A stretch of DNA of 64,000 nucleotides from Liolophura sinensis (lineage: Eukaryota; Mollusca; Polyplacophora; Chitonida; Chitonidae). Of the stretch, positions 1 through 64,000 are shown piece by piece (within the stretch, counting starts at the first letter, position 1; every line of letters begins with the position of its first letter). Under the pieces are notes generated by a model. It was not told the origin of the DNA, made no database searches, and saw only the letters and a program-made list of their open reading frames with translations. The position numbers and the translations under genes are program-made. The DNA is taken from the NCBI RefSeq assembly GCF_032854445.1, contig NC_088297.1, forward strand, positions 22,085,127 through 22,149,126, given 5' to 3'.

Positions 1-565
1 TACATGTATGAAAGATAACATAGTCTTGTCTCAGACGTACAGGTTGTCTTCCTGTGGATTGCGTCGGTGTTTAAGAACAAACTCCATCCACACGAAAACA
101 TTTTAGAAGATCATTGGGCAAAAAAAAAGCATATCTATCCCATAAGCGTTGTAGTTTTCTTACTTGCCTGCCTATGGTATATTTCTGATGTATACCTGGG
201 TGCATAACACTCGCTGAAGTCGTTGATTAAATCTAAGGTTTGTTGCTCACTAAAGGTATTCAGCACTATTCGATCAATTTTATTTCTTCTCACGATGAAT
301 CTCTTAACGATTTCTTAAAAAAGAAATCTGAGTGTATCAAGTTAATTGTAGTTAATCCCATTAAAAAACATCTGAAGAAAATTTCGAGCAATAAAAATTT
401 TTTCTCTGCATTGATTGATTATGTATTGCTCTTTAATGCAGTATAATTAAGAATATTTCGCTTATTTACGTTCGATCCTTTCTATCGGCAGGGTAAACCG
501 AAAGGCTCGACGTTTGTAGCTGTAATCGGCTTCAGTAAGGTCAGTACCCATACTTCTATATTCAG

Positions 566-711
566 GGAGCCCTCGACTGATTGGACATGCGCTGTACTTC
601 TTGACCTACACCTCACCAAATGGCCGCTCAGTTTGCCAGTAGGACCTCTACATGGGGCCGGGCTTTCGTAATCAAGGGATCGGTTCACGACTATTGAAGA
701 GAGTGGCACAG
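566..711 (+). pseudogene. Broken copy of SSAT exon 4
   Basis: This 146-nt block has the same length and phase as exon 4 of the acetyltransferase at 11886-12031, with an AG acceptor (ending 565) and a GTACGT donor (712). Read in the expected phase it gives PRLIGHALYF, then DLYMGPGFRNQGIGSRLLKR, which matches the acetyl-CoA-binding part of the GNAT fold. A TAG at 640-642 replaces the conserved glutamate of the E-D-L motif, which is GAG in the sister copy at 16069-16214. It is therefore a pseudo-exon. No other exon of the gene lies within this copy. Confidence 0.85.
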
Positions 712-738
712 GTACGTATACACCCCGGCGTGGTGACA

Positions 739-960
739 GTGTGATAGCTGGCAAATGGTTATATTTAACCGGTGGAATATGTCCTCTTGTCAGTTTACCT
801 CAGTCAGGGTTTTATTCTGACTGTACATGTGAATGCATAAATAGTAGTACATTACCCCCCCCCCCCCCCAACTCCCTTCCTAGACAAACCTTCCGACGTA
901 AGAACCGAGCCTCCGACGTCGTTGCGGTAAACGGCTAGGTGCTATAAGTATAACAGTCTG
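739..960 (+). repeat. Dispersed repeat R1, copy 1
   Basis: It shares 'gtgatagctg', 'aaccggtg', 'catgtgaatgc' and 'ccttccgacgtaagaac' in order with 18540-18790. Weaker matches occur at 20315-20560 and 62915-63160. It contains a run of about 16 C at 846-861. The element class is unknown; no coding capacity is seen. Confidence 0.65.
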
Positions 961-1122
961 AGGGTTTAGCCAGTTTCTTAGAACATATTACATTCGAATT
1001 CAGCTCCGTCTCCTAGTCAGGAAGTATAATGGTCATTTACTTGCTGGTTTTCTGGTTTCTTTACTATTCCCTACACCCACCAATCCGCTCACCAAAGCGT
1101 CCACCAAACCGCCAATCAACAT

Positions 1123-1240
1123 ATATTTATTTATTTATTTGATTGAAATTTTACCCTGTACTCAAGATTATTTCACTTGTACGACGGCAACCAGCATGAT
1201 GATAGGAGGAAACTGGGTAAAGCCCGGGGAAATCGCCACG
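1123..1240 (-). mobile_element. SINE 3' half, reverse orientation
   Basis: The (ttta)n tail complement is followed by 'gtactcaagattatttcact', 'gtacgacggcaaccagc' and 'aggaggaaac', which is the reverse complement of the common SINE 3' core in this window. The tRNA-like head is missing. Confidence 0.75.
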
Positions 1241-1692
1241 ATAGAACAAAAGTGCTTATAAATACAGACCTTTTTAACACCTAGTTCAATAAATTGAAAA
1301 TTTGTATCAAATATCACAAATACTCACATATGTCAAAGATACTCTTTATCTAGTTAATAGTGAACAAAAGCCTTTTATTATTCATATAACGGTGAAATAT
1401 CAGGATTTCCTGCACTGATGATATCTCACTGGCTCAGTTAGATGTCACTTGTGGTATTACACACCCAGACGCCATGATGTCAAAAAAGAAACATTTTGTT
1501 TTACGACGTTCCAGTCCAAGCTTAGCCGAATGACGTCATAACATAAAGGCAGTCAACTTTAACACTCCTACGTCAAGCAACAAGTTACGTCATGTACATC
1601 ATCAAGCTATATACACAGGTCTGTGGAAGTCGGCAGATAAAAACATTGTTTAAACTTGATCAAATATGCAAAATCATGATATTGTCAAAATA

Positions 1693-1852
1693 TAAACAGA
1701 ATATTGCTCCGTGAAGGTTGAATATCATAAATATTTTTCTCCTGAAAGGTGGAGACGATAACCTATTCGACACTTTGCGTCTGGTGAGTTATCATTTTCA
1801 CCTCTTAACGGAAACATATTTATGATATTTAACCTTCACTGTGCTGATCAAC
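1693..1852. mobile_element. MITE-like hairpin element, copy 1
   Basis: The left arm at 1711-1734 (starting gtgaaggttgaatatcat) pairs with the right arm at 1816-1839 with one mismatch in 24. The inner part (gaaaggtggagacgataac, then ttatcattttcacctctt) also pairs partly, so the whole element can fold. A second copy lies at 34860-34995. It has no coding capacity, as expected of a non-autonomous element; its superfamily is unknown. Confidence 0.6.
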
Positions 1853-1865
1853 AGCTAGTACTCTT

Positions 1866-2800
1866 ATAGGCTTGAGGTGTACACCTCAGTTTGAGGTGTA
1901 GATGAGGTATATCATCAGCCAAAAATATGCATTCACCTCAGATATACCTCCTGAACTTAGAACACTTTTTGAATATGAGATAAAATGTACCTCAGAGCCA
2001 CCTCAGCACTTAAAAAAAAAGCACTAAGAAGATATACCTTAGGTACAGCTCAGAAGCTTTGAAAGTTGAAAAAAATTTATGTTGTACCTCAGGTACACCT
2101 TAGAGACTTGAAAAGGTTTAAAATAAGAAATCAGATTTGGACATTTACTGCAAACAAAATGGTGAATACAAAATTACAAGTGTTTGTGCATCTACAAAAA
2201 ATGAATACAAGCCTTTGCTTCACCCTATGCTGATTTCCCATACTTTGGGCAAATATTGACCAATCAGAGAGCATGAATCTATTTTCCCCTCGATCATTCC
2301 AAGGTGACTGCCCTTAAAGATGTGCAGGTCTAGGCTGTCGGAAAACAAGCCCAATTATGCACTGACGGATGTTTCCTGGTGCAGAATTTATTAAGTTCTA
2401 AATTGCTTAGAAAAGGAGTCGGCCTAAATTTTGACCAAGCAGAGAAAGACTCATGTAAATTTATATCACTGTTGTTGTAAACCAGGTTAGATTTACAGAT
2501 AGGCCTACTATAAACAAAGACTTGCACCTTACAAACTTACAACTTGATCTACAATTCCTACAGAAAATGTCTAAGTTTTGAGGTTGTTTTCTATCAAAAT
2601 AAAGGTGAAAACAGTGTGTTAAATGTGAGTTACACTCGGGTACATCCTCCTTGTACATCAGCATACACCCAAGCTGTAACTTGAGTACACCTCAGACATC
2701 CAGTTTTTACCAACTCTTTCCAGGGTACACCACCACTGAGGTGTACTTTAGGTGTATTTTAGGTATTAATTTGTATAATTGGTAGAACCTCAGATACACC
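1866..2800. repeat. Cluster of AGGTGTA / TACACCTCA motifs
   Basis: About a dozen short copies of TACACCTCA, TACCTCAG or their complements are spaced irregularly over 0.9 kb, near 1873-1912, 1935-1950, 1987-2005, 2035-2110, 2680-2690, 2705-2770 and 2788-2800. The first holds a perfect 16-bp palindrome, TGAGGTGTACACCTCA, at 1873-1888. It may be a decayed tandem repeat or a clustered binding site. No gene is seen here or from 2800 to 3140. Confidence 0.45.
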
Positions 2801-3180
2801 TTCAAATGTGGTCACAGTTTGCTCTGTGACGGCGGTGTCACAGAAATTCAAAATTCGATCCTTGTCAGATTGTAAGGATTGACAGATCACATTGTACTAA
2901 AAGCAATCGAGAGCTCCTGTACGAGCGAGTGAGTAAAGGCCGCCGGTGAATCAGCGTCTGGTATCCACGTTTGACGAGAATATCGAACTACGACCTTGGG
3001 TGAAATCAGACTGTGCGGAGATTACCAGGCTTATTAATGTGGGTGATGGTACGTGATGTTGTACTGTCTGTGTTTATATGCAGGTTAATGAACATCTAGA
3101 TTTGTAGGTCGCCGTACATATGAATATTGATATTGAGTTACCCCCCCCCCCCCACCCTTCGAAACTACATGTACTCTCCA

Positions 3181-3263
3181 ATGATCCTGCGGATGGTCGT
3201 AGGTTTCCCTCGGATTCTACCCATTGGTGTTAAAACACCAATAAAATTAAGAAATAAATCAAT
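3181..3263 (+). mobile_element. SINE 3' fragment with internal deletion
   Basis: 'tgatcctgcggatggtcgta' is followed by 'ggtttccctcggattctacc' and then 'gttaaaacaccaataaaatt', matching SINE core and tail with the middle missing. A C-run precedes it at about 3140-3153. Confidence 0.6.
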
Positions 3264-3734
3264 AACTCTACAATGTTCACCGCGCTACTCTGAGTCATGG
3301 CGTACATGATAAAGTTTTGATGCTTTCTTGTTTCAAAAAACTAGGTTATACCTCGTCTGTCAGCCTTGTCAGTCGCTCGCGTATCATTTTTCTGGACTTT
3401 CATCAATAAGAAAAAAGCAGTTCATAGGATTGAATTCATAGCTTGGTACAAGGCTTCATCATAATGGCTTATAGATCAAATCTATTTTCGACCTCTTAAT
3501 TTCGTCCATTTTTGACAAAATTATTTCTGTGTTTGTGAAATTTCTGGTGGAATTTGGCAATTCTACCGAACAGATTTTTGTTTTAACTATTGATTATTCT
3601 GAAATGAAATTTGATACCTTTACATGACTTCAAGGAAATACGCTACAGACAAAGTTCAGCATGCTCTGTCAGAGGACAGAAGAATGTCACGAAAATTAAT
3701 GAACTAGTGTCCTGGTTTCCATCTTTCCAATTTC
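3264..3734. other. Stretch with no recognised feature
   Basis: AT-rich sequence. I see no exon with usable splice signals, and no repeat shared with the rest of the window. Confidence 0.4.
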
Positions 3735-4010
3735 ATTTCAATAGGGGAGTTTCGAGTTCGAACTCTTTTGTCGATAAAGGTAAAAATACTCCTCCTGTAT
3801 CATGTAATCTGTTGACATTAATTTACCCATCCCTTGTCGGAACATTTTCTGGATGGACCACTGACACCGCTTTGCTTCAGGAACTTTTAAAGTTCACAAA
3901 GGTTCAGGTCTTCAATTTTCTGCATTCTTGGTTTATTCTAAACAATTTTCTCGGAAACCCTTTTCAGGCGCCCATTTTGTGATAAATGTAATCAAAAATA
4001 GTTGCCTAAC
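3735..4010 (+). repeat. Dispersed fold-back-like element, left-arm copy
   Basis: It begins 'aggggagtttcgagttcgaa', around a perfect 12-bp palindrome GAGTTCGAACTC. The later part (aggaacttttaaagttcac ... taaatgtaatcaaaa ... cctaacg) aligns with 33195-33330. There the complementary arm is found on the other side (33355-33395). Each copy keeps one arm. Confidence 0.4.
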
Positions 4011-4017
4011 GATTCTG

Positions 4018-4082
4018 ACTGGTCACGTGGTACAGCAGGACGCTTTGTATCTTCAGCGATAGACGTGTGCGGGTTCAAAACT
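4018..4082 (+). mobile_element. tRNA-like SINE head fragment
   Basis: 'ggtcacgtggtacagcagg' resembles an A-box region and 'tgcgggttcaaaactcc' resembles a B box about 45 bases later. The stems do not pair as a full tRNA, so a decayed SINE head is more likely than a tRNA gene. Confidence 0.35.
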
Positions 4083-4227
4083 CCACTATTACATTCCTGT
4101 TGACCAAAGAAATACGGAATCGTATTTGGGGATTGTTGACATACATTTTATCGAGAAAACGAAGCGAAACTAGATAGCTGTGACATTTTCTCATCTGTCC
4201 AGTGTTTACATAGAATTCTGTTATGTT

Positions 4228-4680
4228 ACTGAAGACGAAAGCGGCCACTCGCATTCTGGAGCCGCGTCTTTTAATACACGCGGGTCGAGAACTCGAGAGT
4301 CGAGATTAACAAAAGCCATGGGAAAAAAAATTGCGCGGTTTGCCTAATCTCGACTCGCGGGTTTTATAACAGGACACGCAAGTAGAGAATGCGAGATCAG
4401 TGAAACCGCGCGATATTATTGCTAATCTGGCTCAGTTTGTTAAAAATCGAGCGAGAATATCTTAAACAAATGCGCGGTTTTTGCTACTCTCACACTTTCG
4501 AGCGTCCCGTCATAGACCTCGCGGGTCGACAACACGACAGTCGAGATTGCCAAAAGCCGCGCAATTTCTCTGGTTTTTCGTGTGCGGTATTTAACAACAA
4601 CTGCTTCAGATTTGCAATAAAATCGCGCGGCTTCACCAATCTCGCATTCTGGAGTTCTCGACCTGCGCGTCCTGTCATAA
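4228..4680. mobile_element. Three consecutive fold-back units (GC-rich arms)
   Basis: Three inverted-repeat pairs follow one another: arms about 4279-4310 with 4338-4375, 4381-4411 with 4471-4505, and 4519-4562 with 4624-4668. All arms are versions of one sequence built from CGCGGGTCGA, GAGTCGAGATT and AAAGCCGCGC. A lone right arm at 4228-4266 suggests a fourth, truncated unit. The arms are far richer in CpG than their surroundings. Open frames on both strands follow from the symmetry and are not taken as genes. Confidence 0.65.
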
Positions 4681-5001
4681 AAATGAGATACTGGAAAATG
4701 GAGATGCATGATGCAAACTGGAAATACATGGCATAGGAGCTATAAATTTGTACAGTAAATGATAATTCAAACTCACAATAAAAGTCTTTCTAAAACGGCA
4801 GCCGGTTTTGACAGGATGTTCTGGCTGGGACACTGTACATATCCTCATCAGCACAAGGACAAGGCACGTTAACCATAAAGTCTACTGGACAGACCCGTCT
4901 AGCTTTGTGTTCCGTCCTGGAATAGGGAATTTTCAAGATAGGGACTACACACAACCTCCAGCCCTTACTGGTCAGTAATTGGCGGGCAACGCTATACACA
5001 T

Positions 5002-5338
5002 AGAGCTTGCGTCGCTCTCTACCTGTCGCTTTACATCGAGGTCACTGGGGTCACGGAGATAAGGCAGGAAGTGATGACAGATAACACAAACAATCCGTCT
5101 CCATCTTTATCTCTAATAATACTCAATACACACACATTGTCTTCATCTGTATAGTATGTACAACATGATTCTAACCAAAACCTAAAACAACTTTATTGAT
5201 GAATGCTGACTAAATAGATCCTCGGGAGGACACACGTGATGAGGCTAAGCCTAAACAAGCTTACGTGTCTGTCACAGGTCAAGCTTGTCTATTGATGGCT
5301 GTGATGTAAAGCGTCAGGTAGAGAGCGACGCATGCGCT
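5002..5338. mobile_element. MITE-like element with 36-bp terminal inverted repeats
   Basis: 5002-5037 (agagcttgcgtcgctctcta, then cctgtcgctttacatc) is the reverse complement of 5303-5338 with 3 mismatches in 36. The 265 bases between show no coding frame. Size and structure fit a non-autonomous DNA transposon. No clear target-site duplication was found by eye. Confidence 0.55.
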
Positions 5339-6265
5339 AAAACGGCTTGGGGCAGCGCTTTATATCTTTGAGATTGTCGTACATGGAAGAACCTTCCACA
5401 AATATGGCAGTCACATGCATCTCGCTCCGCTGATGAAAAACTGCACACGCAAACGGATAAAATACAAAGAAATATGCACGTTTTAGTCCAGGCTATAGTC
5501 TTTGAATATTTGTTCATCTTCTTTTTCTGGGGTTTTTATATATGTTGTGTATATTCACTGTTTGATGACGATGCTTTTGAACCTTTGATTGTTAGGCTAT
5601 GTTTAGCATAAACCGAGGTTGTAGTTGAAAGCAAATTTGTTGATATCTGACTGCCGAAGGCCTTTATGGTTACACATGGGCAATTCAGGGAAATGGGTTC
5701 AAGATTTGCCTCCGAACTAAAGAGTGAAAAAGCACTGATTGGATAAAACCGCCATACAGACATTTTAGGTTGTTGATGCAAAATAAATTTCTGCACTTTT
5801 TGGTTTGCACCTAGTTAAAATATATCAGAATTTTGTTAGTTTTTGGATAGATCTGAAAACCGTTTAGCCAGTGTAACTTCCTACGCCCCTGGAGGTTACC
5901 AAGGTAACAGATTGCTATGACTTCACTTCCAGCAACCAAAGCTCAAAAATGGGCGTCAAGCTAGGTTGATTTTTGACATGTTGTAGAGAAAAGTGCAAGC
6001 TGCATGTAGTGGTATGGCATTGTACGGCGCGGAAGTTAGGGCATATATGCTTTTGAGCTTGAAGTTGACAAATTTACTACATAAATACTAAGGGAAATCA
6101 ATACGCTTGCGGAACCTCAAACTCACACTGAGAAAGCTTGCCTTCTATATCCGACCTAGTTTTACACTGAAAACCAAGGGTGTGTGAGTACTTTGTTCAC
6201 GGCCCGGTCATACACCGTACAAGTGGGAAAATCCACACAGCATTTTACGACAGCTGGGTGCAGAA
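5339..6265 (+). promoter_or_regulatory. Upstream region of the SSAT gene (5' end not resolved)
   Basis: The transcription start cannot be fixed. A TATA-like 'gcatatatgc' near 6040 and a GC-rich 'ggcgcggaagt' with an ETS-like core near 6027 are the only promoter-like strings I see. An in-frame TGA at 6185-6187 upstream of the ATG shows that the reading frame does not extend further within this exon. Confidence 0.25.
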
Positions 6266-6343
6266 ATGGCCACCGACATCCCAGGAGTCGTCATCCGACC
6301 TGCCGAAAAGACTGACTGCGCTGAAATAGCTCGCTTGATAAAG
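6266..6343 (+). CDS. SAT2-like: SSAT coding exon 1
   Basis: 26 codons (M1-K26), ending ...ARLIK, with donor AAG|GTACGG. It carries the first beta-strand and first helix of the GNAT fold. The open frame runs past the donor to 6451, but the residues beyond 6343 do not resemble the family. Confidence 0.93.
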
Positions 6344-9300
6344 GTACGGGTTTGCATCACGTCCAAAATACATGTACTGGTAGCACGTTGTGAATATCGC
6401 CGTTTCTCAGACGGGTTGGCCGCGTGTTGGCACGCTAGCGCAGCAGATTGAGTGAGGAGCATCTAGAGCAATGCGATCGCTGTGAGTTCCAGTAAAGCTT
6501 ACGCTTGTTTCCTCTTCACTCGTACGTGGGGAGGTTTTTCAGCAACCTGCAGACAGTCGTGGGTTCCTCTGGGTTTGACCCGGTTTCGTCTATTATGTCG
6601 GCCGCCGTAGTATAAGCGAACTATTCTTAAGTACAGCGGAAAACACTGATCAAAAAAGTGAATTCCCCAACAGCCGAGGTGATGTTTACATGTGTTTCAG
6701 GCGACCTTGATGAGGGGACTGTCGCCGGGCGAATCAACGTTTGGGGCTGTTGTACACTTCATGACCACTAATCTCACATCCAGAAGATAACGGGTTCGAA
6801 TCCGCACATGATTGCATATTACTGGAGTTTTTTGTCGGCTAAGTATATGTTGTCCGGTTTTTAAACGGATTGTGACCATCCTTTTCTGCCAATGATACGC
6901 GTTATAGCGAGAGAAATTTGAGAGCTACATCTAAATCACCCCATCCTCCGAATACAAGAGGTGTTTGGGTGTAGCCCAGGTGAGCACCAGTCTTTCTAGC
7001 AAAGACAGCTTGCACGGGTGATGGAGAATTTGAATGGATTGGGTTTGTTTTCAAGCAACCTGTGTGGTGATTATAACGACTATGTATGTTAACCTACTTC
7101 ACGTCCCAGGCCTGAGTTTTACCTATATATGTATGTGGATATGAACATACCCTGTTTTAGTGGATATAAGCACTTCGTTTTTCTCAGCCGCACGCCTCTG
7201 TGATTGTGACGCGTCCATGTGTAAATATAATTGTGTAACGTATGCTGAAAAAAGACTGGTGCTTGTATGTATAAAACACGGTGTGGCTAACAGTTCCATT
7301 ACAGTTGTCTGCCTTGGTTTTATACTATCTTTTTGAATCTGTAGTGGTATTAGTTATTGTGTTACTTGGTTGTTGTTTGACACTACATACATACATATAT
7401 ATGAATAACCTCATAACACCATCGCTGTCAGGTGGATGGGCGGAGCAAACAATATACCTGCAACAAATTCATCACAAAATTTTCACGTCAGAGCACATTT
7501 AAACTATTGCGGGATCTATTTTTCAACACCCATCACCGTTATCATGCTCTACTGATCTAGATCTAAACCATGTAGATTAGGAATGCTCCATATTTACTTC
7601 ATATAGTTCCGTGTTCGAATCCAGTTCTCGCTGTTTCATGCCAGGGCGTTCGTTACGTCACTAATGAATGTATGTACAAGAAACCGACGGTATACATTAT
7701 AACTGCAGTCTAAGGTAGGTACCGTAAAAGAATTTACCTCATTATCGCAAGGGCTAGTGGGGACAGAGCCGTCAGAACTTCCCGCACCAGGAATTCGCGA
7801 AAAATCTCATGTATGTCCTTGGCTGGTGTTTGTGTATGTCTGTATGCTTGGGGTTTATCGTCGTATTTAACAATTTTCCAGCCGTATAACGACGAGGAGT
7901 CATTGGGGGTGTGTACATATATTGTGTCTTCTTATGTCAGGGCGAGTACATGTCAGCACAGAATTATGTCTGGGGCGGAGGACACCAGACATGACAGCCA
8001 ATTCAGCCATTCAAACATTCCAGTCACATTATGCTGACTTTGAGTCAACCAGTCTCGTTTCCGTGCTTTATGCTGTCAGTGGTGAGCGCCATTGGAGACA
8101 GCGACAAGTGCAATTTCAGGTGCCATTGTTCATGTCTTTGGTATGAGCCGACGACTGGTGTTTAAGACAAAGTGCCAAAGACATTATTAAGCTGGTTGGA
8201 TTTAATCAGCCTGAACTAGAAATAAGCTCATGCTACTGTTTTATGCCTTATCCTAGGATCTCGCTGAATATGAAGGACACCGGGATCATGCTAAACTCAC
8301 TAAAGAAGGTAAGATATTAAAGCGAATAAGTATTTATTTCATTTATTTGATTGGCGTTTTACGCCGTACTCAAGAATATTTCACTTATACGACATCGGCC
8401 AGCATTATGGTTAGATAAACCCACGACCATCCGCAGGTAGCTGGAAGACCTTCCCACGTACGGCTGGAGGAATGCAGGATGAGCTGGACTTGAACTCGCA
8501 GGGCCCGCATTGGTGAGAGGCTCCTGGGTCATTACGTTGCGCTAGCGGGCTAACCAAATGAGCCACGGGCCCCCTTCTAAATAAGTAGGGTGACAAAACT
8601 TATCCATGTAGGTAAATCAGTTTGAGTTCAAAAGTAGGATAATTAGATTCATACTTGTCATTTTAAGACAGTAAGGGAAGTTAAAATGTCGGTAAACATG
8701 CCATAATCAACACCAGCTCATTTAGAAATGACACAGGGTCCAGGATCACGAAGGGGTCTTAGTCTTAAGTTAAAATTTCGATTTTTAAAGTTTGTATGTT
8801 TTGATTAAAATTTGTCTTACCGTAGCTTACCCAGAATTTACGTTGTCAATCAATAATTTGAACTCGTTACACAAGAAATAAGAATTTTAAAGTGATGTGA
8901 AATTCTGATTTAAGTCTAAAATTGCCTCGTGGGGCCACGTCTCAAGTGGACATTTACGTCAGCCTCTGGTACCGATTCCACAAAGCAGATTTTGAGTTAA
9001 CTTTAATTTAAAACCATGTTACAGTTTTCAGTTTTTGCCAGAAGTAGTGGTAATTTTGATGCACTTCTCATACGATGACACTTTAATGTATTCGAATTTT
9101 TAATTTCTAGGGCCTAAGACAAGTTCGAAAATCATATTTTAAATTTGACATAAATCAGCCCCTGGGATCGATTCCACAAAGCCATTTCTGGCTACGATTT
9201 TGTAGCTTGTTTTGGGGTATTAGAAATTCCAATTTTGATTATCTCATGAATTTTATCTTAAGACAAACCTGTAAAAAAGTCAACTTCCAGTACAAAATAT

Positions 9301-12300
9301 GAAGCATTCTGGCACGGTCTTAAATTTTGACTTAAGTCAGAAGTGGCTTTGTGGAATTGGTGGTACGATCTTAAATTTTGATTAAAGTCAAAAGTGGCTT
9401 TGTGTGATCAGTGGAACGATCTTAAATTTTGACTTGTCAGAAATGGCTTTGTGGAATCGGTGGTACGATCTTAAATTTTAACTTAAGTCATAATTGGCTT
9501 TGTGTGATCAGTGGAACGATCTTAAATCTTGACTTGTCAGAAATGGCTTTGTGGAATCGGTGGTACGATCTTAAATTTTGACTTAAGTCAGAAGTGGCTT
9601 TGTGTGATCAGTGGGACGATCTTAAATTTTGACTTGTCAGAAATGGCTTTGTGGAATCGGTGGTACGATCTTAAATTTTGACTGAAGTCAAAAGTGGCTT
9701 TGTGTGATCAGTGGAACGATCTTAAATTTTGACTCAGAAATGGCTTTGTGGAATCGATATCACAATTATGTGTAACCTGAGCGCCACCTATATATGCGTT
9801 TCTGTTTTGGGGGTGGGGAGTGGGTGGAGGGGCGAGTATAGTTTAGGTAGCATATTTTTTAATTATTCCTTAATTGGGTTTGTTGGGGCTTTCAGGGTTA
9901 CAGGTTCGAATCCAGCCGTGGGTTGATCCAGCCGTAAGTCACATTAGGTTTCCTCTATTAATCTAACTGGCGTGGTACAAGGGAAAAATCTTGAGTGCGG
10001 GTTTAACCACAGTAAACCAAGCAAACAAACAAATAAATCAATCAGTAAACAAATAAAGTAATTAATAAATGTTTCAGAGTTGGAGGAGGATGGGTTTGGA
10101 GAGGATCGCTGGTTTTACGGTTTTGTGGCAGAAGATCCTAATGCTGTTCGTTCAGAAACAGGTTAGTGATACCATGAAAAATTGATTTGAACTCATATTC
10201 AGCATCACTTTTGCAATCGTTTTAACATTATTTAGTAAAATTAACCATAGTTCCTTTGTAAAGCGTTATGGCAGCTGAGCACCACGTGGTAAGGACTTCC
10301 CTGTCACTAACTTTCTCGGAGAGACTTGGTGACAAGCGTTTGACCATTCTTATTTGGGGTTTTCTCGTTTTGGCGTTTTCTCGTTTTGGCGTGTTCTCGT
10401 TGATGGGTGAGATTAAATAAGTTCATCGAAGGGCGTGTGCTATGGACCAGTGTGGCACACACTTTCCGCTTGCTCGACAGGTGAACCTGTGTGCATGTGG
10501 AAAAGTTAGGTTTCCTCCATCAGTGACATTTAGGTAGAATATTTAACAAGAAAACCAACAAAAATCAGTTCTAGCTGCAGTTTTCTTCTCATTGTCGCAC
10601 ATGCATCGTTCTTTACGTACATTCAATAATACATACATGTTGATGTTATTTATTTGTTTGATTGGACTTTTAATCCGTACCCAGGGATATTTCCCATGTA
10701 CGAGGGCGAGCCAACGTTATGGAGGGAGGAAACCGGAAGAGTCAAGAGGAAACTCAAATCCATCCGCAGGTTGCTGATAGACCTTCCCACATATGGCCGT
10801 GGGGAAGCCAGCATGAACTGGACATGAACTCATAGCGATCTCATCACCGAGAGGCTTTTATGGTGCTGCGGTAGTAGGCTAACCTCTAGGCCACAAAAGC
10901 CCTCATCGATGTTGACTGGCATATCGCCACGTGGGCAATATTTCAACCATATCGTGGCGACATCCATGTTGAATATATACACACGTATTACACATATCAA
11001 AATGACAAACTAAAGATGTTTACGTCTGAGTATCAATAAGGGAGAGGGTTTTGTAGAGGTGGGAAATGGATGGGAGGGATAAGAGGAACTTTATGCCAGA
11101 TAAGCCTCTCTGACCGAGACAAATGGCGTTCACTGAGAAAAAAAAAAAAAACACAGCTTGTGCCTGGCGCGTGAGATCGCCTGTTCGAACCCGGCTTTTG
11201 CAGGTTCAGTTGATGCCTTCTGTCCGGGTATTTATCAGGTACCTGGCGAGGGTCGGTCGATTTTCTCGGGCTCTGGCCGAAGTCCTGGAAGAGAAACATT
11301 CTGGAAATCCTCTGGAAAACACAATGAAGGGGTATGTCGGTATATAGTGGAGTAATTGTCAGGACATCAGTGTACATATAATCAGTGCTGGCCACAATTG
11401 ACATTCATTTCACATTTCCACGGTAACTTTTGGGTGCACTACCTGTACCTGAATCTGTGAGACCCGATACTCCTCGTCACTTGATGCAATTTGCAGTCAA
11501 ATTCCTGATAGCGATTGTGCGATCCAATTTTTCCCAAAAGTGACAAACAGGTGATCGAGGTGAAACAACCATGTCGGCGGGACTTTTCTCTGCTCTCTGT
11601 GAATCCGCCTCCATATCCTGAAAGAAAAAACCAAGACAAACAAAAAATCAAACAAACAAACAAAATAAAACAGAAAACTAGGCTAAGAATAAAATTTGGA
11701 AGCCTCTGCTACAAAACAATACCACTCAACTGGCAGACAAAATATTAAAACAGGCCGCCCATATGAGCAAAAGAAAATATATCTGAAAAAGCATGGGATT
11801 ACATTCGTCTTCACTGCCTGGAAGCACTAATTGTGGTGTGTGGCTCGCTAATCTCCTGACACAGTCTTTACACTTGTACTTTCAGACCCCCCTCGCTTGA
11901 TCGGCTGTGCCGTGTATTTCATGATGTACTACTCAAACGAGGGTAGAGCAGTTTACATGGAAGATTTGTTTGTATCCTCGGAGTTCCGAAAGAAGGGAAT
12001 CGGCAAAACACTGATGAAGAAAGTTGCTCAGGTATAATGGAAAGTTGCTTGAGTATGAAGTTGCTGCGATAAAATTAGGTATACCGTGGTAAGTTGTCGG
12101 GAATCTAATCGGGTATACCGTGGTAAGGTGTTGAGGTCTAATTGGGTATACCTTGGTAAGTTATTGAGGTCTGTTCGGGTACACGGTGGTAAGTTGTTGA
12201 GGTCTAATCGGATACACGGTGGTAAGTTGCTGAGGTATAATCGGGTATACCGTGGTAAGTTGTTGAGGTCTAATCGAGTATACCTTGGTAAGTTTTTGAG

Positions 12301-14944
12301 GTCTTATCGGGTAGGGGCCTCCGTAGCTCAGTCGGTTAGCGCGCTAGCGCAGCGTAATGACCCAGGAGCCTCTCACCAATGCGGTAGCTGTGAGTTCAAG
12401 TCCAGCTCATGCTGGCTTCCTCTCCGGCCTTAAGTGGGAAGGTCTGCCAGCAACCTGCGGATGGTCGTGGGTTTCCCCCGGACTGTGCTCGGTTCCCACC
12501 CACAATAATGCTGGCCGCCGTCGTATAAGTGAAATATTCTTGAGTACGGCGTAAAACACCAATCAAATAAATCTAATCGGGTACACGGTGGTAAATTGTT
12601 GAGCTATAATCGGGTATACCGTGGCAAGTTTTTGATGTCTACTCCTGCATACGGTGGTAAATTGTTGAGGTCTAATCGGGTATACCGTGGTAAATTGTTG
12701 AGGTTTAATGGGTTATACTGTGGCAAGTTGCTTAGGTTTAATGGGGTATACTGTGGCAAGTTTTTGAGGTCAAATCGGGTATATTGTGGTAAATTGTTGA
12801 GGTCTAATCGGGTATACCGTGGTAAGTTGTTGAGGTCTAATCGAGTATACCGTGGTAAGTTGTTGAGGTCTAATCGGGGATACGGTGGTAAGCTGTTGAA
12901 GTCTAATCGGGTATAATGTGGTAAGTTGTTGAGGTCAAATCGGGTATATTGTTGTAAGTTGTTGACGTCTAATCGGGTATATCGTGGTAAGTTGTTGAGG
13001 TCTAATCGAGTATACCGTGGTAAGTTGTTGAGGTCTAATCGGGTATATTGTGGTAAGTTGTTGAGGTCCCATTGGGACTGTGGGAAGTTGTTGAGGTCTA
13101 ATCGGGTATGTCGTAGTAAGTTGTTAAAGTCTAATCAGGTATACCGTGGTAAGTTGTTGAGGTTTTATCACGTATACCATGGTAAGTTGCTGAGGTCTAA
13201 TCGGGGATACCGTGGTAAGTCGATGAGGTCTAATCGGGTATACCGTGGTACATCTAAATTGCTATGGTCTTACTGGGCATATCGTGGTAAGTTGTTGAGG
13301 TCTAATCGGATATATTATGGTAGGTTGTTGAGGTCTAATCAGATATCGTGGTAAGTTCTTGAGGTCAAATCGGGTGTACCGTGTAGCTGCTTAGGTATAA
13401 ACTATATAGCGCATAAATAATAAACCGCTGTGCAAACTCTATGACAATACATTAATAATACATCGACAATACGCTGTTGGTGCTGTTGTTACAATACTGA
13501 CGAAAACAGATATATTTGTAGGATTTTCTTTGTACTTTTACATGACGTTCTTTTAAATCTCTTTCAGTTCTATTCTGAAAAAGTGTAGTCTCAAGTGCGC
13601 GTGTTTTTTTTAGTTTATTGGAGTGTCAACGTAAATAAATGACCAATCCGATTGCGTCTTACAAACTTAAATTAAGCGAAATTAAATCATTCAGGTATAA
13701 ATGAGTTGCGCAGGTATAAACAAGAGAAATAATGCATCTATACCGTGGAGTTACTTAGGTAAAATTAGTAGTTTACTCAGGTATAGTTCGAGGCTGTAAA
13801 ATGGGAAGTGGCTTTGGTGTATAACGGGATGTTTATTTGGAACACAACATTGTAAGTTGCCCAGAAGGTGAGGAGACTTTATCTGGTATATTACATGTTG
13901 AAGTTCTGCAGATATATTGGATATTTGCGCAGGTATTATGGAAAGTTACATAGTTGTTTTGTGGGCGAAAATGTTTCACATCTTAATATGGCCCATGGAT
14001 AGCTACTGCTAACCTAAACAATTGCCCATGGGTAAAGACTGCTAATCTAGACAATTGCCAAAGAATAACTACTGCTAATCTAGACATTTGCCCATGGATA
14101 ACTACTGGCAATCTAGACAATTGTCCATGGATAACTACTGCTAATCTAGACAGTTGCCCAAGAATAACTACTGCTAATCTAGACAATTGCCCATGGATAA
14201 CTACTGCTGATTTAGACAATTGCCCATGGATAACTAGTGGTATTGTAGACAATTGCCTATGGATAACTACTGGTAATCTAGACAATTGCCCATGGATAAC
14301 TACTGCTAATCTATTATACACGACGTCCATATGCTGACAATTTAACATCGTTGTAAAATGGCATATAAATAAATTAGAATAGACACGCAACTGACTTGTT
14401 CCGTTCAAATGCGTAATCCAAAAGGAGAAACAAGTTTTCAATGGTCTCAGCCTATTCTATTTTCTCGATGAAAAGGATAAATAAACTGAGGCTTGACTCA
14501 AAAATTAATCTGTTAATTTTAACAGGGAGTCGAGTGATGTCTGAGTGATGCTAGAATGTATTCTGTTATTATAAGAAAATACCAGGGCATATTCAACATA
14601 ATATCCCGTATAATGCAAATTTTATGTTAAATTAATAGAATATGTATGCTATATTTAACCGAATAATGTGCTGCAGTATAACAGAATACATTCCAGCATC
14701 AATGCAACTAAAGACTCTCCGTTAAATTGAACATTTTATTGTGTTCAGAGTTTCTCGAATGTGTAACTTGTTTCAGGTGGGCGTGGACAATAACTGTGTC
14801 GCCATGTTCTTTAACTGTCTGAGGCACAACACGCCGTCACTGGCCTTCTATAAGCGTCAGGGTGCAGAAGATCTGGCCGAGACGGAAGCCTGGAGAAACT
14901 TAGTATTAAATCGAAATGACTTGGAGAAATTGGCTAGTTCTTGA
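6266..14944 (+). CDS. SAT2-like: Diamine (spermidine/spermine or thialysine) N-acetyltransferase, five exons
   Basis: Join 6266-6343, 8257-8308, 10078-10161, 11886-12031, 14777-14944: 528 nt, 175 residues plus TGA (human SAT1/SAT2 are 170-171). All four introns are GT-AG; phases are 0, 1, 1, 0. Known members move an acetyl group from acetyl-CoA to polyamines or thialysine in the cytosol. Seen here: N-terminal VVIRPAEKTDCAEIARLIK; DGFGEDRWFYGFVAE (residues 48-62); PRLIGCAVYF (74-83); E97-D98 before the central strand; FRKKGIG (105-111), the acetyl-CoA loop; and FYKRQGAEDL (144-153), whose Y145 aligns with SAT1 Tyr140, the general acid. KKVAQV and the DLAETEAW region look closer to SAT2/thialysine enzymes, the tail is intermediate; substrate is undecided. 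The ATG follows an in-frame TGA at 6185 and has G at -3 and +4. Confidence 0.93.
6403..6655 (+). mobile_element. SINE, decayed, in intron 1
   Basis: 'cacgctagcgcagcag', 'gcgatcgctgtgagttc', 'cagcaacctgcagacagtcg' and 'gccgccgtagtataagcg' occur in SINE order. It starts only about 60 bases after exon 1. Confidence 0.65.
6730..6840 (+). mobile_element. tRNA-like SINE fragment in intron 1
   Basis: A good B box 'gggttcgaatccgc' near 6790 follows a degenerate head. No pairing acceptor stem was found, so it is not called a tRNA gene. A similar lone B box (gtgttcgaatccagt) lies near 7612. Confidence 0.35.
7815..8160 (+). repeat. Dispersed repeat D, copy 1 (intron 1)
   Basis: 'ggggtttatcgtcgtattta', 'acgacgaggagtcattgggg', 'gtgtgtacatat' and 'caccagacatgacagcca' match the order seen at 35420-35640. 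It looks like a SINE or other short interspersed element. Open frames inside it are not conserved between the copies. Confidence 0.5.
8257..8308 (+). CDS. SAT2-like: SSAT coding exon 2
   Basis: 52 nt, acceptor ...tcctag|GAT, donor GAAG|GTAAGA. It encodes DLAEYEGHRDHAKLTKE and the first base of the next codon. This corresponds to the SAT1/SAT2 segment after RLIK (ELAKYE / ELAEFE), in the helix that contributes to polyamine binding. Confidence 0.93.
8325..8573 (-). mobile_element. SINE, near full length, in intron 2
   Basis: It reads as the reverse complement: 'ttacgccgtactcaagaata', 'catccgcaggtagctggaag', 'tggacttgaactcgcagggc' (B box complement) and 'gctaaccaaatgagccacgg' (A box complement). 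It starts about 20 bases after the exon 2 donor. Confidence 0.85.
8730..9310. repeat. Fold-back-like element related to the adjacent array
   Basis: 'ggtccaggatcacgaagggg', 'cggtaccgattccacaaagc'-type strings and 'gatcgattccacaaagccat' (near 9170) are complementary to the core of the 9311-9755 array (tggctttgtggaatcggtgg). Blocks of 'cttaagttaaaattt' occur in both orientations. It appears to be a mobile element from which the array was amplified. Confidence 0.4.
9311..9755 (+). repeat. Tandem array, about 52-bp unit in alternating A/B types (intron 2)
   Basis: Each unit is 'cgatcttaaattttgactt' plus 'cagaaatggctttgtg' plus a variable end. Type A ends 'tgatcagtggaacgat' and type B ends 'gaatcggtggtacgat'. 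A and B alternate, giving a higher-order unit of about 103 bp repeated about four times. Confidence 0.75.
9808..9836 (+). other. G-rich run, possible G-quadruplex
   Basis: Successive G tracts 'gggggtggggagtgggtgg' followed by 'agggg' on the sense strand of intron 2. The spacing fits the usual four-tract pattern. Confidence 0.4.
9860..10068 (+). mobile_element. tRNA-derived SINE, family B, at the end of intron 2
   Basis: A B box 'caggttcgaatccagccgtg' is followed by a body with 'ggtttcctctattaatctaa' and an A-rich (aaac/aaat)n tail. It stops a few bases before the exon 3 acceptor, so the pyrimidine tract of that acceptor is very short (gtttcag). Confidence 0.55.
10078..10161 (+). CDS. SAT2-like: SSAT coding exon 3
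   Basis: 84 nt, acceptor gtttcag|AG, donor ACAG|GTTAGT. It encodes ELEEDGFGEDRWFYGFVAED then PNAVRSET. It matches the family's DGFG-x(3)-FY-x(3)-VAE segment exactly in spacing. Confidence 0.93.
10640..10905 (-). mobile_element. SINE, near full length but diverged, in intron 3
   Basis: (tatt)n, 'gattggacttttaatccgta', 'atccgcaggttgctgataga' and 'ggctaacctctaggccac' fit the reverse complement of the SINE from tail to head. Confidence 0.75.
11095..11300 (+). mobile_element. tRNA-derived SINE, family C, in intron 3
   Basis: 'gcctgttcgaacccggc' (B box), 'aggtacctggcgagggtcgg' and 'attttctcgggctctggc' align with the second family C copy at 14975-15180. An A13 run lies just upstream. The remaining parts of intron 3 (10162-10640, 11300-11885) show nothing else I can name. 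Confidence 0.5.
11886..12031 (+). CDS. SAT2-like: SSAT coding exon 4
   Basis: 146 nt, acceptor ctttcag|AC. The donor CTCAG|GTATAA departs from the GTAAGT consensus at +4 and +5/+6. It encodes D72-Q120: PRLIGCAVYF, the E-D-L motif (97-99), then FRKKGIGKTLMKKVAQ with the acetyl-CoA pyrophosphate loop. It is about 53% identical in protein to the downstream paralogous exon at 16069-16214. Confidence 0.93.
12020..13400 (+). repeat. 33-bp minisatellite growing out of the exon 4 / intron 4 boundary
   Basis: The unit is 'aagttgttgaggtctaatcg' followed by 'ggtataccgtggt' (33 bp), about 33 copies, split by a SINE at 12314-12571. The first units overlap the end of exon 4: the boundary 'aaagttgctcaggtataatg' (12020-12039) closely matches a unit such as 12225 onward (aagttgctgaggtataatcg). 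About 19 units contain GTAAGT within TGGTAAGTTG, by hand count. Long open frames (11-residue repeats such as SNRVYRGKLLR) are explained by the unit being a multiple of three, and are not called genes. Confidence 0.85.
12314..12571 (+). mobile_element. SINE, full length, inserted in the 33-bp array
   Basis: The head 'gtagctcagtcggttagcgc' fits the A-box consensus. A B box 'gagttcaagtcc' follows, then the core and the tail 'ccaatcaaataaat'. Array sequence flanks it (tcttatcgggta before, tctaatcgggta after), which may be a target-site duplication, but two array units would look the same. Confidence 0.92.
13401..13960 (+). repeat. Degenerate outlying copies of the exon 4 boundary sequence
   Basis: Scattered 'cttaggtataaac', 'ttgcgcaggtataaac', 'tactcaggtatag' and, at about 13927-13950, 'gcgcaggtattatggaaag' resemble the exon 4 end plus intron start (gctcaggtataatggaaag). 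No regular period remains. Confidence 0.5.
13985..14312 (-). repeat. Second 33-bp minisatellite in intron 4
   Basis: The unit is 'acaattgcccatggataact' plus 'actgctaatctag' (33 bp), about ten copies. It contains the palindromes CAATTG and CCATGG. The opposite strand is open for about 150 codons in 11-residue repeats (VVIHGQLSRLA), which is expected for a 33-bp unit and is not called a gene. Its sequence is unrelated to the first array although the period is the same. Confidence 0.85.
14777..14944 (+). CDS. SAT2-like: SSAT coding exon 5 (terminal)
   Basis: Acceptor ttgtttcag|GTG, stop TGA at 14942-14944. It encodes V121-S175 with SLAFYKRQGAEDL; Y145 is the presumed catalytic acid. Then EAW (157-159) and a C-terminal helix ending LEKLASS. 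Confidence 0.93.
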   Translation: MGVDNNCVAMFFNCLRHNTPSLAFYKRQGAEDLAETEAWRNLVLNRNDLEKLASS

Positions 14945-14974
14945 CCTAACCGTCAAAACATTCAGGGGAGTGAA

Positions 14975-15180
14975 GCACCTGTAATGACCATGGCCAGTGA
15001 GGTCGCGGGTTCGAAGCCAGCGCTCACTTCTGCTACGGCTGTAAATCAGGAGCTTTGTTAGGTACCTCGAGAAATGCGGTGGTTTTTCTCACTCCGGGCT
15101 CTTTGCTTTCGTCCACCCTATAAACCTGACCGCCGTCACTCAAGTGAAATACCATTGAAATACATAAATAAATAAACAAA
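14975..15180 (+). mobile_element. tRNA-derived SINE, family C, in the SSAT 3' flank; carries AATAAA
   Basis: B box 'gcgggttcgaagccagcg', then 'taggtacctcgagaaatgcg' and a tail 'aaatacataaataaataaac'. Two overlapping AATAAA hexamers (15167-15176) are the first good poly(A) signals after the stop codon, so the SINE tail may end the SSAT mRNA. Confidence 0.55.
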
Positions 15181-16068
15181 TGTCAAAAGTTATTGTTGTT
15201 GTTGTGGCTTAATTATTGTGGACGGGAAAAGGTTGTCAGGGTACTACAGATGGAAAGTGGAGTCTTGTGCTCTGTTGAAAAGCTCGTGGTCTCTAAGATG
15301 ATAGCTGTGTAAAGCGAAAGGAAGCCCCATGAGACAATCATCCAAGCCACATTTAGGATCGCAAAAAGATGGCGCCGTGACAGCTGTCGAGCACTGACTT
15401 TGACAGATTGATATATACGATTGGGAAGCTCATGCACAGAAAGTTGTCAAGTGTATCTGTGGAAATTTGAAATGAGGAAGTTTAATGTTGGACGTTCTTA
15501 GTTTCAAGTTAGGCTTACATGTATGAAAGATAACATAGTCTTGTCTCAGACGGACAGGTTGCCTTCCTGTGGATAACGTCGGTGTTTAAGAACAAACTCC
15601 ATCCACATGAAAACATTTTAGAAGATCACTGGGCAAAAAAAAAGCACATCTATCCCATAACCGCTGTAGTTTTCTTACTTGCCTGCCTATGTTATATTTC
15701 GGATGTATACCTGGGTGCATAACACTGGCTGAAGTCGTTGATTAAATCTAAGGTGTGGTGCTCACTAAAGGTATTCAGCACTATTCGATCAATTTTATTT
15801 CTTCTCACGATGAATCTCTTAACGATTTTTTAAAAAGAAATCTGAGTGTATCAAGTTAATTGTAGTTAATCCCATTAAAAAACATCTGAAAAAAATTTCG
15901 AGCAATAAAAATCTTTGATTCTCTGCATTGATTGATTATGTAATGCTCTTTAATGCAGTATAATTAAGAATATTTCGCTTCTTTCTATCGGCAGGGTAAA
16001 CCGAAAGGCTCGAAGTTTGTAGGTGTAATCGGCTTCAGTAAGGTCAGTACCCATACTTCTACATTCAG

Positions 16069-17172
16069 GGAACCCTCGACTGATTGGACATGCGCTGTAC
16101 TTCTTGACCTACACCACACCAATTGGCCGCTCAGTTTGCCGGGAGGACCTCTACGTGGGGCCGGACTTTCGTAACCAAGGGGTCGGTTCACGACTAATGA
16201 AGAGAGTGGCACAGGTACGTATACACCCCAGAGTGGTGACTGTACTCTAGTATGCCAGATAACGGGTCATACTGGAGAAAAACGGAGTCACCATAGCCTA
16301 TGCTGCAATGTTGACAGCTAGGTCTACAGCCCAGCACTCTGAACTTCAAACTGTGTACAAATTCAATTAAAGAATCAAGTGTCATTAAGATTCGTATAAA
16401 CCGAAACGACATTTGCTGAATTATGTCTGAATGACAAGGAATGCTTTTAAGCTCAACCCATTATACTGATTTCTAATTCTTCTAACTATGCTGGGGCCTC
16501 TGTGCCTCAGTTGGTTAGCGCCCTAACGCAGCGTAATGACCCAGGAGTCTCTCATCAATGCGGTTGCTGTAAGTTCAGGACCAGCTCATGCTGGCTTCCT
16601 CTGCGGCCTAAAGCGGGAAGGTCTGCCAGCAAACTGCGGATGGTCTGCCCGGCTTCCTCCCACCATAATGCTGACCGCCGTCGTATAAGTGAAATATTCT
16701 TGAGTATGGTGTAAAACACGAATCAAATAAATAAATAAAAAAATAAATCTGACTCTGATCTTCGTCGATGTCACATGAGTGGAATTAACAAAGGTGCGAA
16801 GTGAATCTTTGGGTTTATACTGATGGCACTTTTATAAACGGAATCGTGGGAGGATATATTGTGAAAGAAAACAATTACTCTCGTTGTTTCTGACAAGATT
16901 TCAGTTTCCATGAGTGGCTTGCGAACAATTTTTTTTTTAGTTACAATGTGTTACCATCTAAAAGTCTCGTCACATGATTAACAAGACTGATTTGCTTCAG
17001 GCTGCCGTTGAGAACCATTGCCTACTGTCCTGGGGTTGCCTTGGTGAAAACAGTCTGTCGATGGCGTTCTACAAAAAGTCTTGGGGCGGAAGACGTGACT
17101 GTGGTAGAGGGTTTGAGAAACTTCAGTTTAGACCAAAGTATGTTAGGAAAACTGGCCTCATGTGGTAAGTAG
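16069..17172 (+). pseudogene. Paralogous SSAT exons 4 and 5 (last exon frameshifted)
   Basis: Exon 4' (16069-16214) is exactly 146 nt, has the same phase, an AG acceptor and a GTACGT donor, and is fully open: PRLIGHALYF, REDLYV, FRNQGVGSRLMKRVAQ. Exon 5' begins at 17001 after 'tttgcttcag' and shows ENHC and SLSMAFYKK. One extra base near 17079-17082 then breaks the frame. Read one base further, GAEDVTVVEGLRNFSL continues to TAG at 17170-17172; unshifted, it ends at TAA 17166-17168. No exons 1-3 were found in 14945-16068. This may be a remnant of a tandem paralog, or an alternative 3' cassette joined to exons 1-3 of the upstream gene. Confidence 0.8.
16493..16742 (+). mobile_element. SINE, full length, between exons 4' and 5'
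   Basis: 'ggggcctctgtgcctcagtt' head, 'aagttcaggaccagctcat' (damaged B box), core and (aaat)n tail are all present. It is absent from the partner copy because that region is deleted there. Confidence 0.88.
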
Positions 17173-18455
17173 GTATGGGCGGAAGACTAGTGGTCCCTGA
17201 AGTCTACCAAATACGGTGTTGATGCGGCGAGATGTGTAGTATGAAATTATATAATTCTAATTGGACCATGGTTTCACGAAAATGGCTCGAGTACGGGTAA
17301 TGTGTCTAGTTTTTGCGGTTTCAAGATTCCATTGAGCTGCGTGGTTGATTACTTGTTCTCATTTGCGTGATTAGAGACAATGGCACCGCATGTTAAACCA
17401 CATGAATACAATAACACAAAGGAGACAAAGGGGACCATTGTGTTGTAATGAATTTGTTACAAATTTCAAAGCTGAAGATTGGGTTCAAGAATAGAAATGT
17501 GGCATTCCACAGCTCATATTTCCTTGTGTTGATATTTTATTGATATTTAACGCGCTGATTAAGAACGTTTCACTTATAGGTCTATGGGGACAGGCTAACA
17601 GGGAAAGGAATTGAAAGCTCCAGCAGAAAATCACTGTCTCTAGCCAGGTAGATGACATAAACCCTGACTTCAACTCGTAGACAAACCAAGCAGAACTGAT
17701 ATTTATCAAACATCCTAAGAGATATGTCATAAAAGTGCTTATCCAATTGTGATTGGTCCTCTGAACATGCATTTGACTCATTTCTCAGACAGTTTTCAAA
17801 GGAAGAAAATCAATGTTTTAATATTAAACGACACACATACACTTTTAGAATGTGTACGATGTAGATTTTGTCAACTTAAATCTGGTTTGATGTCGTTTGG
17901 CAACACACTACATGCCTCAAAATGAGCCGCTGTCATTATGGTTTTACCACCAACATTGTTATGACGTATGTTTTAGGTAAGCTTGAGTTTACCAGAGATT
18001 TTTGATTCAAGGGGAACTACTCTCAATGACGCGGTTGAGTTTAGTGAAATATAGGAGTTGCGTCCCATAACCTTTGGGCATTCACCTCCTTCCCATGCCA
18101 TGTATGCTATACAACGAGTAATATGTGCTACTTCAGTTTTGATCAATGACATCTCTAACCACCACTACTCGTTTTATCTATAATTAGGGTTTCTGGCTGC
18201 AGTGAAACTACAGCCTGTTGAATCTAATGCTTGTTTTCACACTCCACTGAACCAGATCATATGTATGTCGATTTCTTGTGTTTGATTCAATCAACCTTCC
18301 AAATCCCTTCTGAACTTGCTTTGCGCACACTAAATCCATGAGAATGCGACCGCAACAAATGATGCACAGGTGAGATAGTAGGACTGGAAGTGAGAGGCCC
18401 GTCCGAGCAGGTAAAGAAAATAAAGCTGAAATGATATTGGCGTGAAGTTTTGTGT
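17173..18455. other. No gene or repeat recognised
   Basis: Unique-looking AT-rich sequence. The open frames on the minus strand around 18208-18637 overlap in three frames and have no family resemblance; none is called. Confidence 0.4.
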
Positions 18456-18790
18456 GATAGACGTACAGCATAGAGAGAAAACCCAGAGCAGCGACGACAG
18501 TGTGATAGATGTACAACATAGAGAGAAAAACCAGAGCAGCGACGACAGTGTGATAGCTGAAAAATGGTCACACGTAACCGGTGAAATGCCACCTTTTGAC
18601 AATTTACCTCAGTTAGGGTTTTGTTCTGAGTGTTCATGTGAATGCGTAAATACTAGTAAATTACACGCTCCCCCTCTCCCCTTAGACAAACCTTCCGACG
18701 TAAGAACTGAGCCTCCGACGTCGTTGCGGTAAAGGGTTGTGTGTTGTTAGTATAACATTCTTAAGGATTTAGCCAGTTTCTTAGAACACA
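18456..18790 (+). repeat. Dispersed repeat R1, copy 2, with 48-bp tandem duplication
   Basis: 18456-18503 and 18504-18551 are near-identical 48-bp units (gatag-acgtacagcatagagag ... gcagcgacgacagtgt). The rest matches 739-960. Confidence 0.65.
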
Positions 18791-18924
18791 TTACATTCGT
18801 ATTCAGCTCCGTCTCCTAGTCAGGAGGTATAAATATCAGTTAGAAGTCAATGTGCCGTGCTGGTTTTCTGGTTTCTTTACGATTTCCTACACTCACTAAA
18901 CCAGCCACCAACATATATTATTTA

Positions 18925-19168
18925 TTTGTTTAATTGAGATTTTCTTCTGTACTCAAGATTACTTCACTTGTACGACGACAACCAGCATGATGATAGGAGG
19001 AAACCGGGTAAAGCCCGGGGAAATCGCCATGATAGAACAAAAGTGTTCATATATTTATTTGATTGAAATTTTACCCTCTACTCAAGATTATTTCACTTGT
19101 ACGACGGCAACCAGCATGATGATAGGAGGAAACCGGGTAAAGCCCGGGGAAATCACTATGATAGAATA
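18925..19168 (-). mobile_element. Two head-to-tail SINE 3' fragments
   Basis: 'gtactcaagattacttcact ... aggaggaaaccgggtaaag' occurs twice, at about 18925-19045 and 19049-19168, with near identity. This looks like a local tandem duplication of one fragment. Confidence 0.7.
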
Positions 19169-19230
19169 AAAGTGCTCTTAAATATTGACCTTTTCAACAC
19201 CTAGTTCAATAAATTCAAAACATTTGTCTT

Positions 19231-20314
19231 TCTTTTATATAAATAATTTATTCAAGAAAATTTTTTTTTTTGCGATGGCCGCGATTTTTCATCGCCAGGT
19301 AAATCCATCATGGATTCATCATCAGTCGAGAACTCTGTCAATTTGCCTCCTTTCATTCTGGTGTTGCATGAAGCTCTCTGAAGTTTGTTAGTTTTTATGA
19401 ATTTGGCGCATGTCACACCTGTAAGTGTTGGCCAGAAAATGTTTGCCAATTTCCTCCAGGCAATCTGAGCTGAGTGTCCTTCACCTGTATAACTGGCCGC
19501 CTTGGTATTATTGAAAAATGTTTGATTTAGCATTACAACAACAATCCATCTATCTGTCTCATGAGAAGACAATGACATTGAAAAATTCTACGCTTATTTC
19601 TAATTTTGTAAGAGCCACTATACTATAAGATGTTAAATTTTTTTTTTAAACTTGTATAGATGTATATTACATTTTTGCTGACACTGAATGCCTACATTCT
19701 CCAGGAAGACTTCTGTCACAGCTAGACATGAAGGCTGACGATGAAGTCTGGCAGACTGTGTTTGCTTAAAGAAAAAGCGGCCTCTCTAGCGTTAAACACA
19801 TCTGTGAGCAATTATTTTGAGGTAAGTTAACTGAGGGAAGGCCAGAAATAATAGCACCAAAAAAGAAAAAAAAAGTGGGGGGGGGGGGGGAGGGTATCTG
19901 AGTGACACCCTGAAATCAAAGAACCTCCTAAGGTGTGATATAGATCACATCGTGCTTATTTCGACGTTGCCTGAGGCACATTCCCTGTCGTTTGTCTCTC
20001 TAAACACATCTGTCTCTTTCTCAGTCACAAACAAGCCGTATTTAATATATGGAGGGTTTTAATGCTGTTGCCTAAAATAAAGAAACCGAGAAGCTTCCCC
20101 ACACATTGTCTTGCCTTGTCTTGCAAAAACAACTTCTTAAGATATCACTAGGACGTGTTGTATGGTTTCAGTTAAAGTTCTAAAAACTGAATGACCTAAA
20201 GAAAACAGCCACTAAAGGATTTCATGCTTGTATAATCGAAAAATAACGTCATGTTCCCAGCTGTGGAAAAGGAGGCCTTCAAAATCATGTAGACCAGCAG
20301 ATAATCTAATGTTA
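19231..20314. other. No gene recognised; G-run
   Basis: The only notable object is a run of about 14 G at 19877-19890 after an A-rich patch. No exon is supported. Confidence 0.4.
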
Positions 20315-20560
20315 GATTATAACATAGAGATGAAAACCAGAGCAGCGACGACAGTGTGGTTATCGGCAACTGGCCACCCGTGAAATACGAACTCTTGTGA
20401 ATGGGCTTTATTCTGACTGTTCATGTAAATACTTAAACAGTAGCAAATTACACGCTCTCTAACACCATGGCTTAAGCAATATTAAGTAAAGAAAATAGTG
20501 CTTTGAACTGCAATTTATTAGAGGTCACTTGTTTAGAATTACTCTTAATGCTGTTTTGTC
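20315..20560 (+). repeat. Dispersed repeat R1, copy 3
   Basis: 'catagagatgaaaaccagag', 'agcgacgacagtgtg', 'gttcatgtaaatactta' and 'caccatggcttaagca' align with copies 2 and 4. Nothing is recognised from 20560 to 21050. Confidence 0.6.
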
Positions 20561-21049
20561 ATCAAATTCAACGTACAATAACATGAAAACAGTGCAAAGG
20601 GATCTTAGTCCTCTAGTAGAATTCTGATTGGTGCAAAAATACAGCACCTTTTTCGGATTTTTTTGTGCAGGCGGCCAAGTCTCTGTTTGCCGTAAAGTAG
20701 GATGTTTACTGTCCATTGTTCGTTGAACCCAGATGTTTTATCTATACAAAAAAACTCCAGTCTTTCGGCGATAGCGTTCTTACACAACGCATGGTTGCGG
20801 GCATTACTTTATTTCATTGTGTTCATCCGGATCGTTTATGCATTGTTTGGGAATGTACATTTAAACACATTTCGTATTTTATGTACAAACACAGTCGATA
20901 CAGACACGATCTGAGCTCTTAAGCATGTATTTGTGATTATGAGCATGTGCCGGATCAGCCTGTATGTCGTATAGAAACGTTTGTGACGTTTTTCAAAAAT
21001 TATAAAACTTATACGGTATCCTATTGTTGTACAATGCTAGGTATTCAGA

Positions 21050-22335
21050 GGCCTGCTCGGCCTATTCACGAAGGTCATTTCCGTGAATACTGATGGGTTT
21101 TAGACAGACGCGGACAGAAGGCAGACGCCTGCTCGGCCTATTCACGAAGGTCATTTCCGTGAATACTGATGGGTTTTGGACAGACGCAGACAGAAGGCAG
21201 ACGCCTGCTCGACCTATTCACGAAGGTCGTTTCCGTGAATACTGATGGGTTTTAGACAGACGCGGACAGAAGGCGGACGCCTGTTCGGCCTATTCACGAA
21301 GGTCGTTTCCGTGAATACTGATGGGTTTTAGACAGACGCAGACAGAAGGCAGACGCCTGCTCGGCCTATTCACGAAGGTCATTTCCGTGAATACTGATGG
21401 GTTTTAGACAGACGCAGACAGAAGGCAGACGCCTGCTCGGCCTATTCACGAAGGTCATTTCCGTGAATACTGATGGGTTTTAGACAGACGCAGACAGAAG
21501 GCAGACGCCTGCTCGGCCTATTCACGAAGGTCATTTCCGTGAATACTGATGTGTTTTAGACAGACGCAGGCAGAAGGCAGACGCCTGTTCGGCCTATACA
21601 CGAAGGTCATTTCCGTGAATACTGATGGGTTTTGGACAGACGCAGACAGAAGGCAGATGCCTGTTCGGCCTATACACGAAGGTCATTTCCGTGAATACTG
21701 ATGGGTTTTGGACAGACGCAGACAGAAGGCAGACGCCTGTTCGGCCTATACACGAAGGTCGTTTCCGTGAATACTGATGGGTTTTAGACAGACGCAGACA
21801 GAAGGCAGACGCCTGCTCGGCCTATTCACGAAGGTCATTTCCGTGAATACTGATGTGTTTTAGACAGACGCAGACAGAAGGCAGACGCCTGTTCGGCCTA
21901 TACACGAAGGTCATTTCCGTGAATACTGATGGGTTTTGGACAGACGCAGATCAAAGGCAGAGGTCCGCTCGGCTTATACACGAAGCTCATTTCCGTGGAA
22001 AGTGATGGGTTTTGGACAGACGCAGACAGAAGGCAGACGCCTGTTCGGCCTATTCACAAAGGTCATTTCCGTGAATAGTGACGGGTTTAGGGCAGACAGA
22101 AGGCAGAGGTCTGCTCGGCCATTACACGAAGGTCATTCCGGGAACAGTGAAGGGGGTTTTGGACAGAGGCAGCTTGAAGGTAGACACCTGGGTTTATACA
22201 CGGAAGTCATTTCCCCAAATAGTGTTTGGATTTTGGGCAGATGCAGACAGAAGATAGACACCTGCTCAACCTATAGACGGAGGTCATTTCCGTGAACAGT
22301 GATGGGTTTTCAGCAGGTGCAGACAGTAGGCAGCA
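21050..22335 (+). repeat. 76-bp minisatellite, about 17 units
   Basis: The unit begins 'cctgctcggcctattcacga' and includes 'ttccgtgaatactgatgggt' and 'agacgcagacagaaggcag'. Central units differ by a few bases (ttcacg/tacacg, ttttag/ttttgg); units after about 21950 are more diverged. Each has short inverted arms TTCACG...CGTGAA. A 119-codon open frame at the diverged end is a by-product. Confidence 0.92.
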
Positions 22336-22649
22336 GAGTAAATGTGATGGCTTTGGGATCTGGATGCTTCAAGGAAACATTGCCGTGAAGCGACTAAACT
22401 TATAAAGAAAAGCGACGCTAAACACCTGTGAAACACTCAACAAGTCAACTTTACTCTGAAAGTCATCAAAACACATAATGTTATACTTCTCCAAGTATAA
22501 TGGGTATTTCCAGTTAGTACGATGTTAAAGCCCAAGCCCTTACTCTTTTCCAATGTCCATTGATTAATTGATTGAATGACTGATTGGGGCTGATACAACT
22601 CACAACCACGCTGAAGTGGATGTACAGATCAATTCTGGCCTAGCATACA
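22336..22649. other. Spacer between arrays
   Basis: No gene or repeat seen. Confidence 0.35.
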
Positions 22650-22862
22650 TTCATTTATATATTTACTTGATTAGTACTTAACAACATTTCACGCATACGA
22701 CAGTGACTAGGAAGAAACCAGACCGAGCCCAGTGGAAGCCCAGTACAATCTGTAGTTTGCTGGAAGACCTGCCTACGTTCGACAGGAAAGGAAGCCATCA
22801 TGAGCTGGACTTGAACTGACGGCTATGACGTTGATGAAAGGCTCCTGGGTAGTGGAGGCTCC
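22650..22862 (-). mobile_element. SINE, diverged
   Basis: 'tttcacgcatacgacagtga', 'tgctggaagacctgcctacg', 'gagctggacttgaactgacg' and 'gaaaggctcctgg' follow the SINE in reverse. Confidence 0.75.
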
Positions 22863-22932
22863 TGTCCAGTAAATGTGAAAGGTTTACAATTCTGTGATGT
22901 GCTTTACTATGCTTACTGTGCTAAATGTAGAC

Positions 22933-23680
22933 AAGAATTCATATAATGTTTGTTCTGATTTGAGATAAGCTCTCATATAATGTTGGTTCTGATTTAGGAT
23001 AAGCTCTCATATAATGTTGGTTCTGATTTAAGATAAGCGGTCATATAATGTTTGTTCTGATTTAAGATAAGCTCGCATATAATGTTTATTCTGATTTAAG
23101 ATAAGTTCTCATATAATGTTTGTTCTGATTTAAGATAAGCGGTCATATAATGTTTGTTCTGATTTAAGATAAGCGCTCATATAATGTTTGTTCTGATTTA
23201 AGATAAGCTCTCATATAATGTTTGTTCTGATTTAAGATAAGCTCTCATATAGGCCTAATGTTTGTTCTGATTTAAGATAAGCGCTCATATAATGTTTGTT
23301 CTGATTTAAGATAAGCGTTCATATAATGTTTGTTCTGATTTAAGATAAGCGTTCATATAATGTTTGTTCTGATTTAAGATAAGCGCACATATAATGTCTT
23401 CTGATTTAAGATAAGCGCTCATATAATGTTTGTTCTGATTTAAGATAAGCGTTCATATAATGTTTATTCTGATTTAAGATAAGTTCTCATATAATGTTTG
23501 TTCTGATTTAAGATAAGCGCACATATAATGTCTGTTCTGATTTAAGATAAGCGCTCATATAATGTTTGTTCTGATTTAAGATAAGCGTTCATATAATGTT
23601 TGTTCTGATTTAAGATAAGCTCTCATATAATGTTTGTTTTGATTTAAGATAAGCGCTCATATAATGTTTGTTCTGATTAA
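22933..23680 (+). repeat. 34-bp AT-rich minisatellite, about 22 units
   Basis: The unit is 'agcgctcatataatgtttgt' plus 'tctgatttaagata'. Variants sit mainly in the third to sixth base (gctctc, gcgctc, gcggtc, gcgttc, gcgcac). One unit carries an insertion 'aggcct' near 23251. Confidence 0.92.
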
Positions 23681-25380
23681 GTGTGCCCAAGTATAGTTAA
23701 CATAGACAAAATATTGGCGTCAGCTATAGTTAATACATGTGTTACTTTCAAACACCCGAATGTTAGGTGAGTGTTGCCTCACGTGTTATACGTGAGGATC
23801 GCAAGCCACATTTTTAAACGACTGGAAGAGTAAATTGTGTACGGCCTTCGTCGAATATTGGAAAAGCCCACACACTCAACGAGAGTATGCTGGATGCCGC
23901 ATTGGTATCACATGGAACACACTTACGGGCAATGCCCCCATCCAAGTAGTGGGCTGAAAGCTGCGGGTTAAAAAAGTATGCCAGTTAAGTACATCATCTG
24001 GTCGGAACTACCTAGTCTCATTATATCTGAGGTTTTGACGGCATATGAAGATAAGACTTAGTCTTCTTTCCTCGGTCAGTGTTTCATACCTTCTGCCAGT
24101 AACGCTGAGCAGACTGTGCAGTTTATACCAAGATAACATGTTGAATGGAATTCCTGTCAAAGATTGGCTTGTGAATGGTGAAGGAAGATTCCCGACATGT
24201 ATACTTATACTTAGGGTTTTGCGCTGTACTTGGCGACATTTACTGGCCTGGCGGTGGTGTAAATATATAAATCATGTATACCGCAAAACCACTCTGTACT
24301 GCGCTGATATCGCCGTAACGACTGTTTGCATCAAACATACTTCTTGACATTGTGTTATATGAGACTTTTAGGTGCAGGAAATGGCAATATTCCCATAAAG
24401 GATGAATAATAAAGGATGAAAACCTTTTTCTCTCATTCGATGTTTCTGCACAGGTATTTCAACCCGAGCAACCATGCAAAAGGCAGGCTTTGATTTCTTT
24501 GGTCATGAGAATCAATCCACCATTAATGAATGAAAAACTTCACCTGAGATAGCCATCCCCCGGGAAGGCTTGATAATCCTTCAGGTTATAAATGATGGAG
24601 CAGATTTCTGTGCCTAATTAGACGTTAGAGATGAGCACCGAATGGCTTAGGCGGATCCGTGACTTTAACAAGCCTTGCTTGGTGGTAAACAATGAATCAT
24701 GGCTATTTAACAGTTGACTTAACCAGAAAAAGGCATAACAAGGCGTACAAGTAAGAGTCCGCCTTCATTGCAAGGACACAGTTCCTTCGGCAAACGTATA
24801 TGTGCAATTTCTCAAATAAAAGCCTCAGTGGGAAGACGACTACCGTTCAGAAAAGAACTATTCTTGTCGCGAGTAGGCAGTTTTCCTGTTTATTCACTGT
24901 GCAATAGCGTTCACCTTCTCTACTACAGAGGAAGTGACGTTTTATAGATTAACCCTCAAACTATTTATGTATTGAAGGATGTTTGTCTTGCACTCAGAAA
25001 TTACCCACAAGGAAATACATGCAGATATTTAGCCTAACAGTAGAGGCTGACATAATGAACTTTGGGTTTCCTAGCGGTTCTGGAATGCTTTTCTGGGGAC
25101 TCTTTCTATCATTTCATGAAAACAGCTTTGTGACGACTACAAACATTATAGTAATGCTACATGTGAGTGACGTTCAAAAGTAGCATCGACATCACTACTT
25201 TTGTTTCGTTTTTTTACACCATAGCTCTGGAGCTGTGGTGTGTCTAAGTTGTTTCTGGTACTATTTAAGCATTAACGTTAAAAGTTAGAATAAAACCCAA
25301 ACTGAGGTAAATTGACGAGAAACTGGATTTGCTCTCCATGCTGCTGTGTTTTTTTATGTATTACCCAAACATGCCTACAC
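23681..25380. other. No gene I can support
   Basis: A 100-codon open frame at 24045-24347 and one at 24983-25183 show no family resemblance. A short acetyltransferase-like tail near 24453-24532 is reported as a weak finding only. Confidence 0.35.
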
Positions 25381-27491
25381 GATGTTTCTGCACCAACCAG
25401 GATTCTGTAATTAGGACAGTGGGAAGTATCAGCAGTGGGTAGTAAGGATATTACTTTGTCTTCTAAACTGCAAAAAAAAAATCTTCAGCAGTTTAATGAG
25501 GTGGGAAATGCGACTGAGCACCAAAGGTTTGCATCCCTATGAGGTCTTCATGAGCGAAACGCGTTGTCGTTTGTTATGTAAGTACGCTTCTTTAGGTGCC
25601 CTTTAGGTGCTCTTTAGGTGCCCACGCAATGCGACAAGAAAGTATTAGCCATATGATAATTTAACCTACTTCCGTTCGTGCATCTGGAATTACAGACGTT
25701 TCAAAGTCTCGACAAAGGAAGGCTTTTTAAGGTGTTCAGGGATTTCGTCTGCTCACTTGCGTTGCCTTCGTGGTAGTGGAGAAGAGTCACTTTAGCAAAA
25801 CATTCGTCAGTCACATTTCTCGTAATTTCTTTTCCTAATGTTTCGTATCTATGTTATAACTCTATCAGGCAATGTAATGTACGAAGAAAGTTACGAAAGT
25901 TTGAACTGAAAGTTTTGCGAAAGTGATGCTTGATCCACTGTGGCTTTTCCAGAGCCATTTACATGTTGGAACATACAAAGTGGCTCCTTTGCTGCTTCCG
26001 CACAGGCCCGCCACAAGATAGACGTTTGTACCGTATCTCTAATCCACAGAAGCACGGGATATGGTCGTCTTCCATGTGAGAACGATTGGACACCAGCATT
26101 CGGGTTATAAATGGCTGACAATATTTCAGGGCCTAATGAGACGTTGGGGATGAGTTTCCGAATAGCCCAGCCGCAACACTTACATGCCTTGCCAAAGGGT
26201 AAACAACCCAATGCATCATGAGAGTCTGACAGTCTGATGGCATGTGTTCGGATAAACCGGAAAATGTCTTCAGATGGCTTCGCGTGGGTAGGCGTGCAGT
26301 TTCCACTTAAGACCCATTTTTATCTCAAAGATGCAGTTGCTAAAATGGTACATGTAATTTTTTTTCCGATAAAGCGTTTATTTTCTCTGCTATTTTAGAA
26401 ATTGTTGTTTTAAAAACGCTTTTCTCTCAAATAGGTGTCCTCAGCTACCCAGTTTACACTACTGAATTCAGCACGTCGCTTAAACTTCTAGTTTCTGTTA
26501 TAGACGTAATGGCTGTATCTGAGGTAATGGAGACTACAAATTTGTGAAAATTTTCACATATCCTGTCGATACTTTTAGAAATGCACTTTGTCCCTCGTCA
26601 AGAAGATTGCATGGGTTCCAACATCTCACTTCTTCCGGTATACCAGTTAAGAATGAAGTACCAATAAAACTGTGATTACATTGTCTTCTGAACATCACAG
26701 AATGCCGTGAGCTGTTTAATGAGCTGGGTAACGCGACTGGACATCAAAGGGCTGCATCCCTGTGAGGTTAGATGGGAGTCCCTTCCTTCATGAGTGAGAC
26801 GCGCCCAGTCTGCTGTAGAATTATTATAACATTTTTTCATCGTGAAACACAATGAAATCTTTTTCATCCGCTTACTTCTTTTCGTGCATTGAGAATTACA
26901 GACCTTACAGAATCTTCATATATGAAACTTTTTCAAGGTATATGGAGATCACGTCTACTCGGTTGCATAAGGCGTCGTTTTGCCGTTAGATGCAAGGAAT
27001 CACTTTTACACGCCCTTGTAAGTCCAACTTTTTCCTGTTATTGTTCCATTCCAGAGACAAAACAAGAGTCTTCACCATGTAAGTGGAAAATAAAATGTAA
27101 TAAGAATGTTTAAAACTCAAAGGTCCCATTTATGTTTGATCTTGGTCTATGTTTTAGTAATAATTGTGCTGTGACTTGGCGATTGAGCTGTCTTGAAAGG
27201 AAAAGCAAAATGTTTGTTTTTCTTGATTCAAACAAAATGTTTGTTTTTCTTGTACATCAGCCAAACAAGCAAAGAAATTGATTTATTCACTTGCTTCGTT
27301 CTGTAAGTCGAATACTAGTAAAGAAAATTAGAATAGTCAGACTTATTTGTCTTTGCACAGATTACTCTTCAATTATGTCCTACAAGGAGTGTTCAGCATT
27401 TTACATTTATATGCCAAAGTCCTAAATATCAACTACTCGTACGTGTATTACAGCTGCCTACCAGATGGTTATTGCTTTCATTCGTTCATTC

Positions 27492-27492
<1 letters not shown>

Positions 27493-27546
<54 letters not shown>
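27493..27546. repeat. (TA)n microsatellite
   Basis: About 27 uninterrupted TA dinucleotides, just before the SINE target site. Confidence 0.95.
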
Positions 27547-27548
<2 letters not shown>

Positions 27549-27566
27549 CTACTATCTAGAATTTAG

Positions 27567-27826
27567 GGGCCTCCGTGGCTCAGTTGGTTAGCGCGCTAGC
27601 ATAGCGTAATGACCCAGGAGTCTCTCACCAATGCGGTCGGTGTGAGTTCAAGTCCAGCTCATGCTGGCTTCCTCTCCGGCCGTACGTGGGAAGGTCTGCC
27701 AGCAACCTGCGGATGGTCGTGGGTTTCCCCCGGGCTCTGCCTGGTTTCCACCCACCATAATGCTGGCCGCCGTCGTATAAGTGAAATATTCTTGAGTTCA
27801 CCAATCAAAAAAAAAAAAAAAAAAAA
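27567..27826 (+). mobile_element. SINE with perfect 13-bp target-site duplication
   Basis: ATCTAGAATTTAG occurs at 27554-27566 and again at 27827-27839. The SINE has an intact A box and B box and ends in a long pure A run in place of the usual (aaat)n. This is a young retroposition. Confidence 0.95.
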
Positions 27827-28475
27827 ATCTAGAATTTAGCACAATTATCTTAATTTCATTAAAACAAGCTATCAGTAAGAATTTTGTTTAACTTAAATAT
27901 ATTTTGTTGTTTTGTTTTAACGTTTATCTTAGTATAAAAAAAGTAATCCTTTGATCAATCTTTCCTCGATCAAGCTGTTTATAGTCTCCATGGAAACAAA
28001 TCCCCAGATTTAGTATTGATCAGACGTGTAAACCAAGTAGATGTAATGAAGTTCGCTACATTTGTGAACTCTTTCAAATTACCAGCCAGGTAATGAGTGC
28101 AGCCGGAAGTACCAACAGTGACTTTATTAAGCTCGTACATCATTTGTCTTCTGAACATCACAAGAAGACAGCGGCAGTTTAATCAGATAGGAAAGGCAAT
28201 TACACATCAAAGGCTTGGATACCTGTGAGGTCAGACGCAACTCTGCCTCCTGATGTGTTGGATACGTTGCCCTTTAGTCTATCGGTGGACTCCTTGCAGT
28301 GCGATATGGGGAGTAAATTATTATGACAATATTTATTGTGGTCACGTACGATTTTTCTCCTCTCTTCCCTTCGTGCTTTTAGAATTAGAGACAACAAAAT
28401 CTCGATAGTTGGAGGGTTTTAGCACCATCGTCCTGTTTGGTTAAACATAGTCCAACGCCTTGTTTATGTAAACGA

Positions 28476-28731
28476 GGGGGCCTCCATGGCTCAGTTGGTT
28501 AGCGCGCTTGCGCAGCGTAATGACCCAGGAGTCTCTCACCAATGCGGTCGCTGTGAGTTCATGCTGGCTTCCTCTCCGGCCGTTCGTGGGAAGGTCTGCC
28601 AGCAACCTGCGGATGGTCGTGGGTTTCCCCCGGGCTGTTCCCGGTTTCCACCCACAATTCTGGCCGCCGTCGTATAAGTGAAATATTCGTGAGTACGGCG
28701 TAAAACACCAATCAAATAAATAAATAAATAA
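28476..28731 (+). mobile_element. SINE with 10-bp target-site duplication
   Basis: ATGTAAACGA flanks both sides (28466-28475 and 28732-28741). About 15 bases are missing after 'gctgtgagttc', so the B box is truncated. The tail is (aaat)n. Confidence 0.93.
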
Positions 28732-28823
28732 ATGTAAACGATGGCATTAGCCACTTGAACAAATTCTTTAATACTGTTGCTAGTGATTGTTTTGTAAATG
28801 TCGTTTATGTTCTAGTTCCATAA

Positions 28824-28887
28824 GGCAAAGTGATGTCCGATGTGAGGCAAAGTGATGTCCGATGTGAGGCAAAGTGATGTCCGATGT
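28824..28887 (+). repeat. 22-bp unit, three tandem copies
   Basis: The unit 'ggcaaagtgatgtccgatgt' plus 'ga' is repeated without change. Confidence 0.9.
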
Positions 28888-29934
28888 ACTTACGACGGGA
28901 GATACGACAAACTGATTTACAAAGTCTTATGAAGGTAGCCCCAAATCCATTTCAATCGAAGTTGCAATTTGGAATCGGACTTAAGATGGCATGGCTCTGG
29001 TTTTTCGCGAAGCTACCCACAAACCTGAAAAGTTCTCTTATAAAAGAAATATTCCCGAGTATCATGTCAATAAAAAAAGGAATGAACATTCAAAGTTTCT
29101 AAATAAATGAAATGAGTGTTCACAAGAAGCTCTGATTTACTGATGGAATAAAGCAAACAAAAAAAAGCGAGTGCAGAAATAAAAGGCGGATTGTAATACA
29201 AATTACTTTATGTAGATTTTTGTTTAAAGGGTGTACATGCGAAAGCCATCGATTGTGTCCGTCCCTGATGTCCAGTATGCGAGCTAGGTATTCTAAGAAT
29301 ATTCTCAAATCCAGGTGGTACTGCATTCTATGTCAGATTTCATAAAAGGTTTCATTTACCAATCTAATAAAATTTAATGCTCAACTTGTGTTAAAACCAT
29401 CCTAATTTACTCTGAGGCAATAGTTCTTTACCCTAAGTGCTTATATGTATAAGTGTTTTTCCCTTCAATTCCAAGAAAAAACTTCCGTGACTGATTATTT
29501 TGAAAGCACGTGTTGTCGGGTGAAGTCTTGCCACTGTTCATTTCTTTACCACCGAAGAAATTATCTAAAAAGGCGTACTCTAACTAATTATGGGTGACTT
29601 CACCCTCCTCCATTTCTTTTAATAGAATACTTGCGTTGGTAACCGATGTAAGTATATCTTATTACGCACATCGGTTACAGTATTGACGGTTTTACGACCG
29701 TCTTGTCATAAATATGCAGGCAGGTGACGTAAATGAAACCAAGGCTAAGACGATAGTGAGATGTCAGAGGTATGGTGGGGCTGTACGCCCACATTACATT
29801 GTTGCTTCAATACGTTCTCGATGAGATTGCTTAAAAAAACACCCTATCTGCATATTGATGCAGAAATTTATAAAGAAGATGCTTAAACACAATGTTTCAA
29901 CAACGTATTGACTTTCAGTGAGTTTGTTAATAAA
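28888..29934. other. No gene recognised
   Basis: AT-rich. Small open frames at 28884-29102 and 29120-29326 lack resemblance to known families. A short inverted pair 'taaccgatgtaagtatatct' / 'acgcacatcggttac' lies at about 29640-29680. Confidence 0.35.
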
Positions 29935-30190
29935 CACCAAATGGGAGAAACCTGGGATCAAACCCTGGTCAGGTCAGATCAAAGACCTAAGAATGGGATG
30001 TGTTGCTGCCACGCTTAGTGCTCAGCTGTTTATGGCAAGAAAACAGATTAGATTGCCCCGATGTGTGTGGGGTGTCATGGTAACTGCGGCATGAAACTTC
30101 GGTGGCGGCAGCACTTTGTCGGCATGGACTCGCCCTGCCACAGGAAGACGCGGTGTACGTACACCTACGAGTGAAAAAAGGTTTAAAGTA
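29935..30190 (-). mobile_element. Dispersed repeat E, copy 1 (SINE-like)
   Basis: 'gaaacctgggatcaaaccct' resembles a complemented B box. 'cggcagcactttgtcggcat' and 'ggactcgccctgccaca' recur in 44335-44600. The order fits a reverse-oriented tRNA-derived element. Confidence 0.45.
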
Positions 30191-30394
30191 TGCAATAAAA
30201 ACCAAACATAGTGCTTCTATAGATCAGAGATGTACGCAGACTGTGACTACCACTTACACAGATCTGGCATTACCGGATACATGTTTCGGAAACATAATGA
30301 CACACAGAGATATGAACTCTCAGGGCTTGGTGATCCTCATTTACTTGTAACCACCTGTGCTCGGGGTTTCTTGTAAGCTTCCAGCCACATAGCA

Positions 30395-30880
30395 CCCACC
30401 AACACCCACCAACACCCACCTCACCGACCCGAACAAGAGCTGGACTCATCTTGTACCATTAACTCAGCCACCCATCCGGCCCCGGCAAGGGTTCGAACAG
30501 TCTAGTACCATTACCTCAGTCGCCCACCCACCAACACCCACCCACCTAGCCCCGGCAAGGGTTCGAACAGTCTAGTACCATTACCTCAGTCGCCCACCCA
30601 CCAACACCCACCCACCTAGCCCGGGCAAACGTTCGAACAGTCTAGTACCATTACCTCAGTCGCCCACCCACCAACACCCACCCACCTAGCCCGGGCAAAC
30701 GTTCGAAGAGTATTGTTTCATTAGCTCACTCGCCCACCCACCAACACCCACCCACCCGGCCCCGGCAAGGGTTCGAAGAGTATTGTATCATTAGCTCACT
30801 CGCCCACCCACCAACACCCACCCAAGGGCCCCGATAAGGGTTCGAAGAGTCTTGTACCATCAGCTCAGAGCCACAGACCA
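30395..30880 (+). repeat. 70-bp minisatellite, about six units, with B-box-like core
   Basis: The unit contains 'cgcccacccaccaacaccca', 'cccggcaagggttcgaacag' and 'tctagtaccattacctcagt'. The string 'gggttcgaa' equals the centre of a Pol III B box, so the unit may derive from a tRNA-related element. Confidence 0.88.
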
Positions 30881-31270
30881 CCCACCAACAACAGATTCAT
30901 CAAATCTTACACGTACATAACATATTCACTGTTCCCTGATGATTCCTTTCATCTTAAATCCCGCCCTGTTCGGAATTGGCTGTATGATGAACAGAGAATA
31001 AAAAACAAATATAATTTGAATTGGCAGATGTCACTGTAGTATGTTAGCTGTATGTTTTATCGAGACATCAGCAAATTGTATTCTCCATCTCACCCACACT
31101 CTGCAGATTATGTCGCTTTTATATAGCGCTTGATCGTGATTTATCCGGGCACTGCAATGCGTAGTCACATAGACATGGGACATGACACCGATCAGAATTC
31201 GATGTTTCCGTGTGCAACCAAAATGACAGAACGTCCATGATTACATTTGACAATTGGTACACTAATGTCT
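30881..31270. other. No gene recognised
   Basis: Nothing identifiable apart from ordinary AT-rich sequence. Confidence 0.35.
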
Positions 31271-31283
31271 GCTTTCACTTCCA

Positions 31284-31527
31284 TGGGCTCAGTCGGTTAG
31301 CGCGCTAGCGCAGCGTAATGACCCAGGAGCCTCTCACCAATGCGGTCGCTGTGAGTTCAAGTCCAGCTCATGCTGGCTTCCTCTGCGGCCGTAAGTGGGT
31401 GTATTACGCCGTACTCAAGAATATTTCACTTGTACGACGACGACCAGCATTATGGTGGGAGGAAACCCGGCATCTACACGTTGCTGGCAGGCCTTCCCGC
31501 GTACGGCCGGGGAAGAAGCCAACGCGA
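31284..31527. mobile_element. Chimeric SINE with inverted 3' half and perfect target-site duplication
   Basis: 31284-31399 is the SINE 5' half in + orientation (gggctcagtcggttagcgcg ... cggccgtaagtggg). 31402-31527 is the 3' half in - orientation (ttacgccgtactcaagaata ... gcgtacggccgggg). GCTTTCACTTCCA lies on both sides (31271-31283, 31528-31540). The A-rich tail is missing at the internal joint. Confidence 0.85.
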
Positions 31528-32042
31528 GCTTTCACTTCCAGATTGAATGAATTTTTTTGTTCTTCATCTCTGCTTTGATAGGACTTGAAAGGAAGGAGTG
31601 ATTTGATCAGTGGCTTACTGACTTATAGGCCCATCGGTCAACTGACAGATGGATATATAAAGGGACATATTGATCAACCTGTTGATTTACTGATTCGTGT
31701 CAATTTAAGAATAACCATTATTTTCTGTCATGTTCGAATAATGTCACCCTAGGTCTTGCAGTACTTCTCTTATACGATTATAATGACTAGTGGAAGCCTG
31801 AAACGCGTCACTTTGAACTCTTCACCCCGAATCGTGAGGTGCAAATGAGAGACATTTCTTGATTACGCAAAAACTCTTCATCCACCACTAATGAGGTCCT
31901 GGGTTCTCTTCAACATTTGCAGCTCGAGCTTTGATCAGTCTCCCAGGGACACCGCTATATCCGGTATAAATCTCTCTACCATTATCTTGGGGTCATTGAC
32001 TGTCAGACAGGAGCTTATACGACCTAATGTGTGCCTTTAGCG

Positions 32043-32287
32043 TGGAAGTTATTTATTTTTTGATTGGAATTGTACGTCATACAAGAATGTTTCACTTGTA
32101 CGACGGTGGTCAGTACCATGGTGGGAGGAAACAGGACAGAACCTGGGGTAAACCGATGACCATAGGCAGGTCGCTGGCAGACCTTCGCACATATCACCGC
32201 ACAAATATGAATAGATTCCCAACGATCAAATTGGTGAGAGGTTTCTGGGTCAGTGTTCTGGGCTGGGACTCTGATCACCGGACAACG
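32043..32287 (-). mobile_element. SINE, diverged
   Basis: 'gattggaattgtacgtcata', 'tgtacgacggtggtcagtac', 'aggcaggtcgctggcagacc' and 'ggtgagaggtttctgggtca' run in reverse order of the SINE. Confidence 0.8.
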
Positions 32288-32379
32288 GAGGCTTAGCTTT
32301 AGCTTGGTGACTGAGGCGGTAATTTTTTTTTGTAGAAATATGGAATCAAATTGAAAAAGGGTGTCATCCGTGGATAACT

Positions 32380-32470
32380 TCAAGGTGGGGTCGTGGCATC
32401 GAGGTTGCGATGTTGGGCGTTCCACGAGGTGTAGGTTCAATACCCGTCCCGGGCAAAGCAATTCTGACAT
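32380..32470 (+). mobile_element. tRNA-like SINE head
   Basis: 'ggtcgtggcatcgaggttgc' and 'gtaggttcaatacccgtccc' resemble A and B boxes about 45 bases apart. There is no full cloverleaf. Confidence 0.4.
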
Positions 32471-34297
32471 TTCCGAGGCTCTGCTTCACCTTGTCCATGC
32501 CTAATTCCGCTTAACCCGAGGCTAGGGGATTTGTATTCATCGTGTTGAATTAGATCACTACATCCTACGTCCTGGCCTAGAACGTCCTTATTGGTTGACG
32601 ACTGGTATACGAATGTCTGTTTCGAAGCATAGATTCCAAGAATACCAGACCTTGGTGGCTGTCAGTCGAACAGATAAATTTTGTATACAGTCGTCTACAC
32701 AGTCTTTTTTTGAAATTAGCTGAAAATGATCGTGCTCTGTGGTCAAAATTACATTCAAACGTTCGCCTGTTAGCTGTAAAGCAGGCCGTCTTCTGCGTTT
32801 TTCTGAATTCCCTTAAACTGATCCCTGATCGATGAATGAATCACCCATCAGTTCGGATTGAAGTACAACTCAATCAGCAAACTGTTCCACGTATAGACCC
32901 TCTTTCCCTAATTTGCTTGCGTCGATTTGCAAACGCCACTGGGTATATTGTCGAAAAATACTGTACATCAAGCCGACACAATAGCTTACAGGGTTGTCGT
33001 AAGCATGGGACATGGGGCAGAAAATATGTTTTGAGGAATAGTCAAAGGTTAACATATCTATACTAGTATAAAATTGTCATTGAAGTCCTACTGTATCATA
33101 TGAATTGTGTAAAATGTTAGTCTTTCTTTGTTGACGTAAACGTTTCGATCACCTGTATCACAATGTTCATTTGGAGAAATGACATCTACTTCCTTTAGGA
33201 ACTACTTAAGTTTACAGATATTTAGCCCCGTAATTCGCCGTGTCGTTCGTTTACTGAATCACATTTTGTGAACTCTGGCTTTTTCAAACGTCCATATTAT
33301 AGTAAATGTAATCAGAATGATTGACTAACGTGTAAAACCTTTTTTGCCTTTGGTGATAAAAGAGTTCGAACTCGAAACTCCCCTGTCTTATCGTCTGTCA
33401 TACAGGACACGGGAAATATCAGATCATGACGTGACTGATGGTGAAAAGTCACCGGTATATCACTGGCTATCATCTTTACATAAACTCCGGAATACTCAGT
33501 CCTAAAGCGCTTATTAACGATATTAACTGATGAAACAATGTCAGTTGACATTCAGATTGTGTCAAACAAAACAGCTGTTACTTTATAGGGGCAGGTTGTT
33601 TGGAACTCCGTTAGCCAGTTAAGTTAACAAATGATTTATGTTGTCTTTAAATCTAGGTGTCAAAACGTAAATTCACTGTTATCTATAGTCCGACCAAAGG
33701 TTCATAAATATGGATACTGGAGAAATATTTACGAATTCATGGAAATATTAAATCTGACACATGTTACAGCAGCATTGAAATGGAGATGAACTTTTTATAT
33801 AAGAGAGGAAAAATGTGTCATTATTCCCATTAGCACGTCTTGTATTGACTCGGTGGGGGAAACATGGTAAAACAAGCGCTTAAAAATACATGTATTCGGC
33901 ACAAACAGATAGAGGGCAAGATGCACCACAATTGCCCGCAAAGTATACCACTGAATATTGCGAAACGCAAACAGGTGCGATCGATCCACACTCTGCATTC
34001 TTGTTGACAATCAGGGGTAAAGTGCGGTGACGTTTGCCCGTATTTATCTTGCCGCCTTAGTAATAAAAGTAACGCGTAATAGGTCAGTGACAAGCCATTA
34101 TAATTTACCGAAGCGGACGTGATCTCGAAGGTCGATGAACATCCGGGGTTTCACGTCCGATCTTTTATAAAGACGATCAGGCATTTCAGATCGTTGACCA
34201 CAAGACTACATAATAAGGCATACGTAAACAATTAATCCCCTCATAATCCCCACAAAATGTAAGTAGACCTATTTCAAAGTATTTACAGTAGGAGTGT
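32471..34297. other. No gene; fragments of dispersed elements
   Basis: 32590-32700 shares 'ttggttgacgactggtatac' with 39000 and 36235. 33195-33395 is the partner of 3735-4010. Otherwise nothing is recognised. Confidence 0.4.
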
Positions 34298-34412
34298 TTT
34301 ATTTATTTATTTATTTATTTATTCTTTGATTGGTGTTTCACCGACGGCGGCCATTATGATGGGAGAAAATCAAGCAGAGTATGGGGGAAACCCACGATCA
34401 TCTACAGGATGC
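34298..34412 (-). mobile_element. SINE 3' fragment
   Basis: (ttta)n, 'gattggtgtttcaccgacgg', 'ccattatgatgggaga' and 'cccacgatcatctacagg' match the SINE in reverse, with the 'gtactcaagaatatt' block deleted. Confidence 0.7.
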
Positions 34413-34859
34413 CAGTACGAGGGGTGTTTTATATGCCTATATAGGTTTCTGGAGCAGGTTTCACTTGAATTGAAATCACTTGAAATCTTTAGAATGGCAA
34501 ATGAATACCAAATTCTACATTACATAATCGGGGCCACGTCTTACATTAGACTGGAGAACATGATCCTTTCACAGTGAAGTTCTTCCCACGGTTACAGTCA
34601 AGCGCCGAGGGTAATGAAAAGCCAACTGGTTTGGTAAGAACTGAATGCAATGCTAAAGCCTTCAGATCCAAACTGTTATTCTTAAAAGGTGTACGTTAAA
34701 CCGTGTGAAACAGTCACTTGTTTTCTGTTGCGATAGTATTTTGGTGTGTATCTGGACCAAGTCGATCGAGCTTTGAAATTATTATATTTTTATTCGCCTA
34801 TCTATATACCGACCAATTTTATCCATGCTGAAATCCTTTGCTCGTGAATATATAGAGCA

Positions 34860-34995
34860 CATTGCGCAGTGAAGGCTCAATATCATAAATATTATTCGAG
34901 TGAGAGGTGAAAATGATAGTGCGTCAGGCGGGATATCATGTACACCTTTCACGAGAAAAGAATATGATATTCAACCTTCTCTGTGCAGTATTCTG
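34860..34995. mobile_element. MITE-like hairpin element, copy 2
   Basis: The left arm 'gtgaaggctcaatatcataa' (34869 onward) pairs with 'gatattcaaccttc' before 34985. The outer right end 'gcagtattctgttta' is the complement of the outer left end of copy 1 (taaacagaatattgc), so the two copies together define the terminus. 34996-35419 holds nothing recognised. Confidence 0.6.
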
Positions 34996-35419
34996 TTTAT
35001 TGTTTATTTTTTTTTACATCATCGTGATTTTGTGTATATGAACACGTTTTAACAACGTTTTTGACTGTAGGCCTTCGCATACCTGTGTATATAGCGTGAC
35101 GTCGCACATGACGTTTTGTATGACGTCGTATCTTGTTGAGTGACCTTTGAGGTAGGTTTTGCCCCATAAATATATATACTCACATACGGTTCTTTTGGTA
35201 GATTCTCGCGTTATTTCATGTTGCCTGGCGTTTAATCGACGGTCTGAAACGGTGGATTACAGGGAACGCACATATAGACCCCACTGAGTGTGTTAAAAAT
35301 CCAACCTAAAATACAAATCATACTCATCACAGACAACCCTGAAAACCGAACATATAATACCTTTAAATAACACCTCTCAAGGGCAAAGGCAAACTGACTT
35401 CAAACCAAATCAAGTGAGT

Positions 35420-35640
35420 GTTTAATGTTTGTATGATTGGGGTTTAACGTCGTAGTTCACAATTTTTGAGTCATATGAGGACGAGGAGGCCTTAGGTGTG
35501 TGTACTTGTACCGTGGCAGTTCGATTCCATAGCGCCAAAGTGCTGTCGCCACTGAAGTATCAAGCTGGAGACACTAGACATGACATCTCACCTAGTCAAA
35601 TTATACTGACAGCGGTCAACCAGTTCTAAATACGACATAA
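35420..35640 (+). repeat. Dispersed repeat D, copy 2
   Basis: 'ggggtttaacgtcgtagttc', 'gacgaggaggccttaggtgt' and 'cactagacatgacatctcac' follow the order of 7815-8160. Confidence 0.5.
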
Positions 35641-35659
35641 ATATTATCAAGCTGTGAAA

Positions 35660-37435
35660 GTGGAAAGAGGTGCTGCAGAAAATCAACAGATCAACAACTG
35701 GGAAGAGGTGGGGGCTACAGGAACAGTGGAAGACGTGCTGCCTGACATGGGTTCGTGGGTTTAGAGATTGATTAACACACTGTGACAACCAGACAACCAC
35801 AAGCCAGATGTACGGCTTCCATCAACAGCATCGTTCGTGGAGATCACATGTACCTCCTCGTAGGCTGAACAGATTTATGTCTCATGGACAACTGCGGTCT
35901 TTCGTTTTGAAAACAAGACATCCCATCAAGATACTCTGGAAATCTTATGGTACCTATGAAACAGTTGATCACAACATGTTACGTGTCCCTCCATCGCGCA
36001 TGTATGGGCTATTAAGTTATTCTACCGTCTTTACTGGTTCTCAGAATTTAGGGAACATGAGTTACCCCCATGTAGGTGCGCCACATATCAGCGCCCAAAA
36101 GTCAGAGTACCATTTTACTGAAAGAATATCAGACGTGATATTTTTTTACGGGAGGGGTGGGGGGTGCGGGTGGCAAATGACTTGCTTGACGCTGTTACGG
36201 AATTGGCCTTGCGATTATTCCTCTGGAACATCCATTTTGGTTGACAACTGATATAAGAATATGTTTTTTAAAGCCAAGATATAACATTAAACAGGGTCTT
36301 ACTTATTTAAATGATTGTTATATTTAAACGTCAAACTTTAAAGATTTGTTAATCGTTTGGCTCAATAAGTTTAATGGATGGAAAAAGCTGGAGTGCTTGG
36401 GCTTATCCGCCTGTACCTATGACAAGTTATTGACGAATATCCGTATGTGTGACGCAAATTGCTGGCAGAGAAATGACCTTCAACAAATGTAGTGCGACAC
36501 GAAAGTTCCTATTATCAAGTCCTTTCGCTTATTGACACCAGTCCCTACAAAAAATACGCGAGGAGAGTTAACATTTTCATGTCCAAGACATTTTACCCGC
36601 ACTGCGTGGGAGACTATAGAAACTCAATCAAACCCACGTATATTGCCTCAATTCATGGCTTTCTCTCCGGCCCATACGAGGGAAGGTCTCCCAGCAACTT
36701 GCACGTGGTAATGGGCTTTCACTGTCCCGTTTCCTTCCACCGTAATGCTGGCCGCTTCACTTTATGTATGCAATGTGTACCCGCGAAAACAATATATGTC
36801 AATGTAATCAGGTTACCGGAAATACACACATGTAATCATCTTCCTTGGAAGGCATTCATTACTGAGCCAGAAGTAATGGTGACAAATTAATGCATCGATA
36901 ATGAACGGGCCGTATTAAGATTCCAATTGGCTGGAAAAACATGAGTGTGGTGACTGTGTGTAACAGTGCAGTGAAGTTCTACGGTTTTCTTCCGAGTAGA
37001 TCTTTTTAAAAATACTCAGGACCAAAAATAGCGATGATAATCACTGTCGAAATTATCATTGGAAACCTATTATCCAGACACCGTGTGTATTTTAAACCGG
37101 CTTACGTTCTCATTTGAATGAATATGTTTAGAACATTTATGGAGAATTTATATAAAGAAAGTAACAGTGACAGAAAGTAATAGCGGCTACTAGAAACTGA
37201 GACAGGAAATTCAACAAGCAACTCGCCTGATTCAAGCACAACCTGTGTACATTGTGTCCAGATAATTTACCTAGGAACATTTTCACGTAGATGCTGAATG
37301 AGAATTCGCTTATGCCATCGCTGTGAAGAAGGGAGAGTCATTTAGATACTTTCATGGCAGCGCTACCAGACCGGCTGATCGTTAGACGTGATGTACAGTG
37401 AGACAGGGTGTATCCATGGGGTATGCAATCACTGA

Positions 37436-37440
<5 letters not shown>
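35660..37440 (+). repeat. Tandem triplicated block, copy I
   Basis: Key shared strings are 'gacaaccacaagccagatgt' and 'cttccatcaacagcatcgtt' (start), 'cactgcgtgggagactatag' (middle) and 'gagagtcatttagatacttt' (end). It contains a SINE fragment at 36655-36765. Open frames at 35808-36251 and 36492-36890 fall in shared sequence but are not kept open in copies II and III. Confidence 0.7.
36655..36765 (+). mobile_element. SINE internal fragment in copy I
   Basis: 'tctctccggcccatacgagg', 'aaggtctcccagcaacttgc' and 'ccgtaatgctggccgc' match the SINE core. It sits at the same position as the SINE in copy II, so it predates the duplication. Confidence 0.7.
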
Positions 37441-37505
<65 letters not shown>

Positions 37506-37508
37506 TAC
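37440..37508. repeat. (TA)n microsatellite between copies I and II
   Basis: About 30 TA repeats at the end of the triplicated unit. Copy II ends in a similar CA/TA tract at 40168-40265. Confidence 0.95.
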
Positions 37509-37529
37509 CATAAGGAAAGCTTCTTCAGT

Positions 37530-40200
37530 CATGTAAAATGAGAATACATGGCTCTGTTATCAGACCATTTCGTCGAAAACGTGCCGCAGAACTCACAGTC
37601 GGGAGCGACAATCGTTGGAAGACTAGGCTGGCATGGATGGGTGGGTGGAGAGATTGATGATAGAACTATGACAGTCACACAACCACAAGTCAGATGTACG
37701 GCTTCCATCAACAGCATCTTTCGTTGGAAATTACATGTACCTTCGTGTAGACTGAGCAGATATATGCCTTATGGATACCTGCGGTTTTTCTTTTTGAAAG
37801 CCAGAACATTCCGTCAAGATCCTCTGGAATTTTTATTACACCTCTCAAAGTGTTAATCATAACATGTTACGTGACTCAGCATAGGGTCGCACAAGTGTAG
37901 GCTCTTAAGTTATTCCACCGTCTTTACTCACGGGCATTTAGGTATCATGGGTATACGCACATAGGCGCTCTACATGCTAGCGCTCAAAAGTCAGACCACC
38001 CACAAAGCGTCGAAAATGTTCAAACATAGTGCCGAAATGTTTCCAAGGATTGCGCAGGCGCATTAGAATCTTGTGTGGTTGTTGTTGTCTCAGATTGTCA
38101 GCCATCCACACCATCCTCGTAGATAACAGTGACAATAGTACTATATTACCTTATAGAGTTACCCCTTACTCGTGTACTTCTGTATATACGGTTTTATTTA
38201 ACGGGGAAAGAGATGGACTTGTTTAGAGAGACAACCGACAGCGAATGGTAGCCCGAGGCGACAGTGATAAGCAGGACGTGATGTATATTACACCCGAGGC
38301 GGCACTTTGATCTCAGAATGTCACTCACGTCCTGGTTTTTTTGTCGGTATAATAACCATTTATATGTTCGGTTAATTAATTTACCTGGTACGAAGCTGGT
38401 GGCTGATATGTTAACTGATATGGAATCGGTTTTGATGTGAATATATTGGATCCATTTATAAATGTATGTATTTAATTGGTGTTTAATAGTGTTCTCAAGA
38501 ATAATTTTCATGTGTTACGGTGGACTGGTTTATAGGAGATGAAAAAGAGACAGCTACGTGAGAAACTGAGACAGGAAATTCAACAAGCAACTCGCCTGTT
38601 TGATTAAAAACCCGACGTAAATCCGCGACCCAATCAACGGTTGCCGGGTGCGAACTCAAATCCTCCTCGGTTAAGCGTCTTTGCTGTGAACAATCCGTAT
38701 TTTGCCTCAGTGGATTGTCCAGTGAACTACAGAGCAATTTTATTGTATCTGCAGGGCCTCTCCTCCATCTTGATATGCTGACATATTTTATTTTCGGTTT
38801 TGTTTGTGTATATGTATTTTATAATAAGCAGCTTGATTGCTTGTTTTTGGGTTGTCAAGGATCACTGCAGGCACAACGTGAGGATAAACTATTTCTCCAT
38901 GATTTTACCAAAGAATGTCGGACGTTATAATTTTTTTGCACACATGACTTTTGCTTGACGTTATGGGAAATGGCCTTGCGATTATTGATCGAGACGTCCA
39001 ATTTGGTTGACGACTGGTATACAAATATGTATTTCGATGCCAATGATTCAACATTAAACAGCACTATCTATTTAAATGATTGTTACTCAATGTCATATTG
39101 AAGTCACACTGTTTATAGAAAGGCTGTAAGTTTAATGGTTGTAAGAAACCGGTGTGCTTGAGCTTAACCGCCTACCTGTTGTAAGTTACTGAAGAATTTC
39201 TGACAAAACAGCTTTCCGTGCCAAACTGTTGAAAGCCAGACAAAAGGCCTTCAACAATTGCAATTCATTTACAAAAGGCCCAATTAACAAGCCCTGTCGA
39301 TCGCTTATTGTTATCATTTCTCATGTTCAAGAGATTTTTGACCTGCACTGCGTGGGAGACTACTGAAAATCAATCAGAACTACGTACATTGCCTCAGTTT
39401 ATGGCTTCCTAAGCGGCCATACGTGTGAAGGTCTTCCAGCAACCTATGGATGGTAGTGGGTTTCGCCTGGACAGACACCGTAATGCTGAGCGCCGTCGTG
39501 TAAGTGAAATATTCTTGAATATGGCGTAAAACACCAATCAAATATATAAATAAACTGCCCCAATTGTACCTCAAAAAACTATATATGTCAATGTTATGAG
39601 GTTTTTGGAAATAATGACCACAATTGTAATTATCTGCCTTGGATACCATACATTATTGAGCCATGGATGTGTCACTAATAAACGCGACGTATTAGGATTC
39701 CGTTTGGGCTAGATCACGCGTAAGTGCGTCGATTGAGTCTATCAGTACAAACGCAGGTCAAGGACGGTTAATGACCGGTGAAGCTCTCAGAGATTTCTGT
39801 CAGTGTGGATCTTTTGGAAAATATTAAGGATAAACGAAAAACGCCCTGACCATCGAAAAATCTGACGAAATCACTGTCGGAGAATGTCATCAGAATTAAT
39901 TATCCAGACGTCGTATTCATAAGAAGCTAGCTACAAAACATTTATATGGAATTTATATAAAGAAAGTAATAGTGAAAGAAAGTAATAGTGACGTGCTCTA
40001 AAGAGGAAACAGTTTCGTTTCAACTGGAAAAAATCGTTCTCTCCTGCCTGTAAACAAGTCATGCATGGAGATAAAAAAAACAAAACCGCCCCCCCCCCAA
40101 AAAAAACACAAAAAACTAAGACAAACACAAACGCCATCGCTGTGAAGAAGGGGGAGTCCATTTGAAGACTCACACACACACACACACACACACATACATA
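37530..40200 (+). repeat. Tandem triplicated block, copy II
   Basis: Starts 'ggctctgttatcagaccatt', then 'caaccacaagtcagatgtac' and 'cttccatcaacagcatcttt'. It shares long near-identical stretches with copy III (for example 'cgcattagaatcttgtgtgg' and 'tttacctggtacgaagctgg'). SINE fragment at 39405-39557. Confidence 0.75.
39405..39557 (+). mobile_element. SINE 3' part in copy II
   Basis: 'tggatggtagtgggtttcgc', 'ccgtcgtgtaagtgaaatat' and 'ggcgtaaaacaccaatcaaa' are clear. The head is missing. Confidence 0.8.
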
Positions 40201-40225
40201 TACACACACATATATATATATATAT

Positions 40226-40265
<40 letters not shown>
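40168..40265. repeat. CA/TA microsatellite
   Basis: (CA)n, then 'tacatatacacacacatata', then (TA)n with one interruption. It closes copy II. Confidence 0.95.
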
Positions 40266-40268
<3 letters not shown>

Positions 40269-40489
40269 CAGGACGTTCCCCGTAAACCTGATCAGATTAG
40301 ATATGACCTTGTCCGGAAGAGGTTTGAAGAGGTTTTATTTGACTGATGTTTGACGTCGTACAAATTAATATTTCAGCTATAAGACTTCGGTAAGGTTCAT
40401 GGTTACGACATACAGGATAAAAAAAAAATAAAAAATAAAAAAAAAATAAAACAAAGAAACATAAACGCCAAAGCTAGTTCAGTCGGGTA

Positions 40490-43090
40490 AAATGGGAATA
40501 AATGGTTATGTTTTGTCACACCATCTCGTTGTGAACGTTCCTTAGAAAATCAGCAGACTAACAACTATGAGGATTCAGGAGAGAGGATCGTTTGAAAGAT
40601 CGATGATAGAACCGTGACAGCCAGACAACCACAAGTCAGATGTAGGGCTTCCATCAACAGCATCGTTCGCTGGAAATTACATGTACCTTCGTGTAGACTA
40701 AGCAGATATATACCTTCTGGATACCTGCGGTTTATCTTTTTGAAAACTAGGACATTCCCTCAAGACTCTCTGGAGTTCTTATTACATCTGTCAAAGAGTT
40801 AATCATAACATGTTACGTGACCCAGCATAGGGTCGCACAAGTATAGGCTCTTGTTCCACCGTCTTTACTCACAGCATTTAGGTATCATAGAGTACCTGCA
40901 TACAGGCGCTCTACACATTAGCGCTCAAAAGTCAGACCACTCACAAAGTATGGAAAATGTTCAAACATAGTGTCGAAATGTTTCTCAGGTTTGCGCAAGC
41001 GCATTAGAATCTTGTGTGGTTGTTGTCTCAGATTGTCAGCTAACCACACCATCCTCGTAGATTACAGTGACAGTAGTACTATGTTACCTTATAGAGTTAC
41101 CCTTACTCGTGTACTTCTGTATATACGGTTTTATGTAAGGGGGGAAAGAGACGGACTTGTTTAGAGAGACAACCGGCGGTGAATTATAGCCCGAGGCGAC
41201 ACTGTGTTAAGCAGGACGTGATGTATATTACACTCGAGGCGACACTTTGATCTTAGAATGTCACTCACGTCCTGGTTTTTTGTCGGTATAATAACCATCT
41301 AGATATTCCGGTGAATTAATTTACCTGGTACGAAGCTGGCGGCTGATATGTTAACTGATATGGAATCGGGTTTGATGTGAATATATTGGATGTAAACTAG
41401 ATCCATTTATATATTTATTTATTTAATTGGTGTTTATACCGTTAGCACGAGTAATTTGCTTATTTTACCCATGGCGGAATGGTTGATGCGAGAAGAAAAA
41501 TAGACAGCTCCGGCCTGTAGAAAATTGCCGTAATTCTCCTCTTGGATTAAAAACCTGACGTAAATCCGCAGCCTTATTGACACTGACTTGGTCCGAACCT
41601 AGATGCATTTTGGTTTAGCGTCTTCGCTCTGATAATCTGTACTTATCATCGGAGGATGGTCTGCAACTAAATACAGCATGATTTGATTGAATCTTCAAGA
41701 GATCTTTTGTATTTTTCATATTACTGCACAAATTTAGTTTTCGATTTGGTTTTTAAAAACCTTTCTGAAAATTATTTATTTATTTGATAGGTGTTTTACG
41801 CCGTACTCAAGAATATTTCACTTACGCGACGACGGCCAGCATCATGGAAGGAGGAAACCAGGCAGAGCCCGAGATAAACCCTCGACCATCCGCAGGTTGC
41901 TAACAGGCCTTCCCATCCAAGGTAAATGTATTTAAGTAGCTTGATTACTTATATTGTCATTCTTAAGGACCACTGTAGTGGTTACTCAATGTCATATTGA
42001 AGTCACACTGTTTATAGAAAGGCTGTAAGTTTAATGGTTGTAAGAAACCGGTGTGCTTGAGCTTAACCGCCTACCTGTTGTAAGTTACTGACGAATGTTC
42101 GTATGTTTGACATAATATTTTTTGTGCGAAATTGTTGAAGGACAGACAATTGACTACATATATGAAAACTACAGATATTCTTCATGTCAGGTACATCACG
42201 TGTATTGGCAAAACTTGTGTCAAATAAGGCAATCACGTCAAGGTAATAGATCATCGAAAATAATGATCATATACATAGTTACTCCTCTAGAAAAGCATAC
42301 ATTACTAAGCCATCGTTCTTTTCGACGAATTGATGGAGCTATAATGAACGCGCTGTATCTGGATTCGATTTGGACTGAAAAATACATCGGCGTGGTGATC
42401 GGGTGTAGCAACAGAGTGAAGACCAAGGAAGCTTGATGATACTAAAGCTATACGGATTTGTATCAGGCTACATGTATAGAAAAAAAGAAAACGTAAATCG
42501 AAAATCAGAAGAAATTTCAAAAGAAATTGACTACCTGAAACTTACACCAGAACCTCATTATCCAGATCCCATATAAATTATGAAATTACATGTAGCTTAC
42601 GTTCATTTTGGTTTGAATTTTGAAAATCAAAGCAAGCAATTAGAAAGTAACAATAGTGTATTATCGTCAAAGGAAATGGTTTGTACTTACACAGGTGTTT
42701 AATCAAACTCCTAAAGATCGAGACAAATGACATATGTCTGACATTTATCAAGAAACATTTCCACGTATGAATGGCGTATACAGTGGGCATGCGCAGAGCT
42801 GTAGCAGAAGTCAGACAAGATTGGAAAACAAACAACACACGCATAAAATGAATGATCAGCCATGATTTGATTGCCTCGTCTTGTCGTACGCCCTGGCGTG
42901 TCCCTGCTTCCATATCTGTGAACAAGTCCATGACTGGAAGCCGATAAACAAGTAAGAATTCTTTTACGTCATTGTTGTGAAGAAGGGAGCGTCATTTGAA
43001 ACCTTTTGTGGGAGCGCTATCAGACTGGCCGACCGCTGAACGCGATGTACCGCGAGACAGGATATATCCATATACGGGCATAACAGTGTT
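40490..43090 (+). repeat. Tandem triplicated block, copy III
   Basis: It matches copy II from 'gacaaccacaagtcagatgt' (about 40625) through 'ggaatcgggtttgatgtgaa' (about 41375), then 'gttactcaatgtcatattga' (41980), ending with 'gggagcgtcatttgaaacct' at about 42990, equivalent to 37330. It carries its own SINE fragment at 41770-41920. Confidence 0.75.
41770..41920 (-). mobile_element. SINE 3' part in copy III
   Basis: 'ttacgccgtactcaagaata', 'gacgacggccagcatcatgg' and 'catccgcaggttgctaacag', in reverse. It is opposite in orientation to, and at a different site from, the SINE of copies I and II, so it was inserted later. Confidence 0.85.
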
Positions 43091-44334
43091 CATTTTGACG
43101 CTTAGGCACATATATGTGTTTGCACCACAAGGGTTTCCAGACGTTGTTTGTGAAAAACATATGACCACTTCCGCCTCACCATTTGCAAACACATGTATCT
43201 AGAGTTGGTCCAAGGAGAAGATTTATTTATTTAATTATTTATTATGAATTATTTAATTGATTTATTTGATTGATTCTTAAAGCTAAAGAAATAAAAATTA
43301 AGTGGGGCGTCAAAAGGAAGGCGAGTAAATCTAAGTATGGATGGGTGGGGGTGGGAGAGTCCAGGTTGATAATTTGTCCCTCAAAATATGTTTACTTACT
43401 TTCTCCACTGTGTTAAATGTAGTTGCGCGGTATTAGTGGGCTGTATAGTCCATATTGCCGGTGGTGAGTTACTCTGACGTCACATCACTTATTTGAGAGT
43501 ATTATTGACGTCATTTTCACTAGTGGATAATAACATCTATTCCAACACTAACCACTCTGTTTATAGATTGGGGAAACACTAACTATGAGGTGACACTATC
43601 TGTATGGCTCACTCAGCCCACTGGAGATTTCAAACATTTTTTTTCATCTAACTTTGTTAAACCAAAAAAAAAAAAAAAAAAAATAAATAAAATAATATAT
43701 GAAAGAAGTATTTTTTACTCTTACTTTTCAGCTCTCTATCTGAATCGTTTTATGATGGGGGTGGGGGGGGGGGGAGTGCACACTATGCTGGTGGAAGAAA
43801 GGTACGAGTGTCAACGACCTCGCACCTGGTTTTAATCTCGCTAGTAATCTCTAGAGCAAGACCCGCTAGCGTCCAGAACAAGACAAAACATCTAAAATAA
43901 ACATTACAGAAGAACATTGCCAGACCCTTTTGTTACATCAAGCATTCAATGGGCCACATAATATGGAAGGAACGCGATATGCATGGAACAATTACCCTCA
44001 TTGGAACGCCATATACATGGGAAATGAGCCACAGAGTATAGACGGAACGCCATATACATGGGAAATTTTCCAGCCATATATATGTAGTCGTGGGATGAAT
44101 GCTGTGGTTTTCACTATATAATAAAATCTGCAAATGGTCATTCGTTACAGACGTTATATGTTTTTAGAGAAACTAAGGAAAACATATATTGCCAGCAATT
44201 ATTATGCAGGAGTGAAATCTGAGCACCTTCAAATCTGTGGTCATGATGGTCAGGGAGTCCATCTCGAAATCGGGATCGCCAATACGTGGTTGAAGTATTG
44301 CCGAAGTGGCGTTAAGCCATAAGCATTCATTTAT
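43091..44334. other. No gene recognised; A-run and G-run
   Basis: A pure A run at about 43663-43682, a G run at 43758-43773, and a small duplication 'ggaacgccatatacatggga' at about 44003 and 44045. No exon is supported. Confidence 0.4.
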
Positions 44335-44600
44335 TCGAAATCGGGAGACCTGTGATCAAACTAGTGTGTGGTCATACCAAAGACCTGGTAAATATGGTTC
44401 TTATTATTGCCTCGCCTGGCGTTCAACACTGCTGAGAGGAATCAGGACTGGTTGGCCCGGTGTCAGTAATGTAAGTTGTTAGGGTGTCAAGTCTGTGCGA
44501 CCCGGCGTTATATGTCCATGTCGGCAGCACTTTGGCCGCATGGACTCGTCATGCCACAAGAAGATACAGTATATGTTACACACAGCTAACGACTAATTGT
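44335..44600 (-). mobile_element. Dispersed repeat E, copy 2
   Basis: 'gggagacctgtgatcaaact', 'tgtcggcagcactttggccg' and 'tggactcgtcatgccacaag' follow the order of 29935-30190. Confidence 0.45.
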
Positions 44601-46525
44601 CGTTACATGACTAAAAATGTAAAGTACGACGTTACACCCCATGCAAGTACTTTCATTCAAATCCTGGTCGTGCGTTAGAATGCAGCTCATGTGCCCTGTT
44701 TCTTATGAAGGATGTTAGTCAGTAGATTTGATAATTACCTAGCTATAGATGCTTTATACCGACTAATCCAAGCTGTACCACCCAAAAACCGGACCGCCGA
44801 TAGAGTGAAAAATGTTCGTCGTTAAAGAAAAATCAAATAAATAAACAGACACATGCCTCTCAGTCGGAAAACAACGTGCAATCAAAGGGATTACACTGCT
44901 GAGATACAACCATCGATGCAGTGATGTTATAATGTGTCAAGCAGATCGAACGTGATGCGAAAAAACCCAGATAATTGTAGACTGCGTGATGCATATAGAT
45001 TAGCATCATCGTACAGCAGCCAAACATCCTCGTCGTTTGAAAATATCAACTGTATAGAGATAGCCCACATAATAAATTCTCCCCTTTTACAAGGAGGCAA
45101 TACATACGTTACATTTCAGATAAGCACGAATCGCTTCCACAGCTACGTGTAGAGATATACCGCAGCATGGTCTAAAAATACCGTTTGCTTCGATGAGTGT
45201 TGCGAATTCGTTTATTAATGCATAAACGTGTCAGTTTCCGGCATGCACTGAGCAAAACACATACGTGTAACTCCGTTCTGAACCTTATTTTCATACGTGT
45301 ACATATAAACACACAGTTACATATGTATGCGTGCGTATGTTCTGAATGATGAAAAAGTTTTCGGCCGAATTCACGCACGCTTTAGAGATATAGCCCTTTA
45401 GAGATCAGTGAGGTGAGTCGGTTTGACCTTGGTAGATGTTTACGGTGAGGGAAGGTTGTTATTGTGCGTGGAGCGGGCAAAGATTGTCCTCGGCTGAAGG
45501 CTAGCCAGAGTCTAACCGCCGAGATATTGACCCGATCTGCTTCACTGAATCGCTGGCTATAGCGCTCTACACATAACAAGTCAACTTTAAGGGCCTCGGC
45601 ATAGCGCGGTAGCTTGCACAAGCAGTGAGAGGGAACAACAGGCTTTGACTGCCTATACATGAACACCCAGGCAGTTAGTCAGGCCCAAGACGCCCGAGCC
45701 AGCAGACACACGTGTGTGATGGGAAAACACAGTTAATACGTGGGCTACGATGGTCCTTAGTAACTCGATATCCAGCGAGTTAATTTCGCAATTCTAAATG
45801 GAATGTACGCTCTGTCTGGGGGTTTACAGGTCGACTCGGATTACGAATTTCCTTTGAACACATCAAGCGTGAAACGTACCAAGCCGTGCGTAGCAGATGT
45901 GACTGTGTGTTTGCGAAGGATTTCTGTCGTACAAGGCGCTCTGTTCGCCTGGGGTACAATGAACCGATCTCCACAGTTGCCGAGCTTCACCGTTGACGAC
46001 CTAACCTTAATGACACAGCACGAACAACGGAGTGTTTCCACTCAGCTCTGGGCGCATCTCTATGTACCGCCTGTTTAGCGTAACCGTCGAGTTTGTTTAT
46101 TTGGATTGTTTACTTGTGTATGCTCCTACAGGCAGCAATCATTCTTCTTGGACATACATCGTGTAAACTCAGCTGGCTGGAAACGGAGTTTAGCTACCAT
46201 TCCTCGGCTTGTTTTCCATTTTGTAACAAGTGTCCGAGTGGATGTCGGATTACCTTTTGTGCTGAGCAGAAAAAATGCCTCATTCACGAGTAGCTGTTCC
46301 ATTTAACTGCGGTATTCAGTGAGCCAGTGTTTTGAAGTTTTGAGCCCACGTGAGTTTCAAACACGGGATTACCTATGGCGCTCAGTTTCACACCGCATCT
46401 ACGAGGGCTTGTGACGGCTTTGTTTTTAGCCGCTCTGATAATAATGGAGCCAATGCTGACGACCGGAATTAAGCTTTATAAAGGTGGGTACTGCTAATAC
46501 AGCGTAAACGAGATAGCCTCTTATT
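44601..46525. other. No gene I can support
   Basis: Several overlapping open frames of 60-95 codons on both strands (45382-46306) show no conserved motif and contradict one another. Confidence 0.35.
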
Positions 46526-46529
46526 ACTG

Positions 46530-46582
46530 TTATTGCCGTCGTAAAAGTGAAATATTCTTGAGAAAAGCATAAAACACCGATC
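46530..46582 (+). mobile_element. SINE 3' end fragment
   Basis: 'gccgtcgtaaaagtgaaata', 'ttcttgag' and 'cataaaacaccgatc'. Confidence 0.6.
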
Positions 46583-46831
46583 TAACTAAAAGCATTTGAT
46601 CTTTAATTATACAAATATCTGGTCGACCAGGCAAGGTCTTCATGTACGTATCCACTTATAGGATACACACATACATACATGTTCATGTACATATAGGTTG
46701 ATATTTAGATATACTTATAAATAGATATAGTATAGCCTCGGTTCATTTGTCTATCTATCTTATTCATGTTGACTACACATCTATGTTGCTATCTTTTTAC
46801 GTGCACACAACTTACCAGAGGCAAAGCGTCT

Positions 46832-47219
46832 TAATGTACCTTTCCTCATAATGTGCCTCCCATGATATGTACCTAACCCTGATAATGTACCTCCCCTGAC
46901 AATGTACCTCGCCTGATAATGTACCTCCCCTGATAATGTACCTTCCCTGACAATGTACCTCGCCTGATAATGTACCTCCCCTGATAATGTACCTTCCGTG
47001 GCAATGTACCTCTCCTGATAATGTACCTCCCCTGGCAATGTACCTCGCCTGATAATGTACCTCGTCTGATAAAGTACCTCTCCTGATCATGTACCTCAAC
47101 TCATAGTGTACCTACCCCCATAGTGCCCCTCGCCTGATCAATTTTCCCCCTGTATAGTGTACCTCCCCGATAATGAAACTCCCCTGATAATGTACCTCTT
47201 CTGATAATGTACCTCCCCC
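46832..47219 (-). repeat. 17-bp minisatellite, about 23 units
   Basis: The unit is 'cccctgataatgtacct'; common variants are gacaat and ctcgcct. Because three units make 51 bp, all frames of the minus strand can stay open, giving 85-95 codon frames that are not genes. Confidence 0.92.
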
Positions 47220-47587
47220 GAACGACATGCATCCATTATCATATCAGTAAGACAGGTATATTACTGTAATGTATATATCCCAAGCACTTGGATATCTGCT
47301 ACCCAGGAAAATCACGCAATTATGAGTTGTAATTCTGTCTGTAAATAATGCATTGTTATATGGAATTTTTGAGTTATGAATAATGATAAAAATCCAGGTT
47401 TAATACTAAACTAAAGCATTTCAGCTGTATGTGTATTGTAGCGAGTTTCTATTTTGTTTTAGGAAGCTACGTGTAAACATTTGTTAATATTGTAGTATAA
47501 AGAAAGTTGCGTATTATCAAACATAAAATACTTAAAGTTTTACTACAGCGTTACTGATAATATCTTGGGCTAGTGTACGTAACAGAT

Positions 47588-47702
47588 GGCCATGGGTTTC
47601 CTCCTGGCTCTGTCCGGTTTCCTCCTACCATAATACTGGCCGCCTTTGTATAAGTGAAATATTCTTGATTACGGCGTAAAACCAATGAAACTAACAAACA
47701 AA
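47588..47702 (+). mobile_element. SINE 3' half
   Basis: 'gatggccatgggtttcctcc', 'accataatactggccgcctt' and 'gaaatattcttgattacggc'. Confidence 0.8.
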
Positions 47703-50700
47703 TACTGCGCATAATACTGTGCAGCCATCTGTTGCCGACAGCTGTTTTTGTTTCACTTCATTCTTTGCAGTATATGATATGACGGACGAAATATTTCAGT
47801 CTTGTGGTCAATCTGATAATATCCCCGCAAGTTCGGATTATTTCGTACAGACCTTATTTCGAAAATCGCTGTCGGCTCGTGCGCTGATGTCCGTTATCAT
47901 TAACGAGGAAGGGAAGGGCTTGTATCAGTAACCTGGCAATCGCTACGAAAACTGCTGACTGACAATGGACGGAGTCAGGTTGAGGAAATAACACTGAGGA
48001 CATTGACCCACGTTATATCTTCATTCATCAGGAACAGCAACACCGTTTTCAAATGACTGCTGTCGTAGTTCCATTTATGTGTGACATGTCCTGTGCGCAG
48101 TGAATGGAATGCTCGTTCCTGTTTATGCATGTACTCAGTATTATGTTTGTAAATGTTTATATTATCGTTCAAAATTTTGCGCGATTTGGAGCAGCATAAG
48201 TACGAGTTGTGGTAAAGTTCATCACTTGCTTGGAGACGGAGGGATTGTTTCCCCTGGCGTTTGTAGATGTCAAGTTTGTAATGCGTCATTCATAGTTTGA
48301 TAAATAGATACGTGAACATGTTTATGCCGTCCAAACGGCATATTAATATTCTTTCACATCTTTGAAATAGTTCAGATAAATACACATTGATCATGCAGAG
48401 ATCTCCCGCTGGCTGACAATCCTCATTGGTCTTCTGTGAGGTCCGCGACATCGTGCCCTCGACGATTTTGTAGTTATTGTGTATCCGGTGACCGCAGGGA
48501 GTTTAACATTAGGTTAAATGTGCTATTTGCCTGGTATCGAGGAGTGAATGGGATATAGCTTGTATTGGAAACAGCTGTGAATATCAGCATACAGACTTAA
48601 CTACGTACGCTAATCGCATTCCAGGTTAAACCGCGCGGGACTGAGCGTCAAATTCAGTTAGAGTTATCTACTCTTTTGCGGAATGCAAGGCGTATCTGCG
48701 TCTGCGACCAACTGGCTTCTCGTAAATGAGGTTTCGCTTCGAGATCTGATTAAGCTCCAACATTCAATAACTGCCATAGCATACCCACGTTCCCATGATT
48801 ATTTCAATATGCGTTGTTAAACGCAAAACATATTGTTACTCATATTAATTACATTTAGCAGATGCCTTTTAGACGATAGTGTCATTATTTTTATTGCTTT
48901 TTTTTAAAATACTAACTCTGTAGACCCCAAGTAACATCAGGTCAATTGTTTCGCAACTAAAATCAGATTGTTGAGCGTCGGTATGTTGTTTAATGTAGGA
49001 CAGGCTTAAAACACAAGCACCCCATAACGGCACAAACTGAATACATTCAACGTGCTACGCATTGAATACTGCGATATTAGGATCAAACGAACGTCAGTGA
49101 TATGCTGTTCGTTGTTCATTACCTTAGTTCATTGACGGCGATATTCGGTCAGATATGCATGTATCTTGTTTACATCGGTCTGCTGTGTCAGTTGAAGTTA
49201 TAACGACAAGCTGCGTCTCCTACAAGCGTGCGTACAGTCCCTCCCATAGACGTCTAGAGTAAGCCTGCCTGCGTCACCATCGGGAACGCACAAATTCAAT
49301 ACTGCTAATGGACAGAGACAAAAATAACTCATTAATTAAGCTGTCTCGTTGCTCGAGTTGCTCTGTTCATCGTCAAGGACATTTCATCCTGTTTTATGTT
49401 CTTCTGGCGACAAGGGCTAGATGCAGAGGCAGTTTTTTAAACAGAGAATCTGGTTGATCCCATGTGATCCTTGTAGTTACGGGTTGTCCTCTAATGTGTG
49501 GATGATGCAGCCAATGATATTCAGCCCTCATCACATAGCTCCTCGCCTTGGGACAAGACCCACTGACGACACAATCGATAACGCCATGATGCAACGATAT
49601 ATATATGCATCAGAGATAAATGTAAAAGTAATTAGCGAAATCATTCTCAGATTTACCTGACTGTTCTGATTATATCTTACTCCGTCGGGATCCAAGGGCA
49701 ATTTTTGATTCCTTTGGTGTCAGTTTGGCGTAGAAGTGTCGAAGGGAAGGAGCGGAGATAAGATGGACGAGATATGGTTGGATCATGTATTATTGTGAGC
49801 AATGTTTATATTTCTCATCAGGAATGTATAAAACCATTTCTGACCGTGGGCAAATTAATTGGTGAAGGAAATCGCGCTATTTCTACCCATAAGACGCGAG
49901 CGAAGGAGCGAGGGTGGGTTTCGAACTCGAAATGTTATTCTGTAGGCACAAGCCCTTGCTGGTCTGACTGTGTATAGGGCCACGCACTGAGAAACCACTT
50001 GACGTGAAGAAAGTAACATTCTTTGACTTTAGTTTACATATAAGCATATACAGTTATACAAGAGTTTTTCAGACATTCGGCCACAAATCGTTTTTAAAAT
50101 GTGGGTTGTAGATGCAAAGACTGGAGAATGGTCAGCGTTTACAACACACATTATGCGTGTGGGCATTGGCCGCTCGCCATTGACTCCTGACACCGATGTC
50201 AGATGATGTACCTTGTGTGAATGTATCTATACGAAATATGTGATAAAGTAGCGCATTTGGGATACTTCATGGTAACCTATGCAAACAATGAATCAATGAG
50301 ATGGTTATTGTCAAACAACGTCACTATAGACTCAGTCTTAGAGAAGCATGATATAGTACAATGTTAGCGAATGAGACACGGGCCAATATTTAAAATCTGC
50401 CATCGATAAGTGTCAACCATTGTTGGACGAGAGCTAGCCACAAAGCGGAAATACAACCATGTGAATAGGGCTTTCTGCGACACTAGCTTTACGTCTTGAC
50501 AGTTCTCTGGTTAAACAATGTGCGATTCACGATGGCTTTTCTTCTCGTGGCCTTCCGCCTAAGGCTAAATGCTATGCTATGCTATTTAAATTGTCAGTAA
50601 AGAAAATGGTTGACCTTTGCTGAGTGCTTCCGCTCTAGTATGAAGATTATTATGTAATTTCACTGACACTGATAGGGAAAGATTACATGCTATTACGTAA

Positions 50701-51172
50701 TCTCCTCTACAAAAGCGCCCCCATGCGGATATTTTGATCGGTATCGCTATCAAGATCTGAAGCATGGCACTTACCACTGACATTTCTTTGGCCTACACTT
50801 TCCATGCTTTAGCCAGACACTTGGACGCTGGATAACCTGTTGCCCTCGGACCAGAAGCTATGTGACACGTGCCACGGAGTCATCACCTGCGATGTAACTA
50901 TAACGCCGTATGCGTATGACGTTTTGTAGGTATAAATGTCATGCAGTCTGGAAAGTCGACGTTGGAGCGGCTATCAATTCCGATGAAGAGTGAACCTGTA
51001 CACAGTTCTCCAAAATATTTGCCTTTCTGAAGATTCCAGTGTCAGATTTTGCAAACAGATCCATTGCTTTACACATTAATCATTCAACACGTGTTGGAAA
51101 AACTATGTATGAAAAATGTCAGACGTGAAATTGAACGTCATATTGCGTAGTAGAGATATTAGATCTTTGTGA
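47703..51172. other. 3.5 kb without a recognised gene
   Basis: No tandem array and no clear SINE. A lone 'gggtttcgaactcgaaatgt' at about 49917 may be a complemented B-box remnant. Open frames are short and featureless. Confidence 0.4.
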
Positions 51173-51308
51173 TTGCAATACGGTGGACTAGGCGTAAAAC
51201 TCATTATCTCCAGCTGTCTATGTCTCTACAGACACAATGATTGCATTGCGGAGGACTAGGCGTAAAACTCATTATCCCCAGTTATCTATGGCTCTACAGA
51301 CACAATGA
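51173..51308 (+). repeat. 68-bp direct duplication
   Basis: 51173-51240 and 51241-51308 share 'ggactaggcgtaaaactcat' and 'ctctacagacacaatga' with seven or so differences. Confidence 0.85.
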
Positions 51309-52854
51309 TAGGCCTAATTGTTTTCGTTGAATTCAGAGACTTGATCCCTTTTGGGTTTGTTTTTCCTGTCATTGTATCTGAAATGCGATGTCAGCACAGC
51401 ATTTTTAGAAATTATAAACCAGTGACGTTTAATAAATTCATGTCTCCGCATGTTTTAAAACCTATTTCGGTTTAAGCCACGGTGCTAGTGGGTATGTATG
51501 CTAACTGAGGTGAACCGATAGGAAGCCTAATTTCACAGGTTTCACGTGTGACCATTTGCTGCTTTGCTTTTATTCTTTATACGTTAAGTCTTGTATTATA
51601 TTACCAAGGCTTATCAAGTTCTTTTTTTACGAGCTACGTCTTTCTGTTTTTCCCCAGAGTGGTTTCACATAGTTGCGTAATGTTTTGGTTGTATGACAAA
51701 CGTGTTGTATTTGGGCCAAGGACTTACGCCACATACCACACAGAAAGCTGGTTACCCGACATGGAAGGGCTCTGTCCCTTATACTCTCAGTGACGCCGGT
51801 ATTCGGTGTCCTCTGTGTCAGGTCAGTGTTGAGTGATGACGGTATAGAATGATGTTTATGGAAACCGAAGACGACTAATTATTCCTGTGTGAAGGTAACC
51901 ATTGACCTTTATACCGTTTTTTTTATCGAGATTGTGCTTTTCGTTTGTTCTCGTAAAATCAAGTTGTCTTATTGCGTTTTAATCAAAATAGCGCCCTTCC
52001 GCCACAAAAGGAAATATTTCGCGACTTATGACTGGAAAAGATTCACTCGATAAGACAAATATTCGAGGAAAATATTTGCCTTGTACATTTTTTGTTATTT
52101 ATTTGTTGAATGAATGAATCAGTGAACAGACTGATACCAGATATGGCACATTGCTTGTTAACCACCTCGTTTATCAGATTACGTGTGTGTGCCCGATCAC
52201 ATTATTGCACAAAAAAGTGTAAGACAAATGTATTGCTTAAGTTGTAAAGATTATATTACAGAATGTGTTCCTATCCAGTCTTAATCTTAGACATAATAAC
52301 CGTTTACTACGTTAGGAACCGATTTTCCTGTCTCCCTGTATGTCCCAGTGCCAGATATCCATCAGGAATGATGAGATTTCCGTCCTCCATCGGCGTTAAG
52401 GTTGATATGGCCAGCTTCAGATGTTGGCTGCATAGAGTTAATGGCGCATTTCTCACCACCAAAGTTCACAAAGATCACGAATCCAACCAAGGTAATCGAT
52501 CAAATGATCTCATTTGCCTAATTGCTGGTTTGGCTAGCATAGGTCATGGGTTTATTGTTTGACAGGACGCGTTATATGCTAAGCATCTGATTTTATAGAA
52601 AGCGAAACCGTGAAGTGCATATCGAAACTTTAATAAATAAACATTTGCTTTTACGGGATTTTCAATTTATTTATTTCTCATTGTACATTCCACAACGATA
52701 TTTGTTTTAGTACTGTTGTCATCAACATTACTGCCATCATGTAAGTAAATCATTATTGAGTTTGAATTTAAAACAATTTAAACAAACTAGCTATTGAAAT
52801 AACATCAACACTAAAGTATTAGTACGGTACGAGTGTTCCAATATATCATTTATG
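51309..52854. other. No gene I can support
   Basis: An open stretch at 52263-52562 has an acceptor-like 'ttatattacag' before it and a donor-like 'caag|gtaatc' near 52490, but its product resembles nothing I know. Confidence 0.3.
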
Positions 52855-53180
52855 AGTATTTGTGCCCGGTTTCCTCCGCCCACAAAGCTGTCCGCCGCCG
52901 TATAAATGAAACAAACGTGCGGATGGCCATGTGTTTCTGCCGGGCTCTTCCCGGTTTCCTCCCGCCATAATTCTGGCCACCATAGTATAAGTGAAATAAA
53001 CCTGCGGATGGCCAGGGGTTTCTCTTGGGCTCTTCCCGGATTCCTCCCGCCATGATGCTGGCCACCATAGTCTAAGTGAAATAAACCTGCGGATGGCTAT
53101 GGGTTTACCCCAGCTCTTCCCAGATTCCGTTTACCATAATGTTGTAGGTGAAATACTCTTGAGTACGGCGTAAAACACCG
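52855..53180 (+). repeat. Tandem copies of an internal SINE segment (about 85 bp)
   Basis: 'cctgcggatggccatgtgtt'-like starts recur about every 80-85 bases (52914, 52998, 53083). Each is followed by 'ctcttcccggtttcctcccg' and 'accatagtataagtgaaata'. Only the last unit reaches the true SINE end (cttgagtacggcgtaaaaca). Confidence 0.8.
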
Positions 53181-53824
53181 ATGAATTAAATAAACAAATA
53201 ATAACAGTATTCCTACCTGTAGCAAGCATGGATATTCACAGAAAAATGAATGCTAGTTACGCTCATATAAGGTCATATAAGGCACCAGAGCTGGTTACTA
53301 ATCTATCCCCTAAAATACAAAGATGCGCCTGTATGTTGTCTGACTGACTCTTGCAACCGCCACTCAAACCCAAGTACTTCAAGCCGAGTCTAAAATTACT
53401 GATACGCTGTGCGGATTAGTACGCCTGTAACAACAAATCACTTGAATTGTGGAAAAGGTCAGTTTAAAAGAAGGTCATTGTTCACGCTCATGTGAATGAA
53501 TATAATATGATGAACAAAATGTTTTGTACACGACCTGAAATTTATGATAGAAAGTTAGAAAATACTCCTGGATTTTGCGATAGAATTGAGAATAATAGCA
53601 TGATATGGTAAGAAACAATACCCGTTAAGCGCGTGCAGAGAGTAATAACAATGTAATGTTTACACAAAAAACTATAACAACAATCAGATGCATTTGATTC
53701 ACAACACCGGAATGTTTACATAGAAGAAATACTAGTGATAGCCAAATGTATGAGTAGAAATAATAACTCAAAACTTATGCAGAAAACTAATGACCACATA
53801 GTTTTTACAGATACAACAGTTTGA

Positions 53825-54190
53825 ACAGAGAAATGTTTACCGCACAAAAGTTATAACAGAGAAATGTTTACCGCACAAAAGTTATAACACATAAATGTTT
53901 ACCGCACAAACGTTATAACAGAAAAAAGTTTACCGCACAAACGTTATAACAGAAAAACGTTTACCGCACAAAAGTTATAGCAGAGATATGTTTACCTCAC
54001 AAAAGTTATAACAGAAAAAACGTTTACCGCACAAAAGTAACAGAGAAATGTTTACCGCACAAAAGTTATAACAGAGAAATGTTTACCGCACGAAAGTCAT
54101 TACAGAGAAATGTTTACCGCACAAAAGTATAGCAGAGAAATGTTTGCCCCACAAAAGTTATAACGGAGAAATGTTTACAGCACAAACGTA
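53825..54190 (+). repeat. 31-bp minisatellite, about 12 units
   Basis: The unit is 'tttaccgcacaaaagttata' plus 'acagagaaatg', with small length variants. Confidence 0.9.
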
Positions 54191-55771
54191 GGCACAGTTT
54201 TCACAACAGTGAACTGACTTATATACATGGTGTTATTAGCAGGGACAAGGTAGGAATATTGCAAGGATAAGTGACAAGGTTACGAATTCAGCTGAAACAA
54301 ATACAATAAGAGGTGTCCATAATGGTGTCCGTTAATGTTAATATATTTCCCTTTGTTCAAAATGTTTACGCCCGTTGCCCGTTGAACCTCTGTTTATATA
54401 ATATCATCCCATGGGTTCGTCCTGCGTCACTAATACTGTGCAGAATACATTTGCACTGGCTTATCCAGGCAAGCTGCGAATTAATCGTCCACACACACTG
54501 GTGTCGGATGTTTCTGATAAGCCTTCAGCTTTTCCGGTCCGAAAAAAATTCAATTACCGTAAGCCGAATTAGATGCGTGTGTGTACGAGGCAGTCTGTTT
54601 CCGAATGGTACACTTATGTGTATGGCTGTATAGCTACCTATAGAATTAGTACTTATCTTAATAATGCACAACCATTGATTTCTAGAGCGAAATGGGGGAC
54701 TTGCTAAGAGAAAAATGTAAATGTAACCACACCTTTGTGGCGTACATCTCTTTCATTATTCTAACCAATGGATTGGACATCCGAAAATGAAATGTATGAT
54801 ATGGTATTTTACTGCATTGCTTTTTACGTAAGCAACGAAACCGTGAGATGGAGCAACGCCATTGCCATGTGTCAATTCAAATTCAACACTTTTAAGATAC
54901 AACTGATAAGCAGTCGTAATATCGAAATGCATTAACGCTCAACGAAGGTCACCCAGAGTGTTTAAAGTATCCGTAGATTGTTGGAACATGCAATTTTCTG
55001 TTGCTTTCAACTCGTTTCAGACCTTGGGAACTGTTGTTGTTGCAATACGTTATAGCGTACACATGTTTAACTCTGCGATCAACTGTAAACCTGTTGTTTG
55101 CCTCCCCTACTCTGTTCCTGACTGCCAGTATTAGTGTTAATGGACTTCATCTCGTCCTGTCAGTAATGGAATTGTTCCGTTGTCTCTCGGGACATTTTTT
55201 TGGGGGAAAGTATCAATTAAATCATGATTTTTTGTGGGGGGGGGGGGGAGGGGGAGGCGTTGAAGGTTGATTGTAGCTTGAGAAAGGAGGGTTTAGAGTA
55301 TCTTTAAACCTTATACTTCGGTCTTATCAAAACTATGTTTCCATTACTTTTAGAAGTTATTTTGAGACACACAGTATTTGTCGTACTTGCTTTCAACAAG
55401 TCAGGAGGGACTTCAAAATGTTGGAGGTTAACATGTAATTGTCAGGTTAGAAATCACCAGAACTATAGCAGCTTAAGAGTGGGTTCCATGGTATGGCACC
55501 CTTCTGAGACAACGCCCGGTGAAGGTTTAAGCCCTTTTAAGATGAAACGTTGAGACAGAAAAAACGTCATGATTGTAGATCTAATATTAAACTTCAATTA
55601 AACTTCCAACATCTCTAACTATGTATGACAATACCACACTATCGACTTTGGGTGTGGGAAAGTAGTAATGGGAGGGTATGTATAGGCTGTACTTAAGCGC
55701 AAATGTTTTGGAAGATTGCTTTAAACAATTTCTGGTTTGAAGAAGAAGCATGGTCAGCATGCGAGGACTTC
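54191..55771. other. No gene recognised; long G-run
   Basis: A run of about 13 G followed by 'agggggaggcg' at about 55237-55259. Open frames here (54313-54633, 55001-55270) have no motif support. Confidence 0.4.
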
Positions 55772-55990
55772 AAGCCAGGCAGTACCAAGGCCACCAAGCC
55801 AGGCAGTACCAAGGCCGCCGAGCCAGGCAGTACCAAGGCCGCCAAGCCAGGCAGTACCAAGGCCGCCGAGCCAGGCAGTTTCAAGGCCGCCAAGCCAGGC
55901 AGTACCAAGGCCGCCAAGCCAGGCAGTACCAAGGCCACCAAGCCAGGCAGTACAAAGGCCGCCAAGCCAGGCAGTACAAAGGATTTGAAT
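55772..55990 (+). repeat. 24-bp minisatellite, about nine units, open in several frames
   Basis: The unit is 'aagccaggcagtaccaaggc' plus 'cgcc'. The unit has no stop in any of the three + frames or in one - frame, so frames of 83-139 codons overlap here. The longest + frame (55703-56107) would give KPGSTKAA repeats with unique ends; the - frame gives ALVLPGLA repeats. The octapeptide could be a low-complexity secreted or structural protein, but no splice or codon evidence supports either strand. Confidence 0.8.
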
Positions 55991-58510
55991 CCAAGCAGTG
56001 CCAATGGTTTTAAGCCCGTCAGTACGAAAAGCAGGCGTAACAATATCACGAAGTCAGACAGCACCAGTATTACCAATTTTAAAGCAATACAAACTGAAAC
56101 GAACTGAAACACTCAACCATGGTCCACTGCAGTTGAAAGCTATTTTGTGTTCCAAAGCGTTAGTTTAAAAAGACTTCCAAGGAAAGCAGTGCGAGGATTT
56201 CCAACGGAAAACGTATCGATCTGATGTTTATATAAATGTCCATATACATTAATGTAACCCTGCATGTGTTGTCGCCAATAAAAAAAACAGGGTGTTCTAC
56301 CAGTACATTTGTGCCGTTAGGTGTATTTTATAAAGCCCAGGTGTTCGTAATGAAGCTTAATGACCAGCTATATATACGTTTTTAATGATTAACCTTGCAC
56401 GTGATGCGATGCTTAATCTCACAGCATAGTCGTTAAAGTCCTACATCGACCAGACATAAAGCCTGGCAGGGCATTTATCAACAGTTCAGGTTATACTTTT
56501 GCCTATTGGTGGGTTTGATTAAAGCTGGACAACAAACCACAGCCTTTCTCCATATACGAGGCCAAAGCTCTTTCTCTGAAGTCACATCGATATGAAGCAT
56601 CGATCGATCTCTTCGTTGACGCATGCAGCTGGGATGGCATTTTCAGCTATATAAGCAGAGAGGAGCGGGTCGTGCCAGTGTAGTTATGACCATTGTCTTC
56701 CAATCGTCAAGGCACTCGAGGTACAGGTTCAATCCCGGCCTTTAACACGAGAATTTGTTTACTACCCTACTATCATTGTTTTTGTTGCCATGGTGACACT
56801 AACTGGTCGACGACACTCATTGGATAGTTTCCGAAATCCAAATTTGATTTTCGTCGACGAAATAAGGTGTGCGTACACACGAGCGGCGCCTAAGAATGTT
56901 CGTGAATAACTTGCAAAAGGCCATCTGTTTGTCCCCGGCACTACGGTTTTCTTCACCCATATAAAACCGACGACCACCTTCTTTGAAAAGTTCTAGAGTA
57001 TGGCGTTAAAGAACTTACTGCGATCAAATACATTCAAATGCTATGAGCAGAGTGCGCATCTCTGCCGTCAGATACGCCCTCTGCGTTCTGCTTGTCTCCT
57101 GGCCAGTCTTTGCTTTTGACATTCACATGTGTTATAATGACTTCTCTGCAGATGGAACCAAGTCAATTTAAACGAATCGCTTCTATGTCAAGGCGCAGCA
57201 GTTCACCGCCGCCGTTCCTTACTTCTTTGACATTGGATTTCTTCCATCTCAGTTTATTCATTGATATATGTTTTGCGGAAAACATCTCGGGGCGTTTTGA
57301 AAGGTCACTAACTCTGGTACTTGGTAGGAAAAGAGGTGGGAATTGGCTTTGTTTTCTTAGATGTTTTTGTTTGCTGCTAAGGCGTATAAGATAAATCTAT
57401 AAATGAATTGAGTCAACGCTTTATGCGGTAGTTTTAAAAACATGCATGAACTGTATTAGCTCTTTTGTAAGTGTCAGTGTAACCTACTGCACCTCTAAAG
57501 CACAGTCGCTTGTCTGGGTCATCTCGTTCCAACTTCTTTTAAAGGCTCTAAAGAAAAAAAGTTGCATTTTCGATCGTAAATTTCGAAGAGCTTGTTAGAC
57601 CTTCGGGTGGTACAATAAAAAATGTCAAAGTAACTGCATTTGAGGGGCTGTCTTGTCGTTCCTTTGAGGCGAAAGCACTATAAATCAGATCACAGAAGTC
57701 GTAAACTGTTTCTTTGGGCAGCTGTGCGTCATACAACGGGAACAAAGGGTCTTGTAAGATGGAATGTGGACGGATTTATGGGTTGATTGTCTCACTCATG
57801 CCGAGCTGTCACTAGTCTATGGAGGATTTGTGACTTTTATTTAGAAAAATCTTCCAACCCTATCACTGCAACCTGTTTGTGTTTAATCCGATCTTGTTTC
57901 AAGTTTGGTTGCAATTACATCACACATATCATTGGGCGACCTATGTTTCTATCTTTTCAGTCAGTTCAGATTTGAAATGTTGCCAAAATGCACATTTCAA
58001 AATTCAGGGTGAAATCTATTAAATCGTCATAATATTAAATTTCGATATGAACACTCTTTAATCGACGAATATAACAGTCTCTACACTGTACTGTCCCAGG
58101 TTTCATCTTAACATATTGTAAGGACATTTTAAATGGCCCAATCGATGAGGTCGTTGTGTCATTGAGCAGAATGAATTTGAAGTCTAGTGGCGCATGGCTC
58201 GGTGCTATTCATTGAACAGAGCAGTATGAAAATTGTTGAAACCTAATCAATTCAACAAAGTTCCGAAAAGCTGTTTAACAACAGCATAGTTGTAAAATGT
58301 AAAAGAGAAGTTAAAAAAATCCTGTAAAAATCAGCATAATAATGAGGAAAATGTTATGTACTTTGGTTAATTGCATCATAGATGATGCATGGACACTTGT
58401 CTCCATGGGCCCCAGTTTCACTAAACCAGTACCAGAGGGTTCGGATTGTGTGGAAAATCTACATCTATACACGTTCACAGTAGCTGTTTTGACAACGTGT
58501 CGTCGCCGCT
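55991..58510. other. No gene I can support
   Basis: A tRNA-like piece with 'aggtacaggttcaatcccgg' lies at about 56670-56745. Frames at 57092-57394 and 57548-57745 are unconvincing. Confidence 0.35.
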
Positions 58511-58854
58511 GAAACCAGGCATTATGTATGTGTAAATTCCTGTATAAACGTAGACCAGTATTCAACTCGTTGACCCGAACAAGTTCCCTGATTGCAAAAC
58601 CAAGAATTATGTTTATGTGAATTCCTGTATAAGCCTTGACCAGTATTTAACACTTTGACCGGAACAAGTTCCCTGATTGCAAAACCAAGAATTATGTTTA
58701 TGTGAATTCCTGTGTAAACGTAGACCAGTATTTAACACTTTGACCCGAACAAATTTCCTGATTGCAAAACCAAGAATTATGTTTATGTGAATTCCTGTAT
58801 AAGCGTAGACCAGTATTTAACACTTTGACCGGAACAAGTTCCCTGATTGCAAAA
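58511..58854 (+). repeat. 86-bp tandem repeat, four units
   Basis: The unit includes 'cctgattgcaaaaccaagaa', 'ttatgtttatgtgaattcct' and 'gaccagtatttaacactttg'. The first unit is more diverged. Confidence 0.9.
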
Positions 58855-59375
58855 TTGAGCCAGTTTCAATTCGCTCTGAAAACGGATTGACACTGGATGG
58901 ACGCTTACACCTCCTCCACTCCCTCTCCACCATTCCCAATTCCTCGGACCGTAAAAGGAAATCAAACTGAAGCCAAGCGGAAGCATTTCTTTTCAATTTC
59001 TGTCGAACTGAAGCTGAGTATAAAGACACTGGGTACTCCCGGAATTGGGCGGAAGCGCCTTCGGCAATATTCGATCTGCGCCGCATTGTTACCGGAACTG
59101 CAAGAGGTAAAAACCTTGCTAACGGAAACGTTGTGCCCCATAACCTTATAATCTGTCTTTTGGCTTGGCTTGTATTTCAGGCTCGTTATCTAAATAAGTG
59201 TCATGTGTTGACTGAAGCGTTCTGGTAACTTCCTGTAGGCGACATAACCAGAGAAAAAATAAAAAAACCGCCACCAACACGATGTACTTTTATACGCAAA
59301 AAACATTTTTACGTTTACGAACCAAAATTCTGTATATTTTGAGAAAAATGCAAACATAAACAGTGTGTTTGAATT
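58855..59375. other. No gene recognised
   Basis: Overlapping open frames on both strands at 58783-59151 have no motif support. Confidence 0.35.
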
Positions 59376-59545
59376 TTATTTATTTTTTTGTTTCATTAGT
59401 GTATTATGCCGTGCTCAAAAATATTTCACCTATAAGGCAGCGGCCACCATTATGGTGGGAGGAATTGGGGCAGAGCCGGGTGGAAACCCACGACCATCTG
59501 CATGTTGGTACCACAGCTTCCCACGCATGACCAGAAAGGAAGTTT
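59376..59545 (-). mobile_element. SINE 3' part
   Basis: 'gtattatgccgtgctcaaaa', 'aggcagcggccaccattatg' and 'aacccacgaccatctgcatg', in reverse. Confidence 0.8.
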
Positions 59546-62500
59546 AAGCATCGTGTTTAAGGCTTACAGGCATGGGAGCTTCACTTTTGAGGATGTAAAT
59601 AGGGATACGGTTTTGACGTCTGTTTATTTATTTACTTTTGTGATTTGGGTTTAATGCACTGCAAAGAAATATTCCTCCTAAACAACGCCGGTCAGAGTTG
59701 TAGCCATAGGAAGCCGAGGGGTGCCTGGGAACAGGATTAGTACATGTCACCTAATTAGTGAGCGATTTGCCAGCGAGCCAGGGTCCCGGCGGTCGGCCAG
59801 CAGATCTTTACAAGACACTACATGGGTCAATGCGATCACGTCGCCCTAAACGGAAGAAAAAATGAAGTTCTAGTAATGCCGTGTAGGTGTTGCTGTTAGC
59901 ATTCTCTTTCCTGTCTGCGGACGAGATACAAGCCTGGAATACAGCAGTGGTATAGCTTCTCAAGACTCATAGCTCGGCCATATATGGAAGAGTCAAACGG
60001 GTATTAAACGCCATCTAATGCAACAAATAATGGGACATGCAACCTAACACCAGCCTAGATCTGGGACAGGAAACTAGAGTCGCACAGAATAACAAGGCTC
60101 TTGGCGGCTAAAACTGAGTCAGGGACGGCCGCTGATTGAGTGCTTAAGGTAACCGTCGTTTAAACACTGGGGCACACAAGCCGCCGTCCAGTTCCAGTCT
60201 CGATCAAATAGGGAATCCCCCTTGAAATCTTAATGACGATTTCTCTCGAAATAACTAACAATACAGCTCTAAAACATACGTGTAGAGCAGGAGAAGTATA
60301 AGTGCATTGATGATATGGGTTTGATGTAGGAAGTGTCGAAACAAATTAATTTGTTTTATTTTAAAAAAACTATAACGATGTGCTAGTAAATACGAATTTG
60401 TGGGTATTTTTGCAATCCTTGAGAAATGTAATATTTTGTAATCATGGATAAAAATTAATCCTTATTCTCCTTAGCTTCCAAGAAACAATGAAGTTATTCC
60501 CTTATAGATAGAAGAGTCGAAACCATGTCTGCAGTGGATATTTGCCGTATTTTTCTTTTATTCGGCTTCATTAATATACCCAGGTGAATAGGATAAAATA
60601 AAATTGATCCCAATTTTGTTCGGTGCTTGATTAATTCCGGCCATGGATGCCATTTCTTTCAGATCCCGCTGAATCGTTATTGACAATAATTAAACCGCCT
60701 AATCACTTCGCCACATCAATCTTTGACGTTGAGATTTAGCCGTATTCAGTTGATAACTTTGGAAATATAGAAAACAGATTGTTTGAAATAGTTTGTCTTA
60801 TGTATTAAGAGATAGTAAGAAAAGTAATGTGACTGATATTATGTTATGCATAAAATATAATACGTTTGGGCTTCACTCATGCAGAATGAAAAACAATTTA
60901 CATTTTACGTGCATCTCGATGAACATACCATACCATACTTTATGATTACTTACTAATCAATCTTAATGATACAGATTTATGATGACGGTTTATGATGTTC
61001 AACTGTACAATCGTGAGACAATCAGTTAAGACCTGACTAAATGTGGACAGAAATCTCAGTGATACTTGAGCCTCGTGGTCGTGGATCCCCCGCCCCCCCC
61101 CCCCCCCCCCCACCACCACCACCACTACCACCACCACCATAATGGCCTCCTGCTGTTGTTATTTTTCTAATATATGGCCAACTTTTATAACGGCGATATA
61201 ATTACGCCAGCAGAAGAAATTCAACCTTGTTTCATCCATTTTCCCCTGTCTTCAGGGACATCTCTATTTATTGGCCTAGGGGGAGAGAAATGAATCCGGG
61301 TTCTTGTGATTAGGCATGTATCGCCCGCAGAGTCTAAAGTTAATTTGAAAAAACGGACAAGCGGACGCCTCCCCCCCCCCCTTCCCGCCTCACCCACTGT
61401 AAAGTCAGAGTTGTATGTCCCTTAACTGTATGTATATATACCAAGACTGGTTCCATTCCACATCACTCGCAAACCTTTGTTTTGTGCGAATTAATTACGA
61501 AATATGAGAAACCACTGTTTGATCTGAAACTTCCCCGTGGCTATGTTACAAGGTTTAGGATCTTTCGGTCACATGGGACACGATGGTTGCGTACATTCCA
61601 GTTTTCTCTTACTTATGAGTGCTTTTGGCCTGGGGACATATGCTTCATTTCCAGTTGTGTGTTATCCGGATTCCAATGGCCAATTAAGTGCTGGGAAATA
61701 ATTTACCGCCTGATTCATCTAACGGGTATTCATTGGATTTGGAGAATTAGGTCTACAACATTGTTAGAAAGCACAATACAGTAACCCTCAGGACCTCCCG
61801 TATCAGTATTGCGTAAGCTTTTCCCTGTAATATACATGTATATTATCAAATGTTTTGAGCACAGCATTGCGTTTTGCAAGGCGGGTGCAAGAGTTAAAAA
61901 CTGCTGGTTTTGTACATGCTTGTAATACTGCTTGTGTAAATCGAGTTTGTTGCTTAGACTTTATTTAGCGAAATTAATCAGTAGCTGCCATCCTGTAACA
62001 AGCTATACGGATGTTTACTTTTCCCAGCACTGTTCATTATAAACACGTGTTTTCGCCGAGGTTAGTTCTTTTTTTGTTCTATATAGTCAAGGTTAAATCC
62101 CGTGGGGACTTGTAAAAAGCCTTACATCTTGTCTACAGAGCAGCTTGTGAAGTCGAGGTTTACTTTTAGCATGATTAATGCGTTTTTGTCAAAAATAGAA
62201 AACGCCATGGACTTATTTTCCTGTCTTTTTTAACATCTAGAACCAATATTACCACTCTCCGCTCTGCATGCAATGACCATGCTCATTTACAAAATTAATA
62301 GACTTTGTTTCGTGTAGGTGTTTGTTTTTTTCTACACGTATTTTTGATTATGTTTATATCACATGGGAGTTAATAATCTGTGGGATGGCGAACTGCGCAG
62401 CACTCTACCATTTCTGCGTCAAGTAATGATCACGATGTGTGATATTACCGCCATGGATGGTTATCTTTGGTCAAATGCTGTTTTAGAGGCTTTTTTATTG

Positions 62501-62914
62501 GATTGATAAGAATCGGGCGAGTTCGCCTCTTTTTTTCCCACAACATTTCATCAGTCCGCAAATACGTATATTTTGAGGGGGGGGGGGGGGGGGGGGCAAA
62601 ATGTCGTGCACATGACGTAAAACAAGTGGGGTGTATTCACATTTTAGTTTGTCTTCAGCCAATAGGAGGCCGATGGAGCATAGTTATTTACCGATTACGT
62701 CGTAAATATTGAAGTCACCACGTCAACAGCATGCCTCATGGTTTTTGTCTATTTGGACGAGTTAAACAAGATTTCTTCCTCTCGTCACCTTACAGTCGAT
62801 GACCATTCCTAGTGGAAAGAAAGGGTAATCGCAAGTTTTGTACTGGGTTCGAATACTTGGTGTAATAAAAGCAAGACACGATTTAAATTTAGTCATTAGT
62901 TCTAAATAATATAC
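59546..62914. other. 3.4 kb without a recognised gene; C/G runs
   Basis: A C-run followed by (ACC)n at about 61088-61138, a C-run at 61371-61382 and a G run of about 22 at 62577-62597. A 100-codon open frame at 61482-61784 has no recognisable motif. Confidence 0.4.
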
Positions 62915-63160
62915 TTAAAGACGTACAGCATAGAGAGTCAAACTAGAGCAGCGACAAAAGTCTGATAGCTGGCGATCGGTCACATGTAACCGGTGAAATA
63001 TGGCCTCTTGTCAGTTTTCATCATTTAAGGCTTTATACAGTTCATGTAAATGCATGGATAGTAGCAACTTACACGCCCTAGCACCGTGGCTTAAGTAGAA
63101 TTAGGTAAAAAAAATAGTGATGTTGATTGCAATTTGTTAGACGTGACTAGACGGTCACAT
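62915..63160 (+). repeat. Dispersed repeat R1, copy 4
   Basis: 'gacgtacagcatagagagtc', 'gtaaccggtgaaatatggcc', 'gttcatgtaaatgcatggat' and 'gcaccgtggcttaagta' align with copies 2 and 3. Confidence 0.65.
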
Positions 63161-64000
63161 TTAATACGCGTTTACAAACATCTGTTTACGTTTTTGTTGA
63201 TTTATAGATCAGTATGCCAAGACAGCTAAAAGGAATACCACATGTTATTTAAAGTAGTGCATTCGTTCTGGATGTATGCGGCTTTTCATAGGATAGGAAA
63301 TATCCATTTTATGATTAGATGAGGTAACCACTGAACATAATATCCGCTGGCAAAATCCATAAAGACTTCGAAATACAGAATATTAACAGTAAATAAAACA
63401 GAAGTAATAGCAGAAAAAGAAAAACAGCAATTTTTGCTATATAATGCATAATTTCCGCTATGTCTTCTCTCTAAGTTGTCATACGATATGCCACTCCAGA
63501 GTTGTGTGACACCTCGGTTTGTGCTTGACCTGCGCTGAGTTTAAGGAGAGCTGATGTTGCCAGTTACAGCCATCTCGTTCTTTCCGTTATCGTTATATTA
63601 GCAGAGTCGTGTTGTCTTCGTCTGGTCCCTCAAGGACACTGTCTAAACTCTTTTGTGTGTCGATTATCAGGCATACATGAAATTGGCTGTATACGAAGGC
63701 CTACTATTAAAGATAAACACACATAAACATGGTGTGGTATATTTAGTGGAAAATGTCATCAGTTTGGTGTCGCTTTACACGATAGTGCAGACTTTGTGTG
63801 ATAATAAAGTGAACTTTAATGTTGCCACTGTTGCTCTTATTTTTAGAATAATATCATTCATGTATAGTACCTTTTTGACTAACTAGAACGTGTGTCAGTC
63901 GAGGAATGTTTCTTTTCATGTTTTCTCTCTGTTTACTTCAGATACCTCTTTCCCGGTGTTTAACAAAGTGATGGGGCGGAATATAACATGCGATGCTCAC
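63161..64000. other. No gene recognised at the right edge
   Basis: A 77-codon open frame at 63653-63886 is AT-rich and hydrophobic without a family match. Exons of a gene continuing beyond the window cannot be excluded. Confidence 0.3.

Follow-up and report, generated by a model that had tools for sequence, protein, structure and literature searches.

The minisatellite of human IFI6 (6-16) reportedly has 12-bp units that start at the exon 2 donor, an arrangement that Turri is said to have described in 1995. Downstream repeat units of IFI6 act as splice donors, according to an excerpt of a paper that cites Turri 1995 (PMC4526556). Amphioxus has so-called mirages, in which intron/exon boundaries are duplicated in the manner of a minisatellite; they have been described in Adh3 (units of 10-72 bp) and in the globin genes BflGb6 and BflGb9, and, as excerpts of that report have it, many of the units carry AG/GT, the arrays are unstable in length, and RT-PCR suggests undisturbed splicing (PMC3087553). 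TnC and PGBD5 appear as further amphioxus mirages in excerpts of a second paper (PMC3902484). A sequence-only reading of the mollusc locus analyzed here had held that there was no described case of its form; because the mirages and IFI6, as excerpted, are close precedents, that claim falls. No mollusc precedent for a boundary-derived minisatellite was found in a limited literature search, which is weak evidence of absence, and DDX3Y/MSY2 (PMC3039753) was rejected as a precedent because the excerpted text concerns a promoter case with no splice-boundary array.

The window, i.e., the whole 64,000-nucleotide stretch that was analyzed (G000:C3:22085127-22149126), contains an SSAT-like gene with five exons at 6266-6343, 8257-8308, 10078-10161, 11886-12031, and 14777-14944, modeled on the basis of homology and splice signals. 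The joined product of the five exons matched the GNAT family (Pfam PF00583, 2.9e-16) and diamine acetyltransferase 1 (3bj7, 1.6e-36). Exon 4, which was located by tblastn with human SAT1 along with these two matches, ends with the codons K-K-V-A-Q, and exon 5 follows an acceptor (tttcag) that ends at 14776; both exons, and all parts of the array described below, lie on the + strand. The exon 4/intron 4 junction is ...AAGTTGCTCAG|GTATAATGG with the true donor GT at 12032, which confirms the junction given by the sequence-only reading. Immediately 3' of this donor on the + strand is an in-frame stop, GTA TAA (12032-12037), that would be included by any downstream donor and that is identical in all three tandem copies of the region (see below). 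Another array, with 51-bp and 100-bp periods, occupies 9310-9755 in the intron preceding exon 3 of the same gene.

Wrap-around alignment against a circular 33-bp consensus revealed a minisatellite that runs in phase from 12021, within exon 4, to ∼13,411, in agreement with the earlier claim that the array overlaps the boundary. Stricter scoring gave an array at 12058-13400 plus two short leading pieces starting at 12021, and TRF alone gave 12078-12313 plus 12572-13383. The presumed founder, AAAGTTGCTCAG|GTATAATGG (12020-12040), spans the true donor and is identical in the three tandem copies. The array opens with two short units of 20 and 17 bp: unit 0 occupies 12021-12040, and unit 1 (12041-12057; AAAGTTGCTTGAGTATG) is degenerate, with a matching leading piece in each of the other two copies (L009 and L010). 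They are followed by a 5' block of ∼8 units (12058-12313, from TRF at 12078-12313 and wrap-around alignment) and a 3' block of ∼25 units (12572-13411, from TRF at 12572-13383 and alignment). The blocks are divided by an insert of ∼258 bp (12314-12571, borders approximate), which we read as SINE-like; it is common to the window and L009, only its 3' part is present in L010, and its 3' junction is common to all three copies. Strings of this SINE gave 0 hits in the literature. Degenerate ∼21-bp relatives of the boundary were found at 8 places within 13683-13962 (at most 8/21 mismatches), at what is presumably the 3' edge of the old array. The best of these, a 21-mer at 13921 with 4/21 mismatches, contains gcgcaggtattatgg at 13927, the near-boundary string that had already been pointed out at about 13927-13950.

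Other features of intron 4 were also surveyed. A second 33-bp array lies at 13991-14313, with 9.8 copies in the window, 7.8 in L009, and 35.8 in L010; a relationship to the first array was rejected, as the best rotation scored 15/33, a value reached by 1445/3000 shuffles. Searches for structured RNA yielded 0 Rfam matches at gathering score in 11600-15000, and ARAGORN reported 0 tRNA genes in the window. The array strand is poor in C (11.6%), and a rough search pattern, a run of pyrimidines plus YAG, occurred in intron 4 only at 13558 and 13604, both outside the array. Since the pattern fails to pick up the acceptor of exon 5 at 14776, its value as a test for pseudo-exons is low. The acceptor-like tctctttcag at 13558-13570, which follows the array but precedes its 3' edge, is a possible pseudo-exon start.

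Searching the genome (609 Mb, 632 contigs) uncovered two further copies of the region upstream, at C3:22064007 and C3:22079643, which together with the window make three tandem copies in the one assembly. The boundary 20-mer is present once in each copy and is identical among them, and the first units are nearly the same in all three. Exon 4 of the window is identical to that of L009, and exon 4 of L010 differs at 8/146 bases. Of the aligned rows, 44 in the window, 42 in L009, and 69 in L010, the numbers that qualified as good units (at least 31 aligned characters, at least 24 of them matching) were 32, 30, and 58, respectively; the others were poor units, rows from the SINE, or pieces at the edges. 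Array length thus differs between the tandem gene copies. The array of L010, the second gene copy, includes a ∼602-bp internal duplication (L010:1618-2821). When a 264-bp piece of the array was searched against the genome, with scoring of the best candidates and omission of very common words, 22/22 matches fell in the three tandem copies of intron 4 on C3, and an origin from a dispersed repeat was rejected as unsupported by this search.

A protein search of the genome provided 17 exon matches, of which five are exon-4 homologues outside the three copies: L042 (C12), L043 (C3), and the type-II loci L044, L045, and L048, with L044 and L045 located inside the window. Within ∼1.5 kb on each side of these five exons no array was detected (best unit match, 14-15/33 mismatches), and the best boundary-like 21-mer had 7-9/21 mismatches. 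The KKVAQ exon end corresponds to KRVAQ in two of the paralogues and to KGVAK and KTVAK in two others; the frame of L048 is disturbed. At 577-714 lies a type-II copy of SSAT exon 4 that has a TAG in frame, and both this copy and L048, the copy with the disturbed frame, look like decayed tandem duplicates.

Compared with the amphioxus mirages as excerpts of those papers portray them, the array is alike in several respects. It appears to be a tandem duplication of a boundary, its 33-bp unit lies within the 10-72 bp range of Adh3, and its interior is homogenized with the edges left out. AG/GT is also kept in some units, with GAGGTATAA occurring 1, 1, and 3 times and GAGGTCTAA 14, 15, and 32 times in the window, L009, and L010, respectively. 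Array length, which is unstable in amphioxus, varies here between the tandem gene copies and may be unstable as well. The array is unlike the excerpted mirages in that the host is a mollusc and not a cephalochordate, the gene is SSAT, the locus is known from genome sequence alone, and most of the inherited donors seem to have decayed, with strong donors newly formed at unit joints. We treat the cephalochordate host as the host range of mirages rather than as a defining feature. The assignment of the array as a boundary-derived minisatellite of the described mirage kind, now in another host group, is well supported. Regarding the host itself, eight haemocyanin beta-sandwich domains stand in a row on C8 inside a stretch of 11.5 kb, and 0/14 control genomes gave a hit to the family; a row of eight haemocyanin domains is a molluscan feature.

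The explanation that we consider quite probable is that a mirage-type minisatellite, derived from the boundary and seeded locally before the triplication, is tolerated in the intron and that splicing still takes place at 12032. That the array originated through tandem duplication of the boundary, as the sequence-only reading had suggested, is well supported by the phase, the 3' edge, the lack of matches elsewhere in the genome search, the three tandem copies with the array, and the five paralogous exon-4 loci that lack it. The order of events would have been as follows. A ∼21-bp segment across the exon 4/intron 4 boundary was presumably duplicated in tandem, extending into the intron; a portion of another boundary copy may then have been fused on to create the 33-bp unit, and this unit would have spread via unequal exchange or slippage, with old degenerate copies kept at both edges. 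The fusion step is suggested by the resemblance of the intron start, GGTATAATGGA, to the 13 bases that close the unit, GGTATACCGTGGT; when GGTATA--ATGGA was aligned against GGTATACCGTGGT, the similarity was reached by 5/5000 shuffles. The 33-bp unit therefore looks like a boundary copy plus part of a second copy. Because the three copies share both boundary and array, the genome search found the array nowhere else, and the five paralogues are devoid of it, the boundary probably seeded the array after the split from the other paralogues and before the triplication, and the length has probably changed since.

The donors within the array would then have followed two courses. Among 26 ungapped units, the A at +3 of the inherited donor copy is lost in 23 (20 C, 3 T), such that CAG|GTATAA would have decayed in most units, typically to GAG|GTCTAA; the U1 pairing of GAGGTCTAA is -4.2 kcal/mol. 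The GTAAGT sequences are situated at the unit-to-unit joint and are not copies of the true donor. They may have arisen through the change of GGAAAGTTG to GGTAAGTTG, and the presumed ancestral joint, TGGAAAGTTG, is still found at 12037-12046, one A to T change away from the decoy. The 17 decoy donors (G|GTAAGT) span 12088-13356 on the + strand, with the first GT at 12089 and the last at 13351. The earlier figure of about 19 units with TGGTAAGTTG was too high: exact copies number 13 and GGTAAGT sites 17, and 19 is the number of GTAAGT sequences in the array (20 across the whole intron 4). Calculated U1 duplex energies, which reflect pairing only and are not a trained splice model, were -7.2 kcal/mol for the true donor (CAGGTATAA), -8.6 kcal/mol for the decoy (GTGGTAAGT), and -11.6 kcal/mol for the optimum (CAGGTAAGT). 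By this measure 22 of the 265 GT sites of intron 4, a total that includes the true donor, out-pair the true donor. Strong decoys, as had been proposed, thus exist and pair better with U1, but their advantage over the true donor is modest and they lie at unit joints. A role for them in regulating splicing or in titrating U1, which the sequence-only reading put forward, is hypothetical.

The main rival explanation, which we regard as unlikely, is that the array serves as a length-variable poison: partial use of the decoys would bring in a stop two codons after the last Q of exon 4, leading to nonsense-mediated decay and lower SSAT output, perhaps to different extents in the three copies. The introns of the window, L009, and L010 carry 17, 17, and 30 GGTAAGT sites, and any downstream donor would yield ...KKVAQV followed by the stop (+4 to +6), which in every copy precedes the nearest GGTAAGT junction by 51 nt or more. 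With the stop directly behind the true donor, use of a decoy would be unproductive. The better pairing of the decoys with U1 also agrees with such a role, as does the slightly greater conservation of the decoy columns in the 26 ungapped 33-bp units (0.940 versus 0.889 for the rest); however, the decoy window ranks only fourth among the 33 circular windows. Retention of the decoys between copies was compared with that of other unit segments. In the best-aligned pair, the window and L009, GGTAAGT was retained in 14/17 cases, compared with 15/18 for TCTAATC, 17/19 ungapped (of 20) for TTGAGGT, and 9/13 for GTATACC, which argues against preferential maintenance. In comparisons with L010, whose array is far longer and aligns more poorly, the decoys were kept a little better than the other segments, with 9/15 ungapped (of 17) versus 9/18, 10/20, and 3/13 for the window and L010, and 10/15 ungapped (of 17) versus 10/17, 10/18, and 6/12 for L009 and L010. 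Selection on the decoys thus received no support from the conservation rank or from the window-L009 retention, and a slight excess was present in the poorer L010 alignments. From these alignments, evidence that the decoys would be maintained is weak or absent, which favors the neutral mirage.

The human SAT1 poison exon is a separate cassette exon, and Hyvonen is said to have described unproductive SSAT splicing in 2006. One source, as excerpted, lists human SAT1 as having a poison exon (PMC8501971), and IFI6, with its downstream repeat units acting as donors in the excerpt cited above (PMC4526556), likewise lends some plausibility to decoy use. The locus is like human SAT1, as excerpted, in belonging to the same enzyme family and in the unproductive splicing that would be the outcome, but here there is a repeat array and no cassette exon, and we claim no homology between the two. 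Similarly, it is like IFI6 in having units with good donor-like sites (the 17 GGTAAGT sites, with GTGGTAAGT at -8.6 kcal/mol), and it is unlike IFI6, in which downstream units are reported in the excerpt to be used in mRNA, in that its donor sites are predicted and their use would truncate the protein. Against the poison explanation, the amphioxus mirages possess splice signals and apparently left splicing undisturbed according to the excerpted reports (PMC3087553, PMC3902484). A stronger form, in which a weak true donor would compete with a tunable bank of 17 to 30 better-pairing poison donors, the outcome setting SSAT output and differences in array length making the copies differ in yield, we consider quite unlikely. 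A regulatory reading as such accordingly ranges from unlikely to quite unlikely, and the mirage-type array that leaves splicing at 12032 is preferred.

It is very unlikely that an unrelated or dispersed minisatellite, or a mobile-element repeat, landed beside the exon and resembles the boundary through a coincidence of splice consensus. Tandem arrays are common in the window (33 TRF rows, among them the unrelated 33-bp array at 13991-14313), and exon 4 alone showed no significant match to the array consensus in free local alignment, being equalled by 73/400 shuffled consensuses and 74/400 window segments. In phase, compared with 31 unit starts (those at 13250 and 13384 are irregular and were omitted), the exon 11-mer at 12021 had a mean of 8.48/11, the best of 135 exon-4 11-mers (runner-up, 5.90), and its score was equalled by 4/61,870 other 11-mers of the window. 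For the exon plus 14 intron bases, the match to the consensus was equalled by 0/400 shuffles but by 4/400 random window segments. Among 240 other AG|GT-centered 19-mers (+ strand, outside 12000-14000), the nearest had 5 mismatches to the array consensus versus 4 for the boundary, a small difference that suits coincidence; in contrast, the nearest of them had 7 mismatches to the unit at 12224, which differs from the boundary at 2/19 bases and had rightly been described as nearly the same string. The three other donors of the gene and two type-II donors had 9 to 15 mismatches of 19. On both strands of the window, the 21-mer at 12020-12040 had, besides itself, 13 matches at 5 or fewer mismatches (13 forward, 0 reverse), all in intron 4. 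The boundary-like copies at the 3' edge also speak against coincidence, their matches (as minimum or counts) being reached in 0/2000 region shuffles, 0/2000 probe shuffles, and 0/612 other windows, as do the phase that runs on into the exon and the confinement of all 22 array matches to the three copies, with none at other loci. These comparisons show a relationship of boundary, array, and 3' edge that chance does not account for, and the AGGT consensus by itself does not account for the exon part of the match. The reverse direction, in which a repeat from the intron expanded into the exon and took over its end, is extremely unlikely: similarity of sequence alone gives no direction, but the exon end encodes V-A, as it does in four of the five paralogues that have no array, so the direction exon to intron is indicated.

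With this locus, the boundary-derived minisatellite described from amphioxus is placed in a mollusc, in a gene whose three tandem copies differ in array length. The array suggests a route by which a minisatellite may create strong donor-like sites at the joints between its units. If the poison-bank reading were true, differences in array length would cause the tandem gene copies to differ in SSAT yield. The three copies offer a natural experiment on whether a weak donor is disturbed when numerous better-looking donors lie downstream of it.
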